Assembly (NCBI RefSeq): GCF_014283215.1
Contig: NZ_JACOMF010000013.1
Coordinates: forward strand, 1-64,000
Origin: Siccirubricoccus deserti
GTDB taxonomy: Bacteria > Pseudomonadota > Alphaproteobacteria > Acetobacterales > Acetobacteraceae
Direction: 5' to 3'
Length of the DNA stretch: 64,000 bases
The translations under genes were made by a program, and so were the position numbers. How positions within the stretch are numbered: position 1 is the first letter of the stretch; every line of letters begins with the position of its first letter. The notes under the pieces were generated by a model, which was not told where the DNA came from, ran no database searches, and saw only the letters and a list, made by a program, of their open reading frames with translations. Of the stretch, positions 1 through 64,000 are shown in pieces.

Positions 1-754
1 GGGCGATGAGCCCGAGTGGCCCGGCGACGGCAGCCTGGATGGCCGCATTGTGCGCGATCTTGCGGCCGATGTCGCGGACCAGGCGCCCCAACCAGGTGCG
101 GAGGTGTCGGACCTGCCGCTCGGCCTGACGGCGGCGGCCAGCGTGGATCAGCTTGGCGGCCTCGCGCCTCGCCCGCTTCGCCACCCGCAGATAGGACTGG
201 CGCAGCCGGACCCCATGCCGCCGGGCCAGGCGCACCAGGGTCTCGATGCCGCGCTGCAGCAGCTTGCTGTCGGTCGGGTGCGTCACCGCCTTGGGCTGAA
301 CGGTGGTGTCGATGCTCACCCGCCGCAGGTGCTTCTCCTGGACCGCGCCGCCGCGCTGCGCGGCAGCCAGGCTCTCAGCCAGCAGCAGCTCCAGCCGCTC
401 GGGCCCGATGCGCTGGCGCCAGCGCGTCATCGAGGAGCGGTCCAGCGGCAGGGCATGCTGGAAGAACGCCTCGCCGCAGAACAGCTGGACATAGGGGCTG
501 TCGAGATATCGCGCACAGGTGGCTTCGTCGGACAGCCCGTCCATGTGCTTCAGCAGGTGCAGGCCGACCATGAGGCGCGTCGGCAGCCCGGGACGGCCAC
601 CGTCCGTGTAGAGCGGCCCGAACTCGGCCTCGAACCGGCCCCAGTCGATCAGCCCGGCAAGGCGCACCAGCGCATGCCGCGGGTCTACCAAGTTCTCCAG
701 CCGAGCGCGGAAGAGGTCCTCCTGCGGTTCGGCCTTGGGCTGCTTGGGGCGCAT
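1..754 (-). CDS. IS5-family transposase, N-terminal part, cut by window edge
   Basis: The reading frame opens at an ATG (754) behind a GGGAG-type ribosome site and runs without a stop to the first base of the window, giving at least 251 residues. The N-terminal part resembles the DUF772 domain (GRPGLPTRLMVGLHLLKHM, residues about 53-71). It is followed by SIDTTVQPKAV, which fits the first catalytic Asp of the DDE nuclease of IS5/IS1182-type elements. A basic segment with RQSYLRVAKRA comes next. The C-terminal catalytic residues and one terminal inverted repeat lie outside the window, so activity cannot be judged. The preserved frame suggests a young insertion. Confidence 0.85.
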   Translation of the reverse strand, partial: MRPKQPKAEPQEDLFRARLENLVDPRHALVRLAGLIDWGRFEAEFGPLYTDGGRPGLPTRLMVGLHLLKHMDGLSDEATCARYLDSPYVQLFCGEAFFQHALPLDRSSMTRWRQRIGPERLELLLAESLAAAQRGGAVQEKHLRRVSIDTTVQPKAVTHPTDSKLLQRGIETLVRLARRHGVRLRQSYLRVAKRARREAAKLIHAGRRRQAERQVRHLRTWLGRLVRDIGRKIAHNAAIQAAVAGPLGLIA

Positions 755-1127
755 CGGCAGGCTCCCGTCTAGGGCGCCGCCGAGCGAATCACGCTCCCTC
801 CCGGGCCGCAACCAACATGCCAGTTTGCAAGGTTTTCGCCCCCAACCCTGGCCGATCTTGCAAATCCGGATACTTCCCAAGCACCCAAAAACCGCGGAAC
901 GCTGCCCCATTCAGCCAATTTCACGGCCGACTCCGTAGGCTCGGCCGGGGAGGTCTCCGCTCGGCGTTGACCGGGCCGGCCTCCGAGGCGCAACCTGGCA
1001 CCGCCGCCGAGGTAGAGGCTGGGACCAGCCCCGCCGGAACGATCGGCCGCGCGGCTCTCTGGGGGGTGCCCGACACCGCCCGCCCGTGCCGCGCGCCCGC
1101 CCCGGCGCGAGGACAGGAGGGTGTCGC
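755..1127. other. Intergenic stretch, no gene seen
   Basis: This lies between the divergent transposase and methyltransferase genes. The proximal part must contain the right end of the insertion sequence, but I cannot define its terminal repeat without the other end. A strong AGGAGG-like ribosome site for the methyltransferase lies at about 1113-1119. I see no convincing coding frame. Confidence 0.5.
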
Positions 1128-1952
1128 ATGGACGACAACGCGGCCGGCTTCATCGGCAGCATCCCCGAGGAGTACGACCGGGGCCTCGGCCCGATAATCT
1201 TCGCCGATTACGCGGCCGACCTGGCGCGCCGCGTGGCGGCATCCCGACCGTCGCGGGTACTGGAGACGGCGGCGGGTACCGGCATCGTCACGCGGCTCCT
1301 GCGCGACCTCCTGCCCGCCGACGCGCACCTGACCGCGACCGACCTCAACTCGCCGATGCTCGCGGTGGCGCGGGGCAAGTTCCGGCCCGACGAGCTGGTC
1401 GAGTTCCGCCCCGCCGACGCCACCGCGCTGCCCTTCCCGGACGGCGCCTTCGACGCGGTAGCATGCCAGTTCGGGGTGATGTTCTTCCCCGACAAGGCGG
1501 CCTCCTTCCGTGAGGCGCGCCGCGTGCTGGCCCCGGGTGGGCGGTACCTGTTCAGCGTCTGGGACGCGCACGCGCACAATCCCTTCGGGCGAATCGTGCA
1601 CGAGGTGGCGGGCTCCTTCTTCCCCTCCGACCCGCCGGGCTTCCATGCGGTGCCGTTCAGCTACCATCGCATCGACCCGGTAAAGGAGGCACTGGAGGGG
1701 ACGGGCTTCGGCGGGATCAGGGTGGACGTCGTACGGCTGGAGAAGGAGATCCCGAGCACCGCGGCCTTCGCGCGCGGGCTCGTCCTCGGCAACCCGCTGG
1801 TCGAGCAGATCAGGGCGCGCGGCGGCGACCCGGATCGCGTGGTCGAGGCGGTGGTCGAGGCGCTGCGGCGGGAATTCGGACCCGACCCGGGGCGGATGCT
1901 GCTCCAGGCGATCGTCTTCGAAGCCGGGCGCGGCCCAGGGGCCGGAGGCTGA
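1128..1952 (+). CDS. Class I SAM-dependent methyltransferase
   Basis: 274 residues, close to the usual length of UbiE/Methyltransf_11-like enzymes. The SAM-binding motif I is VLETAAGTGIVTR (about residues 45-57). It is followed by an acidic strand end (LTATDLNSPML), motif II around DATALPFPDGAFDAV, and the post-motif VLAPGGRYLFSVWD. The start is ATG 1128, seven bases after AGGAGG; an upstream in-frame ATG at 1086 lacks a ribosome site. The substrate is unknown. The gene sits alone between insertion-sequence remnants, so it may be accessory cargo. It probably acts in the cytoplasm, as no signal or membrane segment is seen. Confidence 0.85.
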   Translation: MDDNAAGFIGSIPEEYDRGLGPIIFADYAADLARRVAASRPSRVLETAAGTGIVTRLLRDLLPADAHLTATDLNSPMLAVARGKFRPDELVEFRPADATALPFPDGAFDAVACQFGVMFFPDKAASFREARRVLAPGGRYLFSVWDAHAHNPFGRIVHEVAGSFFPSDPPGFHAVPFSYHRIDPVKEALEGTGFGGIRVDVVRLEKEIPSTAAFARGLVLGNPLVEQIRARGGDPDRVVEAVVEALRREFGPDPGRMLLQAIVFEAGRGPGAGG

Positions 1953-1989
1953 CGCGGAGCGAACTCCCGGCTCGCCGGCGGCGCTCGCT

Positions 1990-2182
1990 CATCGGCTCTG
2001 AGCCAGTCCATTGTCGCCGCCATGCAGAGCACGCCGAGGAAGGGGCGGGCGGTCTTTTCGTAGCGGGTCGCGACGGCGCGCCATTCCTTCAGCCGTGCCC
2101 AGAGGGTCTCGACGAGGCGGCGGTTGGCGTAGATCCAATCCGGGCTGACGACCAGCGGATCGGTGCGCTTGAGCCTCACCAT
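1990..2182 (-). pseudogene. C-terminal remnant of an IS5-family transposase
   Basis: The minus strand encodes about 63 residues typical of the end of small IS5-group transposases (YANRRLVETLWARLKEW, then TARPFLGVLCMAATMDWLRA). The normal stop after DWLR is missing, and the frame runs on antisense into the methyltransferase gene. No DDE core precedes it. It is therefore a decayed fragment, with edges uncertain by tens of bases. It is head to head with the N-terminal remnant that starts at 2192. Confidence 0.75.
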
Positions 2183-2191
2183 GTTGGGCCG

Positions 2192-2710
2192 ATGTCGCGC
2201 ACCAGCCTACGCAGCACTGCCAACCTGCCTCCGCCTTTTGACCGCCGTGTGCCCCGCCCCAGCCGTGGTGACGGCTGGAACGCGCTGGCCGACATCGAGG
2301 TCTTCGTCTACGCAATCGAGGCTGAGTTGGAGGCCATGGATCGCAAGCGGACCGGCGTGCACCGCCGCGGCCGCAAGCCGGACCTCACGCTGCGCCGGCG
2401 GCTGATCGGGCTGATTTGGACCCTGACCTTCGGCGGCCTGAAGTGGCGCGTCGCCGGCTGGCTCTCGGGTGTTCCATTCACCACCCTGCACAGCACTTTC
2501 GCGCGCTGGACCCGCCTGGGGCTGTGGCGCCGGCTGGGCCAAGATCTCGCGCTCGACGGGCGGCTGGCCTGCGGCGACGAGGTGCTGCCCTCGGCGGTGG
2601 TGGCCGACAGCCGCTCCCTGCGGTCAACGCCTCCTGCACACCAAAGGCCAAAATCAGGCCTGTTTCGCAGGGGTCTCCAGAGGAAAACCACCGGTTGTGC
2701 GTCAGCGTGA
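2192..2710 (+). pseudogene. N-terminal remnant of an IS5-family transposase
   Basis: The frame starts at ATG 2192 and encodes a recognisable IS5 N-terminal half: RRRLIGLIWTLTFGGLKWR, GVPFTTLHSTFARWTRLGLW, then VVADSRSLRSTP, which holds the first catalytic Asp of the DDE domain. After about residue 146 the sequence no longer resembles a transposase and the frame ends 26 residues later. The other catalytic residues are absent, so it cannot be functional. Its group differs from the element at 1-754. Confidence 0.8.
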
Positions 2711-2852
2711 GCGTGAGCAGACCTGTTGTGTCTCGTTAGCAATGCTTGATGCCGCGGATGTGGTCCCAGGGGCTTGCCATACCTATGTCAAATGCCCGCC
2801 ATGATCCGGCGGGACAATGCAGACAGTTGAGACTTTGCCTGGGAGCACGGCT

Positions 2853-3146
2853 ATGCGGATGTTGAAGGCAGCATTTGCTCTGGGCGGCGCGCTGGGCCTG
2901 GTGCTTGCGGCCGCTCCCGCCAAGGCGCACTGGGATCGTTGGGGGTGGGGGCCACCGGTCTACGGTTATGCCCCGCCGCCACCCCCGGCCTACTATGTAC
3001 CGCCTCCGCGGGTAATCTATGGCCCACCACCTTTGGTGTACGTGCCGCCGCCTGTGGTCTACGCCCCGCCGCCGGCGTTCTATCCGCCGCCACTGCCCCC
3101 GCCTGTCTACAGGCCGGGCTTCAGCATCGGCTTCAGCTTCCGCTGA
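2853..3146 (+). CDS. Small secreted Pro/Tyr/Val-rich protein
   Basis: 97 residues. Residues 1-25 form a signal peptide (basic start, Leu/Ala/Gly core, cleavage near APAKA-HWD). The mature part is low complexity: blocks of YAPPPPPAYYVPPP, VYVPPPVVYAPPP and PPPLPPPVYRP ending in a short SIGFSFR tail. Similar small periplasmic proline/tyrosine-rich proteins are common in alphaproteobacteria and mostly unstudied. The ATG at 2853 fits the signal peptide and has GGGAG upstream; an in-frame ATG at 2817 does not. A role at the envelope is inferred from export alone. Confidence 0.7.
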   Translation: MRMLKAAFALGGALGLVLAAAPAKAHWDRWGWGPPVYGYAPPPPPAYYVPPPRVIYGPPPLVYVPPPVVYAPPPAFYPPPLPPPVYRPGFSIGFSFR

Positions 3147-3600
3147 GGCGCTCGAAGTGGCCAAGTGCTACCGCATACCACCGGGTCTAACGGGCAACTC
3201 CCGAAAGGGCAGATTGCGAGCAATGTGGGGCTGAATGCGGGGTGGATGATTATGCTGCGCCAGAAGCAGGTATTTCTGTGCATGTTGGGCTGACATCCCC
3301 TCCGCCAGTTCCCATGCGACCCGTGCTCTCCGCCTGACCGAGCGGCACGTTGATCGGCAGATTTCCCAGGGTTTTCGGGGCTGACCTGTTGACTGGCTTG
3401 GCGCGAAGACGCTCAAGAGGCGCTCTCCGGAGGCCCATTCTCTCCGAACCTGTTGACCCGTCTGATTCAGGGCGCCCGAAAACTTTGAGGTTTAACAAGA
3501 ACTTGCGGCAGGTCGAGCAGAGGGCAGTTCGTGTTTCCACTCGGCATCCGAGTAATCAGGATGACCAACTCCGCGCCTCACGCTAACGGCAAGGCCGCGA
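3147..3600. other. Intergenic stretch, no gene seen
   Basis: There are several short frames on both strands, but none has a ribosome site, motif or credible composition. The base composition is less GC-rich than its surroundings, consistent with old non-coding or transferred DNA between the small secreted protein gene and a pseudogene. Confidence 0.4.
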
Positions 3601-4453
3601 TCAGTGCAAGGGTCGGTCTGCTCCAAGCCCGTCTGCCATGTCCGCGGGCCCCGATAAATCAAGTTCGCCCGTCACTACCAGGATCCAGCCCTCCACATGG
3701 CCCACAGCCAATTCAGGCGCGGACAGCTTGGGCTGAAGGAACCCGCCGCGGGTCCCGTTGCGGTCTGCCATCGCAAGCCAAACAGCGATGCTGAAGGAGT
3801 CATGCTGAATCGCCGGTCCGCTCTGCCCGAGCGAAGCCGCAGCTCCAGAGGACGGGATAGACTTCGGTGATCGCAGACCTGCCGGGCGGGAGCTGCCACC
3901 CGTCGAACGGCCAGAAATGCACGCGCCACCCGAGGTGCTGGCGCAGAAAGCGGAGCCATGGGATGCTGGGATGCGTGGATTTGGCCACCGAGCCCTGCAC
4001 GTCGAAATGGAGCACGGACTTTGCGCTGCCGGCCCGCAACTCCGTCATTCGCCGCCATCGCGCACCCCCATCCGCGCGGCGCCGTTTCCAGCGCCGCCAT
4101 CGCGGACGAAATTGATATAGGTGTGATCCTCATCGGTCAGCCAGTGCCGCTGGAAGTCGTCGAGGAAGCTCGGCCAGTTCAGCGGGAGGCCGTGCGCCTC
4201 GAAGTAGCGCATCGGGAAGGAGAAACCGTGGCCGATGCCGACCAGCGTCGGCACATCCTCGGCCAGGCGCTCAACGAGCCATTCCGCAATGCCGCGCCGG
4301 GTCCAGTATTTGCGGGGGGGGGCTCGGCGCCGGTAGGACTTCCACCGGCGCGGCGTTGCCTCGGCCAGATAGACGGCGCAGCCCCTTCAGGCTGGAGGTC
4401 GGGATCTCGGCACCGGAGTAGTCGATGCCGATGGTTCGCCGGAAAGCACACAT
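3601..4453 (-). pseudogene. Conserved hypothetical protein gene broken by three frameshifts
   Basis: On the minus strand, four pieces in changing frames read as one protein. The start is at ATG 4453 (RRTIGIDYSGAEIPTSSLKG). The frame shifts within a run of nine C (plus-strand G run 4314-4322) and continues as RKYWTRRGIAEWLVERLAED and DDFQRHWLTDEDHTY. It shifts again near 4050 (RWRRMTELRAGSAKSV, then FHFDVQG-like text, PWLRFLRQHLG and VHFWPFDGW). It shifts once more near 3810 (QHDSFSIAVWLAMADRNG) and ends at 3601. The GIDYSGA opening and late DxxD-type text resemble RNase-H-fold hypothetical proteins such as DUF429. That family link is tentative; the broken state is plain. Confidence 0.75.
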
Positions 4454-4539
4454 GCTCTGGTCGTGCCGATCACGCTGACCTAGCGCCGCCGGCCTTCCTC
4501 CTCTGTAGTCGGGCGGTCCGGGATCGCAGATGAAGCTCG

Positions 4540-4760
4540 TTATGGTTCGTCTTTAATTCGTTCCACGGCCTCTTCAATCGCAAACAACGGCACCAGGAAC
4601 CATTCGCGTGGGATCACCGATGCGCCGGACAGCCTGTGGGGCGTGACCTGGAGGGCGCCCAACATGGCTGCCAGCCATGCCCGGCTGGAGGCGACGGGGG
4701 TGCCGGTCTCTCCCTGCGGGTAGGGCGCAAGCCGGGCACTCGGCTCTTCACCATCCGTGA
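4540..4760 (-). pseudogene. Unrecognised gene remnant, C-terminal part
   Basis: The last roughly 60 codons of a 123-codon minus-strand frame look like real protein: GETGTPVASSRAWLAAMLGA, then VIPREWFLVPLFAIEEAVER. The first part of that frame merely translates the dispersed repeat R1 (4797-4910), so no native N-terminus remains. The REWFxVPLxxIxEAVxRI pattern recalls GIY-YIG/T5orf172-type proteins, but this is a weak resemblance. I take it as the 3' end of a gene truncated where the repeat inserted. Confidence 0.45.
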
Positions 4761-4796
4761 CGATGCAGCCGGAGTGCCTACTGCCTTCATCGGGGC

Positions 4797-4910
4797 TTAA
4801 AGCTCCTTGCGGAACCGCTTCGCGGTTTTGCCGGGGAGGGGGGGCGATAATCCCTCCCGATCGGTGCTGCGGCTCGCCTTCCACGGCGCAGCCACGGAAG
4901 GACACCAGCA
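4797..4910 (-). repeat. Dispersed repeat R1, copy 1
   Basis: Read on the minus strand, this segment aligns along about 110 bases with plus-strand 15405-15520. Shared blocks include TGTCC-TCC--GGCT--GCC, CCGATCGGGAGGGAT-ATCG, GCGAAGCGG and a final AAGCC. The two are clearly related but diverged. It lies directly next to repeat R2 (4934-5041). Confidence 0.65.
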
Positions 4911-4933
4911 ACTGCCCGGATCTGGTAGGCCCT

Positions 4934-5041
4934 GATCAAGCAAACTCCGATCAGGTGGAACCGCCAGACCGGAGTAATCCGCTCGTCCAAACAGAAGGCT
5001 GGGGTGGCTTCCATGAGCAAAGGCGAATGAAAGCCGCTGCG
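4934..5041 (-). repeat. Dispersed repeat R2, copy 1
   Basis: Read on the minus strand, this segment aligns over about 105 bases with plus-strand 47346-47450. Shared blocks include TTCGCC-T-GCTC--GGAA, GCCTT-TGTT-GG-CGAGC and the exact 17-mer CCTGATCGGAGTTTGCT. It starts about 30 bases after the aldolase stop codon. Confidence 0.65.
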
Positions 5042-5073
5042 GCAAGGGGCCAATTCTCGCCTGCCGCCGAGTG

Positions 5074-6021
5074 TCAGACCGGCATCGCGCGGCGCTGATG
5101 CAGCCGCCCAGCGCGTGCGGTGTCCTCCCGTCCGCCGGCGATCACGCGCACGCCTTCGTCGATGCGGGCAGCGACATTCTCCGGCGTACAGGATTCCAGG
5201 AAGGCGACTCTGTTCTTCCGGCAGGCGGCGAGGACGCGGTCGCGTGCCTCCTGCATCTCCGGCGGATAGGGGGAAAGTGACAGGCGGGTGCGGCCGAGGA
5301 GCGAAAGCCCGAGGTCGCCCGGCCCCATTTCCGCGAAGCCGATCCCAGGTACCGCCAGGATCTCCTCGCAGCGCGCCACGCCCTCCGGGCTTTCGATCTT
5401 CACCCCGAGCAGCAACTCGCCTTCGGGGTTGAGCGGCCAGGGCTCGCAGCGGCGAAAATATGCCTCCTCGTCGATGCCCCAGACCGGCGCGGCCGAACGC
5501 TCCGAGCCACGCCCGCGGGTGCCGGGGCCGAGCAGCCCCCGCGCCGGCCTGGCGGGCGCTGCTCCGCGCATCCGCGCGATGGTTGAGGGCAGCGACGGAT
5601 CCATCCCGAGCGTGTGGTGCGGGTAGCGGCAGGACTCGACGAAGGCGCGCACCGCATCGGCGGCCTCGGCCTGGCACAGCAGCACGCCATGAACGCCGCG
5701 GCCGAGGATCTGGCGGAACTGCCAGGCGTTGTGGCGGAGGTGCGCTTCATCGATGCCATTCACCGGCGCTTCGACGATCACGGCCGGCGTGCGGTGGCCG
5801 GACCGGGTCGGCCCGCCATCGGCCAGGCCGCGCATGTACGAGGCCAAGCCGGCCATGTCGAAGGCGCCATGCTCCATGCCGATGTTGATGTAGTCCGCCC
5901 AGCTCCGCGCATCCTCGCGCCCCTGTGCATCGTCCAGGATGTGGCCGGTATGATGGCCGGTGTAGTAAATTGCCTGGTCCTGACTCAGCAATTCGATCGC
6001 CCTGTTGATCCGGCTTGCCAT
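5074..6021 (-). CDS. HpcH/HpaI aldolase/citrate lyase family protein
   Basis: 315 residues, somewhat longer than the 250-270 of typical HpcH/HpaI class II pyruvate aldolases. Family marks are GVHGVLLCQAEAADAVRAF (about 110-128), the ELLLGVKIES strand with the metal-binding Glu, and MGPGDLGLSLLG, which matches the conserved GxxDL metal site. It is expected to cleave or form 2-keto-3-deoxy or 4-hydroxy-2-oxo acids with a divalent metal in the cytoplasm. The ATG at 6021 has GGGAGGAG eight bases upstream. The gene stands alone, divergent from the nitroreductase-like gene, with repeats R2 and R1 just beyond its stop. The true substrate is unknown. Confidence 0.8.
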   Translation of the reverse strand: MASRINRAIELLSQDQAIYYTGHHTGHILDDAQGREDARSWADYINIGMEHGAFDMAGLASYMRGLADGGPTRSGHRTPAVIVEAPVNGIDEAHLRHNAWQFRQILGRGVHGVLLCQAEAADAVRAFVESCRYPHHTLGMDPSLPSTIARMRGAAPARPARGLLGPGTRGRGSERSAAPVWGIDEEAYFRRCEPWPLNPEGELLLGVKIESPEGVARCEEILAVPGIGFAEMGPGDLGLSLLGRTRLSLSPYPPEMQEARDRVLAACRKNRVAFLESCTPENVAARIDEGVRVIAGGREDTARAGRLHQRRAMPV

Positions 6022-6156
6022 GGATTCTCCTCCCGCACCGGGTGTCCGCGGCACATCATTCGCCCGAACGGGACCGGGCCGTGCTCGCGTGGCACAGCCC
6101 ACCATACCCGGCCTGTTTCGTGATATGCTTTCATTGGCTGAATGGGAGACGCAACG

Positions 6157-6618
6157 ATGACCGAGGCAAAGCTCGCTCCGAACCTTCCAGAATGGATGGT
6201 GGAGCACGCGAACCGCTACCTCTCCAGCGGCGGCACGGACGGCCATATGTACAAGATAAGCCAGCCAGACCGGCCGGAGATGACGGTGCCGTCGCTGCTG
6301 TTGACGACGACCGGCCGGAAGTCCGGAGAGAAGTTCATATTCCCGCTGTTCTACGGCAAGGACGGGGACAGCTACATCATCGTCGCGTCGAAGGGTGGTG
6401 CGCCTGAGCACCCGGGCTGGTACCGGAACATCCTTGCCAACGCCGATGTCGAGGTTCAGGTCGGCACCTTGAAGACGAAGGCGCGGGCCAGGACCGCAAC
6501 CGGCGCGGAGCGCGCCCGGCTCTGGGAAAAGGCGCTGGAATTCTGGCCCCCCTACGCCGACTACCAGCGCAAGACCGAACGCGAGATCCCGGTGGTCGTG
6601 CTCGATCCCGTGCGATAG
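6157..6618 (+). CDS. Deazaflavin-dependent nitroreductase (DDN) family protein
   Basis: 153 residues, the usual size of this split-barrel flavin or F420-binding family. Diagnostic text is LLLTTTGRKSGEKFIFPLFY (a TxGRKSG-type motif), then YIIVASKGGAPEHPGWYRNI and ANADVEVQVG. The central GG-xxHPxWYxNL pattern is the family signature. In actinobacteria these proteins use F420; in proteobacteria the cofactor is usually unproven. The start at 6157 has GGGAG ten bases upstream; an ATG at 6142 is also possible. It is divergent from the aldolase gene, with repeat R3 beginning at its stop codon. Confidence 0.85.
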   Translation: MTEAKLAPNLPEWMVEHANRYLSSGGTDGHMYKISQPDRPEMTVPSLLLTTTGRKSGEKFIFPLFYGKDGDSYIIVASKGGAPEHPGWYRNILANADVEVQVGTLKTKARARTATGAERARLWEKALEFWPPYADYQRKTEREIPVVVLDPVR

Positions 6619-6710
6619 AGCGGATCGCGAAGAGGCGCGATCGCCTTGGAGTGTGAATCCTCTCTACAAACAACCGGCTGCAGCGGGGCATGGCCGCAAT
6701 CGGCCGTGCC
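6617..6710 (+). repeat. Dispersed repeat R3, copy A
   Basis: It starts with AGAGCGGATCGCG and continues through a GTGAATCC-CTCT-CAAACAACCGGCTGCAGCGG block shared with the R3 copies at 52762, 56757 and 59147. It begins right at the nitroreductase stop codon. Confidence 0.65.
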
Positions 6711-6818
6711 TCTTGCAATGCTGTCCGGCTCCTGGTCACTGGCCGGATGGCGCAGCACGACCTGCAAATGCAGAATGGCGGCGGTGCTATCTGTCGTGCC
6801 GCCGTGGCGCAATGAGGG

Positions 6819-7814
6819 TCAGTCCACCGTCACATTGGCCTTCCGGATGACCTCGGCCCAGCGCGTGATCTCGCGATCAATATAGGCCTGGAACTGCGCT
6901 GGCGTGTCGCCGACGGGCTCGGCGCCCTGTTCCTCGATCTTCGCGCGCACCGCGGGATCACGTACGATCGCCTGGATCTCGGTTGCCAGCTGCTCGATCA
7001 CCAGAGGCGGCATGCTGGCCGGCGCCTGGATACCGAACCAAGCCACCGCATCCACGGTCGGGAACCCTGCCTCCCGTGTCGTTGGCACGTCCGGCAGGGC
7101 TGGACTCCGCCGTTCACTGGTCACCGCCAGCGCGCGAAGCCGGCCATCGCGGATATGGCCGAGCGAGGACGGTAGATTATCGACGGCGATGTCGACCCGG
7201 CCGGCTATCACATCGATCAGCATGGGGCCGGAGCCGCGGAACGGCACATGGATCATGTCGATGCCGGTCGCCTGCCTCAGCAACTCGCCCGTCAGGTGCA
7301 GGCTGCTGCCATTGCCTGAACTGCCGATGGTCAAGCCGTCCCGCCGGCGCCTGGCCAATGCCACCACCTCCTGCAAGGTCTTCGCCTCGAGCCGCGGCGT
7401 CGAGATGAAGACGTTCGGCACCACCGCCATGTTCGAGACCGCCACCAGATCCGTTGCCTTGTAAGGCATGGTGCTGCGGTAGAGCCCGTAGTTGATGGCG
7501 GCAGTCCCGATCGTGGTCATGAGGATGGTGTGGCCGTCGGTCGACTTGGCCACGACATCGGCGCCAATGTTGCCGCCCGCGCCCCCCCGATTCTCGACCA
7601 CCACAGGCTGGCCGAGCCTTGCGCCCAGCGGATCGGCCAGGATGCGGGCCAGGAGGTCGGTCGTGCCGCCCGCCGGAAAAGGCACGATGAAGCGCACCGG
7701 CCGGCTCGGCCAGGCCGCGGCACCCTGGGCGAGCGCAACGCCACTTCCTGTTGCGGCGGCGGCCCCCAGGGCAACGGCACCCAGCAAGGCATGGCGGCGT
7801 GACAGGGCATCCAT
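6819..7814 (-). CDS. Bug-family (TctC-like) tricarboxylate-transporter binding protein
   Basis: 331 residues, standard for the Bug family. The signal peptide covers residues 1-30 (SRRHALLGAVALGAAAATG, with an Arg pair that could suit Tat export). The mature part opens with WPSRPVRFIVPFPAGGTTD, followed by LGQPVVVENRGGAGGNIGAD, the family's two ligand-loop hallmarks. MIHVPFRGSGPML and a C-terminal WAEVIRKANV-D also fit. It should bind a carboxylate-type solute in the periplasm. No TctA or TctB membrane gene lies nearby, so it is an orphan receptor. The ligand cannot be told from sequence. Confidence 0.9.
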   Translation of the reverse strand: MDALSRRHALLGAVALGAAAATGSGVALAQGAAAWPSRPVRFIVPFPAGGTTDLLARILADPLGARLGQPVVVENRGGAGGNIGADVVAKSTDGHTILMTTIGTAAINYGLYRSTMPYKATDLVAVSNMAVVPNVFISTPRLEAKTLQEVVALARRRRDGLTIGSSGNGSSLHLTGELLRQATGIDMIHVPFRGSGPMLIDVIAGRVDIAVDNLPSSLGHIRDGRLRALAVTSERRSPALPDVPTTREAGFPTVDAVAWFGIQAPASMPPLVIEQLATEIQAIVRDPAVRAKIEEQGAEPVGDTPAQFQAYIDREITRWAEVIRKANVTVD

Positions 7815-8342
7815 GGCGTGTTCCCGCTTCCGATAGACCGCCGACGCTGCCGCTGATGAACGGATGCTCGGCCAGGGTCGAGCGGTTGAGGGCGCAGGAA
7901 GTTCCAGCTACGGCGCTGGCAAGCGGGCCGTCCAGCCGTCATGGCCGGGATCGGTGCTGCACCTGTCGCACCGTTGGCATGACCACCAGGCCTGATCCGT
8001 TCCGCAAGCCCGGTGAATTGCCAGGCCAGGGCGAGGCGCAACGCTTTTGGCGGAACCGTTCAATGCTCGCTTCTGCACGGTGGCTGCCTTCAGCGGCAGC
8101 TGGCGGCGACCGTGGAGTTGCCCGTGGAGACGCCGTGGCCTCGCCGGATGGCGGAGCGGGTCGGCCACGGCCATGTCGTGTCGGTGACCCCGGCGTTATC
8201 GCGGCTTAGGGCCCAGCGGGCCGGGTGGACGCCCGCAGCGCGAGCGTCGACCCGGTGGCGGGGGCAGGGGGCCTCATCCGCATCTTGGCGGCAGTCGCAG
8301 TCCGGGCGGGACGAGCACGGAGGGGTGCCTGGGCAGCCGAGC
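7815..8342. other. 528-base intergenic stretch, no convincing gene
   Basis: It lies between the Bug gene (minus) and the 3' end of the GH1-like gene (minus). Several overlapping frames of 80-190 codons exist, but they lack ribosome sites and family motifs, and their composition matches shadow frames. It might hold an eroded gene; I cannot identify one. Confidence 0.4.
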
Positions 8343-9608
8343 CTACTGCGCCGTGACCGGCAGCCGGAGGCAATGCCCCTGCTGCGCCAGCACCGGCTGC
8401 CAGGTGGCGATCAGCCGCTGATAGGCCTTGCCCACCGTGCGGATGTTGCGGTCCAGGTCGAACAGCCCACGCGGGTTCACCCGGCCGTTGCGCTCGCGCA
8501 GCGCGCTGTCCCAGTCGATCTGGTCGGTCAGCGAATACCAGGTGAAGCCCAGCACCGGCACGCCGTCCTGCCGCAGCCGCATCAGCCCTGACCACTGCTT
8601 CCAGAGCCAGCGCTCGCTCTCATCGCCGCGCGGGCCCTCGTCCATGTTGGTCTCGGTGTGCATGACCGGCAGGCCGTAGCGGGCGTGGTAGTCGCGGGTG
8701 ACGGTGTCATAGCCGAACACCTCTCCGGCCCAGCGGCTGTGGCCGTCGGCGCCGATCAGGTGCTCGTTGGTGACATACCAGTCATTGCCCATGACGCAAT
8801 GGCGCTTCAGATCCTGCCGCAGGAAGAAATGGTACTCCTCCCGCGTCATGCCGTTGTCCATGAGGTATTCGTACATGGAGGAGCAGACGCGCCGGCCGTA
8901 ATTCAGGTCGAGGGTCAGGAAGCGCTCGGCGTTGCGGTGCTCGGCATGCGGCAGGGAGAGCGGGCATTCCGGGTGGAAATGCTCGGTCGATTCCGATTGG
9001 ATGAAGATGGCGTCGGGCCGGATGCGCAGGATCGCCTGCATCGCCAGCACATTGGCGCGGACGATGTTCTTGATGGCGGTGATGTAGCTGCGGTCGTCGT
9101 GCCGCTGCTCGTTCCACCAGCCGTATTTCGCGCTGAAGACGGCGGTGATGAACATCTCGTTCACCGGGGTGTAGAGTTGCACCCATGGGAAGCGGGCGGC
9201 GAAGGCGCCGGCGTAGTCGGCGAAGAGCTGAGGGAAATCCGGGTTCTGGAAATCGCCGATGAAATCGGGCACGCCGAAATGGCAGAGATCGACCACCGGC
9301 AGGATGCCGAGGCGCCGGATCTCGGCGAAGCTTTCATCAGCGAAGGACCAGTCGTGCACGCCAGGGGCGCGCAGCGTGGTGTGCAGTTGCGGGCCATAGC
9401 GCAGCACGCCGCAGCCGATCGCCTTCACCAGGGCGAGATCCTCCCGCCAGCGGTCGTAATGACCGCATTCGGCCATCTGGTCGCGGCGGAACCGGCCCCC
9501 CTCGATCCGCGGGGCGCTGTTCTCGATTCCGGTAGCGAAGAGGAACCCCTCGGCAGCCAAGTTGTGTAGGGCGAAAGGCGCGGCGGAGGGGGTAAGGGCG
9601 TCCAGCAT
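8343..9608 (-). CDS. Glycoside hydrolase family 1-like protein (beta-glucosidase type)
   Basis: 421 residues, slightly short for GH1 (about 450). It reads as a TIM-barrel glycosidase. EGFLFATGIENSAPRIEGG resembles the GH1 entry strand, and WREDLALVKAIGCGVLRYG fits a helix-strand unit. YTPVNEM occupies the place of the acid/base TxNEP motif. LPVMHTETN occupies the place of the nucleophile ITENG strand. GFTWYSLTDQIDWDSALRER matches the conserved late barrel text, and NPRGLFDLDRN is typical of the end. The acid/base Glu (VNEM) and nucleophile Glu (TETN) are both present. There is no signal peptide, so the enzyme is probably cytoplasmic. The substrate is unknown. Confidence 0.75.
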   Translation of the reverse strand: MLDALTPSAAPFALHNLAAEGFLFATGIENSAPRIEGGRFRRDQMAECGHYDRWREDLALVKAIGCGVLRYGPQLHTTLRAPGVHDWSFADESFAEIRRLGILPVVDLCHFGVPDFIGDFQNPDFPQLFADYAGAFAARFPWVQLYTPVNEMFITAVFSAKYGWWNEQRHDDRSYITAIKNIVRANVLAMQAILRIRPDAIFIQSESTEHFHPECPLSLPHAEHRNAERFLTLDLNYGRRVCSSMYEYLMDNGMTREEYHFFLRQDLKRHCVMGNDWYVTNEHLIGADGHSRWAGEVFGYDTVTRDYHARYGLPVMHTETNMDEGPRGDESERWLWKQWSGLMRLRQDGVPVLGFTWYSLTDQIDWDSALRERNGRVNPRGLFDLDRNIRTVGKAYQRLIATWQPVLAQQGHCLRLPVTAQ

Positions 9609-9741
9609 CTGCGTCGGTCCAACGAAAGCGTGATGGAGAACGTATTCAGTATTTCGTGATCGTCAACGTGAACTCGGTGTCATTTTTGCGGTCGGCCCGG
9701 CAACGCGGCATTCTTGTCACGCTCCCGACCGGAGGCTTCCC

Positions 9742-10146
9742 ATGGACATCGACGACCCCGCTGTGATCGCCGAAGCGCGTGCCGTTTTCGACCGTTACGA
9801 AGCAGCCATCGCGGCCAACGACTCCGCTGTCCTGGACGATAGCTTCTGGGCAGACCCCCGCACCGTGCGCTTCGGCACCACGGAGATCCTCTACGGGATA
9901 GAGGCGATCCGCGGCTTCCGCGCCTCGGTGGCGCGCTACGCGCCGCGGGCGACCCGCAAGGTGCACATCACCACCTTCGGGCGGGATTTCGCCTGCACCC
10001 ATCTGGAGTACCAGCGCACCGACAGCGGGCTGATCGGGCGGGAGACAAAGATCATGGTCCGGCTGCCGGAGGTCGGCTGGAAGGTGGTCTCGGCGCATGT
10101 CTCGCTGCTGGCGCCGAGCGACCCTGGCAGGGTGCAGAAGGCGTGA
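9742..10146 (+). CDS. HpxZ/AtzH-like protein (DUF3225, NTF2-like fold)
   Basis: 134 residues, the family's usual length. The match to HpxZ/AtzH-type proteins is clear: FDRYEAAIAANDSAVLDDSF near the start, then FWADPRTVRFGTTE, GIEAIRGFRAS, ITTFGRDFACTHLEY and GWKVVSAHVSL. Family members are small SnoaL/NTF2-like proteins found with amidase-type steps of oxalurate, allophanate or triazine breakdown. Here the partner is a FAD oxidoreductase whose GTG start overlaps this gene's stop by three bases (GTGA), so the two are probably translated together. The ATG has GGAGG eight bases upstream. The exact role is unproven. Confidence 0.8.
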   Translation: MDIDDPAVIAEARAVFDRYEAAIAANDSAVLDDSFWADPRTVRFGTTEILYGIEAIRGFRASVARYAPRATRKVHITTFGRDFACTHLEYQRTDSGLIGRETKIMVRLPEVGWKVVSAHVSLLAPSDPGRVQKA

Positions 10147-11423
10147 GTGCCTCGGATGCCCCTGGCCTCCACACCGTCGTCATCGGCGCCGGCGTCGTCG
10201 GCGCCTGCACGGCGCTGGAACTGCTGAAGGCCGGCCACCGGGTCACCATCCTCGAGCCCGGCCCGCCCGGCGGCGAGCAGGCCGCCAGCTATGGCAATGG
10301 CTGCTGGCTCAGCCCGATGTCGGTGATCCCGCCGGCCGTCCCTGGCCTGTGGAAGAAGGTGCCGGGGTTCATCGCCGACCCGCTCGGGCCGCTGGCGATC
10401 CGCTGGTCCTACCTGCCGCGGGTGCTGCCCTGGCTGGCGCGGTACCTCGCCTCCGGCTGGACCGAGGCGCGGGTGCTGCGCACCGCCCGGGCGTTGCGGG
10501 CGCTGCTGGAGGACGCCCCGGCGCTGCATGCGTCCCTGGCCGGGGAGGCCGGCGTCGGCGCCCTGATCGAGCGGCGCGGGCTGATGTACATCTATCCCTC
10601 CCGCGCCGAATTCGAAACCGAGGCGATGGCCTGGCGCATCCGCCGCCAGGTCGGCATCGACTGGATCGAGCTTTCGGCCGATGAACTCCGCCAGCGCGAG
10701 CCCGCGCTGGACCGGCGCTATGGCTTCGCCGCGCTGGTGGAGGAGGGCGGCCACTGCCGCGATCCCGGCGCCTATGTCGCGGCGCTTGTGGCGTTGGCCG
10801 AAATGCAGGGCGCCAGGCGCGTCACCGCCCGCGCCTCCGGCTTCCGCATCGAGGCCGGGCGGCTGCGCGCGGTGCGGACCGAGACGGGCGAGATCGCCGC
10901 CGACCGCGCCGTCATCGCGGCAGGGGCGCATTCCCGGGTGCTGGCGGCGGCGGCCGGCGACCGCGTGCCGCTTGAGACCGAGCGCGGCTACCACGCGATG
11001 ATCGAGGGGGCCGAGATCGGGCCACGCACGCCGATGATGCCCTCGGACGGCAAGATGTCCATCACCTGGACCAACCGCGGCCTGCGCTGCGCCGGGCAGG
11101 TGGAGATCGCGGGCCTGGAGGCGATGCCGAACTGGCGGCGGGCGGAAATCCTGCGCGACCACCTCCTGCGCAGTTTCCCAGGCCTGCCGCGTGACCTACC
11201 GGCGGAGCGGGTGCGGTTCTGGATGGGCCATCGGCCGAGCATGCCGGACGGGCTGCCCTGCCTCGGCCCGGCGAGCGCCACTGCGGATATCGTGCACGCC
11301 TTCGGGCATGGCCATGTCGGGCTGGTGGCGGCGCCGCGCTCCGCCCGGGTCGTCGCGCAATTCCTGGCGGAGGTTGCACCGGAGATTGATACCAAACCGT
11401 ATGATGCGCGCCGATTCCACTGA
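10143..11423 (+). CDS. FAD-dependent oxidoreductase, DadA-like
   Basis: 426 residues, typical of D-amino-acid dehydrogenase-like DAO-fold flavoproteins. The ADP-binding motif is VVIGAGVVGACTALELLKAG (residues 12-31), with an acidic strand end at TILEPG. ASYGNGCWLSP matches the DadA-type flavin loop. The C-terminal WMGHRPSMPDGLPCLGPA plus FGHGHVGLVAAP is the conserved DadA end. It would oxidise an amine or D-amino acid and pass electrons to FAD. The GTG start overlaps the HpxZ-like gene, indicating translational coupling, so a joint role in catabolising a nitrogen compound is likely. The substrate is not visible. Confidence 0.85.
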   Translation: MSASDAPGLHTVVIGAGVVGACTALELLKAGHRVTILEPGPPGGEQAASYGNGCWLSPMSVIPPAVPGLWKKVPGFIADPLGPLAIRWSYLPRVLPWLARYLASGWTEARVLRTARALRALLEDAPALHASLAGEAGVGALIERRGLMYIYPSRAEFETEAMAWRIRRQVGIDWIELSADELRQREPALDRRYGFAALVEEGGHCRDPGAYVAALVALAEMQGARRVTARASGFRIEAGRLRAVRTETGEIAADRAVIAAGAHSRVLAAAAGDRVPLETERGYHAMIEGAEIGPRTPMMPSDGKMSITWTNRGLRCAGQVEIAGLEAMPNWRRAEILRDHLLRSFPGLPRDLPAERVRFWMGHRPSMPDGLPCLGPASATADIVHAFGHGHVGLVAAPRSARVVAQFLAEVAPEIDTKPYDARRFH

Positions 11424-11520
11424 TTTAGCACTCGCCTTGCGACAAGCAGGGTGCCAAACTAAGGTGTAGTGGCCCACCATCCCGTCGGGTCGCGCGACAC
11501 TGGTACGGATTATTCAGCAA

Positions 11521-12282
11521 GTGCCTTCCGACATCGATCCGCAGGGCGGAACCGGGCCCATAGAGGCCCAGGTGAAGTGGTACAATGCCCGCAAGGGATT
11601 CGGCTTTGTGCTGGGTCCGGACGGACAGGACGTGTTCTTCCACGCCTCGGCGCTGACCGAAGCGGGAATCGAGCCGCCCGAAACCGGCGACACGCTGGTC
11701 TGCGAGATCGGCTCGGACCGCCAGGGCAGGCGTCTTGTCACCCGCATCACCGAACGCAAGCTGGGCGATGGCGGCGGCGCGCGGCCGCCACGGCGCGACT
11801 TCGGTGGCGCGCCGGGTGGCTTCGGCGACCGCCCGCCGCGGCGCGACTTCGGTGGCGGTGGCTTCGGCGACCGTCCGCCGCGGCGCGACTTCGGCGGCGG
11901 TGGCTTCGGCGACCGCCCGCCGCGGCGTGACTTCGGCGGCCCTCCGGGAGGAGGCTTCGGTGCGCCGCGGCGCGACTTCGGCGGCCCCCCGGGGGGCGGC
12001 GGCTTCGGTGGCCCGCGGCCGGCCTTCGGCGACCGTCCGCCGCGGCGTGACTTCGGCGACCGTGATGCGGGTGGCCCGACCTATGGGCTGACCGGCACGG
12101 TGAAGTGGTTCGACCAGGTGCGCGGCTTCGGCTTCGTCACCCCGGATGATGGCGGCCAGGACGTCTTCCTGCATTCCTCCGTGCTGCAGCGCGCCGGCCG
12201 GCAGGATGTGCAGCAGGGCGAGAAGGTCGACCTCGACGTGCGTGACGGGCAGCGTGGCCGCCAGGCCGTAAACCTGAAATAG
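11521..12282 (+). CDS. Double cold-shock-domain protein with Gly/Arg-rich linker
   Basis: 253 residues. The first cold-shock domain covers about 14-75 (QVKWYNARKGFGFV, DVFFHASAL). The second covers about 190-253 (GTVKWFDQVRGFGFVTP, DVFLHSSVL). Both keep the RNP1 (KGFGFV / RGFGFV) and RNP2 (VFFH / VFLH) nucleic-acid-binding motifs. Between them lie about 115 residues of Gly/Arg/Asp/Phe-rich repeats (units of FGDRPPRRDFGG). Two-domain CSD proteins occur in alphaproteobacteria, but a long RGG-like linker is less usual. An RNA chaperone or condensate role is inferred. The start is GTG 11521 with only a weak ribosome site. Confidence 0.85.
   Translation: MPSDIDPQGGTGPIEAQVKWYNARKGFGFVLGPDGQDVFFHASALTEAGIEPPETGDTLVCEIGSDRQGRRLVTRITERKLGDGGGARPPRRDFGGAPGGFGDRPPRRDFGGGGFGDRPPRRDFGGGGFGDRPPRRDFGGPPGGGFGAPRRDFGGPPGGGGFGGPRPAFGDRPPRRDFGDRDAGGPTYGLTGTVKWFDQVRGFGFVTPDDGGQDVFLHSSVLQRAGRQDVQQGEKVDLDVRDGQRGRQAVNLK
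11820..11940 (+). repeat. 42-bp tandem repeat inside the cold-shock gene
   Basis: About three consecutive copies of a 42-base unit encode FGDRPPRRDFGGGG. Copies differ at only a few, mostly third-codon, positions. Shorter half units (RRDFGGPPGGG) follow to about 12060. The repeats encode the Gly/Arg-rich linker and could change copy number by slippage without breaking the frame. Confidence 0.8.
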
Positions 12283-12307
12283 GCTGCGGCGACCGGCGAC
12301 GGTTTGC

Positions 12308-12340
12308 GGGGGCTCCGGCCGATGGCCGGGGCCCCTTTGT
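12308..12340 (+). terminator. Rho-independent-like terminator after the cold-shock gene
   Basis: A GGGGCTCCGGCC arm, a GAT loop and a GGCCGGGGCCCC arm form a 12-pair stem with one wobble. It is followed by TTTGT. It sits 26 bases after the cold-shock stop and before the next small gene. Confidence 0.65.
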
Positions 12341-12381
12341 ACTTCAGGCTTTCTTCACCGCCCGTGGTGCAGGCTGCAGCG

Positions 12382-12666
12382 ATGCGCCTGCTGCTGCTCC
12401 TCGGTCTGCTGCTCGCCGCGTCTGCCACCAGGGCGCAGGAGACACCGCGCGGCTGCGTCTTGGAGCGCGAGGGCACGACCGCATGCTTCGGGGAGAAGCT
12501 CTGCCTCTGCCGCTTCGTCCCGGGCGGGCAACTCAGCGTGCGGCCGGCCGGGCATCACTGGGATTGCGGCGCGCTGCGGCCGGGCTGCGGGATCGCCCCG
12601 GCCGGGCCACCGCCGGTGATGCCGGATTACCTGCCCTACCTGCCGCAGCGCCGGTTCAGCCGGTGA
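12382..12666 (+). CDS. Small secreted Cys-containing protein, unknown function
   Basis: 94 residues. It has a clear signal peptide (MRLLLLLGLLLAASATRAQ, cleavage after about residue 19). The mature part has five cysteines (in GCVLE, TACFG, CLCRF, WDCGA, PGCGI), suggesting disulfides in the periplasm, and a proline-rich tail ending LPYLPQRRFSR. I do not recognise the family. The start is ATG 12382, chosen because it begins the signal peptide; an upstream ATG at 12304 lies inside the terminator. Its end overlaps the convergent racemase pseudogene by 11 bases. Confidence 0.6.
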   Translation: MRLLLLLGLLLAASATRAQETPRGCVLEREGTTACFGEKLCLCRFVPGGQLSVRPAGHHWDCGALRPGCGIAPAGPPPVMPDYLPYLPQRRFSR

Positions 12667-13413
12667 ATCGCTGTGGCCGCAGCCCGGCGTGGAACCAACC
12701 GATCATGCTGTAGATATCATACACCGGCAGCTCCAGCGCCGCCCGTAGCGCCGCCGCATAGGGCGGCATGTTGGTGCATTCCAGCACGATAGCGCCCACC
12801 TCCGGGTGCGCCGCCACCAGGGCGCGGCCGGCGTCGAGGATGTCCTGCTCGGCCAGGACTACATCCATGTCCACCGCCTCGGCCTTGATGAGCACACGGA
12901 AGAACTCGCGCCCGCTCTCGGTGCCGGCCACCGGCGTGTCCAGCGGCATGCCGACCGCCGCAAGATGCGCCGGCGTCAGCCCGCTGCGGCTGACCGTCAC
13001 CACACCCACCGCCGGCCCGGCGGCCCGGCGGCCCGGCGGCAGGGTGGCCTGGACCCAGGGCACCTGCATCAGCGAGGAGGTCGCCACGGTACCTGCACCG
13101 CCTCAGCCACCTCCCGCTGGAACAGCGAGAGGAAGCCGTAGTTGGTGGTGATCGCCTCGGCGCCGAGGTCGACCAGCTCGCGCGCTGCGGCAACGAATTC
13201 CGGAAGCAGGCCACCCGCACCCTCCAGCACCACCCGCTCCGGCGTCGCTCCGCGGACCACGCGGAACAGCACCGGAAAGGGCCAGGTGGCGGCATTACCC
13301 ATGTCGCCGGGGATGCGGGGGAAGCGCGCCTCCAGCATCAGTATGCCGAGCGGCGCGCCGTAGATCGATTTGCCGCCACGGGCGAGCCGCGGCGCGTCGG
13401 GGGCATCGTTCAT
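12656..13413 (-). pseudogene. Aspartate/glutamate racemase-family gene with frameshift
   Basis: Two minus-strand frames make one protein of about 250 residues. The first starts at ATG 13413 (KSIYGAPLGILMLEARFPRI, then EAITTNYGFLSLFQREVAEA). It breaks right after VQVP near 13088. One missing base there would join it to VATSSLMQVPWVQATLP, SRSGLTPAHL and the Cys-bearing VLECTNMPPYAAAL. The family uses two catalytic cysteines. The second is present (LECTNMP). The position of the first, often TTxCGF, reads TTNYGF here. Both the frameshift and the substitution argue for loss of function, though a sequencing error could explain the shift alone. Confidence 0.75.
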
Positions 13414-13424
13414 CCGTCCAGGCT

Positions 13425-13525
13425 AGAGCGGATCGCGGCGGAGCGTGAACGCCGGAATGCAAACCCGTTCTGGCAACAACAGGATCAGGCGAACCACGGT
13501 CCCAACTGGACGGCGATCCGCTCCA
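13425..13525 (+). repeat. Dispersed repeat R3, copy B
   Basis: It starts AGAGCGGATCGCGG and contains GAGCGTGAACGCC and CGTTCTGGCAACAACAGG, matching the R3 core. It ends near GGCGATCCGCTCCAGGG, the inverted complement of its start, so the copy can fold on itself. It lies between the divergent racemase pseudogene and a Bug gene. Confidence 0.6.
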
Positions 13526-13564
13526 GGGCACACCATGCCGGGCTGGAACGGAAAGGACTCCGGG

Positions 13565-14542
13565 ATGCCTCGTCGTCTTGTCCTGTTGCTGATTCTGCTT
13601 CTTGCCGGCCCTGCGGCGGCGCAGGCGCCATGGCCGCATCGCCCTATAACCATCCTCGGCGGCTTCCCGGGCGGTGCGGGCACCGACATCTATGCTCGCC
13701 GGCTGGCGGAGCCGCTGGCCCGCGCCCTCGGTCAGCCGGTGGTGGTGGACAACCGCTCCGGCGCCGGCGGCAACATCGCCTCGGACGCCGTCGCCAAGGC
13801 GCGGCCGGATGGCTACCTGTTCCTGATCGGTACGGCGGGGACGCATGCAATCAACGCGACGCTCTACCGCAGCCTGCCTTTCGACCCGCTGCGCGACGTC
13901 ACCCATGTGACGCTGCTCGGCGACGTGCCGAACGTTCTGCTGGTCAACCCGGAGAAGCGGCCGCAGTACCGCAACTGCCAGAAGCTGATCGCGGCGGCGC
14001 GGGCACGGCCGGGGCAGCTCAACTACGCCTCCACCGGCAATGGCGCATCGACGCATCTCGCCGGCGCACAATTCACCGCGGCTACCGGCCTCAACATCGT
14101 CCATGTGCCCTATCGCGGCCAGCCGGGCGCGATGCAGGCGCTGCTCGCCGGGGATGTCGACTTCTTCTTCAACCAGACCGGACCCTCGATCGCCCCGGTG
14201 CAGCAGGGCCAGCTCCGCGCGCTGGGGGTGACGCTGCGGCAGGCGGTGGAGGCTCTGCCCCAGGTGCCGACGGTGGAGCAGGCCTGCGCCCTGCCGGGCT
14301 TTGAGAGTAGCACCTGGTACGGGCTGCTTGCTCCACCCGGCCTGCCGGCGCCGATCCTGGCGCGGATGAATGCCGAGGTGGCGCGAATCTTGGCGACGCC
14401 GGAATTCCGGCGCTGGCTGATCGACAGCCAGGGCATCACCCCGCCCACCGACACCTCGCCGGAAGGCTTTCGCCGGGTGCATGAGCGGGACATCGCCCGC
14501 TGGGCGGCGATCGTGCGGCGGTCCGGCGCGAGCGTCGATTGA
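13565..14542 (+). CDS. Bug-family (TctC-like) periplasmic binding protein
   Basis: 325 residues. The signal peptide is residues 1-20 (RRLVLLLILLLAGPAAAQA). Hallmarks are WPHRPITILGGFPGGAGTD, LGQPVVVDNRSGAGGNIASD, NIVHVPYRGQPGAMQALLAG and a C-terminal WAAIVRRSGASVD. It should bind an organic acid in the periplasm for a tripartite tricarboxylate transporter whose membrane genes are absent here. The start is ATG 13565, chosen for the signal peptide; ATG 13535 is an alternative. Repeat R3 copy B lies just upstream, where the promoter would be. Confidence 0.88.
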   Translation: MPRRLVLLLILLLAGPAAAQAPWPHRPITILGGFPGGAGTDIYARRLAEPLARALGQPVVVDNRSGAGGNIASDAVAKARPDGYLFLIGTAGTHAINATLYRSLPFDPLRDVTHVTLLGDVPNVLLVNPEKRPQYRNCQKLIAAARARPGQLNYASTGNGASTHLAGAQFTAATGLNIVHVPYRGQPGAMQALLAGDVDFFFNQTGPSIAPVQQGQLRALGVTLRQAVEALPQVPTVEQACALPGFESSTWYGLLAPPGLPAPILARMNAEVARILATPEFRRWLIDSQGITPPTDTSPEGFRRVHERDIARWAAIVRRSGASVD

Positions 14543-14593
14543 GGCGCAACCGGATGGGTTGCCGCGGCTGCGGCGCCCGTCCACCATCGGCGG

Positions 14594-15150
14594 ATGAATG
14601 CCCTGGCGCCCGCCATGCCGAACAGCCTCTGGGCCGCGACCGCGCCGCCGCCGCCACCGACCCGGCCGCTCGCCGGCGGGGCCCGCACCGATGTGGCGGT
14701 GGTCGGTGCCGGCTTCACCGGCCTCCTCGCCGCATTGCATCTGGCCGAGGCGGGCATCGCCTGCACCGTCCTTGAAGCCGCGGAGATCGGCTGAGGCGCC
14801 TCCGGCCGCAACAATGGCCAGGTGATCCCCAACCTGTCGCGGATCGACCCCGACGCCATCGTCGCCTCCATCCCGGCCGAGCTCGGCAGGGCGGAGAAGT
14901 GGGAGGCGTTGGTCCCGCATGTCTACGAGCTTGGCCCGGGCTGCTGAGTTGGACCGGCTGCAACGGCCGCGGCGTGGGGCTGGCGACGGCGCTGGGGCAG
15001 GAGCTGGCCAAGGCCAGCGCCGGCGTGCCGCTGCGGGAGATCGCGGCACCAGTCGAGACCCGGCCGAACCGGGTGTTCGAGCACGAGTGGCAGGCGCTCG
15101 GCATCGCCTGGCAGATGGCAAAAAGCCGGATCAACGACCGGCGGGATTGG
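14594..15150 (+). pseudogene. Decayed DadA-like FAD oxidoreductase
   Basis: The N-terminus is intact in type: ATG 14594, then TDVAVVGAGFTGLLAALHLA and CTVLEAAEIG. The next codon is TGA (14792-14794), where relatives have Trp in the GWGASGRNNGQ loop. The frame continues GASGRNNGQVIPNLSR after the stop. After about 14942 the middle of the protein (roughly 250-300 residues) is missing. A different frame then gives TGCNGRGVGLATALGQELAK, the FAD-closing C-terminal motif, and ALGIAWQMAK. It therefore has one nonsense change plus a large internal deletion and cannot be functional. Confidence 0.85.
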
Positions 15151-15404
15151 GCGGGGCGCTCCGAAGCGGCCAGCCCACGCCAGGGGGGCGGGGAGATGTT
15201 CATCCCTCCGGTGGAGGTTCTGGGGCCAAACCCCGATTCCTTCGACAGATTAAGCTCAACTTTGGCCAACTCGTGAAGAAACTCTATTAATATCAAGGCC
15301 TTATTCTGAACGAGGCAAGGCAAGCTAAGTCACTGACCTTGCAGGCGTTTTCCCGAAATTGGCCAAAGCCGAGTTAAGATTGCCTGTCGATACCGTTGAC
15401 GCGT

Positions 15405-15520
15405 CCTGATGTCCCTCCACGGCTTTGCCTCGGAAGCGTACTGAAGCGCCGATCGGGAGGGATCATCGGTATCCCCGCAAGACTGCGAAGCGGAATCTTG
15501 GGGAGTTCAAGCCGGCTCCG
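15405..15520 (+). repeat. Dispersed repeat R1, copy 2
   Basis: It aligns with the minus strand of 4797-4910: TGATGTCCCTCCACGGCTTT, GCGCCGATCGGGAGGGATCA, then CCCCGCAAGACTGCGAAGCGG and a terminal TCAAGCC. It sits between the decayed oxidoreductase and the 3' end of the TetR gene and just reaches the TetR stop codon. Confidence 0.65.
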
Positions 15521-16166
15521 CCCCCCTTGGGCCGGTGCCTAACGCCGCGTCGCCAACGCCCTGCCGGCCAAGCAACGCCGCCACGCCATTCTCCAGCACC
15601 ACCTCGGGCGGTGGCGCGCCGTCGCCGTGTATCGGCATGCCGGCGCGTTCCAGCATCGCCACGCCATGGCTCAATGCCCAGACCTGCAGCGCCACCAGCC
15701 GCGGCGCGCGCCCGCCCTCCGGCAGCTGGCTGGCGACGGCCTGAGCGAGAATGGCGAAGGGGCCGGGTCGCGCGGGCTCCGGCGCTGCCGTGCCGGCGCC
15801 ATGGAAGGCGAACATGGCGGCGTAATAGCCCGGTTCCTCACGGGCGAAGCGCAGATAGGCCGGGCCCATGCGGGACAGCGCCTCGGCCGAAGAGGCTCCG
15901 GCACCGGCGGCGGTCTGCAGCCGCTGGCCGAACAATGCGAAGCCGCGCTGGCAAAGCTCCGACAGCACCTCCTCACGGTCCTTGAAATGGCGGTAGGGGG
16001 CGGAGGGCGACACCCCAGCGCGGCGGGCCGCCTCCGTCAGGGTGAAGCCTTGCGGCCCGCGTTCGGCAACCAGGTGCCGGGCGGCTTCCAGCAGGGCCTC
16101 CCGCAGGTTGCCGTGATGATAGCCGCGCCGGGCAGCGGGGTCGAAGCTCGGTACTGATTGTCCCAT
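15507..16166 (-). CDS. TetR/AcrR-family transcriptional regulator
   Basis: 219 residues. The N-terminal DNA-binding domain has YHHGNLREALLEAARHLVAE, GFTLTEAARRAGVSPSAPYR and HFKDREEVL, the TetR helix-turn-helix and its capping tyrosine. The C-terminal part has FAREEPGYYAAMFAFHG and an ALQVWALSHGVAML helix, as in the TetR_C_33 (WHG) ligand-domain group. The start is ATG 16166; a TTG at 16202 could extend it. It follows the hydrolase gene by 39 bases on the same strand and probably shares its transcript, so it may control that hydrolase. The ligand is unknown. Confidence 0.85.
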   Translation of the reverse strand: MGQSVPSFDPAARRGYHHGNLREALLEAARHLVAERGPQGFTLTEAARRAGVSPSAPYRHFKDREEVLSELCQRGFALFGQRLQTAAGAGASSAEALSRMGPAYLRFAREEPGYYAAMFAFHGAGTAAPEPARPGPFAILAQAVASQLPEGGRAPRLVALQVWALSHGVAMLERAGMPIHGDGAPPPEVVLENGVAALLGRQGVGDAALGTGPRGAEPA

Positions 16167-16205
16167 GCTGCTCACAACTCCGCGCGGCGGGTTTTGCTGC
16201 AAGCG

Positions 16206-16925
16206 CTAAGTGATCGCCGCCAGCATGCGGGTGAGTTCGGCCGGCGCGGTCACCATGGCGTCATGCCCGGTGGCGATCTCCTGCCACGTCCAGCCGGGCC
16301 GCCCCTTCACCCAGTCCCGCGCCCAGGCCAGCGCCGGATACCAGGGGGCGGTGCAGGCGATGTAGGTGCAGGGCAGCCCGTTGCCGACCGGGTGCTCGAG
16401 CCGCAGCGGGGTCTGGTAGGTGTTGATCGGGTGGGGGGTCAGCCGGCGGCGGACCCAGGGGGCCAGCGGGTGATCCTCCGACACCCCGAAGGCCGAGACC
16501 TCCGGGTTCGGCCCGGCGATGGTGTTGCCGGAGGCCTCCAGCCGCCTGCGACGTTCGGCGACGATCTCCGGCGGCATCCGGCTCCAGGGGCTTTGACCAT
16601 CCTCCAGCACCATGGCGTCCAGGTAGACGAGGTGGCGCAGCCGGGCCGGGATGCGATCCGCCGCGCCGGTGATGCCGATGCCGCCGAAGCTGTGGCCGAC
16701 CAGGATGACATCCTCCAGTTCCTCCGCCTCGATGTGCTCGACGACGTCGGTGACGAAGGTCTCCAGCGTGATCTCCGCCGAAAGCAGGTGGCGCCGCTCG
16801 CCGAGGCCGGTCTGGGTCGGCGTGGTCACCTGATGGCCAAGGGCGCGCAGCCCCGCCGCGACCTCCCGCCAGCACCAGCCGCCATGCCAGGCGCCATGCA
16901 GCAGCACATAGGTCTTGCCGGCCAT
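16206..16925 (-). CDS. Alpha/beta hydrolase, Ser-nucleophile esterase type
   Basis: 239 residues. YVLLHGAWHGGWCWREVAAG gives the HGAWHG oxyanion segment, and VILVGHSFGGIGITG holds the nucleophile Ser. YLDAMVLEDGQSPW and a final GHDAMVTAP supply candidate acid and His. The pattern is that of the EstC/salicylate-esterase or hydroxynitrile-lyase-like family of small cytoplasmic esterases. The ATG at 16925 follows a purine-rich GGGGGAAGAG. It lies directly upstream of the TetR gene on the same strand. The substrate is not predictable. Confidence 0.85.
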   Translation of the reverse strand: MAGKTYVLLHGAWHGGWCWREVAAGLRALGHQVTTPTQTGLGERRHLLSAEITLETFVTDVVEHIEAEELEDVILVGHSFGGIGITGAADRIPARLRHLVYLDAMVLEDGQSPWSRMPPEIVAERRRRLEASGNTIAGPNPEVSAFGVSEDHPLAPWVRRRLTPHPINTYQTPLRLEHPVGNGLPCTYIACTAPWYPALAWARDWVKGRPGWTWQEIATGHDAMVTAPAELTRMLAAIT

Positions 16926-17092
16926 GTCTCTTCCCCCTCGGTCGGGCCGCAGGCTGCCCCGGTCTCGGCAGCGCGGCCAGCCCGGATTCGCGGTTGCGCG
17001 AAATCGGCGCCTGGTGACATTGGGCGGCTTCCCGGGCCGGCCCGGGCGCGCATCCGCGCCCGCGGCAACGCCGGTGCCGCGGCATCGTTGTC

Positions 17093-17515
17093 TCAGCCTG
17101 CTGGTGCGATCACCGCCCAGGTGGTGGTCACATGGGCGGTGATGTCGTCGCTGCCCTCGGCCCGCAGGATGATCTCGCCAAACACCATGCGACGGCCGCG
17201 CTTCACCAGCCGCGCCTCGGCGAGCACCGGCACGGCGCCGGCAGGGCGGAGGAAGTTCACGGTCATGGTCGAGGTCACGCTCTCGTCGCGTCCCTCGGTG
17301 ACCGAGAGCAGCGCCGCCCACATCGCCACATCGGCAAGGCCCATCAACGCCGGGCCGGAGACGGTATTGCCCGGCCGCAGCAGATCGGGGCGAAAGGGCA
17401 GGCGGACCAGCGCCACGCCGGCCTCGGCCGCCAGCACCTCGATTCCCCAGGCGGCGGCGAGCGGTACGCCCTCCCGCATGATGGCCTGGATGGCGGCGAC
17501 GCTGGGTGCGGGCAT
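17093..17515 (-). CDS. PaaI-type hotdog-fold thioesterase
   Basis: 140 residues, the usual size of PaaI-family thioesterases. GNTVSGPALMGLADVAMWAA matches the central helix region, and SVTSTMTVNFLRPA is the typical following strand, with VPVLAEARLVKRGRRMVFGE next. Such enzymes hydrolyse acyl- or aryl-CoA thioesters as tetramers in the cytoplasm. The ATG 17515 has CCGGAGGAT nine bases upstream; the longer 17560 frame lacks a site. It is downstream of hutH on the same strand with an 88-base gap, so co-transcription is possible but not shown. Confidence 0.8.
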   Translation of the reverse strand: MPAPSVAAIQAIMREGVPLAAAWGIEVLAAEAGVALVRLPFRPDLLRPGNTVSGPALMGLADVAMWAALLSVTEGRDESVTSTMTVNFLRPAGAVPVLAEARLVKRGRRMVFGEIILRAEGSDDITAHVTTTWAVIAPAG

Positions 17516-17603
17516 TCGGTATCCTCCGGCCGCGCGGCCGACGCAGGGGGTTGCCGCCATCCTGTAGCAGAGCCCGGCCAGACGGGCGATGCGGTACGGA
17601 TGT

Positions 17604-19103
17604 TCAGCCCCACTCCACCAGCGCGGCGAATCGGCCGTGCTCGACCAGGGATTTCACCGCGGCGATGTCGGGCGCCATCATCCGGTCGGTGTCCCAGGCG
17701 GCGGCGACGCCGCGCACCAGCCCATGCGCGCGTTCCAGCGGCTGCGCGCTCTGCAGCGGGCGGTGGAACTCCAGCCCCTGCGCCGCCGCCAGCAGCTCGA
17801 TCGCCAGGATGCCGGCGAGGTTGTCGGCCATGTCGTGCAGCCGCAGCGCCGCGCCGGTCGCCATGCTGACATGATCCTCCTGGTTGGCGCTGGTCGGCAG
17901 GCTGTCGGTGCTGCGCGGCACCGCCAGGGCGCGGTTCTCGGCGGCCAGCGCCGCGGCGGTCACCTGGGCGAGCATGAAGCCCGAGTTCAGCCCGCCCTCG
18001 CGCACCAGGAAGGCCGGCAGGCCGGAGAGCGCCGGGTCCATCAGCAGGGCGATCCGGCGCTCGGCGATGGCGCCCAGTTCGGCCAGGGCCAGGGCCAGGG
18101 TATCGGCGGCGAAGGCCACCGGCTCGGCGTGGAAATTGCCGCCCGACATCACCTCGCCGCCCTCAACCACCAGCGGGTTGTCGGTGACGGCGTTGGCCTC
18201 GATCTGCAGCACCTGGGCGGCATGCGCCATCAGATCGAGGCAGGCGCCGGCGACCTGCGGCTGGCAGCGCAGCGAATAGGGGTCCTGCACCCGTGGGTCG
18301 CCGATGCGGTGGCTCTCGCGGATGGCGCTGCCGGCCAGCAGCCCGCGCAGCGCGGCGGCGACGCGGATCTGCCCGGGCTGGCCGCGAAGCGCCTGGATGC
18401 GGGCGTCGAAGGGGGTGTCGCTGCCGCGCGCCGCATCCAGGCTCATCGCGCCCGCGACCAAGGCTGTACGCAGCAGATCCTCGGCGGCATAGAGCGCGGC
18501 CAGGGCCAGCGCGGTGCTGACCTGGGTGCCGTTCAGCAGCGCCAGCCCCGCCTTCGGGCCGAGGATGAGGGGCGCAAGGCCGGCGCCGGCCAGGGCCTCG
18601 GCACCGGGGCGGATGGCGCCGCCGGCGAAGGCCTCGCCCTCGCCAACCAGCACCAGGGCAAGATGGGCAAGCGGCGCCAGATCGCCCGAGGCGCCGACCG
18701 AGCCGCGCGCCGGGATGGCGGGGATGATGCCGGCATCGAGCAGCGCCAGCAGCGCCTCCACCACCACCGGCGGCACGCCGGAGGCGCCACGCGCCAGCGA
18801 CAGCGCCTTCAGCGCGATGACCAGCCGCACCACCGGCGCCGGCAGCAGCGGCCCGGTACCGGCGGCATGGCTGCGCACCAGGTTGAGCTGGAGCTGCGCC
18901 AGCTGCTCCGCCGGGATATGGGTGCCGGCCAGCTTGCCGAAGCCGGTGTTGACGCCATAGAGCGGGTCGCCGGTCGCCAGGCGTGCGACCAGGCTGGCAG
19001 CAGAGGCGTCCATCGCCTCGCGCCAGCCCTCCGCCAGGGTAAGCGGCGCGCCTTCCATCACCGCGCGCAGCGCCAGCAGCCCGGCCTGGCCGGGCGCGAT
19101 CAC
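17604..19103 (-). CDS. hutH: Histidine ammonia-lyase
   Basis: 499 residues, normal for HutH. It converts L-histidine to urocanate and ammonia. The self-made MIO cofactor triad Ala138-Ser139-Gly140 sits in [15 protein letters not shown]. The Tyr of [13 protein letters not shown] (Tyr49) and the [13 protein letters not shown] and [13 protein letters not shown] segments are all present. The start is GTG 19103, whose bases overlap the hutU stop (GTGA), so the two are translationally coupled. The upstream frame is hutU read-through. The order is hydrolase-hutU-hutH; hutI and hutG are not in the window. Confidence 0.93.
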
Positions 19104-20767
19104 GCGCGGATCATGGGCAGGTCCAGCCCATGCTCCCGCGCGCAGTCGAGGGCGGCCTCGTAGCCGGCATCGGCGTGGCGCATCACGCCGGAGGCGGGGT
19201 CGTTCCAGAGGACACGTCTGAGCCGCCGCGCCGCATCCGCGCTGCCATCGCAGACGATGACCATGCCGGCATGCTGGCTGAACCCCATGCCGACGCCGCC
19301 ACCATGGTGCAGCGACACCCAGGTGGCGCCGGAGGCGGTGTTGAGCAGCGCATTCAGCAGCGGCCAATCGGAGACAGCGTCGGAGCCGTCGCGCATCGCC
19401 TCGGTCTCCCGGTTCGGGCTGGCGACGCTGCCGCTGTCCAGATGATCGCGGCCGATGACGATGGGCCCGATCTCGCCGCGCGCCACCATCTCGTTGAAGG
19501 CGAGGCCGAGCCGGTCGCGCTGACCGAGGCCGACCCAGCAGATCCGCGCCGGCAGCCCCTGGAAGCTGATCCGTGCGCGGGCCATGTCGAGCCAGCGATG
19601 CAGATGCGGGTCATCCGGGATCAGTTCCCGTACCTTCGCATCCGTCCGGTAGATGTCCTCGGGGTCGCCGGAGAGCGCAGCCCAACGGAAGGGGCCGATG
19701 CCGCGGCAGAACAGCGGGCGGATACAGGCCGGCACGAAGCCGGGGAAGCCAAAGGCATTCACCAGCCCATCCTCCTTCGCCATCTGCCGGATGTTGTTGC
19801 CGTAGTCGAGCACCACGGCGCCGCGCGCCTGGAAGTCCAGCATCGCCTGGACGTGCTGCGCCATGCTGCGCCTCGCCGCGGTGGCAACCGCGGCCGGGTC
19901 GCGTTCCCGCAGCTCCGCCCATTGCGCCAGGGTCCAGCCGGCGGGCAGGTAGCCATTCGCCGGGTCATGTGCGCTGGTCTGGTCGGTGACGATGTCCGGC
20001 ACCACGCCGCGGCGCACCAGCTCCGGGAACACCTCCGCCGCATTGCCGAGCAGGCCGACGCCGATCGCGCGCCGTTCCGCGCAGGCTGCGCGGATCATCG
20101 CCAGGGCGGTGTCGAGGTCGTCGGCGCGATGGTCGAGGTAGCGCGTCGCCAACCGCTTCTCGATGCGCGAGGGTTGGCATTCCACCGCCAGCACGCAGGC
20201 GCCGGCGAAGACGCCGGCCAGCGGCTGCGCCCCGCCCATGCCGCCGAGGCCGCCGGTCAGGATCCAGCGTCCCGCGAGATCGCCGCCGAAATGCTGCCGC
20301 CCGCATTCAGCGAAGGTTTCGTAGGTGCCCTGCACGATCCCCTGGCTGCCGATGTAGATCCAGGATCCCGCGGTCATCTGGCCGTACATCATCAGCCCAC
20401 GGCGGTCGAGTTCGGAGAAATGCTCCCAGCTCGCCCAGCGTGGGACGAGGTTGCTGTTGGCGATCAGCACGCGCGGCGCGTCGGCATGAGTCTCGAAGAC
20501 GCCGACCGGCTTGCCGGATTGCACCAGCAGGGTCTCCGTCTCCTCCAGCCGCCGCAGCACCTCGATGATCGCTTCGTAGCTGCGCCAGTCGCGCGCGGCG
20601 CGGCCGATGCCGCCGTAGACCACCAGCTCCCCGGGCTTCTCCGCCACCTCGTCATCGAGGTTGTTCATCAGCATCCGCAGCGGCGCCTCGGTGGTCCAGT
20701 GCTTCGCCGATTTCTCCAGCCCGCGCGGGGCGCGGATCGCGGGGGCGTTGCGGAAGCGGTCGCTCAT
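19100..20767 (-). CDS. hutU: Urocanate hydratase (urocanase)
   Basis: 555 residues, as expected. It hydrates urocanate to imidazolonepropionate using tightly bound NAD+. Family text includes [75 protein letters not shown] and [19 protein letters not shown]. The NAD-binding [11 protein letters not shown] and active-site TDQTSAHD are intact. The ATG 20767 overlaps the stop of the upstream hydrolase (ATGA), and its own stop overlaps the hutH GTG. Three genes thus form one tightly coupled operon. Confidence 0.95.
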
Positions 20768-21657
20768 CGCGGCACCTGCCAGAGGCGGTCGAAGAAGCCG
20801 GCGATCTCGGCGGCGGCGCGGTCCGGGTCCTCGCGGTGGGGGAAATGCCCGAGGCCGTGCAATGGCTGCGCATCCACATCGGTGAAGAACCCGCCGATGC
20901 GGTCCATCCATTCCACCCTCAGCACCGGGTCCAGCGCGCCCCAGCGGATGCAGCTCGGCACCGTCACCGGTGGTGGTGGCGGCAATTCGCCGCGCATCAT
21001 CGCCAGCCGCGCGGCGTTCTGGCTGATGTACCAGTTGAAGCCGCCCTGGAGGTTGCCGGGCTGGAGGAAATTATCGACCCACGCCTCCAGCACATCGTCG
21101 AAGGCCGAGGGATTTCCGGCCGACCAGTGGCGCAGGAAATGGCCGAAGTAGAGCCGGCAGGCCTCGCGCGAGGAGCCAACCAGTGCCGCCGCGAAATCCT
21201 TCTGATGGAAGGATTGGTACCAGATCTCCTTCAGATGGTCCGGCGCCGCCCAGCGGGCGCCGACGCCGGGATAGGGGCAGTCGAAGAAGAACAGCCCGGC
21301 GAAGCGGTCTGGCGCCTGCCGCGCCATGACCTGGGCGACGAAGGCCCCGACGTCATGGCTGACCACCCCGGCGCGGGGGATATCCAGTGCCTCCAGCAGC
21401 GCCAGCATGTCGGCGGCGTGAACCTCGGCGCCGGCCTGGTCGGAAGGGCCAACGTCCGGCTTGTCGGTCGCGCCGAAGCCGCGCAGGTCGGGGGCGATCA
21501 GCTCGAACCGCCCGGCCAGGCGCTGCATCACCGGCTCCCAGCTCAGCCAGAACTCCGGCCAGCCATGCAGCAGCAGCAAGGGGCGGCCGGCCCCGACGCG
21601 GGCGAGGTGGAAGCGCAGGCCGCGGAGGGTGAGTTCGGCGTGGCGAATCCCGGTCAT
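20764..21657 (-). CDS. Alpha/beta hydrolase, epoxide-hydrolase-like, first gene of hut operon
   Basis: 297 residues. [20 protein letters not shown] holds the HGxP oxyanion motif, and [16 protein letters not shown] places Asp102 at the nucleophile elbow. [14 protein letters not shown] supplies the His. An Asp nucleophile is typical of epoxide hydrolases and haloalkane or haloacetate dehalogenases. The start is ATG 21657; the longer TTG frame runs into the PAP2 gene. It overlaps hutU by four bases (ATGA), an unusual partner for histidine breakdown. Whether it acts on a histidine-related compound is unknown. Confidence 0.82.
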
Positions 21658-21719
21658 GGCGCGTTCGCTCCCTTGGCTTCCCCGAGAGCGGAGCATAGCG
21701 CAGTTCAGGCTCGGCCAAT

Positions 21720-22412
21720 TCACGCCTCCGGGGGCGGCGGCTTCCGGTCGCGCCGCGGCCAGGCCCGCAGCAGCAGCCAGCAGCCCATCGCCCAGGCGGC
21801 GCCGAGACACCAGCCGGCCAGCACGTCGCTCGGCCAATGCACCCCGAGGAACACCCGGCTGGACCCCACGAGCAGGGTCAGCGCCACCGCCACGCCGAGG
21901 ATGTAGCCGCGGTCCCGCCGCCGCTCCGCCGCCGCCGCCAGCAGCGCCCCAAGAGTGAGGTAACCCACCGCCGACAGCATGGCATGGCCGGAGGGGAAGC
22001 TGGAGGTGGCCACCTCCGCCAGCCGGCTGACCAGATCAGGACGGGGCCGGTCGAAGCCCTGTTTCAGCAGGGTGTTCAACAGCATCGCCCCGGGCAGCGA
22101 CAGCAGCAGCAGCCACACCGCCCGCCAGCGTCGCCGCAACGCCAGCGCGCCGAACGCGACCAGCCCCGCCAGGGTCAGCACCGCCATACCGCCGAGCGCA
22201 GTAATGTCGCGCATCGCCAGCGCCAGCCAATGGGGCCCGATCGGCTCGCCATTCGGCTGCCGCAGCGCCAGCAGCACGGTGGTGTCGAAATGGTGCGGCT
22301 CGCCGCTGGCCAGGCCGAGCAGCAGGGCAAAGCCGAGCAGCCCGGCGGCGCAGATCGCCAGCGCCGCCAGGACCGCCCCTTGCTCGACCATCCGGGATCG
22401 CATGTTCAGCAT
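21720..22412 (-). CDS. PAP2-family membrane phosphatase
   Basis: 230 residues with about six membrane helices. The three phosphatase signature motifs are present: KQGFDRPRP (C1), PSGH within SFPSGHAMLSAV (C2), and SRVFLGVHWPSD (C3). Such enzymes remove phosphate from phosphatidate, phosphatidylglycerol phosphate or undecaprenyl pyrophosphate at the membrane. It is divergent from the lipid kinase gene with about 45 bases between them, a pairing that suggests linked lipid phosphorylation and dephosphorylation. The start is ATG 22412; ATG 22403 is also possible. Confidence 0.88.
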   Translation of the reverse strand: MLNMRSRMVEQGAVLAALAICAAGLLGFALLLGLASGEPHHFDTTVLLALRQPNGEPIGPHWLALAMRDITALGGMAVLTLAGLVAFGALALRRRWRAVWLLLLSLPGAMLLNTLLKQGFDRPRPDLVSRLAEVATSSFPSGHAMLSAVGYLTLGALLAAAAERRRDRGYILGVAVALTLLVGSSRVFLGVHWPSDVLAGWCLGAAWAMGCWLLLRAWPRRDRKPPPPEA

Positions 22413-22457
22413 CGCCCGGTCACAATCCCTTTTGGCAACCCGCGTCGGTTTCGGCGG

Positions 22458-23369
22458 TTGCAGCCGCGCAACAGCGGCAGGAGACCGACCATCGCCAGCG
22501 CCCTGCTCATCGTCAACCGCCGCGCCCGCAGCGGCGCCGGGGCCGCGGAGGAAGCGCAAGCCGCGCTGGAGGCGGCCGGCCTCACCGTCCTGTCCTTCGA
22601 GCCGCCGGAGCGCATGAGTTGCGCTGAGGCCATCATCGCCGGTGCCCGGGCGCATCCGGTCGACCGGGTGGTGCTCGGCGGCGGCGATGGCACGCTGAAC
22701 GCCGCCATCCCCGGCCTGCTGGAGCTTGGGCTGCCGTTCGGCATCCTGCCGCTCGGCACTGCCAACGACCTGGCCCGAAGCCTTGGCATTCCCTTCGACA
22801 TTGCTGCGGCGGCGCGGGTGATCGCCGAGGCGGCGCCGCGCCCGCTCGATCTCGGCGAGGTGAACGGCCATGCCTTCTTCAACGTGGCGAGCATAGGTTT
22901 CAGCGCCGAACTCGCCACAGAGCTGAAGGCGGAGGCGAAGCGGCGCTTCGGTACTCTCGGCTATGCCATCGCCGCCTTCAGCCTGCTGCGCCGCGCTCGG
23001 CCCTTCACCGCGGTCCTGACGCATGACGGGGTGGTTGAGCGGGTGAAGACGATCCAGGTCTCGGTCGGCAACGGGCGGCATTACGGCGGCGGGATGACGA
23101 TTGCCGAGGATGCGCGACCGGATGATGGCGTGCTGGATGTGTACAGCCTGGAGGTGACGCATTGGTGGCGGCTGGTGGCGCTGCTGCCCTGGCTGCGCCG
23201 CGGTACCCAGGGCCGCTGGCGCGACGTGCGCGCCTTCCGCACCACGGCGCTGGAGCTGCACACGCGCCGGCCCCGGCCGATCAACACCGATGGCGAGCTC
23301 ACGGCCTGGACGCCGGCGGTGTTCCGGCTGCGCCCGGCGGCGCTGCGGGTCTTCGCCCCGGCGCCCTAG
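22458..23369 (+). CDS. Diacylglycerol kinase-family lipid kinase (YegS-like)
   Basis: About 303 residues. The DAGK catalytic domain shows LLIVNRRARSGAGAAEEA, the nucleotide motif VLGGGDGTLNAAIPGLLE and GILPLGTANDLARSLGI. The second domain has NVASIGFSAELATELKAEAK, GNGRHYGGGMTIAEDARPDD and the terminal NTDGELTAWTPAVFRLRPAA. These are full hallmarks of YegS/BmrU-type kinases. The start is uncertain: TTG 22458 is in frame, while the best ribosome-like AGGAGA (22479-22484) precedes an ATC. It likely phosphorylates a membrane lipid or sphingoid base. Confidence 0.85.
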   Translation: MQPRNSGRRPTIASALLIVNRRARSGAGAAEEAQAALEAAGLTVLSFEPPERMSCAEAIIAGARAHPVDRVVLGGGDGTLNAAIPGLLELGLPFGILPLGTANDLARSLGIPFDIAAAARVIAEAAPRPLDLGEVNGHAFFNVASIGFSAELATELKAEAKRRFGTLGYAIAAFSLLRRARPFTAVLTHDGVVERVKTIQVSVGNGRHYGGGMTIAEDARPDDGVLDVYSLEVTHWWRLVALLPWLRRGTQGRWRDVRAFRTTALELHTRRPRPINTDGELTAWTPAVFRLRPAALRVFAPAP

Positions 23370-23509
23370 TCGGGTAGCAGATCGGGTCGGCCTTGCAACA
23401 GCGCGGATGGGATGCAAGCTGCGGCAAGGCAATGCCATTGCCGCACTGGGCGGCATAAGGCGGACTACGACCGGCAGGATGCACCGCCGGCACCATGAGG
23501 AAACGCAGC

Positions 23510-24503
23510 ATGCGACTGACCCGCCGGGCCTCCATGATGATCCCGTTCCTGGCTATGCCGGCGGTGAGGCCGGCCCGAGGCCAGGGTTATCCGTCGCGCG
23601 CGGTGCGCATCGTCGTTGCCTATCCGCCGGGCGGCGCGACCGACATCGTCGCGCGCAAGGTGGCGGAGGCGATCGCGCCGACGCTCGGCCAACCGGTGAT
23701 CGTCGAGAACCGTCCCGGTGGCAGCGGCACCATCGGCACCGGGGAGGTGGCGCGCGCCCAGCCGGACGGCCACACGCTGCTGGCGATGGACAGCAGCTAC
23801 TGCATGCTGCCCTACGTCTTTGCCCGGCTGCCCTGGGACCATGCCCAGGACCTGCTGCCGGTCACCGTGTGCAATTTTGCCCCGGTGGTGCTGGCGGTGA
23901 AGGCCAATGCGCGCTGGCCCGACCTGGCGGCGCTGATGGCCGAGGCCCGCGCCAACCCCGCCCGCATCACCTATGGCACCGGCGGCGTCGGCAGCTCCCT
24001 GCATTTCGCGGGCGAGGATTTCCAGCATGACGCCGGCATCGAGCTCTACCATATCCCCTTCAAGGGCGCGGGCGAGGCGACCCTCGGGCTGCTCTCCGGC
24101 ACGGTTGACCTGGTGATGGGCTCGACCCCCTCGGCGATGGCCAATCTGCGCGCCGGCACGATCCGCGCGCTTGCGGTCTGCGGCCGCCAGCGGGTCGCCG
24201 CCCTGCCGGAGGTGCCGACCTTCGCCGAGGCAGGTGCCGACCTTCGCCGAGGCCGGGGTGCCGGGTTTCCAGATGGTCAACTGGACCGGGCTGGCCGCGC
24301 CGAAGGGCACGCCGGAGGCGAACATCAACCGGCTGCAACTGGTGGTGAGCGAGGCGCTGGCGACCGAGCGGATGCAGCAGTTCTTCCTCGCGCAGGGGGC
24401 GACCACGGGCGGCATGCTACCGGCGGAGTTTAGCAAGCTGATCCGAGACGAGGTGGCGCAGTGGCGCGGCGTGGCCGAACGCGTCAAACTGGTGCCGCAA
24501 TAG
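23510..24503 (+). pseudogene. Bug-family binding protein gene broken by a 22-bp duplication
   Basis: The first part is a normal Bug protein: signal peptide from ATG 23510 (GAGGAA upstream), YPSRAVRIVVAYPPGGATD, LGQPVIVENRPGGSGTIGTG and YHIPFKGAGEATLGLLSG. At EVPTFAEAG a 22-base segment is present twice in tandem (24210-24253), which shifts the frame. The original frame then runs to a false stop at 24433. The true C-terminus (VPGFQMVNWTGLAAPKGTPE to WRGVAERVKLVPQ) continues in the next frame to 24503. Deleting one copy restores a full-length protein. Confidence 0.88.
24210..24253 (+). repeat. Exact 22-bp tandem duplication
   Basis: The 22-base unit beginning AGGTGCCGACC and ending GCCGAGGC occurs at 24210-24231 and again at 24232-24253 without mismatch. 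As 22 is not a multiple of three, it disrupts the Bug reading frame. Identity of the copies points to a recent event or an assembly artefact. Confidence 0.9.
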
Positions 24504-24587
24504 CCGGGCGCGGGCAGCGCGGCCGCCGCCTGCCAGCATGGGCTGCCGGACGCGCCCGGCCCGATACCAGAAGAAGGCATAGCCACC

Positions 24588-25391
24588 ATGGGGAACATGG
24601 CGTCCCGCTACACGACGAACTGGCCGACCATCCGCGACCAGGTCAGCCCCGAGGAATGGCAGGCGCGGCTCGATCTCGCCGCCTGCTACCGGCTGGTCGA
24701 TGCCTATGGCATGACCGACATGATCTACAACCACATCACCCTGCGGATCCCCGGCACCGAGCACCTGCTGATCAACCTCTACGGGCTGCTCTACAAGGAG
24801 ATCACCGCGACCAGCCTCGCCAGGATCGATGTCGAGGGGAACATCATCTGGAAGCCGGACACCGAATACGGCATCAACAAATCCGGCTACGTGATCCATG
24901 GCGCCATCCACAAGGCGCGGCCGGATGTGGCGGCGGTGATCCACACCCATACCCGCGCCGGCATGGCCGTTGCCTCGATGAAATGCGGGCTGCTGCCATT
25001 GACCCAGACGACGATGCGCTTCGTTGGCCACCTCGGCTACCATGACTACGAGGGCCCGGCGGTGGATCTGGCCGAGCGCGAGCGGATCGTCGCCGACCTT
25101 GGCCCGCATGACGCGATGATCATGCGGAATCACGGGCTGCTGACCTGTGGCGCCACGGTTCAGCAGGCCTTCAACACGCTGTACCAGCTCGAGATGGCCT
25201 GCCGCGCCCAGGTCGATGCAATGGCCGCGCGCACCGAGCTGGTCATGCCTTCGGCGGAGATCCTGGAGAAGACCGCGCATCTCTACCAGCCGGGCACCCG
25301 CCGCCCCTATGGCGTGCTGGAATGGCACGCCATGCTGCGGCTGCTGGAGGCGGAGCAGAAGAACTCAGGCTTTCCGCCCTACTGGGTCTGA
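24588..25391 (+). CDS. Class II aldolase/adducin-family protein
   Basis: 267 residues. Metal ligands of class II aldolases are visible in AAVIHTHTRAGMAV (HxH) and MRNHGLLTCGATVQQAF, with IYNHITLRIPG and GINKSGYVIHGAIHKARPD as family text. Members cleave or epimerise phosphosugars or act on keto acids with Zn2+. The ATG 24588 has AGAAGG nine bases upstream. It ends 13 bases inside the convergent dehalogenase-like gene. It stands at the left edge of the apparent catabolic island; the substrate is unknown. Confidence 0.85.
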   Translation: MGNMASRYTTNWPTIRDQVSPEEWQARLDLAACYRLVDAYGMTDMIYNHITLRIPGTEHLLINLYGLLYKEITATSLARIDVEGNIIWKPDTEYGINKSGYVIHGAIHKARPDVAAVIHTHTRAGMAVASMKCGLLPLTQTTMRFVGHLGYHDYEGPAVDLAERERIVADLGPHDAMIMRNHGLLTCGATVQQAFNTLYQLEMACRAQVDAMAARTELVMPSAEILEKTAHLYQPGTRRPYGVLEWHAMLRLLEAEQKNSGFPPYWV

Positions 25392-26275
25392 GCCTCGGCC
25401 CCGAAGAAGCGTAGGAACCAGTCGAGCACCTGTTCCGGCGCTTCCTCGTTGATGTAGTGCCCGCCCGGCAGCGCCTCGCCACGCACATCGGCGGCGCGCT
25501 GCTGCCAGAGGCCGAGCGGATCGGCGAAGCGCTTGCCGACGCTGCTGTCCTTTCCCCAGAGCACCAGCAGCGGCATCGCCAGCCTGCGGCCGAGATCGGC
25601 AGTGTCCAGCGCGCAGTCGATGGTCGCCGCCGCGCGGTAGTCGCCACAGGAGCCGCGGATGGTCTTCTCGTTGAAGCAGCGGACGTACTCGTCCCAGATC
25701 GCCGGTGGGATGTGGTTCAGGTCGGCGGTCAGCTTCAGCAGCTTCTTGCGCATGAACCAGTCGGCCGGCACGCTGCCCAGCATGCGTTCCGGGAAATCGG
25801 CGGGCTGCGCCATGAAGGGCCAGTGCCAGCCATTGATCGCCCCCTCCTTGTCCATCGCCGCCCACATGTCGAGCGTCGGCACGATGTCGAGCACCGCCGC
25901 CCGGATCACCGCCTGCGGATGGTCGAGGCACATGCGGTGGGTGGTGCGCCCGCCGCGGTCGTGGCCGGCGACGTGGAAGCGCTCATGGCCCAGCGCCCGC
26001 ATCACCTCGACCTGGTCCTGTGCCATGGCGCGGAAGGAGTAGTTCGAATGGTCCGGCGCCTCGGGCGGTGCCGAGCTGTCGCCATAGCCGCGCAGGTCGG
26101 CGGCGACGACATGGAAGTGCTCGGCCAGACGCGGCGCCACCGCATGCCAGGAGACATGGGTCAGCGGATTGCCGTGCAGCAGCAGCAGCGGCGGCCCGCT
26201 GCCGCCATGCCGCAGCCGGATGCGCGCCCCGCTGGTCTCGATGTCAGTGAGGGTGAAGCCGGGCATGATGTCCAT
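25379..26275 (-). CDS. Fluoroacetate/haloacetate dehalogenase-like alpha/beta hydrolase
   Basis: 298 residues. The nucleophile elbow VAGHDRGGRTTHR gives Asp106 with Arg107 and Arg110, the D-R-x-x-R arrangement that holds the haloacetate carboxylate. His151-Trp152 (GWHWPFMAQP) and Tyr213 (CGDYRAAATID) occupy the halide-pocket positions. Asp130 (VLDIVPT) and His273 (PGGHYINEE) complete the triad. From memory these match the Rhodopseudomonas fluoroacetate dehalogenase residues with a constant offset of four for most. LLLLHGNPLTH is the oxyanion loop. It would hydrolyse a C-halogen bond in the cytoplasm. The start is ATG 26275. Actual substrate range is untested. Confidence 0.82.
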   Translation of the reverse strand: MDIMPGFTLTDIETSGARIRLRHGGSGPPLLLLHGNPLTHVSWHAVAPRLAEHFHVVAADLRGYGDSSAPPEAPDHSNYSFRAMAQDQVEVMRALGHERFHVAGHDRGGRTTHRMCLDHPQAVIRAAVLDIVPTLDMWAAMDKEGAINGWHWPFMAQPADFPERMLGSVPADWFMRKKLLKLTADLNHIPPAIWDEYVRCFNEKTIRGSCGDYRAAATIDCALDTADLGRRLAMPLLVLWGKDSSVGKRFADPLGLWQQRAADVRGEALPGGHYINEEAPEQVLDWFLRFFGAEAQTQ

Positions 26276-26410
26276 GGGCAATTTCCGTCCTGCGTTGCGG
26301 AAGTGTGTCACCCGGCCGGCGGCAGCGCCAGCCGCATCCGGCATTGAGTCCGCGCGGCATTGCCGCCAGCATGCGGTGTCCAGGACAGAGTGGAACGGGA
26401 GGAAGACAGC

Positions 26411-27202
26411 ATGGATTTCACCGGCAAGGTCGCGGTCGTGACCGGCGGCGCCAACGGCATCGGGCGCGCCGTGTCGCTCGGCTTCGTGGAGCGCGGCGCG
26501 AAGGTGGTCATCGTCGACCGCGATGCGGCGGCGGGGGAGGCGCTGGCCGCCGAGATCGGCAAGGCGGCGATCTTCCGCGCCGCGGACGTCACCCGCGCGG
26601 CGGATGTCGCGGCCTATGTGAAGGCGGCGGTCGACAGCTTCGGCGCGATCGACTGCTTCCACAACAACGCCGGCATCGAGGGCCGCGTGGCGCCGACTGC
26701 GGAGTATGACGAAGCGGTGTTCGACGCGGTGATGGGGGTGAACGTCAAGGGCGTGTTCCTCGGCCTGCGCCACGTGTTGCCGGTGATGATCGGCCAGGGG
26801 CGCGGGGCGGTGGTGAACACCGCCTCGATCGCCGGGCTGGTCGGCACCGCGGGGATGCCGGCCTATGTCGCCTCCAAGCATGCGGTCATCGGCTTGACCA
26901 AGGTGGCGGCGGGGGAGGTTGGCAAGCTCGGCATTCGCGTCAATGCGATCTGCCCCGGGCCGATTTCCACCCGCATGGTGCAGGACATCGCCCGGCAGGT
27001 GTCGCCGAACAATCCCGAGAGCGTCGAGGAGACCTATGCCTCCGGCATTCCGCTGCGCCGCTACGGCACGGCGGAGGAAGTGGCGAACCTCGTCCTGTTC
27101 CTCTGCTCCGACCTCGCCAGCAACATCACCGGGGCACAGTATGTCGTCGATGGCGGGCGGACGGCGGCGCCGGCCGGTGTGGCCCAGGCGGGCATGCGAT
27201 AG
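26411..27202 (+). CDS. Short-chain dehydrogenase/reductase (SDR)
   Basis: 263 residues, classical SDR. The cofactor motif is VVTGGANGIGRAV, and NNAG lies within CFHNNAGIEG. The catalytic Ser is in VVNTASIAG, and Tyr/Lys in AYVASKHAV. The Asp in VIVDRD after strand 2 suggests NAD+ over NADP+. The C-terminus has NITGAQYVVDGGRT. The ATG 26411 has GGGAGGA upstream. It is divergent from the dehalogenase-like gene and followed after 143 bases by the Dpp-type permeases. It probably oxidises an alcohol intermediate. Confidence 0.9.
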   Translation: MDFTGKVAVVTGGANGIGRAVSLGFVERGAKVVIVDRDAAAGEALAAEIGKAAIFRAADVTRAADVAAYVKAAVDSFGAIDCFHNNAGIEGRVAPTAEYDEAVFDAVMGVNVKGVFLGLRHVLPVMIGQGRGAVVNTASIAGLVGTAGMPAYVASKHAVIGLTKVAAGEVGKLGIRVNAICPGPISTRMVQDIARQVSPNNPESVEETYASGIPLRRYGTAEEVANLVLFLCSDLASNITGAQYVVDGGRTAAPAGVAQAGMR

Positions 27203-27345
27203 CCCGCCCGGGCCACGAAACTTCACATTGACCGCCTGGGGCGGCTGACATTAGCGTCTTTCCTCGGCCGGCAATGCCCGGCCAGGGGAGGATGACGCCG
27301 AATGGCGCATGATGGTTCCGGCACGACCGTGCCGGCTGCTGGTTG

Positions 27346-28302
27346 ATGCTGCCCTATATCCTGCGCCGCCTCGGCTTTGGCGCGTTGACGGTGCTCGGCG
27401 TCTCCATCGTCGTCTTCGTCATCATGCGCATCCTGCCTGGCGATCCACTGGTCGCGATCTTCGGCCCTGACGGCTTCACCCGGCTGAGCGAGGAGCAGCG
27501 CGCCCACTACATGGCGGAGCTCGGCCTCAGCGACCCGCTGCCGGTGCAGTACCTGCGCTGGGTCGGCGATATCCTGCGCGGCGAACTTGGCCACTCCTTC
27601 TTTCGCTCGGAAAGCGTGGCCGAGATGATCCTCCGCCGCGGCCCGCTGACCGCGCAGATTGCGTTCCTCTCGGTGCTGCTGTCCTGGGTCGTCGGCATCC
27701 CGGTGGCGATCGTCAGCGCGCTGCGGCCCAACAGCATCGGCGACAACATCGTCCGCTTCCTCAGCATCCTGTTCCTGGCCGTCCCCGGCTTCTGGCTCGG
27801 CATGCTGATCGTGCTCGGTTTGCTCTTTGCCTTCGGCTACCGCGCGCCGCTGACCGGTGCATCACTGCTGGAGGATCCCTGGACGACCTTGCAGATGATC
27901 ATCGGGCCGGCGATCGTGCTCGGCCTGGGGCAGGCGGCCTATATCGCCCGCATGGCGCGCTCGAGCCTGCTGGAGGTGATCCGGGAGGATTACGTGCGCA
28001 CGGCCCGAGCCAAGGGGCTCGGCGGCCGCGCCGTCATCAGCCTGCATGCGCTGCCGAATGCGCTGCTGCCGGTCATCACCCTGTCGGGTGTGCTGCTCGG
28101 CTTCGTCCTCGCCGGCTCCATCCCGGTGGAGCGGGCCTTCGGCACGCCGGGGCTCGGCTCGGCGATGTTCGCCGCGGTCAGCGAGCGCGACGTCTTCGTC
28201 ATGCAAAATCTGGTGTTCCTCTATGCCATCGTCTTCGTCGCGCTGAACATCATGATCGATATTCTTATCGCCTGGCTCGACCCGAGGATCCGCTTTCGAT
28301 GA
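27346..28302 (+). CDS. ABC transporter permease, DppB-like
   Basis: 318 residues with about six membrane helices. The opening YILRRLGFGALTVLGVSIVV is typical of DppB/OppB. GDPLVAIFGPDG is the conserved periplasmic loop. The EAA loop that docks to the ATPase reads DYVRTARAKGLGGRAVISLHA, from residue 211. It forms the membrane channel with the next gene, with which it overlaps by four bases (ATGA). The start at ATG 27346 is preferred; TTG 27343 is adjacent. The importer's solute is not deducible; the class carries peptides, nickel or glutathione-type solutes. Confidence 0.88.
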   Translation: MLPYILRRLGFGALTVLGVSIVVFVIMRILPGDPLVAIFGPDGFTRLSEEQRAHYMAELGLSDPLPVQYLRWVGDILRGELGHSFFRSESVAEMILRRGPLTAQIAFLSVLLSWVVGIPVAIVSALRPNSIGDNIVRFLSILFLAVPGFWLGMLIVLGLLFAFGYRAPLTGASLLEDPWTTLQMIIGPAIVLGLGQAAYIARMARSSLLEVIREDYVRTARAKGLGGRAVISLHALPNALLPVITLSGVLLGFVLAGSIPVERAFGTPGLGSAMFAAVSERDVFVMQNLVFLYAIVFVALNIMIDILIAWLDPRIRFR

Positions 28303-29210
28303 GCCTGTCGCAGACCACCGCCGAACCCGCCGCCATTGTTCCGCCCGAGCCGACGCTGCTGCGGCGGATCGGCGACACCTTGGCGCTGTTCGCGCGGCGC
28401 TCGCCGTTATCGGCCTTCTGGGGCGTGGTTGCTGCGGCGATCGTCCTGGTTGCGGTCTTTGCCCCGCTGGTCGCGCCGCACGACCCGCTGATGGCGAACT
28501 TCCGGCAGATGGGCAAGCCGCCGGGCGAGGCCGGGCTGTTCGGCACGGATCAGGTCGGCCGCGACGTGCTCAGCCGGGTGATCCATGGCAGCCAGACCTC
28601 ACTCACCGTCGCCGCCGCGGCGGTGCTGCTGGGCACGACCTTCGGTGCGTTGTGGGGCATGGCCTGCGGCTTCTTCGGCGGGCGGTTCGACAATCTGAGC
28701 CAGCGCGCCATGGAGTTCATGCAGTCCTTCCCGGACCTGATCCTGGCGATGGCGATCGCCATGGCGCTCGGCGCTGGCACTGGCACGGTGATCGTCGCCA
28801 TCGCCATCACCCGCATTCCCTTCGGCGGCCGGGTGATTCGTTCCGTGGTGCTGTCGGTGAAGGAAATGCCCTTCGTCGAGGCGGCGCGCGGCCTCGGCGC
28901 CTCCAGCCGTCGGCTGATGTTCCGCCACATCCTGCCGCAATGCGTCGCGCCCTTTCTGATCCTGGCAACGGCGCATCTCGGCGTCGCCATCATCATCGAG
29001 GCTTCGCTCGGCTTCCTCGGCGTCGGCATCCCGCCGCCGACGCCGACCTGGGGCAACATGCTGGCCGATAGCCTGAACGCCGGATTGGTACCGCCCTGGT
29101 GGCTGGTGCTGTTCCCCGGCCTTGCCATCACCGTGACGGTGCTGGCGTTCAACCTGCTCGGAGACGGCATCCGCGACATGCTGGATCCGCGGCTGCGCGG
29201 CTCCGTCTGA
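28299..29210 (+). CDS. ABC transporter permease, DppC-like
   Basis: 303 residues. The N-terminal OppC_N segment (LFARRSPLSAFWGVVAAAIV) and HDPLMANF are followed by FGTDQVGRDVLSRVIHGSQT, the family signature. The EAA loop is FVEAARGLGASSRRLMFRHI. Late text LGFLGVGIPPPTPTWGNML is highly conserved in DppC. It forms the second channel half. The ATPase genes expected next lie on the opposite strand; their 3' end is six bases away. Confidence 0.9.
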   Translation: MSLSQTTAEPAAIVPPEPTLLRRIGDTLALFARRSPLSAFWGVVAAAIVLVAVFAPLVAPHDPLMANFRQMGKPPGEAGLFGTDQVGRDVLSRVIHGSQTSLTVAAAAVLLGTTFGALWGMACGFFGGRFDNLSQRAMEFMQSFPDLILAMAIAMALGAGTGTVIVAIAITRIPFGGRVIRSVVLSVKEMPFVEAARGLGASSRRLMFRHILPQCVAPFLILATAHLGVAIIIEASLGFLGVGIPPPTPTWGNMLADSLNAGLVPPWWLVLFPGLAITVTVLAFNLLGDGIRDMLDPRLRGSV

Positions 29211-29216
29211 CCAGTC

Positions 29217-30218
29217 TCAATGCGGCTGCGCCAGCGGCAGGCTGGCGCAGCCGTCGTGCAGGTGACAGGCGACGAGATGGCCGTCCCGGACCATGCGCAG
29301 CGCCGGTTCCTCGGTGCGGCACCGGCCATGCGCATAGGGGCAGCGGGTATGGAAGTGGCAGCCGCTTGGCCGGTTGATCGGGCTCGGCACGTCGCCGCTC
29401 AGGATCACCCGCTGGCGGCGCCGCGCCGTCACCTTGGCGATCGGCACGGCGGAGAGCAGCGCCTCGGTATAGGGGTGCAGCGGCGTCTCGAACAGGCTGG
29501 TCCGGTCGGTCAGCTCGACGATGCGGCCGAGGTACATCACCGCGACGCGATGGCTGATGTGCTCGACCACCGCAAGGTCATGCGCGACGAACAGGTAGGA
29601 GAGGCCGTACTCCTCCTGCAGATCGGTCAGCAGGTTGATGATCTGCGCCTGGATCGAGACGTCGAGCGCCGAGACCGGCTCGTCGCAGACGATCAGTGCC
29701 GGGCTGAGCGCCAGCGCGCGGGCGATGCCGATGCGCTGCCGCTGGCCGCCGGAGAATTCATGCGGATAGGCATGCCGCTGTTCCGGCCGCAGCCCCACCC
29801 GCTCGAACAGCTGTGCCACCCGGTCCCGCCGCTCCGCCCGCTCTCCCATGCGGTGGATCACCAGCGGTTCCTCGACGATCTCGCCGGCGGTCATGCGCGG
29901 GTTGAGTGAGGCGTAGGGATCCTGCTGGATCATCTGCATGCTGCGGCGGTAGGGCAGCATCGCCGTGCTGTCGAGATTGGTGATGTCGTCGCCGCGGAAG
30001 CGGATCTCGCCGCGGCTCGGCTGCAGCAGGCGCAGCAGGGTGCGGCCGGCGGTGGATTTGCCGCAGCCGCTCTCGCCGACCAGCCCGAGCGTCTCGCCGG
30101 CCGCGATCTGGAAGGAGATGCCGTCCACCGCATGGACCTGGCCGGTCGTGCCGCCGAACAGCCCGCGCTGCACGGGGAAGTGCTTCTGGAGGTCGCGCAC
30201 CTCGACGAGCGGCGTCAT
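29217..30218 (-). CDS. ABC transporter ATPase, DppF-like
   Basis: 333 residues. Walker A is [12 protein letters not shown], the Q-loop is [13 protein letters not shown], the signature is [15 protein letters not shown] and Walker B is LIVCDEP, followed by SALDVS and the H-loop [11 protein letters not shown]. The C-terminal oligopeptide-type extension has [13 protein letters not shown] with its cysteines. It hydrolyses ATP on the cytoplasmic face with the DppD-like partner. The ATG 30218 overlaps the end of that gene by four bases. It is convergent with dppC, an unusual layout. Confidence 0.92.
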
Positions 30219-31282
30219 GCTGCGACCGCCCCGGCAAGGACGCGTTCCGCATGCCAGCACGCCGCCCAATGGCCGGGTCGATGCTCAGCGAGCGGCGGCG
30301 GCGCCGCGTGGCATGCCGTGGTCGCGAAGCCGCAGCGCGGGGCGAAACTGCAGCCCGGCGGCAACCGCGTGAGAGAAGGGACCATGCCCTTGATCTCGGT
30401 CAGCCTCGGGCGGCGGGCGCCGCCGCGCGCCGCGCCCTCGATGTCCGGGATCGAGCCGAGCAGACCGCGGGTGTAGGGGTGGGCCGGGTGCTCGAACAGA
30501 TCGGCGACATTCGCCTCCTCGACCTTGCGGCCGGCGTACATCACCACGACGCGATCAGCGGTCTCCGCCACCACGCCCATATCATGGGTGATCAGCACCA
30601 CGGCGGTGCCGAGCGTCTTCTGCTGTTCGCGGATCAGCGCCAGGATCTGGGCCTGGATGGTGACGTCGAGCGCTGTGGTCGGCTCGTCGGCGATCAGCAC
30701 CTTCGGATTGCAGGATAGCGCCATCGCGATCATCACCCGCTGCCGCATCCCGCCCGAGAGCTGGTGCGGGTAGCTGGCGGCACGGCTCTCGGCATCGGGG
30801 ATGGAGACGCGACGCAGCATGGCCACCGCCTTCGCCATCGCGTCCCGCCGCGACAGACCTTGATGCAGCGCGATCGCCTCGCTGACCTGGCGACCGATGG
30901 TATAGAGCGGGTTGAGCGAGGTCATCGGCTCCTGAAAGATCATCGAGATCTCGTTCCCGCGGATGCGTTCCATCTCCGGCTCGCTCAGCGCCAGGAGGTC
31001 GCGGCCCTCGAAGCAAATCCGGCCGCCGGCGATGCGCCCTGGCGGGCTGGTGATGAGCCGCAGCACCGACAGGGCTGTGACGCTCTTGCCACAACCGCTT
31101 TCGCCGACCACGCAGAGCGTCTCGCCGCGGCGCACCGTGTAGGACACGCCATCGACCGCTCGGATGGTGCCGGCTGCGGTACGGAATTCGGTCCGGAGAT
31201 CTTCGATTTCGAGGACGGCGTCGGCGGGCGCGGGTGCGGGCCCGGCGGCGCCCGCGAGATCGCGCAGCACTGTTTGATTCAC
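30215..31282 (-). CDS. ABC transporter ATPase, DppD-like
   Basis: 355 residues. Walker A is [12 protein letters not shown], the Q-loop [13 protein letters not shown], the signature [16 protein letters not shown], Walker [15 protein letters not shown] and the H-loop [11 protein letters not shown]. The Dpp-type C-terminal region reads [18 protein letters not shown]. The GTG start at 31282 (MNQTVLRD) has GGGAGGAG upstream, so I prefer it to the longer frame. It is divergent from the substrate-binding gene, with 139 bases between; this interval must hold both promoters. Confidence 0.9.
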
Positions 31283-31421
31283 GACGTGACTCCTCCCGAC
31301 GCCGGCGTGTAGCCTGTTGCCGGGACGGTACCATCGGCAGTCGGTCATGCTCAACGGTGATCGACAGCCGCCGCCTTCGGCATCATCGAATAACAAGAAT
31401 GCCGACCGCAGGGAGGAAACA

Positions 31422-33107
31422 ATGAAACGCAATGATGTGCCGCGTGCGGCGCTCGGTCGCCGTCAATTCCTCGAAGCCTCCGCCGCTTTGGCTGCTTATG
31501 GGCTGCTTCCGGGCGAGAGCCTGGCAGCCGATGTGCCGCTGGAGTTCGACGGATCCCGCTTCCAGCTTGCCGCGCCCGAGCCGAACCCGAAGCGCGGCGG
31601 CGTGCTGCGCTACGCCATCACCAGCCGGCCGCCGCATTTCGACGTGCATCAATCCGGCACGATCAACAGCCTGGGCGCCCAGGGCTGCATGTTCGACAAC
31701 CTGATCCGCCGGGACCCGCGCGACAGCGGCAAGACCATCATCCCCGACCTGGCGCATAGCTGGCAGATCGCCCCGGACGGCAAGACCTACACCTTCTTCC
31801 TCCGCCGCGACGTGCAATTCCACGACGGTGCGGAGCTGACCGCCGAGGATGTGAAGGCGACCTACGATCGTATCGTCAAGCCGCCCTCCGGCATCAGCAT
31901 CCCGCGAAGCACGCTGTTCACGGCCGTGAGCGAGATCAACGCGCGCGACAAATACACGATCGAGTTCAAGCTGCAGGAGCCTCGGCCGGCGAATTTCATC
32001 ATGAGTGCCTTCGCCAGCGGATGGAACGTGATCTTCCGCAAGAAGACGCTTGAGGAGAACGGCTACAACCTGCGCCGCGTCGTCAACATCCCCGGCACCG
32101 GCCCCTTCCGCTCCGTCCGCCGGGTGGAGAACGAGGTCTGGGTGATGGAGCGGAATGACAAATACTGGAACAAGGGGCTACCCTACCTCGACGGCATCGA
32201 ATTCTACCATGCGCTGCCCTTCTCGCCGGAACTTGGCTCAGCACTGCTGTCCGGGCGGGTCGACTACGCCCGCATCATGGACCCTGTCTCCAACCGCCGG
32301 GTGCGCGCCACACCTGGCATGTCCGGCACGGACTTCTACCAGAGCGTCATCCAGGCAACCTGGGTCAATGCGAAGAAGAAGCCGCTGGATGATCCGCGGG
32401 TGCGCCGCGCCATGCATCTGGTGCTGGACAAGGCGGTGCTGGTGGAGGTGGTGAAGGATGTGGCGCCGATGATGGTCGGTGGGTTCATCTACCCCTTCTC
32501 CGATTTCGCCACGCCACGCGCCGAGCTGACCCGCCGACTCGGATACCAGGCCGATCCGGGTGCGGCGGTGAAGGAGGCGCGGGCACTGATGGCGGCGGCG
32601 GGGCAGGGAAGGGGCGTCCGCGGCCTCGACTTCATCGTTCGCGACGTCGCCACCTTCAAGCTCTGGGCGCAGGCGATCCAGGCGATGCTGCAGCAGACGC
32701 TGAACATTGAATGCCGGCTGCGTACCGTCGTCGAATCGGTGTGGTTCGACGATGTGCGGTCCGGCAATTACGACTTGGCGATCGGCGCCGTCGTCTCCAC
32801 GCTGCTCGACCCATCCGACTACTTCAACGCCTGGTACAAGGATGGCGGGTCGCAGAATTACTCGAACTGGTCTGATCCCCGGCTGGAGCCGCTGCTGCCG
32901 CAGATCGATCGCGAGGTGGATTCCGCCAAGCGCCTGGCGCTGATTCGCCAGGCGGAGGCGATCATGGAGGAGAACCCGCCGCTGCTGCCGGTGGCCTGGG
33001 AGAAGATCATGGACGGCTGGTTCAATTACGTGAAGGGCCATGTGCCGGACGAGTATTTCGGCATCTACGACGTTGTCCGCATGGACACCATGTGGCTCGA
33101 CAAGTGA
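31422..33107 (+). CDS. ABC transporter substrate-binding protein, family 5 (DppA-like)
   Basis: 561 residues. A twin-arginine-type signal ([20 protein letters not shown]) suggests Tat export of a folded protein. The mature part begins [20 protein letters not shown] and has the SBP_bac_5 marks [40 protein letters not shown] and IPGTGPFRS. It captures the solute for the DppBCDF-like transporter. The start is ATG 31422 behind GGGAGGAAAC; ATG 31317 has no site. The importer components lie on both strands around it. Confidence 0.92.
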
Positions 33108-33201
33108 CCCGCCCGGTCGCGGCGTGGCATCGAAATCGATTGCCGCGCCGCGGCGCCGCTCGTTAAGCTTGGTGTGCCATGACGCTGATGAGATACTCCG
33201 C

Positions 33202-33615
33202 ATGAGCAAGCACGTCGTTGCCGCCGTTGCCGATCTGCCGCCGGGCAGCCGGAAGCTGGTGATGGTGAAGGGCCGGCCGATCGCGGTCTTCAACATCGGC
33301 GGCGACTTCTTCGGCCTGATGAACCGCTGCCCGCACCAGGGGGGCGACCTCTGCGCCGGCGAGTTGACCGGGCTGGTCACCGCTGACCGGCCCGGCGAGT
33401 ATCGCATGTCGCGACCGGGCGAGATCATTCGTTGCCCGTGGCATGGTTGGGAATTCGACGTGCGCACTGGCCAGTCCTGGTGTGAGCCGGGCCGCATCAG
33501 GACCAAGCAGTATCCGGTGGAGGTGGCCTCCGGCGATGCGCTGGTGAAGGGGCCCTACATCGCCGAGACGATCCCGGTAGCCGTCGAGGAGGAGTATGTG
33601 GTCGTCGAGGTCTGA
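33202..33615 (+). CDS. Rieske [2Fe-2S] ferredoxin-like protein
   Basis: 137 residues. Two cluster motifs are complete: CPHQGG (CxH) and CPWHGW (CxxH). They ligate one [2Fe-2S] cluster through two Cys and two His. The intervening LTADRPGEYRMSRPGEIIR insertion is somewhat long for small Rieske ferredoxins. Proteins of this kind pass electrons to oxygenases. It lies between the two ABC importer gene sets; a flavin monooxygenase, but no Rieske oxygenase alpha subunit, is found in the island, so its redox partner is unknown. The start is ATG 33202. Confidence 0.85.
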   Translation: MSKHVVAAVADLPPGSRKLVMVKGRPIAVFNIGGDFFGLMNRCPHQGGDLCAGELTGLVTADRPGEYRMSRPGEIIRCPWHGWEFDVRTGQSWCEPGRIRTKQYPVEVASGDALVKGPYIAETIPVAVEEEYVVVEV

Positions 33616-33663
33616 CGGCTGCGCAGAAAACCCGGCAGGAACCGGGACGCGGAGGAAGGCCAC

Positions 33664-34602
33664 ATGGGCGAGAGCAGCAGGGCTGCCCCGCATGGTTTGA
33701 CGCTTCCTGCCCCGGCTCGCACGGTGGGGCGGGGCGTGCGCATCTCGCTCGACCGATGGTTCACGCCCTTCGCCGTCCTGCCGACCTTCGCCGTCATGCT
33801 GCTCGTGTTCGGCCTACCGCTGCTGTTCTCGCTCTATCTCAGCTTCACCGGCTGGTCGCTGAGCCAGGAACTGCTGGGCGGCGAGTTCGTCGGGCTGGCG
33901 AATTATCAGGACCTGCTGGACGACCCGGTGTTCATCGGCAGCCTTGGCATCACCTTCGGCTTCACCGCCGCGGCAGTGGCGGCGCAGCTCGGACTTGGGC
34001 TGGTCATCGCGCTGCTGTTGAATGTCGACCTGCCTTACATGCGCGTCTTCCGCACCGCGCTGATCGTGCCGATGATGATCACGCCGATCGTCGGAGCGCT
34101 GTGCTGGAAGCTGCTCCTCGACCCTTCCCACGGCGTGTTCAACTACTGGATCGGCGAGCGCATCGTCTGGCTCGGCATGCCGGGCACGGCGCTGGCGGCG
34201 GTCTGGCTGGTGAATGTCTGGCACAGCACACCCTATGTCGCGCTGATCCTGCTGGCCGGGCTGCGCTCCCTGCCAAGCGAACCGCGCGAGGCAGCCGCGA
34301 TCGACGGCGCCAGCCGGCTGCAGATGTTCCGGCATGTCACCCTGCCGCTGCTCCGGCCCTATCTGCTGGTGGCGCTGCTGCTGCGGACGATCTTCGAGTT
34401 CCGCGCCTTCGACAACATCTACGCCATGACCGGCGGTGGCCCGGCGAACAGCACCATGGTGCTGTCGATGTTCACCTACCTGGTCTCCTTCGTGCGCTTC
34501 GACTTCAGCCTCGGTGCCGCGGCCTCCTGGATGATGCTGCTGATGTCAATGCTGCTGTGCCTCGCCTTCATCGCGGTGATCCGCCGCCGGGACGCCAACT
34601 GA
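33664..34602 (+). CDS. Sugar-type ABC transporter permease, MalF/UgpA-like
   Basis: 312 residues with about six membrane helices after a 38-residue cytoplasmic tail. FGLPLLFSLYLSFTGWSL, FVGLANYQDLLDDPVFIGSL, and the EAA loop EPREAAAIDGASRLQMFRHV mark the CUT1 permease family. FDNIYAMTGGGPANSTM is the canonical late signature. It is the first gene of a four-gene or longer run (permease, permease, binding protein, amidohydrolases). The next ATG overlaps its stop (TGATG). No MalK/UgpC ATPase is present here. Confidence 0.9.
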   Translation: MGESSRAAPHGLTLPAPARTVGRGVRISLDRWFTPFAVLPTFAVMLLVFGLPLLFSLYLSFTGWSLSQELLGGEFVGLANYQDLLDDPVFIGSLGITFGFTAAAVAAQLGLGLVIALLLNVDLPYMRVFRTALIVPMMITPIVGALCWKLLLDPSHGVFNYWIGERIVWLGMPGTALAAVWLVNVWHSTPYVALILLAGLRSLPSEPREAAAIDGASRLQMFRHVTLPLLRPYLLVALLLRTIFEFRAFDNIYAMTGGGPANSTMVLSMFTYLVSFVRFDFSLGAAASWMMLLMSMLLCLAFIAVIRRRDAN

Positions 34603-35450
34603 TGGCCGGCGTCGTCGGCTCCCGCCGGGTGCGGCGCATCGAGGCCGCGCTGGTCTATCTGGCGCTGGCCGTGCTGGCCGCCGCTTTCCTGTTTCCGCTG
34701 CTCTGGGTGCTCGGCCTGTCCTTGAAGACGCGGCCGCAGATCTTCGCCGACGTGCCGCTGTTTCTCTGGTGGCCGACCTTCGAGCATTACGCGGATGTGC
34801 TGTCGCGGGCGGATTTCCTGAAGGCCTTCGTCAACACGCTGATCGTCTCGGCGTCGGCAGTGCTGCTCTCGCTCTGCGTCGGGGTGCCGGCGGCCTATGC
34901 CTTTGCCCGCTTCCCCTTCCGCGGCCGCTCCTTCCTGTTCTTCGCCCTGCTGGTGATGCGCATGCTGCCGCCGATCGCGGTGCTGGTGCCGATGTATGTG
35001 CTGTTCACCAAGCTGGGCCTGGCGACGACCCGGCTCAGCGTGGTGCTGGCCTATACCACCTTCAGCCTGCCGCTAGTGGTCTGGATCATGCGCGGCTTCT
35101 TCGAGGATCTGCCGAAGGAGCTGGAGGAAAGCGCCTGGATCGACGGCGCCACCCGCTACGGCGGCTTCCTTCGCGTGGTGCTGCCGCTGGCCCGGCCCGG
35201 GATGGTTGCCGCCAGCATCCTGTGCCTCCAGCTCGCCTGGAACGACTTCCTCTTCGCGGCGGTGCTGACCAACAACGCCACCCAGACCCTGCCGGTGCTG
35301 ATGGCCGGCTTCTCAGGCGGCGATTCCGGCGTGGATTGGGGCGCGATGACGGCCTCCGGCATGCTGGTGATCCTGCCGGTGATCATCTTCTCCTTCATGG
35401 CGCAGCGCCACCTCGTGGCCGGACTCTCATCCGGCTCGGTCAAGGGATGA
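34602..35450 (+). CDS. Sugar-type ABC transporter permease, MalG/UgpE-like
   Basis: 282 residues. The N-terminal helix FLFPLLWVLGLSLKTRPQIF and PTFEHYADVL are typical. The EAA loop is LEESAWIDGATRYGGFLRVV. Final text LAWNDFLFAAVLTN matches MalG. It begins at the ATG that shares a base with the stop of the preceding permease, so translation is coupled. The two should form a heterodimeric channel needing a MalK-type ATPase from elsewhere in the genome. Confidence 0.9.
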   Translation: MAGVVGSRRVRRIEAALVYLALAVLAAAFLFPLLWVLGLSLKTRPQIFADVPLFLWWPTFEHYADVLSRADFLKAFVNTLIVSASAVLLSLCVGVPAAYAFARFPFRGRSFLFFALLVMRMLPPIAVLVPMYVLFTKLGLATTRLSVVLAYTTFSLPLVVWIMRGFFEDLPKELEESAWIDGATRYGGFLRVVLPLARPGMVAASILCLQLAWNDFLFAAVLTNNATQTLPVLMAGFSGGDSGVDWGAMTASGMLVILPVIIFSFMAQRHLVAGLSSGSVKG

Positions 35451-35489
35451 ACCAAGCCCGGACAACCGGGCGAAGCTGGGAGGACGACC

Positions 35490-36791
35490 ATGGACCGGCT
35501 GAACCGACGCCGTGTGCTGCAGGCCTCGCTGGCGGCGGGCGGACTGCTCGCCGCCCCCGCAAGGGCGCAGCCGAAGCCCGAGAAGCTGGTCTATATCGGC
35601 GAGAACCAGGGCGGCTGGAAGCGCGTGCTGATGGAGGAGGTCGCCCCGGCCTTCGAGCGTGAGACCGGCATCCGGGTGGAGTTCACCATGCTGCCGGTTG
35701 ATGCCTGGCGGGCGAGGCTGAAGGCTGAACTCGGTGCGGGGTCGAGCGGCATCGACATCGCCCAATGGTCGGTCGGCATGGCCGGCTGGATGGCGCCGCA
35801 TCTGGTGGACCATGAGGAAGTGGTGGCAAAGATCGCGCAGCGCGACCCCGCCTTCGCCTGGGATGACTTCCTCGCCGGCAGCAAGCGGGCGGCGACTTAT
35901 GACGGCAAGCTGATCGGCATCCCCTACCGCGTCACCACCGGCATCCTGCACTACCAGAAGGCGCTGCTGGCGCAGGCCGGTTTCGCCCATGCGCCCGCAA
36001 CCTTCGCCGAGTTCGAGCGGGCGGCGCTGGCGGTGAACACGCCGCCCGACCGCTACGCCGTCGGCATCATGGGCAAGCAGGGCTCCGGCACCTACACCAG
36101 CCTCGCCTCCTGGCTGTACTCCGCCGGTGGGCGGCTGGTGGATTTCAAGACCGGCGAGGTCTTCATCAACGAGCCGAAGGCGGTGGAGGCGCTGCAATTC
36201 TACGCTGACCTGGTGGTGAAGCATAAGGTCACGCCACCCGAGGTCACCACCTGGGAGTATGACGAGATCATCGCCGGCGGCCAGCGCGACCGCTACGTCA
36301 TGACCCAGACCTTCGCACCCTACGGCACCCTGATCAACGACCCGGCGAACTCCCGCACCGCCGGCCGCTGGGCCTGGGACACGGTGCCGGGGCACACTGC
36401 GAAGGAGCAGAGCCGGACCTGGATCGACGGCCATTTCATGGCGGTGCCGCGCTACGCACGGAATGCGGATTGGTCGATCGAGTTCATTCGCATGGCCTGC
36501 AGCCGGCAGTGGCAGTTGCGGTCCATGGAACGCGGCAATGCGCCGCCGCGCGGTACCGTGCTGCGCGATACCGACATGGTGGCGAAGCTCGGCTGGCCGC
36601 CGGTCGCCGCCGCGGCGATCGAGACCGGCTTCCCGACGCCGGCGCATCCAGCCTGGGACACGCTGGAGGTAGCCCTGCGCAGCGGCGTCTCCGAGACCCT
36701 GCTGGGGCAGAAGACGGCGAAGCAGGCGCTGGATGCGGTGGCGGCGGATTGGCAGCGTGGCCTGCGCCGCGCCGGCATCCGGCGTGGGTGA
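35490..36791 (+). CDS. Sugar-type ABC substrate-binding protein (family 1)
   Basis: 433 residues. A Tat-like signal (NRRRVLQASLAAGGLLAAPA) leads to AQPKPEKLVYIGENQGGWKR. SBP family 1 marks are FERETGIRVEFTMLPVDAWR, IPYRVTTGILHYQKALLAQA and ASWLYSAGGRLVDFKTG. It is located between the permeases and the amidohydrolases, with GGGAGG upstream of ATG 35490. It is the periplasmic receptor of this importer. The linkage to amidohydrolases rather than glycosidases hints that the solute may not be a simple sugar; this is inference. Confidence 0.9.
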   Translation: MDRLNRRRVLQASLAAGGLLAAPARAQPKPEKLVYIGENQGGWKRVLMEEVAPAFERETGIRVEFTMLPVDAWRARLKAELGAGSSGIDIAQWSVGMAGWMAPHLVDHEEVVAKIAQRDPAFAWDDFLAGSKRAATYDGKLIGIPYRVTTGILHYQKALLAQAGFAHAPATFAEFERAALAVNTPPDRYAVGIMGKQGSGTYTSLASWLYSAGGRLVDFKTGEVFINEPKAVEALQFYADLVVKHKVTPPEVTTWEYDEIIAGGQRDRYVMTQTFAPYGTLINDPANSRTAGRWAWDTVPGHTAKEQSRTWIDGHFMAVPRYARNADWSIEFIRMACSRQWQLRSMERGNAPPRGTVLRDTDMVAKLGWPPVAAAAIETGFPTPAHPAWDTLEVALRSGVSETLLGQKTAKQALDAVAADWQRGLRRAGIRRG

Positions 36792-36800
36792 GGGGCCGCC

Positions 36801-37904
36801 ATGACTGCCGTGACCTTGTCCCGTGCCGCCTCCGGTCCGGTGACCCGTGGCGCCATCGATTGCGACATCCACCCGGGTATCCCCGGCATCGCCACGCTGC
36901 TGCCCTACATGAACGAGTTTTGGCGCGACTCCTTTGTGCGCCGCGGCATGGATGGCTTCGACATGGCCAGCTACCCGCCGGGCGCGCCGATCGCCTGTCG
37001 CGCGGATTGGCGGCCCGCTGCGGGCAAGCCAGGCACCGATCTGGCGCAGCTGCGCCGCCAGGCGCTGGACGGCTTCGGCACCAGCATCGCCATTTGCAAC
37101 CCGCTCTATGGCGGGCAGGTGGCGGTCAGCGAGACCATGGGGGCGGCGATCTGCAGCGCCATCAACGACTGGATCGCCGCGGAATGGCTGGATGCCGACC
37201 CGCGGCTGCGCGCCTCCATCGTGGTGCCGGCCCAGGCGCCGCACCTGGCGGTGGAGGAGATCGAGCGGCTGGCCGGCGACCGCCGCTTCGTGCAGATCCT
37301 GCTGCCCGCGGCGGCCGAGCTGCTCTATGGGAAGAGCTATTACTGGCCGATCTGGACGGCGGCGGAGAAGCATGGGCTTCCGGTCGGGCTGCACGCCGGG
37401 TCGATGTACCGCTATGCGCCGACCTCGAATGGCTGGCCCTCGCACTACCTGCACGACTACGTCAGCCAGTCGCAGACCTTCGAGGACCAGTTGCTGAGCC
37501 TGCTCTCGGAGGGTGTCTTCCTGCGTTTCCCGAAGCTGCGCCTGGTGCTGCTGGAATCGGGCGTGAGCTGGCTGCCGGGCTTCCTCTGGCGCAGCGTTAA
37601 GACCTGGCGCGGCGTGCGTTCCGAAGTGCCCTGGGTGAAGCGCCCGCCGGCCGAGATCATCCGCGAACGGGTGCGGCTGACGATGCAGCCCTTCGACGTG
37701 CCGGCCGATGATCCGGTGGCCGTTGCCGACATCATCCGCCAGATCGATGCGGATGAGATGCTGCTCTTCGCCACCGACTACCCGCATTGGCAGTTCGAGG
37801 GTGACCGCGCCATCCCGCCCGGCATCCCGCGGGAGACCCTGCGGCGGATCCTGCGGGACAACCCGCTGGCGACCTATCCACGGCTGCAGGAGAGCATCGC
37901 ATGA
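36801..37904 (+). CDS. Amidohydrolase family 2 protein, first of a tandem pair
   Basis: 367 residues. The metal site motif is AIDCDIHPGIP (DxxIHP form), then GLHAGSMYRYAP for the next His, LVLLESGVSWLPGFLWR, and FATDYPHWQFEGDRA with the conserved Asp. This is the ACMSD-like amidohydrolase group, which catalyses decarboxylation or hydrolysis of aromatic or cyclic acids with a divalent metal. It overlaps the next, paralogous gene by four bases (ATGA), so the two may form a complex. The start is ATG 36801. The substrate is unknown. Confidence 0.88.
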   Translation: MTAVTLSRAASGPVTRGAIDCDIHPGIPGIATLLPYMNEFWRDSFVRRGMDGFDMASYPPGAPIACRADWRPAAGKPGTDLAQLRRQALDGFGTSIAICNPLYGGQVAVSETMGAAICSAINDWIAAEWLDADPRLRASIVVPAQAPHLAVEEIERLAGDRRFVQILLPAAAELLYGKSYYWPIWTAAEKHGLPVGLHAGSMYRYAPTSNGWPSHYLHDYVSQSQTFEDQLLSLLSEGVFLRFPKLRLVLLESGVSWLPGFLWRSVKTWRGVRSEVPWVKRPPAEIIRERVRLTMQPFDVPADDPVAVADIIRQIDADEMLLFATDYPHWQFEGDRAIPPGIPRETLRRILRDNPLATYPRLQESIA

Positions 37905-39001
37905 GCGAGATTCTCGAAGCGCGCCCGTCCGTGCAGGCGGCGAAGCTGCGCATCATCGACAGCGACATCCACCCCTCGCTGCGTTCGGAGGCGGACCTCA
38001 ACCCCTACCTGTCGGAGCGCTGGCGGCGGCACATCGCGGAGTACGGCAAGCTCGGCCGCGGCCCCTATGCGGCGCGCAACACCTACCCGCGTTTCCAGCC
38101 CTTCTTGGCGCGGCGGGATGCCTTCCCGCCCAACGGCGGGCCACCGGGCTCCGATCTCGATTTCATGCGCCAGCAGCTGCTCGACTTCTACGACATCGAG
38201 TACGGCATCCTCGAGCCGCTGATGCCGAGCAATCTGGTGCGCAACCTGGAGCTCAGCGTGGCGCTGTGCAGCGCCATCAACGACTGGCAGGTGGAAGCCT
38301 TCACGTCCCGCGAGCGGCGGCTGCGCGCCTCCATCCAGATCCCCTTCGAGGATGCGAAGGCGGCCGTCGCCGAGATCGACCGGCGCGTCGCCAACCGCGA
38401 CTTCGCCCAGATCCAGCTCACCTCGCGCAGCACCGAGCCGCTGGGCCGCCCGCGCTACTGGCCGATCTTCGAGGCGGCGGCGCATCACGGCCTGCCGATC
38501 GGCCTGCATATCGGCGGCGAGGCCGGCTATGCCCCAACCGCCGCCGGCTGGCCCTCCTTCTACATCGAGGATCACCACGGCCTCAGCCACTCCATGCAGT
38601 GCCAGGTCACCAGCATGGTGCTGGAAGGCGTCTTCGAACGCTTCCCGAGCCTCAAGATCATCATGATCGAGGGCGGCTTTGCCTGGCTGCCGCCGCTGGC
38701 CTGGCGGCTGGACCGGCATTGGGAGAAGATGCGCGGCGAGGTGCCGCAGCTGAAGCGCCCGCCATCGACCTATATGCGGCAGAACCTCTGGGTCTCGACC
38801 CAGCCAATGGAGGAGCCGGAGGACCCCGAGGATGTGCGGCGCCTGCTGGCGCGGATCGGCTGGGACCGTGTGCTCTTCGCCACCGACTATCCGCATTGGG
38901 ACTTCGACGACCCGCGTCACGCCTTTCCCTGCCAGCTCAGCGAGGCCGAACGGCGGGCGATCTTTCGCGGCAATGCGGAGGCGATCTACCGCTTCGACTG
39001 A
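37901..39001 (+). CDS. Amidohydrolase family 2 protein, second of a tandem pair
   Basis: 366 residues, a paralogue of the preceding gene: RIIDSDIHPSLRSEADL at the metal site, GLHIGGEAGYAP, IIMIEGGFAWLPPLAWRLD and FATDYPHWDFDDPRHAFP. Shared text around AICSAINDW/ALCSAINDW in the pair shows a duplication. All expected metal ligands seem present in both, so neither is obviously a dead subunit. ATG 37901 overlaps the previous stop. The order importer, binding protein, two amidohydrolases suggests direct processing of the imported compound. Confidence 0.88.
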   Translation: MSEILEARPSVQAAKLRIIDSDIHPSLRSEADLNPYLSERWRRHIAEYGKLGRGPYAARNTYPRFQPFLARRDAFPPNGGPPGSDLDFMRQQLLDFYDIEYGILEPLMPSNLVRNLELSVALCSAINDWQVEAFTSRERRLRASIQIPFEDAKAAVAEIDRRVANRDFAQIQLTSRSTEPLGRPRYWPIFEAAAHHGLPIGLHIGGEAGYAPTAAGWPSFYIEDHHGLSHSMQCQVTSMVLEGVFERFPSLKIIMIEGGFAWLPPLAWRLDRHWEKMRGEVPQLKRPPSTYMRQNLWVSTQPMEEPEDPEDVRRLLARIGWDRVLFATDYPHWDFDDPRHAFPCQLSEAERRAIFRGNAEAIYRFD

Positions 39002-39079
39002 GCCTGGCTCGGCGGCGGCTGCGTGACATGGTGCGATATTCGCGCGCATCATGCCACGAATTTGCGGAGGCTGTTGGGC

Positions 39080-39832
39080 ATGGGCGAAGGTGCGTTGCAG
39101 GGGAAGATCGCCTATGTCACTGGCGGCAGCTGCGGCATAGGCCGTGCTACCGCGCTGTGCTTCGCCGAGGCTGGCGCCGACGTGGCGATCTGCCATCTCG
39201 GCGATGCCGACCAGGCCGCCTCCCTGGTGCAAGCGGTTGCGGCGCGCGGCCGCCGCGCCTTCGCCGCAGAGGCGGATGTCGCCTCGCCCGCCGCGACCCG
39301 GGCTTTCGCCGCCGCGGCGGAGGCCGCGCTCGGCCCCTGCGACATCTTGGTGAACAATGCCGGGATCAACCTGCGCGGCCCCTTCGAAAGCATCACCGAG
39401 GAGATCTACGACCGCGTCGTCGACGTGCACCTGAAGGGCATGTTCTTCATGGCGCAGGCGGTCTATGCGGGAATGGTCGCGCGTGGCCATGGTCGGATCA
39501 TCAACATCGCCTCGCAGATGGCGCTGAAGGGCGGGCCGAATGCGACGCCCTACTGTTCGGCCAAGGCCGGCATCATCGGCTTCACCCGCGGCCTGGCCTG
39601 GGAGGCGGCGCCGAAGGGCGTGCTGGTGAACGCCATCGCCCCCGGTCCGATCGACACCGACCTCAACCGTGACCGCGTGGAATGGCGGAAGATGATGGTC
39701 GAGACGCTGCCCATCGGCCGGCTCGGCAAGGTGGAGGAGATCGCCGCCACCGCGCTGATGCTGGCCGGTCCGGGCGGCGATTACTATGTCGGGGCGACGC
39801 TCTCGCCGAACGGCGGCGACATCATGTACTGA
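39080..39832 (+). CDS. Short-chain dehydrogenase/reductase (SDR)
   Basis: 250 residues. The cofactor motif reads YVTGGSCGIGRATA with Cys in an unusual position. NNAG is in VNNAGINLRGP, the catalytic Ser in INIASQMALKG and Tyr/Lys in PYCSAKAGI. The C-terminal DYYVGATLSPNGGDIMY closes the fold. GGAGG precedes ATG 39080. It follows the amidohydrolase pair by 78 bases on the same strand and precedes the monooxygenase, so it is a likely member of the same pathway, acting on an alcohol or ketone intermediate. Confidence 0.88.
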   Translation: MGEGALQGKIAYVTGGSCGIGRATALCFAEAGADVAICHLGDADQAASLVQAVAARGRRAFAAEADVASPAATRAFAAAAEAALGPCDILVNNAGINLRGPFESITEEIYDRVVDVHLKGMFFMAQAVYAGMVARGHGRIINIASQMALKGGPNATPYCSAKAGIIGFTRGLAWEAAPKGVLVNAIAPGPIDTDLNRDRVEWRKMMVETLPIGRLGKVEEIAATALMLAGPGGDYYVGATLSPNGGDIMY

Positions 39833-39936
39833 ACGCCGGCGAGGCGCGTAATTCCGACATGCCGGATCCGCCCGGCACGCCGGCTTGATATGCGCCACCA
39901 CCGGGGACATCTTTCCGCGAAAGCGGAGATTTCCCG

Positions 39937-41259
39937 ATGGCAAAGCGTCAATTGCGGCTCGGTGCCTTCATGCGGCCGGTCAGCATCCACACCGGGGCCT
40001 GGCGCTACCCGGGCGCCTGGCGCGACGCCAATTTCAATTTCCCCCGGCTGCGCAGCCTGGCCCAGACCCTGGAGCGGGGGAAGTTCGACGCCTTCTTCAT
40101 GGCCGACCACCTGGCGGTGCTGAACATGCCGGTGGAGGCGCTGAAGCGCAGCCACACCGTCACGTCCTTCGAGCCCTTCACCCTGCTCTCGGCGCTGGCG
40201 GTCAGCACCGAGCGGCTGGGGCTGATCGCCACCGCCTCCACCACCTTCGATGCGCCCTACCATATCGCCCGGCGCTTCGCCTCGCTGGACCATCTCAGCG
40301 GCGGCCGCGCCGGCTGGAACATCGTCACCACTTCCAACCCCGATGCGGCGCTGAATTTCGGGCTGGAGGAGCATATGGAGCATGGCGAGCGCTACCATCG
40401 CGCCCGCGAATTCTACGACGTGGTCACCGGCCTCTGGGACAGCTTCGCCGATGACGCCTTCATCCGCGACGCCGAGAGCGGGGTCTTCTTCGACCCGGCG
40501 AAGATGCATGTGCTCGGCCACAAGGGCGAGCACCTCTCGGTGCGCGGGCCGCTCAACATCGCCCGCCCGGTGCAGGGCTGGCCGGTGATCGTGCAGGCCG
40601 GCGCCTCCGATGCCGGGCGGCAGCTCGCGGCGGAGACGGCGGAGGTGATCTTCGGCGCGCAGGGCACGCTGGCCAGCGCGCAGGAGTTCTATGCCGATGT
40701 GAAGGGGCGGATGGAGAAGCTCGGCCGCGACCGCGACCATATGAAGATCCTGCCCGGCGCCTTCGTCGTGGTCGGCGACACGCTGGAGGAGGCGAAGCGC
40801 AAGCGCGCCTTGCTCGACAGCCTGGTGCATGACGAAAGCGCCATCGCCTCGCTCTCCATCGCCCTCGGCACCGACGCCTCGCGCTTCGACCCGGACGGCC
40901 CCTTGCCGGAGATTCCCGATACCAACGCCAGCAAGAGCGGGCGGGAACGGGTGATCGCCCTGGCGCAGAGGGAGGCGCTGACGGTGCGCCAGCTTGCCCA
41001 GCGGCTCGGCGGCTATGGCGGGCTGGCGATGGTCGGCACCCCGGCCACCATCGCCGACACCATGCAGGAGTGGCTGGAGGAGGGCGGCTCCGACGGCTTC
41101 AACGTGATGTTCCCCTACCTGCCCGGCGGCCTCGAGGATTTCGTCGAGAAGGTGGTGCCGGAACTGCAACGGCGGGGGATCTTCCGCCGCGAGTATGAAG
41201 GGCGGACCTTGCGCGAGAATCTCGGCCTGCCGCGGCCGACGAACCGCTTCTTCGCCTGA
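39937..41259 (+). CDS. LLM-class flavin monooxygenase, NtaA/SnaA/DszA family
   Basis: 440 residues, normal for this bacterial-luciferase-like group. Characteristic text: TGAWRYPGAWRDANFNFPRL, the FDAFFMADHLAVLN strand, LDHLSGGRAGWNIVTTSNPD, and GWPVIVQAGASDAGRQLAAE. These enzymes use reduced FMN from a partner reductase to oxygenate nitrilotriacetate, dibenzothiophene sulfone or alkyl compounds. The partner reductase is not seen nearby. It closes the catabolic gene run; a strong hairpin follows. The substrate remains unknown. Confidence 0.9.
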   Translation: MAKRQLRLGAFMRPVSIHTGAWRYPGAWRDANFNFPRLRSLAQTLERGKFDAFFMADHLAVLNMPVEALKRSHTVTSFEPFTLLSALAVSTERLGLIATASTTFDAPYHIARRFASLDHLSGGRAGWNIVTTSNPDAALNFGLEEHMEHGERYHRAREFYDVVTGLWDSFADDAFIRDAESGVFFDPAKMHVLGHKGEHLSVRGPLNIARPVQGWPVIVQAGASDAGRQLAAETAEVIFGAQGTLASAQEFYADVKGRMEKLGRDRDHMKILPGAFVVVGDTLEEAKRKRALLDSLVHDESAIASLSIALGTDASRFDPDGPLPEIPDTNASKSGRERVIALAQREALTVRQLAQRLGGYGGLAMVGTPATIADTMQEWLEEGGSDGFNVMFPYLPGGLEDFVEKVVPELQRRGIFRREYEGRTLRENLGLPRPTNRFFA

Positions 41260-41265
41260 ACGCGA

Positions 41266-41295
41266 GCGGGCCGCGCCCCGAGGGACGCGGCCCGC
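41266..41295. terminator. Bidirectional hairpin between monooxygenase and glnA
   Basis: Arms GCGGGCCGCG (41266-41275) and CGCGGCCCGC (41286-41295) form a perfect ten-pair stem over a ten-base loop, between the 3' ends of two convergent genes. No U tract follows on either strand, so action as a terminator is inferred from position and stability. Confidence 0.6.
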
Positions 41296-41338
41296 CGCTG
41301 TGCTGGCGCGGCGCAGGGCGCCGCGCCGATACCCGTGC

Positions 41339-42760
41339 TCAGACCGAGTAGTACATCTCGAACTCGACCGGGTGCGGGGTGTGCTCGAACCTGTACACCT
41401 CGCCCCACTTCAGTTCGATGTAGCTCTCGATCTGATCCTTCGAGAAGACATCGCCGGCCAGCAGGAACTCATGGTCGGCCTCGAGCGCGCCGATGGCCTC
41501 GCGGAGCGAGCCGCAGACCGTCGGGATGCCGTTCAGCTCCTCCGGCGGCAGGTCATACAGATCCTTGTCCATCGGGTCGCCCGGATGGATGCGGTTCTTG
41601 ATGCCGTCGAGGCCGGCCATGAGCATCGCCGCGAAGGCGAGGTAGGGGTTCGCGCCCGGATCCGGGAAGCGCACCTCGACGCGCTTCGCCTTCGGGCTGG
41701 TCGCGTAGGGGATGCGGCAGGAGGCGGAGCGATTGCGGGCCGAATAGGCCAGCAGCACCGGCGCCTCGAAGCCCGGGATCAGCCGCTTGTAGCTGTTGGT
41801 CAGCGGGTTGGTGAAGGCGTTCAGCGCCTTGGCGTGCTTGATGATGCCGCCGATGTAGTAGAGCGCCGTCTCGGACAGGTCGGCATAGCCATTACCGGCG
41901 AAGACCGGCTTGCCATCCTTCCAGATCGACTGGTGCACGTGCATGCCGCTGCCGTTGTCGCCGTAGATCGGCTTCGGCATGAAGGTCGCTGTCTTGCCGT
42001 AGCTGTGCGCCACGTTGTGCACGCAGTACTTGTAGAGCTGCATGTGGTCGGCCTGCATCACCAGCGGGCCGAATTTGGTGCCCAGCTCGTGCTGCGACTG
42101 CGCCACCTCATGGTGGTGCTTCTCGCCGACCACGCCCATCTCGATCATGGTCGAGAGCATTTCGGCGCGCAGATCCTGCTCGCTGTCCACCGGCGGGACC
42201 GGGAAGTAGCCACCCTTGACGACAGGGCGGTGACCCATGTTGCCTTCCGGGTAGTCCTTCATGTTGGCGCCCGGGCCCTCGATGCTCTCGAGGCTGTAGT
42301 GGCCGAAATTACCGCCGGTGCCGAACTTGACGCTGTCGAACACGAAGAACTCGGCTTCCGGCCCGAAGAAGGCGGTGTCGCCGATGCCGGTGCTCTTCAG
42401 ATAGGCCTCGGCGCGCTTCGCGGTGGAGCGCGGGTCGCGGCTGTAGAGCTGGCCGGTCGAGGGCTCGATGATGTCGCAGAAGACGATCATCTGCGGCTTC
42501 GCCGAGAACGGATCCATGCAGGCGGTCGACGCATCCGGCATCAGGATCATGTCGGATTCGTTGATCGCCTTCCAGCCGGCGATCGAGGAGCCATCGAACA
42601 TGATGCCTTCGTCGAAGGTCTCCGCCTCGACCGTCGAGACGTGCTGCGCCGTGTGCTGCCACTTGCCGCGCGGGTCGGTGAAGCGGAAGTCGACGTATTC
42701 GACGCTGTGCTCCTTGATCATCTCCATCGCCTTGGAGACGGCGGCTGCCTTATCTGCCAT
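41339..42760 (-). CDS. glnA: Glutamine synthetase, type I
   Basis: 473 residues, standard for GSI-beta. It makes glutamine from glutamate, ammonia and ATP as a dodecamer. Visible marks: [38 protein letters not shown] (metal Glu), [17 protein letters not shown], and the [13 protein letters not shown] loop. The adenylylation Tyr lies in [12 protein letters not shown] near residue 400, so regulation by GlnE is expected. It follows glnB on the same strand by 240 bases, the usual alphaproteobacterial order. The start is ATG 42760. Confidence 0.97.
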
Positions 42761-42984
42761 GTCGGTTGTCCTGCATCCCTAAGTCTGGTCTTGGACTCCC
42801 TCGCGGGAGTCCGCTTCGCCCCCAATACGGCGCAGGCCATCCGGCCCCCGCCGCAAGCCCGGTGCCGCGCCGCCCGCCAAGGGGGCAACGCCGCAGGGAC
42901 CATGCGCCGCGGGCCGTGGGCTTGTCCCGGCCGCGGCGAAACCTCAGGCCCGCCTGCGGCGAGCGTCCCGTACCCTAGACGTGG

Positions 42985-43000
42985 TCAGGCCGCGGCCTGA
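42985..43000. other. Perfect 16-bp palindrome just after glnB
   Basis: TCAGGCCGCGGCCTGA is its own complement and abuts the glnB stop codon. It lies in the glnB-glnA interval. It could form a small hairpin that slows ribonucleases or partly terminates transcription; it has no U tract. Confidence 0.5.
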
Positions 43001-43486
<486 letters not shown>

Positions 43487-43719
43487 TCAATCGGCCCGTA
43501 AGCTTGATTCATGCGGAATAGTGGGATGGTCTTGCCAATATCAGTAGCATGTCGCCTAAACCATGGGCAAATCATGTCTGGCGCCCGGGTTGCGGCCCGC
43601 GACGTCAAATCCCATTATGCCGCGAAGCAACCTGCGGCCCGGACGGCGCGGCGCGCCGGTCTCGAAACGGCCGCGCGGTGCGCCCGGCGGCCGCGACGGC
43701 ATCGGGAAGGGCAGGGCGC

Positions 43720-44940
43720 ATGCAGCCCCCACTCAGGGACCAGAATTCGCTGCTGTCGGCGACCGGCACCACCATCTTCACGGTGATGAGCGCGCTGGCG
43801 CTGGAGCACGGCGCGATCAACCTCGGCCAGGGCTTCCCCGACTACGAGGGGCCGGAGGATGTCATCGACGCCGCCGCTGCGGCGCTGAAGGATGGCCGGA
43901 ACCAATACCCGCCGCTGACCGGCGTGCCGGAACTGCGCCAGGCGGTCGCCGCCCACAACGCCCGGTTCTACGGCCTGGAGATCGATCCGAATGCCGAGGT
44001 GGTGGTCACCTCCGGCGCCACCGAGGCGATCACCGCCTGCCTGATGGCGGTGCTCAACCCCGGCGACGAATGCGTGCTGATCGAGCCGCTGTACGATACC
44101 TATCTGCCGGTGGTGAAGCTGCTCGGCGCCGTCCCGAAGCTGGTCCGCCTCAGCCCGCCGAAATGGGAGCTGCCGCGCGCCGAGCTGGCCGCCGCCTTCG
44201 GTCCGAAGACCAAGGCCATCCTGTTCAACACGCCGATGAACCCGACCGGCAAGGTGTTCACCGCGGCCGAGCTGGCCTTCATCGCCGACCTCATCGCCAA
44301 GCACGGCTGCTACGCCGTCTGCGACGAGGTGTATGAGCACCTGACCTTCGATGGCTGGAAGCACATTCCGCTGATGACCCTGCCGGGGATGCGGGAACGC
44401 TGCATGCGCATCGGCAGCGCCGGCAAGACCTTCAGCCTGACCGGCTGGAAGGTCGGCTACATCACCTGCGACCGCTCCCTGTTCGGCAATGTCGCCAAGG
44501 CGCATCAGAACCTCACCTTCACCACCGCGCCAAACCTGCAGCGCGGCGTGGCGGTGGGGCTGGCCAAGCCGGATGATTATTTCGCCAGCCTCTCGGCCAG
44601 CCTGGAAGCGAAGCGGGACCGGCTGGCCAAGGGCCTGGCCGAGCTCGGCTTCGGCGTGCTGCCGACCCAGGGCAGCTATTTCATTACCACCGATTTCCGG
44701 CCGGTCGTCGCCCCCTGGGGCTTCAACGGCGACGATGTCGCCTTCTGCCGGACGCTGACCGAGGAGGCCAAAGTCACCGCCATCCCGGTCACCGCTTTCT
44801 ATGCGTCCGAGGACGCGCCCAGCCATTACGCCCGCTTCGCCTTCTGCAAAGGGGATGCGGTGCTGGACGAGGCGCTGGCGCGGATGCGGCGCTGGGTCGA
44901 CTCCCGTGGCGGCCGGCAGTTGACGGCACAGGCCGGCTAG
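43720..44940 (+). CDS. PLP-dependent aminotransferase, class I/II (KAT/MetC-like fold I)
   Basis: 406 residues. INLGQGFPDYEGPEDVIDAA and YPPLTGVPELRQAVA are typical of the kynurenine/methionine aminotransferase subgroup. NTPMNPTGKVF and CDEVYEHLTFDG bind PLP. The Schiff-base Lys lies in SAGKTFSLTGWKVGYI, and HYARFAFCKGD has the substrate-carboxylate Arg. The start at ATG 43720 is preferred, as the upstream extension is Arg-rich and unlike the family. It is divergent from glnB. It would transfer amino groups between amino acids and 2-oxo acids. Confidence 0.9.
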   Translation: MQPPLRDQNSLLSATGTTIFTVMSALALEHGAINLGQGFPDYEGPEDVIDAAAAALKDGRNQYPPLTGVPELRQAVAAHNARFYGLEIDPNAEVVVTSGATEAITACLMAVLNPGDECVLIEPLYDTYLPVVKLLGAVPKLVRLSPPKWELPRAELAAAFGPKTKAILFNTPMNPTGKVFTAAELAFIADLIAKHGCYAVCDEVYEHLTFDGWKHIPLMTLPGMRERCMRIGSAGKTFSLTGWKVGYITCDRSLFGNVAKAHQNLTFTTAPNLQRGVAVGLAKPDDYFASLSASLEAKRDRLAKGLAELGFGVLPTQGSYFITTDFRPVVAPWGFNGDDVAFCRTLTEEAKVTAIPVTAFYASEDAPSHYARFAFCKGDAVLDEALARMRRWVDSRGGRQLTAQAG

Positions 44941-45030
44941 CCCTATCTCCTGCCCCCGTCGCGGGTCATCCCGCGGCGGTCCGGTGGTCCGGCCCCGCGC
45001 TGCGGGGGAGGCACCGCCGGCGGCAATGTG

Positions 45031-45106
45031 GCGGCCTTAGCTCAGTTGGCAGAGCGTCGGCTTGTGGTGCCGAATGTCACGGGTTCGAGCCCCGTAGGTC
45101 GCCCCA
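45031..45106 (+). tRNA. tRNA-His (anticodon GTG)
   Basis: The sequence folds into a full cloverleaf. The acceptor GCGGCCT pairs with AGGTCGC (one G-U). The D arm is GCTC/GAGC, the anticodon stem TCGGC/GCCGA with loop TTGTGGT (anticodon 45064-45066), and the T arm ACGGG-TTCGAGC-CCCGT. C73 and an encoded CCA (45104-45106) follow. The base before it (45030) is G, the G-1 that histidyl-tRNA synthetase requires, encoded in the genome as usual in bacteria. Confidence 0.97.
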
Positions 45107-45177
45107 TTCCCCCTCCTTCCGCAATTCGCCGCGACCCGGCAGGATGCGCCCCGAAGACTCCACGGGGGGATGCATCC

Positions 45178-45963
45178 ATGCAGATCACACTCAACGGCCG
45201 CGGCGCGCTGATCACCGGCGGCTCCAAGGGCCTTGGCCTTGCCATGGCCAAGACCTTCGCCGCCGCCGGCGGGAATGTCGCCATCGTCGCCCGCGGCGCC
45301 GAATCGCTGGCGGCGGCCGAAGCGGAGGTCCGCGCCGCCGGGTCGGGCGTGAAGGTCGCCGCCATCAGCGCCGACATCGGCACCGCCGAGGGTTGCGCCT
45401 CGGCCTTCGCCACGGCGGAGAAGGCGCTCGGCCAAGTCGATATCCTGATCAACAACGCCGGCACCAGCCAGCGCGGGCCCTTCCTCGAGGTCTCCGACGC
45501 GCTCTGGCAGAACGATCTCGACCTCAAGCTCTTCGCCGCCATCCGGCTTGGGCGGCTGGCCTGGCCGGGCATGCAGGCGCGGCGCTGGGGGCGGATCATC
45601 AATGTGCTCAACATCGGCGCCAAGGCGCCGCCGGGCGAGGGCGCGCCCACCGCGGTGACCCGCGCTGCCGGCATGGCGCTGACCAAGGTGCAGGCGAATG
45701 AGGGCGCGAAGCACAACATCCTCGTGAATGCCCTGCTGGTCGGGCTGATCGACAGCGACCAGCACCGCCGCCGCTACGCCACCAGCAAGAGCAACGAGAG
45801 CTATGAGGAATGGCTGGGGAAACTCGGCGCCTCGCTGCCGATGGGCCGTTACGGCAAGCCGGAGGAATTCGCCGCGACGGCGCTGTTCCTGTGCAGCGAG
45901 GGCGGCGGCTACATCGCCGGCACCGCCATCAACGTGGACGGCGGACGCAGCCCGGTGGTCTGA
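45178..45963 (+). CDS. SDR-fold protein lacking the catalytic triad
   Basis: 261 residues. The Rossmann parts are intact: LITGGSKGLGLAMAKTFAAA, INNAGTSQRGPF and the end YIAGTAINVDGGRSPVV. The active-site stretch departs from the family. Where Ser is expected it reads IINVLNIGAKAPP (Asn), and where YxxxK is expected it reads APTAVTRAAGMALTK (Thr and Arg). It may bind NAD(P) without classical SDR catalysis, or act by another route. The start is ATG 45178; the longer frame from 45028 crosses the tRNA gene and is not real. Confidence 0.85.
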   Translation: MQITLNGRGALITGGSKGLGLAMAKTFAAAGGNVAIVARGAESLAAAEAEVRAAGSGVKVAAISADIGTAEGCASAFATAEKALGQVDILINNAGTSQRGPFLEVSDALWQNDLDLKLFAAIRLGRLAWPGMQARRWGRIINVLNIGAKAPPGEGAPTAVTRAAGMALTKVQANEGAKHNILVNALLVGLIDSDQHRRRYATSKSNESYEEWLGKLGASLPMGRYGKPEEFAATALFLCSEGGGYIAGTAINVDGGRSPVV

Positions 45964-45977
45964 GACTGAGGCCAGGG

Positions 45978-46028
45978 TCTGGGGGGACGCTTATCCCCCC
46001 AGAAAGGGTCCGGGGCTTGGCCCCGGAC
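45978..46028. terminator. Two hairpins between convergent genes
   Basis: Hairpin one: TCTGGGGGG (45978-45986) pairs with CCCCCCAGA (45995-46003) over an eight-base loop. Hairpin two: GTCCGGGGC (46008-46016) pairs with GCCCCGGAC (46020-46028) over TTG. Both stems are perfect. They lie between the ends of the SDR gene (plus) and the repeat lipoprotein gene (minus), a position fit for bidirectional termination. Confidence 0.65.
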
Positions 46029-46032
46029 TTCA

Positions 46033-46386
46033 TCAGCGATGACGCGGATTGGCACCCGAGGTGTTCGACCCGGTCGCTCGGTCGTAGGCCCGCTCCGCCG
46101 CGGTCCCCGGCGGATTGCCCGACCGGCCGTCGGACTGGCTCGGGTAGGCGCCCGAGGTGTTGGTCCCCGCCGCCCGGTCCAGCGCCCGCTCCGCCGCCGT
46201 GCCCGAGGGGTTGCTAGCGGTGCCGTCTGCCGGGGTGCGGGGGCTGTCGGTCGCCCGGTCATAGGCGCGCTGCATGGCGGTGCTCGGCGGGTTGCCGCGG
46301 GTGCCGTCGGGCGGGCCGCCGCAGGCGGCGAGGCCGGTCAGCAGGGTGGCGGCGGCGAGCCCGCGCAGCAGGGGGCTGGACAGCAT
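46033..46386 (-). CDS. Small lipoprotein with three internal repeats
   Basis: 117 residues. The signal LLRGLAAATLLTGLAACGG carries a lipobox LAAC, so Cys should be lipidated and the protein membrane-anchored. The mature part consists of three imperfect units of about 30 residues: GNPPSTAMQRAYDRATD, SNPSGTAAERALDRAAGTNT and GNPPGTAAERAYDRATGSNT, the last two followed by SGA(Y/N)P. I do not recognise a family; the composition suggests a flexible chain. AAGGAG lies eight bases before ATG 46386. Confidence 0.75.
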   Translation of the reverse strand: MLSSPLLRGLAAATLLTGLAACGGPPDGTRGNPPSTAMQRAYDRATDSPRTPADGTASNPSGTAAERALDRAAGTNTSGAYPSQSDGRSGNPPGTAAERAYDRATGSNTSGANPRHR

Positions 46387-46532
46387 GCAGAAACTCCTTC
46401 GTTCATTGCGGACCCGCGTTGCGGCCGGTCGTTCCGCATAAAGCGCCGCGGGCACGAAGGTTCCGCAGCTCTCGCCCCAAGCATGCGGTTCTGCTAACCG
46501 CCAGAAGCACAGCAGCGGACAGCGGGGGCGAC

Positions 46533-47345
46533 ATGGCCGGCACAATGACGGTGGCGATCGGCGGGCTCGGCGCCATCGGCGCGCATCTGGCGCGGGCACT
46601 GGACGCCGGGGTGGAGGGGCTGCGCCTCACCGCCATCGCGGCGCGTGACCAGGAGAAGGCACGCCGCCTCATCGCCGGCTTCCGCAGCACGCCGTTGCTG
46701 GTCGATCTGCGGGGTCTGGCCGAGCACGCCGATATCGTGGTGGAGGCAGCACCTGCCGCGGTATTTGAGCAGATGGCCGAGGCCGCCATCGGCCGCGGCC
46801 GGATCTTCATCCCCAGCAGCGTCGGCGCGCTGCTGCCGCGGATGCATCTGGTGGCGCGGGCGCGCGAGACCGGCGCGCGCATTGTGGTGCCGACCGGCGC
46901 GCTGCTCGGCCTCGACGCGGTGCGCGCCGCCGCCGAGGGCAAGGTCGAGAGCGTCACCATCGAGACGCGCAAGCCGCCGCGCGGGCTGGAAGGCGCGCCC
47001 TATCTGGTCGAGAACAACATCGACCTGCTCGGCATCACCACGCCACGGCTGGTGTTCAAGGGCAATGCCTTCGACGCCGCGCGCGGCTTCCCGGCCAATG
47101 TGAACGTCGCCGCCGCGCTGGCGCTGGCGGGCATCGGTCCGGAGCGGACCATGGTGGAGATCTGGGGCGACCCCGGGGTGAGCCGCAACACCCACACCAT
47201 CCGGGTCGAGGCGGCCGCGGCGCGGCTGACCATGACCATCGAGAACGTGCCGAGCGAGGAGAACCCGCGCACCGGCAAGATCACCCCGCTGTCGATCCTC
47301 GCCTGCCTGCGCGGGCTGACCAGCACGCTGAAGGTCGGCAGCTAG
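46533..47345 (+). CDS. Aspartate dehydrogenase (NadX-like)
   Basis: 270 residues, as in the family. The NAD-binding motif is VAIGGLGAIGAHLARAL. HADIVVEAAPAAVFEQMAEA, SVGALLPRMHLVARARETG, VVPTGALLGLDAV, and VTIETRKPPRGLEGAPYLVE are characteristic of aspartate dehydrogenases. NVNVAAALALAGIGPERT is the conserved C-terminal helix. It oxidises aspartate to iminoaspartate, either for NAD synthesis or amino-acid catabolism; no nadA/nadC is near, so a catabolic role is as likely. The start is ATG 46533. Confidence 0.88.
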   Translation: MAGTMTVAIGGLGAIGAHLARALDAGVEGLRLTAIAARDQEKARRLIAGFRSTPLLVDLRGLAEHADIVVEAAPAAVFEQMAEAAIGRGRIFIPSSVGALLPRMHLVARARETGARIVVPTGALLGLDAVRAAAEGKVESVTIETRKPPRGLEGAPYLVENNIDLLGITTPRLVFKGNAFDAARGFPANVNVAAALALAGIGPERTMVEIWGDPGVSRNTHTIRVEAAAARLTMTIENVPSEENPRTGKITPLSILACLRGLTSTLKVGS

Positions 47346-47450
47346 AACGGTTTCCGTTCGCCCTGGCTCGCGGAAACCGCTCCGGCCTTTTGTTCGGGCG
47401 AGCATAGTACTTCGACCAGGGGGTCTCGCCTGATCGGAGTTTGCTCTAGC
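47346..47450 (+). repeat. Dispersed repeat R2, copy 2
   Basis: It begins right after the aspartate dehydrogenase stop codon and aligns with the minus strand of 4934-5041, including the exact 17-mer CCTGATCGGAGTTTGCT. Its start also has GGTTTCCG...CGGAAACC, an eight-pair stem over 14 bases, that could help end the upstream transcript. Confidence 0.65.
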
Positions 47451-47465
47451 GTCGCAGGGTAGCGG

Positions 47466-48566
47466 GTGCCGCTGCTTCTCCTCGCCTATGTCGCCTTTGT
47501 CGGCCTTGGCCTGCCGGACCCGTTGCCGGGCACGCTCTGGCCGGTGCTGCGCGTCGATTACGGGCTGCCGGCGGCGTGGCTTGGGATGCTGTTGCTGGCG
47601 GCTTCGCTCGGCACCATGGCGGCGAGCATCCTGGCCGGGTGGCTCATCCAACGCCTCGGCCTCGGCGGCGTGCTGGCGGCGAGCGTCGCCGCGACGGCGA
47701 CCGCCGCCCTTGGCTTCGCCCTGGCGCCGCCCTGGCCGGTGTTGGTGGCGCTGGCGCTGCTCGGCGGGCTCGGCGGCGGAGCGGTGGATGCTGCGCTGAA
47801 CGCCTTCGCCGCCGGCCGCTTCGCCCCGCGACACCTGAACTGGATGCATGCCTGCTGGGGCCTCGGCGCCACCCTGGGGCCGGCGGCGGCGACGGCGCTG
47901 CTGGCGGCCGGGGCGTCCTGGCGCGCTGCTTGGCTGGTGGTGGGACTTGTGCTGGCGGCGCTGGCGCTCGCCTTCCTGCTGACCCGCGCCCGCTGGGGCG
48001 CATCATCCGGCCAGGTCTCGGCGCGGCTGCCTGCGCTCGCAGTGCTGCGGCTGCCGGTGGCGCGGCTCCAGATCCTCGCCTTCTTCCTCTACTGCGGCGT
48101 CGAGATCGGCACCGGGCAATGGGTGACGACGGTGATGGTGGAGCACCGCGGCGCCGATCCCGCCAGCGCCGGCGCCATCACCACCCTGTACTGGGCGGCG
48201 CTGGCGCTCGGCCGGGTCGGCATGGGCTTCATCGTCGACCGGCTCGGCGCCGACCGGCTGCTGCGCTGGGTGGCGCCAGCGGTGGTGTTGGGCTCGGCCG
48301 GCTTCGCGGCGGGGGAGGCCTGGGTCTCGCTCGGCCTGCTGGCGGTGGGGCTGTCGCCGCTCTACCCGACCTTGATGGCGCGGACTCCAGCCCGGCTGGG
48401 CGCCGCCGCGGCGACGCATGCGGTGGGCTTCCAGGTAGCGGCGGCAACGCTCGGCGCCGGGCTGCTGCCGGCGCTGCTTGGTCTGGCGCCGCTGGCCTGG
48501 GTACCGGGGCTGCTGCTGGTGATCGCGGTCGGGCTGGCGCTGCTGCTGCGGCGCATCGTCGGCTGA
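47466..48566 (+). CDS. Major facilitator superfamily transporter
   Basis: 366 residues with about eleven or twelve hydrophobic segments. GLPDPLPGTLWPVLRVDYG near the start and GWLIQRLGLGG in the first cytoplasmic loop fit MFS proteins. MHACWGLGATLGPAAATAL resembles the FucP/YbjJ-like subgroup, and GFIVDRLGADR is the mirrored loop in the second half. The start is GTG 47466; the protein has almost no N-terminal tail. The substrate is unknown. Repeat R2 fills most of the gap before it. Confidence 0.82.
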   Translation: MPLLLLAYVAFVGLGLPDPLPGTLWPVLRVDYGLPAAWLGMLLLAASLGTMAASILAGWLIQRLGLGGVLAASVAATATAALGFALAPPWPVLVALALLGGLGGGAVDAALNAFAAGRFAPRHLNWMHACWGLGATLGPAAATALLAAGASWRAAWLVVGLVLAALALAFLLTRARWGASSGQVSARLPALAVLRLPVARLQILAFFLYCGVEIGTGQWVTTVMVEHRGADPASAGAITTLYWAALALGRVGMGFIVDRLGADRLLRWVAPAVVLGSAGFAAGEAWVSLGLLAVGLSPLYPTLMARTPARLGAAAATHAVGFQVAAATLGAGLLPALLGLAPLAWVPGLLLVIAVGLALLLRRIVG

Positions 48567-48782
48567 TACTAGCCGCCGTTGATCGCGACCAATCGACGGT
48601 TTCCCTTGGTCGCGGGCGGTTTACTCCACGAACCTTAGCTACGCGCGACGCGGCGCGGCACCCGTTCGGGCGCTCGGCATGAATGGACAATTATGCCGCT
48701 GGTATTGAGCGTTTTACCGCCACCCCTGGCCAGGGAGAGCGCCACCCGGCATGCTCCGGCGCAATGAACCGAGGGAACCAGG

Positions 48783-49756
48783 ATGTACCCGACCCGCCGC
48801 CTGCTGCTCGCCGCGGGCCTCGGCCTGCCCTCGCTGGCCCGCGCCCAGGCCTTTCCCGAGCGGCCACTGCGGCTGATCGTGCCCTTCGCCGCCGGCACCT
48901 CCTCCGACATCCAGGGGCGGTTGGCGGCGGCGCGGATGGCGGAGAAGCTCGGCCAGCCGGTCATCGTCGAGAACCGCGCCGGCGGCGGCGGCACCGTCGG
49001 CGCCGATGCGGTGGCCAAGGCCCGGCCCGATGGCCACACCCTGCTGCTCGGCAGCAACGGGCCGCTGACGGTGAATCCGGTGCTGCAGTCCCGGCTGCCC
49101 TATGACGTCGAGACCGACCTGGCGCCGGTCGCGCTGCTCAGCCGCAGCCCGCTGACCCTGACGGTGAAGGCCGATAGCCCGCATCGCAGCCTGTCGGAGT
49201 TCATCGCCGCGGCCAAGGCGCGGCCTGGGGAGATCACCATCGGCTCCTCCGGCCAGGGCAGCGCGACGCATTTCCTCATTGAGCAGTTCATGGCGCAGGC
49301 AGGGATCCGGCTGATCCACGTGCCCTACCGCGGCAGCAGCCAGTCGGTGCCGGATCTCATCGCCGGCAATGTCCAGGTGGTCATGGGCGAGATCTCCACC
49401 GTGGTGCCGACCTGGCGCGGCGGGCTGACCCGCATCCTGGCGACCACCGGCCCGACCCGTTCGCCGCTGGCGCCGGACATCCCGACCTTGATCGAACAGG
49501 AGCTGCCGGGGCTGTCCGGTGGTTCCTGGGCGGCGCTGATGACGACTGGCGGGACGCCGGCGGCGGCGATCACCGCGCTGAACGCCGCGGCACTGGCCGC
49601 GCTCGCCGACCCCTCCTACCAGGCGCGGCAGACCGAGGTGGGGCGCAGCTTTCCGAGCCGGCGGTACGCACGCCGGAGGGCCTCGCCACCTGGCTGAGGG
49701 AGGAACGGGCCCGGACCCGCGAGACCGCCACCCGCGCCGGAATCCGGGCCGAATAG
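48783..49756 (+). pseudogene. Bug-family binding protein gene with 3' frameshift
   Basis: It is a standard Bug protein from ATG 48783 (signal RRLLLAAGLGLPSLARAQA), with FPERPLRLIVPFAAGTSSD, LGQPVIVENRAGGGGTVGAD, LIHVPYRGSSQSVPDLIAG and SWAALMTTGGTPAAA. Near 49655, after TEVGRSFP, the frame turns into Arg-rich text and stops at 49697. In the next frame the expected end follows: EPAVRTPEGLATWLREERAR to GIRAE and a stop at 49756. A single-base loss explains this. The C-terminal helix is lost if the sequence is right. Confidence 0.82.
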
Positions 49757-49805
49757 TGCCGGTCGGCGCGGGGCGGCATTGCGCCGCTGCCCGCGCCATA
49801 GGCCG

Positions 49806-50981
49806 CTATCCCCGCCGCGGCAGCAGCTGCTCCGCCAGGGTCGCCCAGTAGCTCGCCCCGACCGGCAGCACCGCATCATTGAAGTCATACTTCGGGTGGT
49901 GGACCTGCGGATCCTGGGGGCCGCGCCCGGCGCCGAGCATGATGTAGCTGCCGGGCCGGGCGTTCAGCATGAAGGCGAAGTCCTCGCCGCCCATGGTCGG
50001 CTTCGGCATCTCCGTCACCTTCGCCGCACCGGCCACTGCCTCAGCCGCGGCCAGCGTCAGCCTGGTGCTCTCCGGCTCATTCACCGTCGCCGGGTAGCCA
50101 CGGTCGAACACCGCCTTCGCCGTGGCGCCGAAGGCGGCGGGGATGCCGGTGGCGAGCGCCAGGAACTTCTCCTCCAACAAGTCGCCGACCTCCGGCTTGA
50201 ACCACCGCGCGGTGCCGCGCAGCGTGACGCTCTGCGGAATGACATTCCAGGTGTCGCCGCCCTGGATGTGGCCGATGGTGATGACGCCGGCCTCCACCGG
50301 CTCCACATTGCGCGCCACCACGGATTGCAGCGCGGTGACCAACTGGGCGGCGATCACCACCGGGTCGTTGCCCTGGTGCGGCATGGCGCCATGCGCGCCC
50401 TTGCCCTCGATGACCACCTCGATCTGCGCCGTTGCCGCCATCACCGGACCTTCGCGCCACCAGAAGCTGCCCTCTGGCGCGCCGGGCCAGTTATGCATCC
50501 CGAACACCCTTTCGACCGGGAAGCGGTCGAACAGGCCTTCCTGCACCATGAGGTTGCCGCCGCCGCCTGCTTCCTCGGCCGGCTGGAAGATCAGGTAGAC
50601 GGTGCCGTCGAAATTACGCGTCTCGGCCAGGTACTTTGCCGCGCCGAGCAGCATGGCGGTGTGCCCGTCATGGCCGCAGGCGTGCATCTTGCCGGGCGTC
50701 CGCGAGGCATAGGGCAGGCCGGTCTGCTCCAGGATCGGCAGCGCATCCATGTCGGCACGCAGGCCGATGGAAGGTCCGGCGCCCTGGCCGCGAATCACCC
50801 CGACGACCCCGGTCCTGGCGATGCCGGTCACCACCTCGTCGACGCCGAACGCGCGCAGCTTCGCGGCAACGATGCCGCTGGTGCGCACCTCCTCGAAGGC
50901 GGTCTCGGGATGGGCATGGAAATCCTGTCGCCAGGCGGTCATCTCGGCGTGGAAATCGGCAATGCGGTTCAGGATCGGCAT
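49806..50981 (-). CDS. M20-family amidohydrolase (hippurate hydrolase-like)
   Basis: 391 residues. FHAHPETAFEEVRTSGIVAA opens the fold. The metal site shows MHACGHDGHTAMLLGAAKYL, FQPAEEAGGGGNLMVQEG, VFGMHNWPGAPEG and TMGGEDFAFMLNARPG, with Cys, His, Glu-Glu, His and a late His in VHHPKYDFND. The GAHGAMPHQGNDPVVIAAQL stretch is the dimerisation lid. The family hydrolyses N-acyl amino acids such as hippurate with Mn/Zn. It probably stands alone; the ATG 50981 has a weak ribosome site. Confidence 0.92.
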   Translation of the reverse strand: MPILNRIADFHAEMTAWRQDFHAHPETAFEEVRTSGIVAAKLRAFGVDEVVTGIARTGVVGVIRGQGAGPSIGLRADMDALPILEQTGLPYASRTPGKMHACGHDGHTAMLLGAAKYLAETRNFDGTVYLIFQPAEEAGGGGNLMVQEGLFDRFPVERVFGMHNWPGAPEGSFWWREGPVMAATAQIEVVIEGKGAHGAMPHQGNDPVVIAAQLVTALQSVVARNVEPVEAGVITIGHIQGGDTWNVIPQSVTLRGTARWFKPEVGDLLEEKFLALATGIPAAFGATAKAVFDRGYPATVNEPESTRLTLAAAEAVAGAAKVTEMPKPTMGGEDFAFMLNARPGSYIMLGAGRGPQDPQVHHPKYDFNDAVLPVGASYWATLAEQLLPRRG

Positions 50982-51354
50982 GGCGGCGGTCCGGATAGGG
51001 TGGTGTTCCTATTCCTCCCCCCAGGGCAGATGGGTGGCAAGCATCTTGGAGGATTGCCGAGGCCGCCTCGGGACATTGCCGGCAACAATTTAGGGAACGC
51101 TGCCCCGCCCCGGGCCATCGAGGACGGGCAACGGTCGAGCCACGCCCTCCACGAAGGGTGATGAATGGGGCCCCGGACGCACGCGTTCGTTTCGAGACAA
51201 GCTGGACCGCACTGCCACACTGCAACCGCTGTGGCGTGGAACGCGGATGCCAGCACGATCATGTGGCGACTGCTGAGCCTTTCGCGTTCCCGTCCAGGCC
51301 AGTACCTGCCCCCCGGCACATGCCTCGGGGGCGCTCAGGACGAGCAGGAGCCGG
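50982..51354. other. Intergenic stretch, no gene seen
   Basis: It is upstream of both the M20 gene (minus) and a small plus-strand gene, so it should carry promoters for each. A hairpin CCCCCCGG...CTCGGGGG lies at about 51309-51332. No credible coding frame was found. Confidence 0.4.
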
Positions 51355-51573
51355 ATGTCGCAACACGTCATCGTCGTGGTCAATCCCCAGCCGGAGCAGC
51401 CGCGCTACTTCCTCGGCTACAGGGATCAGGGCAATGCCAGCGAGTGCCTGTGGACGCCCGAGCCCTGGATGGCGCTCTGGACCGAGGCCGAGGAGGCAAA
51501 GATCGAAGCGCTGCTGCTCGCCGAGCTTTGCCCGAACTATACCGTGATCGCCTGGCCGCTGAGCCTCGTATGA
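51355..51573 (+). CDS. Small acidic hypothetical protein
   Basis: 72 residues, no signal peptide. It opens MSQHVIVVVNPQPEQPRYFL and is rich in Glu and aromatic residues (ECLWTPEPWMALWTEAEEAK). GGAG lies about six bases before ATG 51355, and codon choice fits the neighbours. I do not recognise a family. It could be a small regulatory or phage-derived protein; there is no evidence for either. Confidence 0.5.
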   Translation: MSQHVIVVVNPQPEQPRYFLGYRDQGNASECLWTPEPWMALWTEAEEAKIEALLLAELCPNYTVIAWPLSLV

Positions 51574-51636
51574 CACGCCGCGCCGGCTGCCATGGCGTAG
51601 GGGGCACCCGCGTCAGGTCAGAGCGAAGCTGCCGCG

Positions 51637-51885
51637 TCAGGCATCCTGCCGCTGGCGCGGCTGGTGCGAAACCCGCTGAGCCTCAAGGCTGGCGAGGGCG
51701 CGTTGGCCTTCCCGCCAAGCATCCTCGGCGTGGCTGAACACCCTCTCCGAACACTCGACGATGGTGTCGGAACCATCCATGCGCACCTTCCACCCCCAGA
51801 GCTTGGGTGAACGTGACTGGAGTTCGACCTTGACGTGCCCAAGGAACACGTTCCCGACCTTAGGTACCATTTTGCCACCCAACAT
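51637..51885 (-). CDS. Small hypothetical protein
   Basis: Up to 82 residues. The central part VELQSRSPKLWGWKVRMDGS and the helix RVFSHAEDAWREGQRALASL look like real protein. The true start is unsure: ATG 51885 or ATG 51870 (MVPKVG). Function unknown. It is convergent with the gene at 51355, and its upstream region is richer in A+T than the surroundings, which may mark a promoter or transferred DNA. Confidence 0.5.
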   Translation of the reverse strand: MLGGKMVPKVGNVFLGHVKVELQSRSPKLWGWKVRMDGSDTIVECSERVFSHAEDAWREGQRALASLEAQRVSHQPRQRQDA

Positions 51886-52074
51886 ATAACCCTGGCGTTA
51901 TTAACGCGATTGAGTCTCGTGCAGGAGGCGTAGTCCGATAAAATAAGTGTTAGCCAGAGGTTCCTCAACATTTGCAGCACTGCCGCGGCATCATACGCAT
52001 TTCTGTCGCAATCCCGTCCGTTGCATTGCTACGCTGTAACTCGGGGGATCTGGCTCCGAGGGAGGACAGCAACG

Positions 52075-52338
52075 ATGCATCCAATCATGTTGCATATCCG
52101 GGAACATCTCTGGCTCTGGGTCGCGGGCTTCTCCCTGCTGGGCCTGTGTCTGCTGCTGCTCCGCCTGGCCACTCCGGGTGCCTTCGCCTTCATGATCGTC
52201 GGCGTGGTGATCATGCTGAAGAGTCAGGGCACCGATCTGCTGGCCATCATCACCGAGGATCCGCTCATGCAGGACGAGGAGCCGGCGGACTCCAGCACCG
52301 AGGCGCTGACGGAGCGCGCCAGGGAGCCGGTTCGGTAA
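52075..52338 (+). CDS. Small two-helix membrane protein
   Basis: 87 residues. Two hydrophobic segments (LWLWVAGFSLLGLCLLLLRL and ATPGAFAFMIVGVVIML) are followed by an acidic cytoplasmic or periplasmic tail (DPLMQDEEPADSSTEALTER). The ATG 52075 follows GGGAGGACAGC, a good ribosome site; the longer 52021 frame has none. Family unknown. Confidence 0.6.
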   Translation: MHPIMLHIREHLWLWVAGFSLLGLCLLLLRLATPGAFAFMIVGVVIMLKSQGTDLLAIITEDPLMQDEEPADSSTEALTERAREPVR

Positions 52339-52881
52339 GACAGCGTCCAGCCGTGCCACAGGCGGCCGGAGCCGCACCGCCCTTCATCAAGGGCAAGAAG
52401 CCGCTCATTCGGATGTGGGAGTCCAAAGTTGGATGGCCTCAGGCGCCGCGCACCGAACGATCAGGCGCAAAGGCGCTCACGACGGAGGTGGCATTCGCGG
52501 CGCGCGGTCGAGACGGGTCCGGCCGAGGCTGGTGGCGTGCCGCCAGCTTCGGTCACTGAAGGCCGCGCTGCTCGCCCTGCCACCCGGCTGCAGGATGCGG
52601 TGCTATGCCACGCTGCCGGCGGCGGCCAGCCTCGCGGCGGATCGCTCCGGACCGCCGCTGGCCACCGGCCAATGGGATAACCTCCCGGCGCCGTCGGCCG
52701 GGCTCCGCTGCCTCAGCCGGCTTGCCGCGGCGGCGCCGCTGATGCAGAGGTGTCGGCGTCGAGAGCGGATCGCGGAGGGGCGTGACCTCCCCGGAGCGTC
52801 AATCCGCTCTGCAAACACTGGCCTGCAGCGGATTGCGTTCCGCCATGGACGCAATCCGCTGCAGGCCCCCAAGGAACTGCC
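52339..52881. other. 543-base intergenic stretch holding repeat R3
   Basis: No credible gene is seen. Overlapping Arg-rich frames lack ribosome sites. The last 120 bases contain R3 copy C, which ends 15 bases before the start codon of the ligase gene, so the ligase promoter must lie within or upstream of the repeat. Confidence 0.5.
52762..52866 (+). repeat. Dispersed repeat R3, copy C
   Basis: It starts AGAGCGGATCGCGG, then AGCGTCAATCCGCTCTGCAAACACTGGCCTGCAGCGGATTGCG, and ends GGACGCAATCCGCTGCAGG. The CTGCAGCGGATTGCGT and ACGCAATCCGCTGCAG arms are exact inverted complements of 16 bases and can form a strong stem just before the ligase start. Confidence 0.75.
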
Positions 52882-54399
52882 ATGACCGCCAGCCGCACCG
52901 TGCTCGACCTGATCATTGCCGGCAATGCCGCCCGCCCCGCCATGCGCGCGCCGGAGCGACCGCCGCTTACCTACGCCGGGCTGCGGGCCCTGGCCGAGCG
53001 CACCGTCGCGGCTTTGAACGGCATCGGCATCGGCCGGGGCGACCGCGTCGCGATCGTGCTGCCGAACGGGCCGGAAATGGCCGCGAGCTTCGTCGCCATC
53101 GCCGCCGGCGCCACCACCGCGCCGCTCAACCCCGCCTACAAGGACGAGGAATTCGAGTTCTACCTGACCGACCTGAAGGCGAAGGCGCTGGTCGTGCTGC
53201 AGGGCGCGGAAACCCCGGCGCGGGCCGTGGCGCAGCGGCTTGGCGTGCCGGTGGTGGAGCTGGTGCCGGGCGCGGCGGCGGGCGAGTTCACCCTCAGCGG
53301 CGGCAGCCCTGGCAAAGCGGCGAAGCCGGGCCTCGCGGAGGCGGAGGATGTCGCGCTGGTGCTGCACACCTCCGGCACCACGGCGCGGCCGAAGATCGTG
53401 CCGCTGACCCATGCCAACGTCACCGCCTCGGCCGATAACATCGCGCGCACCTTGCGGCTCACGGCCGAGGATGCCTGCCTCAATGTCATGCCGCTGTTCC
53501 ACATCCACGGGCTGATCGCGGCGACCCTGTCCTCGCTGGCCGGCGGCGGCGCCGTCATCTGCACACCGGGCTTCAACGCGCTGCGCTTCTTCGGCCTGCT
53601 CGATACTGAGCGGCCGAGCTGGTACACCGCGGTGCCGACCATGCACCAGGCGATCCTGCAGCGCGCCGAGCGCAACCGGGAGATCATCGCCCGGGCGCCG
53701 CTGCGGTTCATCCGCTCCTCCTCCGCCTCGCTGCCGGCGCAGGCGATGAAGGATCTGGTCGCCGCCTTCGGCGCGCCGGTGATCGAGGCCTACGGCATGA
53801 CCGAGGCGAGCCACCAGATGTGCAGCAACCCGCTGCCGCCGCAGGCGCAGAAGCCGGGCCTCGTCGGCCTGCCGGCCGGGCCGGAGGTCGCCATCATGGA
53901 TGATGACGGCACCATCCTGCCGCAGGGCAGCATCGGCGAGATCGTCATCCGCGGCCCGAACGTCACCAAGGGCTACGAGGCCAACCCGGAGGCGAATGCC
54001 AAGGCCTTCACCAATGGCTGGTTCCGCACCGGCGACCAGGGAATGTTCGACAAGGACGGCTACCTGATGCTGACCGGAAGGCTGAAGGAGCTGATCAAGC
54101 GCGGCGGCGAGCAGGTCAGCCCGCTGGAGGTGGACGGCGTGCTCTCCGAGCATCCGGCGGTGGCGCAGGCACTGACCTTCAGCATTCCACATCCGATGCT
54201 GGGCGAGGAGGTCGGCGCCGCCGTGGTGCTGCGCGAAGGGATGTCCTGCACAGAGCGCGAGCTGCGCGACCATGCGGCGCAGCATCTGGCCGATTTCAAG
54301 GTGCCGCGGAAGGTGGTGTTCCTGCCGGAGATCCCGAAGGGCGCGACCGGCAAGCTGATGCGGATCGGCCTTGCCGAGAAGCTCGGCATCACGGCCTGA
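52882..54399 (+). CDS. Acyl-CoA synthetase, oxalate-CoA-ligase (AAE3/Pcs60)-like
   Basis: 505 residues, an ANL-superfamily enzyme. Core motifs: LHTSGTTARPKIVPLTHAN (AMP-binding loop), CLNVMPLFHIHGLI, VPTMHQAILQRAERN, RFIRSSSASLPAQAMKDL, EAYGMTEASHQMCSNPLPP, GWFRTGDQG and the catalytic-Lys end PKGATGKLMRIGL. The PLFHIHGLI and TEASHQMxSNPLPP text is specific to the plant/yeast oxalyl-CoA synthetase group and its bacterial relatives. It would activate a small carboxylate with ATP and CoA; oxalate is a guess from that similarity. The next gene starts 10 bases after its stop. Confidence 0.88.
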   Translation: MTASRTVLDLIIAGNAARPAMRAPERPPLTYAGLRALAERTVAALNGIGIGRGDRVAIVLPNGPEMAASFVAIAAGATTAPLNPAYKDEEFEFYLTDLKAKALVVLQGAETPARAVAQRLGVPVVELVPGAAAGEFTLSGGSPGKAAKPGLAEAEDVALVLHTSGTTARPKIVPLTHANVTASADNIARTLRLTAEDACLNVMPLFHIHGLIAATLSSLAGGGAVICTPGFNALRFFGLLDTERPSWYTAVPTMHQAILQRAERNREIIARAPLRFIRSSSASLPAQAMKDLVAAFGAPVIEAYGMTEASHQMCSNPLPPQAQKPGLVGLPAGPEVAIMDDDGTILPQGSIGEIVIRGPNVTKGYEANPEANAKAFTNGWFRTGDQGMFDKDGYLMLTGRLKELIKRGGEQVSPLEVDGVLSEHPAVAQALTFSIPHPMLGEEVGAAVVLREGMSCTERELRDHAAQHLADFKVPRKVVFLPEIPKGATGKLMRIGLAEKLGITA

Positions 54400-54409
54400 G
54401 GGCAGTCGC

Positions 54410-55387
54410 ATGAAACTCTGCATCTTCGGCGCCGGCGCCATCGGTGGCCTCATGGCGGCGAAGCTCGCCGCCAAAGGCGATGCCGAGGTCACCGTCATCG
54501 CCCGCGGCCCGCACCTCGCCGCCATGCAGGCAAAGGGGCTGAAGCTGATCAGCGAGGGCGCGGAGACTGTCGTTCATCCGCGCTGCGTCGCCTCGGCCGA
54601 GGAGGCCGGGCCGCAGGACTATGTGGTGATCACGCTGAAGGCGCCGGCGCTGCCCGGCATCGCGCCGCAACTGGCACCGCTGCTGCATGAGCAGACCACC
54701 ATCGTCTCCGCCGTCAACGGCATCCCTTGGTGGTACTTCTACAAGCTTCCGGGTCCCCATGAGGACCACCGGGTCGAGAGCGTCGATCCGGGCGGGAAGC
54801 TGTGGGACCAGCTCCACCCCTCCCGCGTCCTCGGCTGCATCATCTACCCGGCGGCCGAGGTGACCGAGCCCGGCGTCATCACCCATACCTATGGCGACCG
54901 CTTCACCCTGGGCGAGCCCGATGGCAGCCGCAGCGAGCGGGCCAATGCGCTCTCCGCCGCGCTGGTCGCCGCTGGCTTCAAGGCCCCGGTCCGCCCGCGC
55001 ATCCGCGACGAGATGTGGGTGAAGCTCTGGGGCAACCTTGCTTTCAACCCGCTGAGCGCGCTGACCGGCGCGACGCTCGACGTCATCACCGGGGAGCCGG
55101 AGCTGCGCGCCGTCTGCCGGGAGATGATGCTGGAGGCGCAGGCGATCGCCGAGGCGCTCGGCGTCAAATTCGCCATCGACGTCGATAAGCGCATCGCCGG
55201 CGGCGCCGAGGTCGGCGCGCACAAGACCTCCATGCTGCAGGATCTGGAACGTGGCCGGCCGATGGAGATCGACGCGCTGCTCGGCGTCATCGTCGAGCTG
55301 GCCGATCTGGTCGGGCGCCCGGCGCCGACCTGCCGCACCGTGCTGGCGCTGCTGCGCACCCGTGGGCGGCTGGCTGGGTGCTACTGA
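54410..55387 (+). CDS. Ketopantoate reductase-family (ApbA/PanE-like) dehydrogenase
   Basis: 325 residues. CIFGAGAIGGLMAAKLAAKG is the NADP-binding motif; DYVVITLKAPALPGIAPQLA, SAVNGIPWWYFY, VLGCIIYPAAEV and KLWGNLAFNPLSALTGATLD are family text, including the catalytic Lys and conserved Asn. The WWYFYKLPGPHEDHRVESVD insertion is common in the catabolic paralogues rather than in true PanE, so pantothenate synthesis is not implied. It follows the CoA ligase by 10 bases and is likely co-transcribed. It overlaps the next lipoprotein gene by 10 bases. Confidence 0.85.
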   Translation: MKLCIFGAGAIGGLMAAKLAAKGDAEVTVIARGPHLAAMQAKGLKLISEGAETVVHPRCVASAEEAGPQDYVVITLKAPALPGIAPQLAPLLHEQTTIVSAVNGIPWWYFYKLPGPHEDHRVESVDPGGKLWDQLHPSRVLGCIIYPAAEVTEPGVITHTYGDRFTLGEPDGSRSERANALSAALVAAGFKAPVRPRIRDEMWVKLWGNLAFNPLSALTGATLDVITGEPELRAVCREMMLEAQAIAEALGVKFAIDVDKRIAGGAEVGAHKTSMLQDLERGRPMEIDALLGVIVELADLVGRPAPTCRTVLALLRTRGRLAGCY

Positions 55388-55914
55388 CGCGGCGGCTGCT
55401 GGCCCGGCTGGCTGCGCTTCTGCCGCTCACCGGCTGCGACGATGGCTGGCAGCCGGAGCCGCCGGTGCGCCTGCCGCCCGGCCTGCCCGAAGGCGCCACC
55501 GAGCCGCGCCGCTGGGCGCTGGCCGGGGCGGCTGGCCATTTCCTCGACCGCCCCGCCACCCTGCGCGGCCAGCCGGCCGAGGCGGCCTGGGCCGCGGCGT
55601 TGGTCGAATACCTGGCCACCGCCTTCCAGGATGGCCGGGAGGTCGATGGCCGCCACCTGACCCGGCTGCTGCGGGAAGGCCGCACCACCCTCCGCGCTGC
55701 CCTGCGCATCCCGCCGGAGGCCCCGCCCCAGGCCGTGGCGGAGGCGCTGTTCGCCGCAGCCGCCGCTGGCCGCCGGGACGATGCCGCCGCCGCGCTGGCG
55801 CCGTTCGGCGCGACCTTGGCCGGATTCGACCCGGAGAGCGCTGCGTTGGCACCGCTGCGCCGGGCCTTGCGGGCGGCGCGGGATGCGCTGGAGGCGCAGA
55901 TCTTCCCGCGCTGA
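55378..55914 (+). CDS. Lipoprotein, divergent first member of a tandem family
   Basis: 178 residues from GTG 55378. The short signal LLARLAALLPLTGCDDG has a lipobox LTGC. The mature part aligns, with difficulty, with the three following lipoproteins: WALAGAAGHFLDRPATLRGQ, PAEAAWAAALVEYLATAFQD, then LRIPPEAPPQAVAEALFAAA. It is almost entirely helical and Ala/Arg-rich. It overlaps the dehydrogenase gene by ten bases, so it is probably in the same operon. Function unknown. Confidence 0.7.
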   Translation: MLLTRRLLARLAALLPLTGCDDGWQPEPPVRLPPGLPEGATEPRRWALAGAAGHFLDRPATLRGQPAEAAWAAALVEYLATAFQDGREVDGRHLTRLLREGRTTLRAALRIPPEAPPQAVAEALFAAAAAGRRDDAAAALAPFGATLAGFDPESAALAPLRRALRAARDALEAQIFPR

Positions 55915-55999
55915 CAAGGCGAATGACTCGTTCCTCATGCAGCAAACAATTGTGCAGTCAGCAATGAATGCCCATTCTGCCTCTGCAAGGAGGACCGTT

Positions 56000-56575
56000 A
56001 TGCGCCGTATTGCCACGCTGGTTGCGCTGCTGCCTCTCGCCGGCTGCGCCGTCGCTCCGGCATCCCATGCCGTGTTGCCGAACGACGCCGTGGTCGGCGC
56101 CGGGGACCCGACCCGCGCGGCCATCATCGGCAGCGCCTATGCCTTCGCCTCGCCCGGCACCATGGCCGGCCGGCCGGATGCGGCGGCCCGCGCTGCGGCG
56201 CAGGTGGAGTTTCTCGCCACCGAGATCCCCGCCGGCCCACGCTGGACCGGCTACGACCGGCTGGTCGGGCAGGAATTGGTGGCGGCGCGCGACGAATTGC
56301 GCCTGGCCCTGGGGGTCGCCCCGGACGCGCCGCCGCAGGTGGTGGTCGATGCGCTCTACAACGCCTCCCGCGCGCTGCGCAGCGGCGACCAGGCGGCTGC
56401 GGCACTGGCCCTGCCGGGCCCAGTGTTCCGTGACGGCCCGGCCACCCTGGCGCGGCTCGGCGACCTGCCGCCGCTGCCCCGGACCCGCCTCGCCACCGCC
56501 CTGACCAATCAGGAATTCCTGCGCGTCGAGCAGGACGGCCGCATCAATGGCGGCGGCGACGGCGGCAAGGACTAG
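56000..56575 (+). CDS. Lipoprotein, second member of a tandem family
   Basis: 191 residues. The signal RRIATLVALLPLAGCAVAP has a lipobox LAGC. The family core runs: DAVVGAGDPTRAAIIGSAYA, MAGRPDAAARAAAQVEFLAT, LGVAPDAPPQVVVDALYNAS, RALRSGDQAAAALALPGPVF and LPPLPRTRLATALTNQEFLR. A perfect AAGGAGG precedes ATG 56000, suggesting strong translation. An inverted-repeat hairpin follows the stop directly. No match to a known fold; likely an envelope protein. Confidence 0.8.
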   Translation: MRRIATLVALLPLAGCAVAPASHAVLPNDAVVGAGDPTRAAIIGSAYAFASPGTMAGRPDAAARAAAQVEFLATEIPAGPRWTGYDRLVGQELVAARDELRLALGVAPDAPPQVVVDALYNASRALRSGDQAAAALALPGPVFRDGPATLARLGDLPPLPRTRLATALTNQEFLRVEQDGRINGGGDGGKD

Positions 56576-56611
56576 ACCGGATCGCAGTCCGGATGGGACC
56601 GCGATCCGGTC
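56575..56611 (+). terminator. Hairpin after the second lipoprotein
   Basis: GACCGGATCGC (56575-56585) pairs perfectly with GCGATCCGGTC (56601-56611), with an inner GTCC/GGAC extension. The arms resemble part of repeat R3 copy G. It starts at the last base of the stop codon. With no U tract it may act as an RNA-stabilising or weak termination element. Confidence 0.6.
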
Positions 56612-56756
56612 CATGGCGGATGTTCCCAGCGCCAACCCGCCGTAGCCGGTCGTTTGTCGGGTGGATACACGTTCCGGAGCGCCCCTCTGCGATCTCCCTG
56701 GCTTGTTGCTTCCAGCGCAGCTTCGCGCCTTCAGGCCCCGGCCTTCCGGCTGTTTG

Positions 56757-56867
56757 TTCTACAGCGGATTGCGTTCATGTCTGAAGGCTGCTCCGCTGTA
56801 GCCTGTTGTTTGCAGAGCGGATTCACCCGCCGCGGCTTCACGCCCCGGCGCGATCCGCTCCAGGCGG
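56757..56867 (-). repeat. Dispersed repeat R3, copy E
   Basis: Read on the minus strand: GGAGCGGATCGCG, GGCGTGAAGCC, then GAATCCGCTCTGCAAACAACAGGCTACAGCGGAGCAGCC and TGAACGCAATCCGCTGTAG. It closely matches copies C and F. It ends 35 bases before the ATG of the third lipoprotein, so it lies in that gene's leader. Confidence 0.75.
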
Positions 56868-56902
56868 ATGTCACTCTGCGCCTGCCGAACTGGAGTATGC
56901 TG

Positions 56903-57469
56903 ATGAACCGACGCTTCCTGCCGACCGCTGCCACGCTGTTGCTGCTCGGCGCTTGCGCGATGCCGCCACCCGCGCCCAATGCTCAGCTGCCATTTGACGC
57001 GCTGGTTGGCGCCGGGGACCCGGTACGCAGCGCGGTCGCGAGCACCTCCTTCGCCTTCTCCCATCAGGGCCAGCTCGCCGGCCAGCCAGCCGATGCGGCG
57101 CGAGCGCTGGCGCAGATGGAGTATCTGGCGGTCGAGTTGCCGAACAACCCGCGCTTCGTCGGCGGCCCGGCGAATCTGCAGACGCAGATGCTGCAGGCAC
57201 GGGAGGAATGGCGCGAGGCGCTCGGCATCCCGCCCGGCCTGCCGCCGCAGCCGGTGATCGATTCACTCTACGCCGCGGCGCGGGCGCTCCGCGCCGGTCA
57301 GCCGGAAGCGGCGGCGGCAGCGCTGCCCGCGACAATCTTCCCGCAGGGCGGCCAGGTCACGCTCACCCGGCTGGCGGCGCTGCCCGACCTGCCGCGGACC
57401 AATACGGCGGCGGTCGGCGCCACCGAGGTCCTGCGGCGGGCGGAAGGCGACCGGCGCGGCAGGCTTTGA
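56903..57469 (+). CDS. Lipoprotein, third member of a tandem family
   Basis: 188 residues. The signal NRRFLPTAATLLLLGACAMP has a lipobox LGAC. The family core: DALVGAGDPVRSAVASTSFA, AGQPADAARALAQMEYLAVE, LPNNPRFVGG, REEWREALGIPPGLPPQPVI, YAAARALRAGQPEAAAAALP and LPDLPRTNTAAVGATEVLRR. GGAG lies eight bases before ATG 56903. Its TGA stop overlaps the TTG start of the fourth member. Function unknown; the strict co-linearity of all members points to repeated tandem duplication. Confidence 0.82.
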   Translation: MNRRFLPTAATLLLLGACAMPPPAPNAQLPFDALVGAGDPVRSAVASTSFAFSHQGQLAGQPADAARALAQMEYLAVELPNNPRFVGGPANLQTQMLQAREEWREALGIPPGLPPQPVIDSLYAAARALRAGQPEAAAAALPATIFPQGGQVTLTRLAALPDLPRTNTAAVGATEVLRRAEGDRRGRL

Positions 57470-58098
57470 AGCCCGGCCGGCTCCTGGCGGGACTGCTGCT
57501 GCTCGGCGCCTGCGCCGAGCTGCGGCAGGCGCCGCCCCGGCCACCGCCGGCCGGTCTTGCGACCGCCACGGCGGATCCCACGCGGGCCGCGGTGGGCGCC
57601 GCGGCCGCGGCCTTCGCCGATCGTGGTGCAGGGCTCGCCGGCCGGCCTGCCGAGGCGGCCCAGGCGCTGGCACAGCTTGAATTCCTCACGGTCGAGCTGT
57701 CCCGCAACCCGCGTTTCGCCCCGCTGCCGGAAAGCCTGCGGCGGGAGTTCCTGCTGGCGCGGACCGAGGCGCGGGACGCGCTGGGGGTGGATGAGCAGGC
57801 GTCGCCGGATGCGGTGGTGGCCGCGCTTCTGACGGCGGCGCGGGCGTTGCGCGCCGGTGACCGGGCGGCGGCGGCGCGGGCCTTGCCGGCGCCGACCTTC
57901 CGCCCGGGCGGGGCGCGCTCCGTCGTCCGGCTGGGCGAGCTCGGACCGCTGCCGCAGACGGCGCTCGCCACCGGGCTGGCGGTCGAGGGTGTCGCCCGGC
58001 TCGACGCCGAGGCCGGCTGGCTCGGCCGCGGCTCCACCGAGGCGGTGACAGGCGGTGTGACCTATGGGCCGGCCGGGGGGCTGACGGCCGGGTACTGA
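57466..58098 (+). CDS. Lipoprotein, fourth member of a tandem family
   Basis: 210 residues from TTG 57466, whose bases overlap the previous stop (TTGA). The signal KPGRLLAGLLLLGACAELRQ has a lipobox LGAC. The core matches member three closely: ATADPTRAAVGAAAAAFADR, AGRPAEAAQALAQLEFLTVE, LSRNPRFAPLPESL, LTAARALRAGDRAAAARALP and LGPLPQTALATGLAVEGVAR. It has an added Gly-rich tail (GGVTYGPAGGLTAGY). The non-ATG start and overlap imply coupled, lower-level translation. Confidence 0.75.
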   Translation: MKPGRLLAGLLLLGACAELRQAPPRPPPAGLATATADPTRAAVGAAAAAFADRGAGLAGRPAEAAQALAQLEFLTVELSRNPRFAPLPESLRREFLLARTEARDALGVDEQASPDAVVAALLTAARALRAGDRAAAARALPAPTFRPGGARSVVRLGELGPLPQTALATGLAVEGVARLDAEAGWLGRGSTEAVTGGVTYGPAGGLTAGY

Positions 58099-58108
58099 GC
58101 CCTGGCGC

Positions 58109-59095
58109 TCAATCCGCCTTGGCACCGGAGATGCGGATGATCTCGGCGAAACGACGTTCCTCGGCGGCGCGGAAGCTGGCGAATTCCTCCGGCGTGGTGG
58201 ACCAGGGCACCGCGCCATTCTCCTTGTAGCTGTGCATCAGGGCCGGGTCGGCCAGCGCCTGCGCGGTCAGTGCCATCAGCCGCGCCAGCACCGCGGGCGG
58301 CAGCCCGGCCGGCCCGACCACGCCATTCCAGGAGGTGATGTCGAAGCCCGGCAGGGTCTCCGCCAGGGTCGGCACCTCCGGCGCCACCGGGCTGCGCTCC
58401 AGCCCGGTCACTGCCAGCGGCCGCGCACTGCCGTCGCGCACCTGGGCGATGGCGCTCGGGATGTTGCCGAACACCATGTGGATGCGCCCGGCGAGCAGGT
58501 CGACCATTGCCGCCGCCTCGCCGCGGAAGGGCACATGCACCATCTCGACGCCGGCCTGCTGCTTGAACATCTCACCGGCCAGGTGGACCGTGGTGCCGGA
58601 ACCGCCGGAGCCGAAGGCGTAGCGTCCCGGTTCGCGCTTCAGCAGGGCGATCAGCTCCGGCACGCTGCGGGCCGGCAGCGCGTTGTTGATGATCAGCAGA
58701 TTGGGCAGCCGCCACAGCCCGGAGATCATGGTGAAGTCGCGGGCCGGATCATAGCCGAGGACCGGGTAGAGCGAGGGCCCGATCGCCAGGGTGGCGATGC
58801 TGCCGAGGCCGATGGTGTAGCCATCCGGCGCCGCCCTGGCGATCGCCGCCTGGCCGACCGTGCCGCCGGCGCCGGTGCGCGCCTCGATGACGAATTGCTG
58901 GCCGGTGAGCGCGCTCATCCGATGGCACCAGATGCGCGACAGGATGTCGGTGGAGCCGCCCGGGGCATAGAGGTTGATGTAGCGCACCGGCTGGGTCGGC
59001 CATTCGGCGCTGGGCTGTGCGCGGGCCGGCCTCGCGCTGGCCGCCGCCGCGGCCAGCAGGGCCGCGCGGCGCGGCCATCGGGTGGCAGTGGGCAT
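58109..59095 (-). CDS. Bug-family (TctC-like) periplasmic binding protein
   Basis: 328 residues. The signal peptide is residues 1-26 (RWPRRAALLAAAAASARPA, Arg pair present). Then WPTQPVRYINLYAPGGSTD, GQQFVIEARTGAGGTVGQAA, VEMVHVPFRGEAAAMVDLLA and WNGVVGPAGLPPAVL. The first loop departs from the usual IVPFPPGG pattern (NLYAPGG), so ligand preference may differ. The start is ATG 59095. It converges with the fourth lipoprotein gene (10-base gap) and lies downstream of another Bug gene on the same strand, separated by R3 copy F. Confidence 0.88.
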   Translation of the reverse strand: MPTATRWPRRAALLAAAAASARPARAQPSAEWPTQPVRYINLYAPGGSTDILSRIWCHRMSALTGQQFVIEARTGAGGTVGQAAIARAAPDGYTIGLGSIATLAIGPSLYPVLGYDPARDFTMISGLWRLPNLLIINNALPARSVPELIALLKREPGRYAFGSGGSGTTVHLAGEMFKQQAGVEMVHVPFRGEAAAMVDLLAGRIHMVFGNIPSAIAQVRDGSARPLAVTGLERSPVAPEVPTLAETLPGFDITSWNGVVGPAGLPPAVLARLMALTAQALADPALMHSYKENGAVPWSTTPEEFASFRAAEERRFAEIIRISGAKAD

Positions 59096-59146
59096 CCGTC
59101 TTTCCTCCCTGCAGCGCCCGGTGTTCCGGGTCGCCGCAGGGAGGAT

Positions 59147-59232
59147 AGAGCGAATCCCAGAGGGCGTGAATTCGTTCCGCAAACACCAGGCTACAGCGGA
59201 GCAGCGACCAGACCTGAACGCAATCCGCTGCC
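59147..59232 (+). repeat. Dispersed repeat R3, copy F
   Basis: AGAGCGAATCCCAGAGGGCGTGAATTCGTTCCGCAAACACCAGGCTACAGCGGAGCAGCG, then TGAACGCAATCCGCTGCCA. It shares the CAAACA-CAGGCTACAGCGGAGCAGC core with copy E almost exactly. It lies between two Bug genes on the minus strand. Confidence 0.75.
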
Positions 59233-59263
59233 ATGCGATCCTTGGCCGCCGTCGCGCCTTGGA

Positions 59264-60229
59264 TCAATCCGCGCGGATGTTGGCCGCCTGGGCGACGCGC
59301 CGCCAGACCTCCGATTCGCTGATCAGCCGGGCGGTGAAATCGGCCGGGGTCGTCCAGGTCGCCTGGGCGCCCTGGCTGGCAAGGCCGTCCCGCACCTCCG
59401 GCGTCTGGCTGGCGATCTTCACCGCTTCCGACAGCTTCGCCAGGATCGGCGCCGGCAGCTTGGCCGGGCCGAGCATGCTGTACCAATTATCCGCCAGCAC
59501 CTGCGGGAAGCCGTGCTCGGCGGTGATCGGCAGATCGGGCAGGGAGGGGCTGCGCTGCCGGCTGGCCAGCACCACCGGCACCAGCGCATTGCTGCGGATA
59601 TGCGGCAAGATCACCGGCAGGTCGGCGAACAGCAGCTGGATCGAGTTGCCGAGCAGATCCACCACCGCCGGCGCCGCGCCGCGATACGGCACCACGGTGA
59701 TGTCGATGCCGGTCTGCGCCTTGAACAGCTCCGCCGCCAGCTGGGAGATGCCGGCCGAGCCGGCGGTGCCGATATTGATCCGCCCCGGCTGACGCTTTGC
59801 CAGGGCGATCAGCTCGGGCAGGGTCTTCACCCCAAGCGAGGGATGCGCCACCAGGGCCTCCGGCACCAGGGTGACGACGCTGATGGGCGTGAAGTCGTCC
59901 GGTATCTTGTAGGGCACGTTCATGACATGCGGGTTGATGACCAGGGAGCCGCTGCTGCTGATGACCAGCGAGTAGCCGTCGGGCGCGGACTTCGCCACCG
60001 CATCCACGCCGATGCCGCCACCGGCGCCGCCGCGGTTCTCGATGACGATCGGCTGCTTCAGCACGGCGGTCAGGGCGGGCGCGTAGAGCCGGGCGATGAT
60101 GTCGTTCGGCCCGCCGGGCGGGAAGGGGACGACGATGCGGATGGGACGGTTCGGCCAGTCGTTCCCCTGAGCGAAGGCCCGGGTGGCGGGCAGTAATGCT
60201 GCGGTGGCGAGCAGAGTGCGGCGGCGCAT
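59264..60229 (-). CDS. Bug-family (TctC-like) periplasmic binding protein
   Basis: 321 residues. The signal is residues 1-20 (RRRTLLATAALLPATRAFA). Family marks: WPNRPIRIVVPFPPGGPNDI, KQPIVIENRGGAGGGIGVDA, DITVVPYRGAAPAVVDLLGN, and the C-terminal WRRVAQAANIRAD. The Asn in GGPND replaces the common Thr/Ser-Asp of the ligand loop. The start is ATG 60229. It and the gene at 58109 may be one transcript interrupted by R3. No TctAB genes are in the window. Confidence 0.9.
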   Translation of the reverse strand: MRRRTLLATAALLPATRAFAQGNDWPNRPIRIVVPFPPGGPNDIIARLYAPALTAVLKQPIVIENRGGAGGGIGVDAVAKSAPDGYSLVISSSGSLVINPHVMNVPYKIPDDFTPISVVTLVPEALVAHPSLGVKTLPELIALAKRQPGRINIGTAGSAGISQLAAELFKAQTGIDITVVPYRGAAPAVVDLLGNSIQLLFADLPVILPHIRSNALVPVVLASRQRSPSLPDLPITAEHGFPQVLADNWYSMLGPAKLPAPILAKLSEAVKIASQTPEVRDGLASQGAQATWTTPADFTARLISESEVWRRVAQAANIRAD

Positions 60230-60283
60230 GGTGTTCCCCGACGTTTCCTTGCAGGGATGATGCGCTTCTCCCCACGCGAGAAC

Positions 60284-60386
60284 CAGAGTGGATCACAGTC
60301 CGGTTGGGACTGCGGCCCATTCTAGCCTGCTGCTTTCAGAGCAGATTCACGCCTTCGGGCTGCCGTCCTTCCGGCGATCCGCTCGG
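60284..60386 (-). repeat. Dispersed repeat R3, copy G
   Basis: Read on the minus strand: CGAGCGGATCGCCGG, GGCGTGAATCTGCTCTGAAAGCAGCAGGCTAGAATGGGCCGCAGTCC, ending GATCCACTCTGG. The core is more diverged than copies C, E and F, but order and outer arms agree. It sits between a Bug gene and the chromate transporter gene, in the shared upstream region. Confidence 0.65.
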
Positions 60387-60475
60387 GGGGGGACCGCCCT
60401 TGGCACCGCGTCACCGCTATCGACAGGCCCGCGGCTTTGCCCGAGAAGCCCTGGGGCGCAGCGGGCGAGGGCGGG

Positions 60476-61021
60476 GTGAAGGCGGAGGCCAGGCTTGGCG
60501 AGATCCTGCTGGTCTTCACCAGCCTCGGCATGGCGAGCTTCGGCGGCGGCCTGCCGGGCTGGATGCACCGCGAGGTGGTGGTCCGGCGCGGCTGGATGAC
60601 GGATGAGGCCTTCCTCGCCGGCGTCGCCCTCGGCCAGGTGCTGCCGGGTCCCAACAGCATCAACCTGGCACTCTACATCGGCCAGCAATTGCGTGGCCTG
60701 CCGGGAGCGGGGATGGCCTTCCTCGGCATATTGGGGCCGCCCTTCCTGTTCATCCTCGGGCTGGCCCTGGCCTATCGCTGGGGCGCCGGCCTGACCGGCC
60801 TTGCCGTGGTGCTCGGCGGGGTCGCCGCGGCAGGGCTGGCGAACTCCCTCGCCGTCGCCTGGCGCAGCGGCAGCCGGATGCGCGGGCTCTGGCCCTGGAT
60901 CGTGGTGGTGGCGGTGTTCCTGGCGGTGGGGGTGCTGCGCTGGCCGATGATCCCGGTGGTGCTGGTGGTGGTGCCGATCTCGATCGCCCTCGCGTGGTGG
61001 GCAGGCCGCGCCGATGGCTGA
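60476..61021 (+). CDS. Chromate transporter, N-terminal half type (CHR domain)
   Basis: 181 residues from GTG 60476 (TTG 60437 would add 13). The CHR motif FTSLGMASFGGGLPGWMHRE and LGQVLPGPNSINLALYIGQQ are diagnostic. Five or six hydrophobic segments follow. ChrA proteins expel chromate, often as a fusion of two CHR domains; here the domains are separate genes, with the next overlapping by eight bases, so they should pair as a heterodimer. Chromate as substrate is by homology only. Confidence 0.8.
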   Translation: MKAEARLGEILLVFTSLGMASFGGGLPGWMHREVVVRRGWMTDEAFLAGVALGQVLPGPNSINLALYIGQQLRGLPGAGMAFLGILGPPFLFILGLALAYRWGAGLTGLAVVLGGVAAAGLANSLAVAWRSGSRMRGLWPWIVVVAVFLAVGVLRWPMIPVVLVVVPISIALAWWAGRADG

Positions 61022-61553
61022 ACGGCTGCTTGCGCTGCTGCTGGTCTTCGCGCCGCTGTCGCTGGTCTCGCTCGGCGGCGGGCCGTCGATCTTCGCCGAG
61101 ATGCAGCGCCAGGCGGTCGAGGTGCATGGCTGGATCACCCCGCGGGAGTTCGTCGATCTCTTCGCCATCTCCCGCGCCGCGCCGGGGCCGGGGTCGTTGA
61201 TCTCGGCGCTGATCGGCTGGCAGGCGGCGGGGTTCTGGGGGGCGGTGGCGGCGGCGATCGGGCTTTATGGGCCGTCCTCCTGCGTGCTGCTGGTGGTCGG
61301 TGGCTGGTGGCGGCGACGCGGCGACAGCCCGGTGCGACGGGTGATCGAGCGTGGGCTCGCCCCGGTGGCGGTGGGATTGATCCTGGCCGGGGTGCTGACC
61401 CTGCTTCAGGCGGATGGCGCCGGCTGGCTGGAATTCGCTACCCTCGGGCTCTGCACCCTGGCGTTGCTGCGTGGCGCCAGCCCCTATCTGGTCATGCTGG
61501 TGGTCGCCCTGGTCTATGCCGCGCTGCAGCATGCGGCGTTGCTGCCGGGGTAG
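61014..61553 (+). CDS. Chromate transporter, C-terminal half type (CHR domain)
   Basis: 179 residues. FAPLSLVSLGGGPSIFAEMQ and FAISRAAPGPGSLISALIGW are the second-domain equivalents of the CHR motif (GGG and APGPG). It is highly hydrophobic. ATG 61014 lies eight bases inside the first-half gene, so translation is coupled. Together they equal one long-chain ChrA split in two. The C-terminus ends in a short ALQHAALLPG helix. Confidence 0.82.
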   Translation: MAERLLALLLVFAPLSLVSLGGGPSIFAEMQRQAVEVHGWITPREFVDLFAISRAAPGPGSLISALIGWQAAGFWGAVAAAIGLYGPSSCVLLVVGGWWRRRGDSPVRRVIERGLAPVAVGLILAGVLTLLQADGAGWLEFATLGLCTLALLRGASPYLVMLVVALVYAALQHAALLPG

Positions 61554-61730
61554 CGCGGTTGACGCGCGCCGGCCTGCGCCTGAGGATGCGCGCGGCTTCG
61601 CGTCGCCCCCTCGGCGTCCGGAGCGGGCCGCAACGGTGGCGTGAACCGGTGCGCCACCCGGATGCGGTGGTTCGCAGCCTGTCGGCGTATCGGCGGTCAT
61701 GAAGAATGAATTGGGATGGAGAAGCCGGCC

Positions 61731-63821
<2,091 letters not shown>

Positions 63822-63843
63822 ACCCGCTTCGAGGAGAGACACC

Positions 63844-64000
63844 ATGGACCTCCGGTTTACGGATGCCGAGATCGCCTTCCGCCAGGAAGTCCGCGATTTC
63901 ATCGCCAAGGAACTGCCGGTCGCGACGCGCGAGCGCATGCTGGCCGGCAAATCCCCCACCAAGCAGATGGTGGTGGACTGGCAGCGCAAGCTGAATGCCC
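63844..64000 (+). CDS. Acyl-CoA dehydrogenase, N-terminal fragment at window edge
   Basis: The frame opens at ATG 63844 behind GAGGAGAGAC and runs off the window after 52 codons. MDLRFTDAEIAFRQEVRDFI and AKELPVATRERMLAG, followed by MVVDWQRKLNA, match the first helices of acyl-CoA dehydrogenases. It is 22 bases after the FadJ-like gene, giving a beta-oxidation operon. The FAD and catalytic regions are outside the window. Confidence 0.85.
   Translation, partial: MDLRFTDAEIAFRQEVRDFIAKELPVATRERMLAGKSPTKQMVVDWQRKLNA

Follow-up and report, generated by a model that had tools for sequence, protein, structure and literature searches.

A Siccirubricoccus deserti hydrolase from the fluoroacetate dehalogenase family, altered in its substrate pocket

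The 64-kb stretch of Siccirubricoccus deserti DNA analysed here (64,000 nucleotides, hereafter the window) encodes, at 25379–26275 on the minus strand, an alpha/beta hydrolase, 298 amino acids long, that belongs to the fluoroacetate dehalogenase family. We judge it probable that this protein is an Asp-nucleophile hydrolase acting on carboxylates with a 2-substituent, probably a halogen, and that its pocket is enlarged. Its family, fold, residue identities and pocket substitutions were computed, and its mechanism was inferred by homology. The first-pass annotation had read the gene as a fluoroacetate dehalogenase with the full active site in a catabolic cluster; the family and the mechanism class stand, but the active site is altered at two pocket positions, the residues cited do not discriminate between substrates, and the cluster is weak evidence. 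By family the hydrolase is unremarkable; what makes it of interest is its branch.

Family, fold and catalytic residues

The open reading frame runs from an ATG at 26275 to a stop at 25379–25381, and translation of the minus strand gives the 298-residue protein; the plus strand does not encode the hydrolase. Pfam assigns the protein to Abhydrolase_1, and the NCBIfam search returned sub-threshold matches only, so that the hydrolase has no curated name; for haloalkane dehalogenase the score was 56.3 bits, far below the curated cut-off of 241. The closest solved relatives in a PDB sequence search, all of the same family, are Alr0039, Daro3835, the enzyme of Delftia acidovorans D4B, a Pseudomonas aeruginosa protein, RPA1163 and FA1. 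Similarity is far above chance (phmmer E-values of 5.9e-90 to Alr0039 and 1.6e-75 to RPA1163), and identity to the characterised fluoroacetate dehalogenases is 44–49%. An AlphaFold2 model built with a 43-sequence alignment as input (mean pLDDT 95.4, pTM 0.94) was used for the structure-based comparison with PDB fluoroacetate dehalogenases that had been proposed as a check. It superposes on Alr0039, RPA1163, Daro3835, the D4B enzyme and FA1 with an rmsd of 1.0–1.5 Å over about 290 residues (about 1.1 Å for both Alr0039 and RPA1163), with VIA-align Z scores of 46.9 for Alr0039, 44.5–46.5 for many RPA1163 entries and 44.5–47 overall. The fold and the assignment to the fluoroacetate dehalogenase family are settled.

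All eight active-site residues named in the first-pass annotation were correctly numbered and align with their counterparts in RPA1163. In the joint alignment, the Asp-His-Asp triad consists of the nucleophile Asp106 (codon at 25958–25960; RPA1163 D110), the base His273 (25457–25459; H280) and the acid Asp130 (25886–25888; D134). The DRGxR carboxylate-binding pair is formed by Arg107 and Arg110 (25946–25957; R111 and R114), and the halide pocket by His151-Trp152 (25820–25825; H155 and W156) and Tyr213 (25637–25639; Y219), all encoded on the minus strand. The same eight residues also align with the equivalents in FA1, H-1, Daro3835 and Alr0039. The offset to RPA1163, described as constant, is in fact 4 for Asp106, Arg107, Arg110, Asp130, His151 and Trp152, 6 for Tyr213 and 7 for His273.

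Across 141 aligned family members drawn from public genomes, plasmid pUO1 and the PDB, Arg107, Arg110, Asp130, Trp152 and Tyr213 occur without exception, Asp106 and His273 in 140 each, and His151 in 136. Being nearly or fully invariant, these residues mark the family and cannot show whether a member acts on fluoroacetate or on something else; a checklist of Asp, Arg, Arg, His, Trp and Tyr, nearly constant across the whole family, cannot on its own justify the label. A few members depart from the pattern. One that is about 45% identical (L105) has Asn in place of the nucleophile and is probably inactive or changed in its chemistry, and in a small subgroup (L091, L113 and L148) the motif is HGHP and Gln stands in place of the pocket Trp. 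In some members of this HGHP/Gln subgroup, with a Salmonella 'putative acyltransferase' (PDB 4nvr), the halide-pocket His is replaced by Trp.

The rarity of C–F bond cleavage had been offered as a reason for interest, but the gene family itself is common: it was found in 25 of 60 relatives, in 74 of 289 alphaproteobacterial genomes and in 338 plasmid records. The same genome carries a second member (L002), 44–48% identical to the hydrolase, which belongs to another HGNP branch and has Glu at the pocket-Trp position.

The altered pocket and the closest known enzymes

In the joint alignment the two divergent positions are Asn36 of an HGNP motif (26168–26170, minus strand) and Leu182 (25730–25732, minus strand), the latter at the place of the pocket Trp known as W185 in RPA1163 and W180 in H-1. 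HGNP resembles the motif of haloalkane dehalogenases, in which the Asn is a halide ligand; no weight is placed on this resemblance here. The five enzymes reported as fluoroacetate dehalogenases in PMC11022551 (RPA1163, FA1, H-1, Daro3835 and Alr0039) have HG[F/Y]P, with Phe or Tyr at the position of Asn36, and Trp at RPA1163 position 185. The active site that had been called full is therefore intact at its eight catalytic, carboxylate and halide residues and not at these two positions, both of which are aromatic in the five characterised enzymes.

The two positions covary among the 141 aligned sequences: all 37 with the Trp have Phe or Tyr at position 36, and none of the 93 with Asn36 has the Trp. 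After reduction to a single representative of each 60% identity cluster, the counts are 16/3/0/9 (Fisher p 3e-5, in a test that ignores phylogeny). In the hydrolase's own clade, defined as 38 sequences with at least 77% identity, all 38 have Asn36, 37 have Leu182 and 35 have Gly145 (34 combine the three), and none has Trp182. Tree support is 100/100 for this clade and 100/97 for the larger Asn36 group around it. An 87% identical homologue (L017) occurs in Plastoroseomonas hellenica, a close relative that can be cultured. The hydrolase belongs to a branch that has lost the pocket Trp and carries HGNP in place of HG[F/Y]P, and no tested Asn36 enzyme was identified among the homologues in this analysis.

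The nearest characterised enzyme is Alr0039/NOS0089 of Nostoc sp. (PDB 3QYJ), which is 49% identical, shares the eight residues and groups with the hydrolase's branch with moderate support. It defluorinates fluoroacetate and difluoroacetate (PMC11022551) but has HGYP and the pocket Trp where the hydrolase has HGNP and Leu182. RPA1163 of Rhodopseudomonas palustris (3R3U; 44% identity) agrees with it in the triad, the Arg pair and the residues of the halide pocket and differs by the replacements Phe40 to Asn36, Tyr149 to Gly145, Lys152 to Asn148, Trp185 to Leu182 and Ile253 to Ser245. DehH1/FAcD-H1 (H-1; Delftia acidovorans B, plasmid pUO1) is likewise 44% identical with shared catalytic residues, but has Trp180 and HGFP. 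The Pseudomonas aeruginosa 'putative epoxide hydrolase' (4B9A/4B9E; 45% identity), for which a PDB structure with bound MFA exists, shares the catalytic residues and also lacks the Trp, having Met; it differs in its HGYP motif and in its pocket loop.

The D4B fluoroacetate dehalogenase (9C9F) bears most directly on the altered positions. It is 49% identical with shared catalytic residues, and neither it nor the hydrolase has the pocket Trp or an aromatic HGXP residue; in D4B the motif is HGHP and Arg replaces the Trp, whereas the hydrolase has Asn and Leu. Since this Trp-less enzyme is called a fluoroacetate dehalogenase, the pocket Trp, though present in the five characterised enzymes, is common rather than defining, and activity of the hydrolase stays plausible. 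The 9C9F protein is probably DeHa4, the D4B fluoroacetate dehalogenase that PMC13419579 reports as active on mono- and difluoroacetate.

Gene neighbourhood

The hydrolase gene is alone on its strand. Its plus-strand neighbours, neither of which we judge to be part of its system, are a convergent gene for a class II aldolase family protein (NCBIfam PRK07044; 24588–25391), which overlaps it by 13 bases, and a divergent SDR oxidoreductase gene (26411–27202). The catabolic cluster suggested for this locus is weak: the genes next to the hydrolase gene are encoded on the opposite strand, orthologues do not share them, and none is a fluoride or fluoroacetate resistance gene. As orthologues at 77–91% identity mostly have different neighbours, save short shared runs in subgroups, the gene cluster was ruled out as evidence of function. 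Genes that do recur are those for DUF3237, 3-hydroxyisobutyrate dehydrogenase and an acyl-CoA synthetase-like protein in one subgroup (four loci), TctC receptors and an amidase in Alcaligenaceae, and PrpF/oxalomesaconate tautomerase or TctC-TctA in the sister clade. These hint at carboxylic-acid metabolism, with no named pathway.

A TctC receptor beside the gene was also considered as a clue and found uninformative, as the 6.3 Mb genome has at least 150 TctC-type receptor genes. One such gene, upstream at 23495–24503 on the plus strand, contains an exact 22-base tandem duplication at 24210–24253 that shifts its frame; either the gene is disrupted or the assembly is wrong here.

About 4 kb away, at 20764–21657 on the minus strand, lies a second alpha/beta hydrolase gene of epoxide-hydrolase type, with 8hgu and isobutylene epoxide hydrolase as best matches. 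It directly follows genes for a histidine ammonia-lyase (17604–19103) and a urocanase-like protein (19100–20767; labelled from sequence only), also on the minus strand. It clearly differs from the hydrolase at 25379–26275: its product has HGWP, lacks the Arg pair and reads Asp-Val-Gly-Ala-Phe around the nucleophile.

Unlike our gene, that of H-1, a proven fluoroacetate dehalogenase, is flanked by methyltransferase, thioesterase and crcB genes, and Caballeronia S22 has the same gene set as pUO1 (PMC11812338). None of the three was found in the 64-kb window, and a search of 147 homologous loci, many with short flanks, gave only one weak partial methyltransferase match. The single CrcB gene of the genome lies on another contig and has no link to the hydrolase gene, and no fluoride riboswitch was found in the window or in the genome. 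Each of these results argues against fluoroacetate as the main or native substrate.

Candidate substrates and mechanism

In the mechanism that we propose by homology, Arg107 and Arg110 would hold a small carboxylate for attack by Asp106 on its alpha carbon. His151, Trp152 and Tyr213 would stabilise the departing group, most likely a halide. The resulting enzyme ester would then be hydrolysed by a water molecule that His273-Asp130 activates, giving the 2-hydroxy acid. Judging by residue size, Gly145 and Leu182, the latter in place of the Trp, should enlarge the pocket; we therefore expect the substrate to be a 2-haloacid, or an acid with similar activation at position 2, that exceeds fluoroacetate somewhat in size, and fluoroacetate and chloroacetate may be weaker substrates. 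Engineering of RPA1163 is consistent with this expectation, in that smaller residues at this Trp are described in PMC12955510 (citing Zhang 2020) as letting the enzyme accept bulkier alpha-fluoro acids, and PDB structures of its W185G and W185Y variants with bulky fluoroacids exist.

A true fluoroacetate dehalogenase, with fluoroacetate as its main or native substrate, is in our view unlikely. All eight residues match, the nearest characterised relative is active on fluoroacetate, and the D4B enzyme, in which His and Arg occupy the altered positions, together with the activity reported for DeHa4, suggests that the Trp may not be strictly needed. Against this stand the loss of the Trp, the HGNP motif and the neighbourhood results above. 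In growth selections with H-1 on 2-fluoropropionate, Trp180 was almost exclusively retained, and a selection on fluoroacetate retained it too (PMC12955510), so that its loss in the hydrolase could mean loss of C–F cleavage. Defluorination by the hydrolase is plausible and a larger substrate at least as likely; we give about an even chance to any in vitro release of fluoride from fluoroacetate by the enzyme.

It is quite improbable that the fold and the polar pocket were kept for a non-halogenated substrate in organic-acid catabolism, either an epoxy acid or a carboxylic acid in the form of an activated ester or lactone. Genes near members of the clade and its sister clade (acyl-CoA synthetase-like, 3-hydroxyisobutyrate dehydrogenase, amidase, PrpF/oxalomesaconate tautomerase and isocitrate/isopropylmalate-type dehydrogenase) would suit such a role, but they vary between loci and therefore support no single pathway. 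A His/Tyr pair also opens the epoxide in Cif-type epoxide hydrolases (PMC8244358), which makes His151 and Tyr213 a candidate pair, yet canonical epoxide hydrolases usually have an aromatic HGXP residue (PMC8244358) where the hydrolase has Asn. The hydrolase also keeps the family's Arg pair and Trp152, and the epoxide-hydrolase-type paralogue looks different from it.

The reading that we prefer, a 2-substituted and probably 2-halo carboxylate in an enlarged pocket, may extend beyond this one protein. We tentatively suggest, while holding it somewhat doubtful, that the Trp-less HGNP branch, with its relatives in Acetobacteraceae, Alcaligenaceae and Hyphomicrobiales, forms a natural and distinct substrate class whose enlarged pocket would take bulkier 2-halo or other 2-activated carboxylic acids. 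If so, the branch would be the natural counterpart of the engineered RPA1163 W185 variants. Organofluorine clean-up seeks defluorinases that take larger substrates, and exactly the Trp that engineers removed is naturally missing in the HGNP branch, so that its roughly 90 natural Trp-less homologues offer a ready set for screening.
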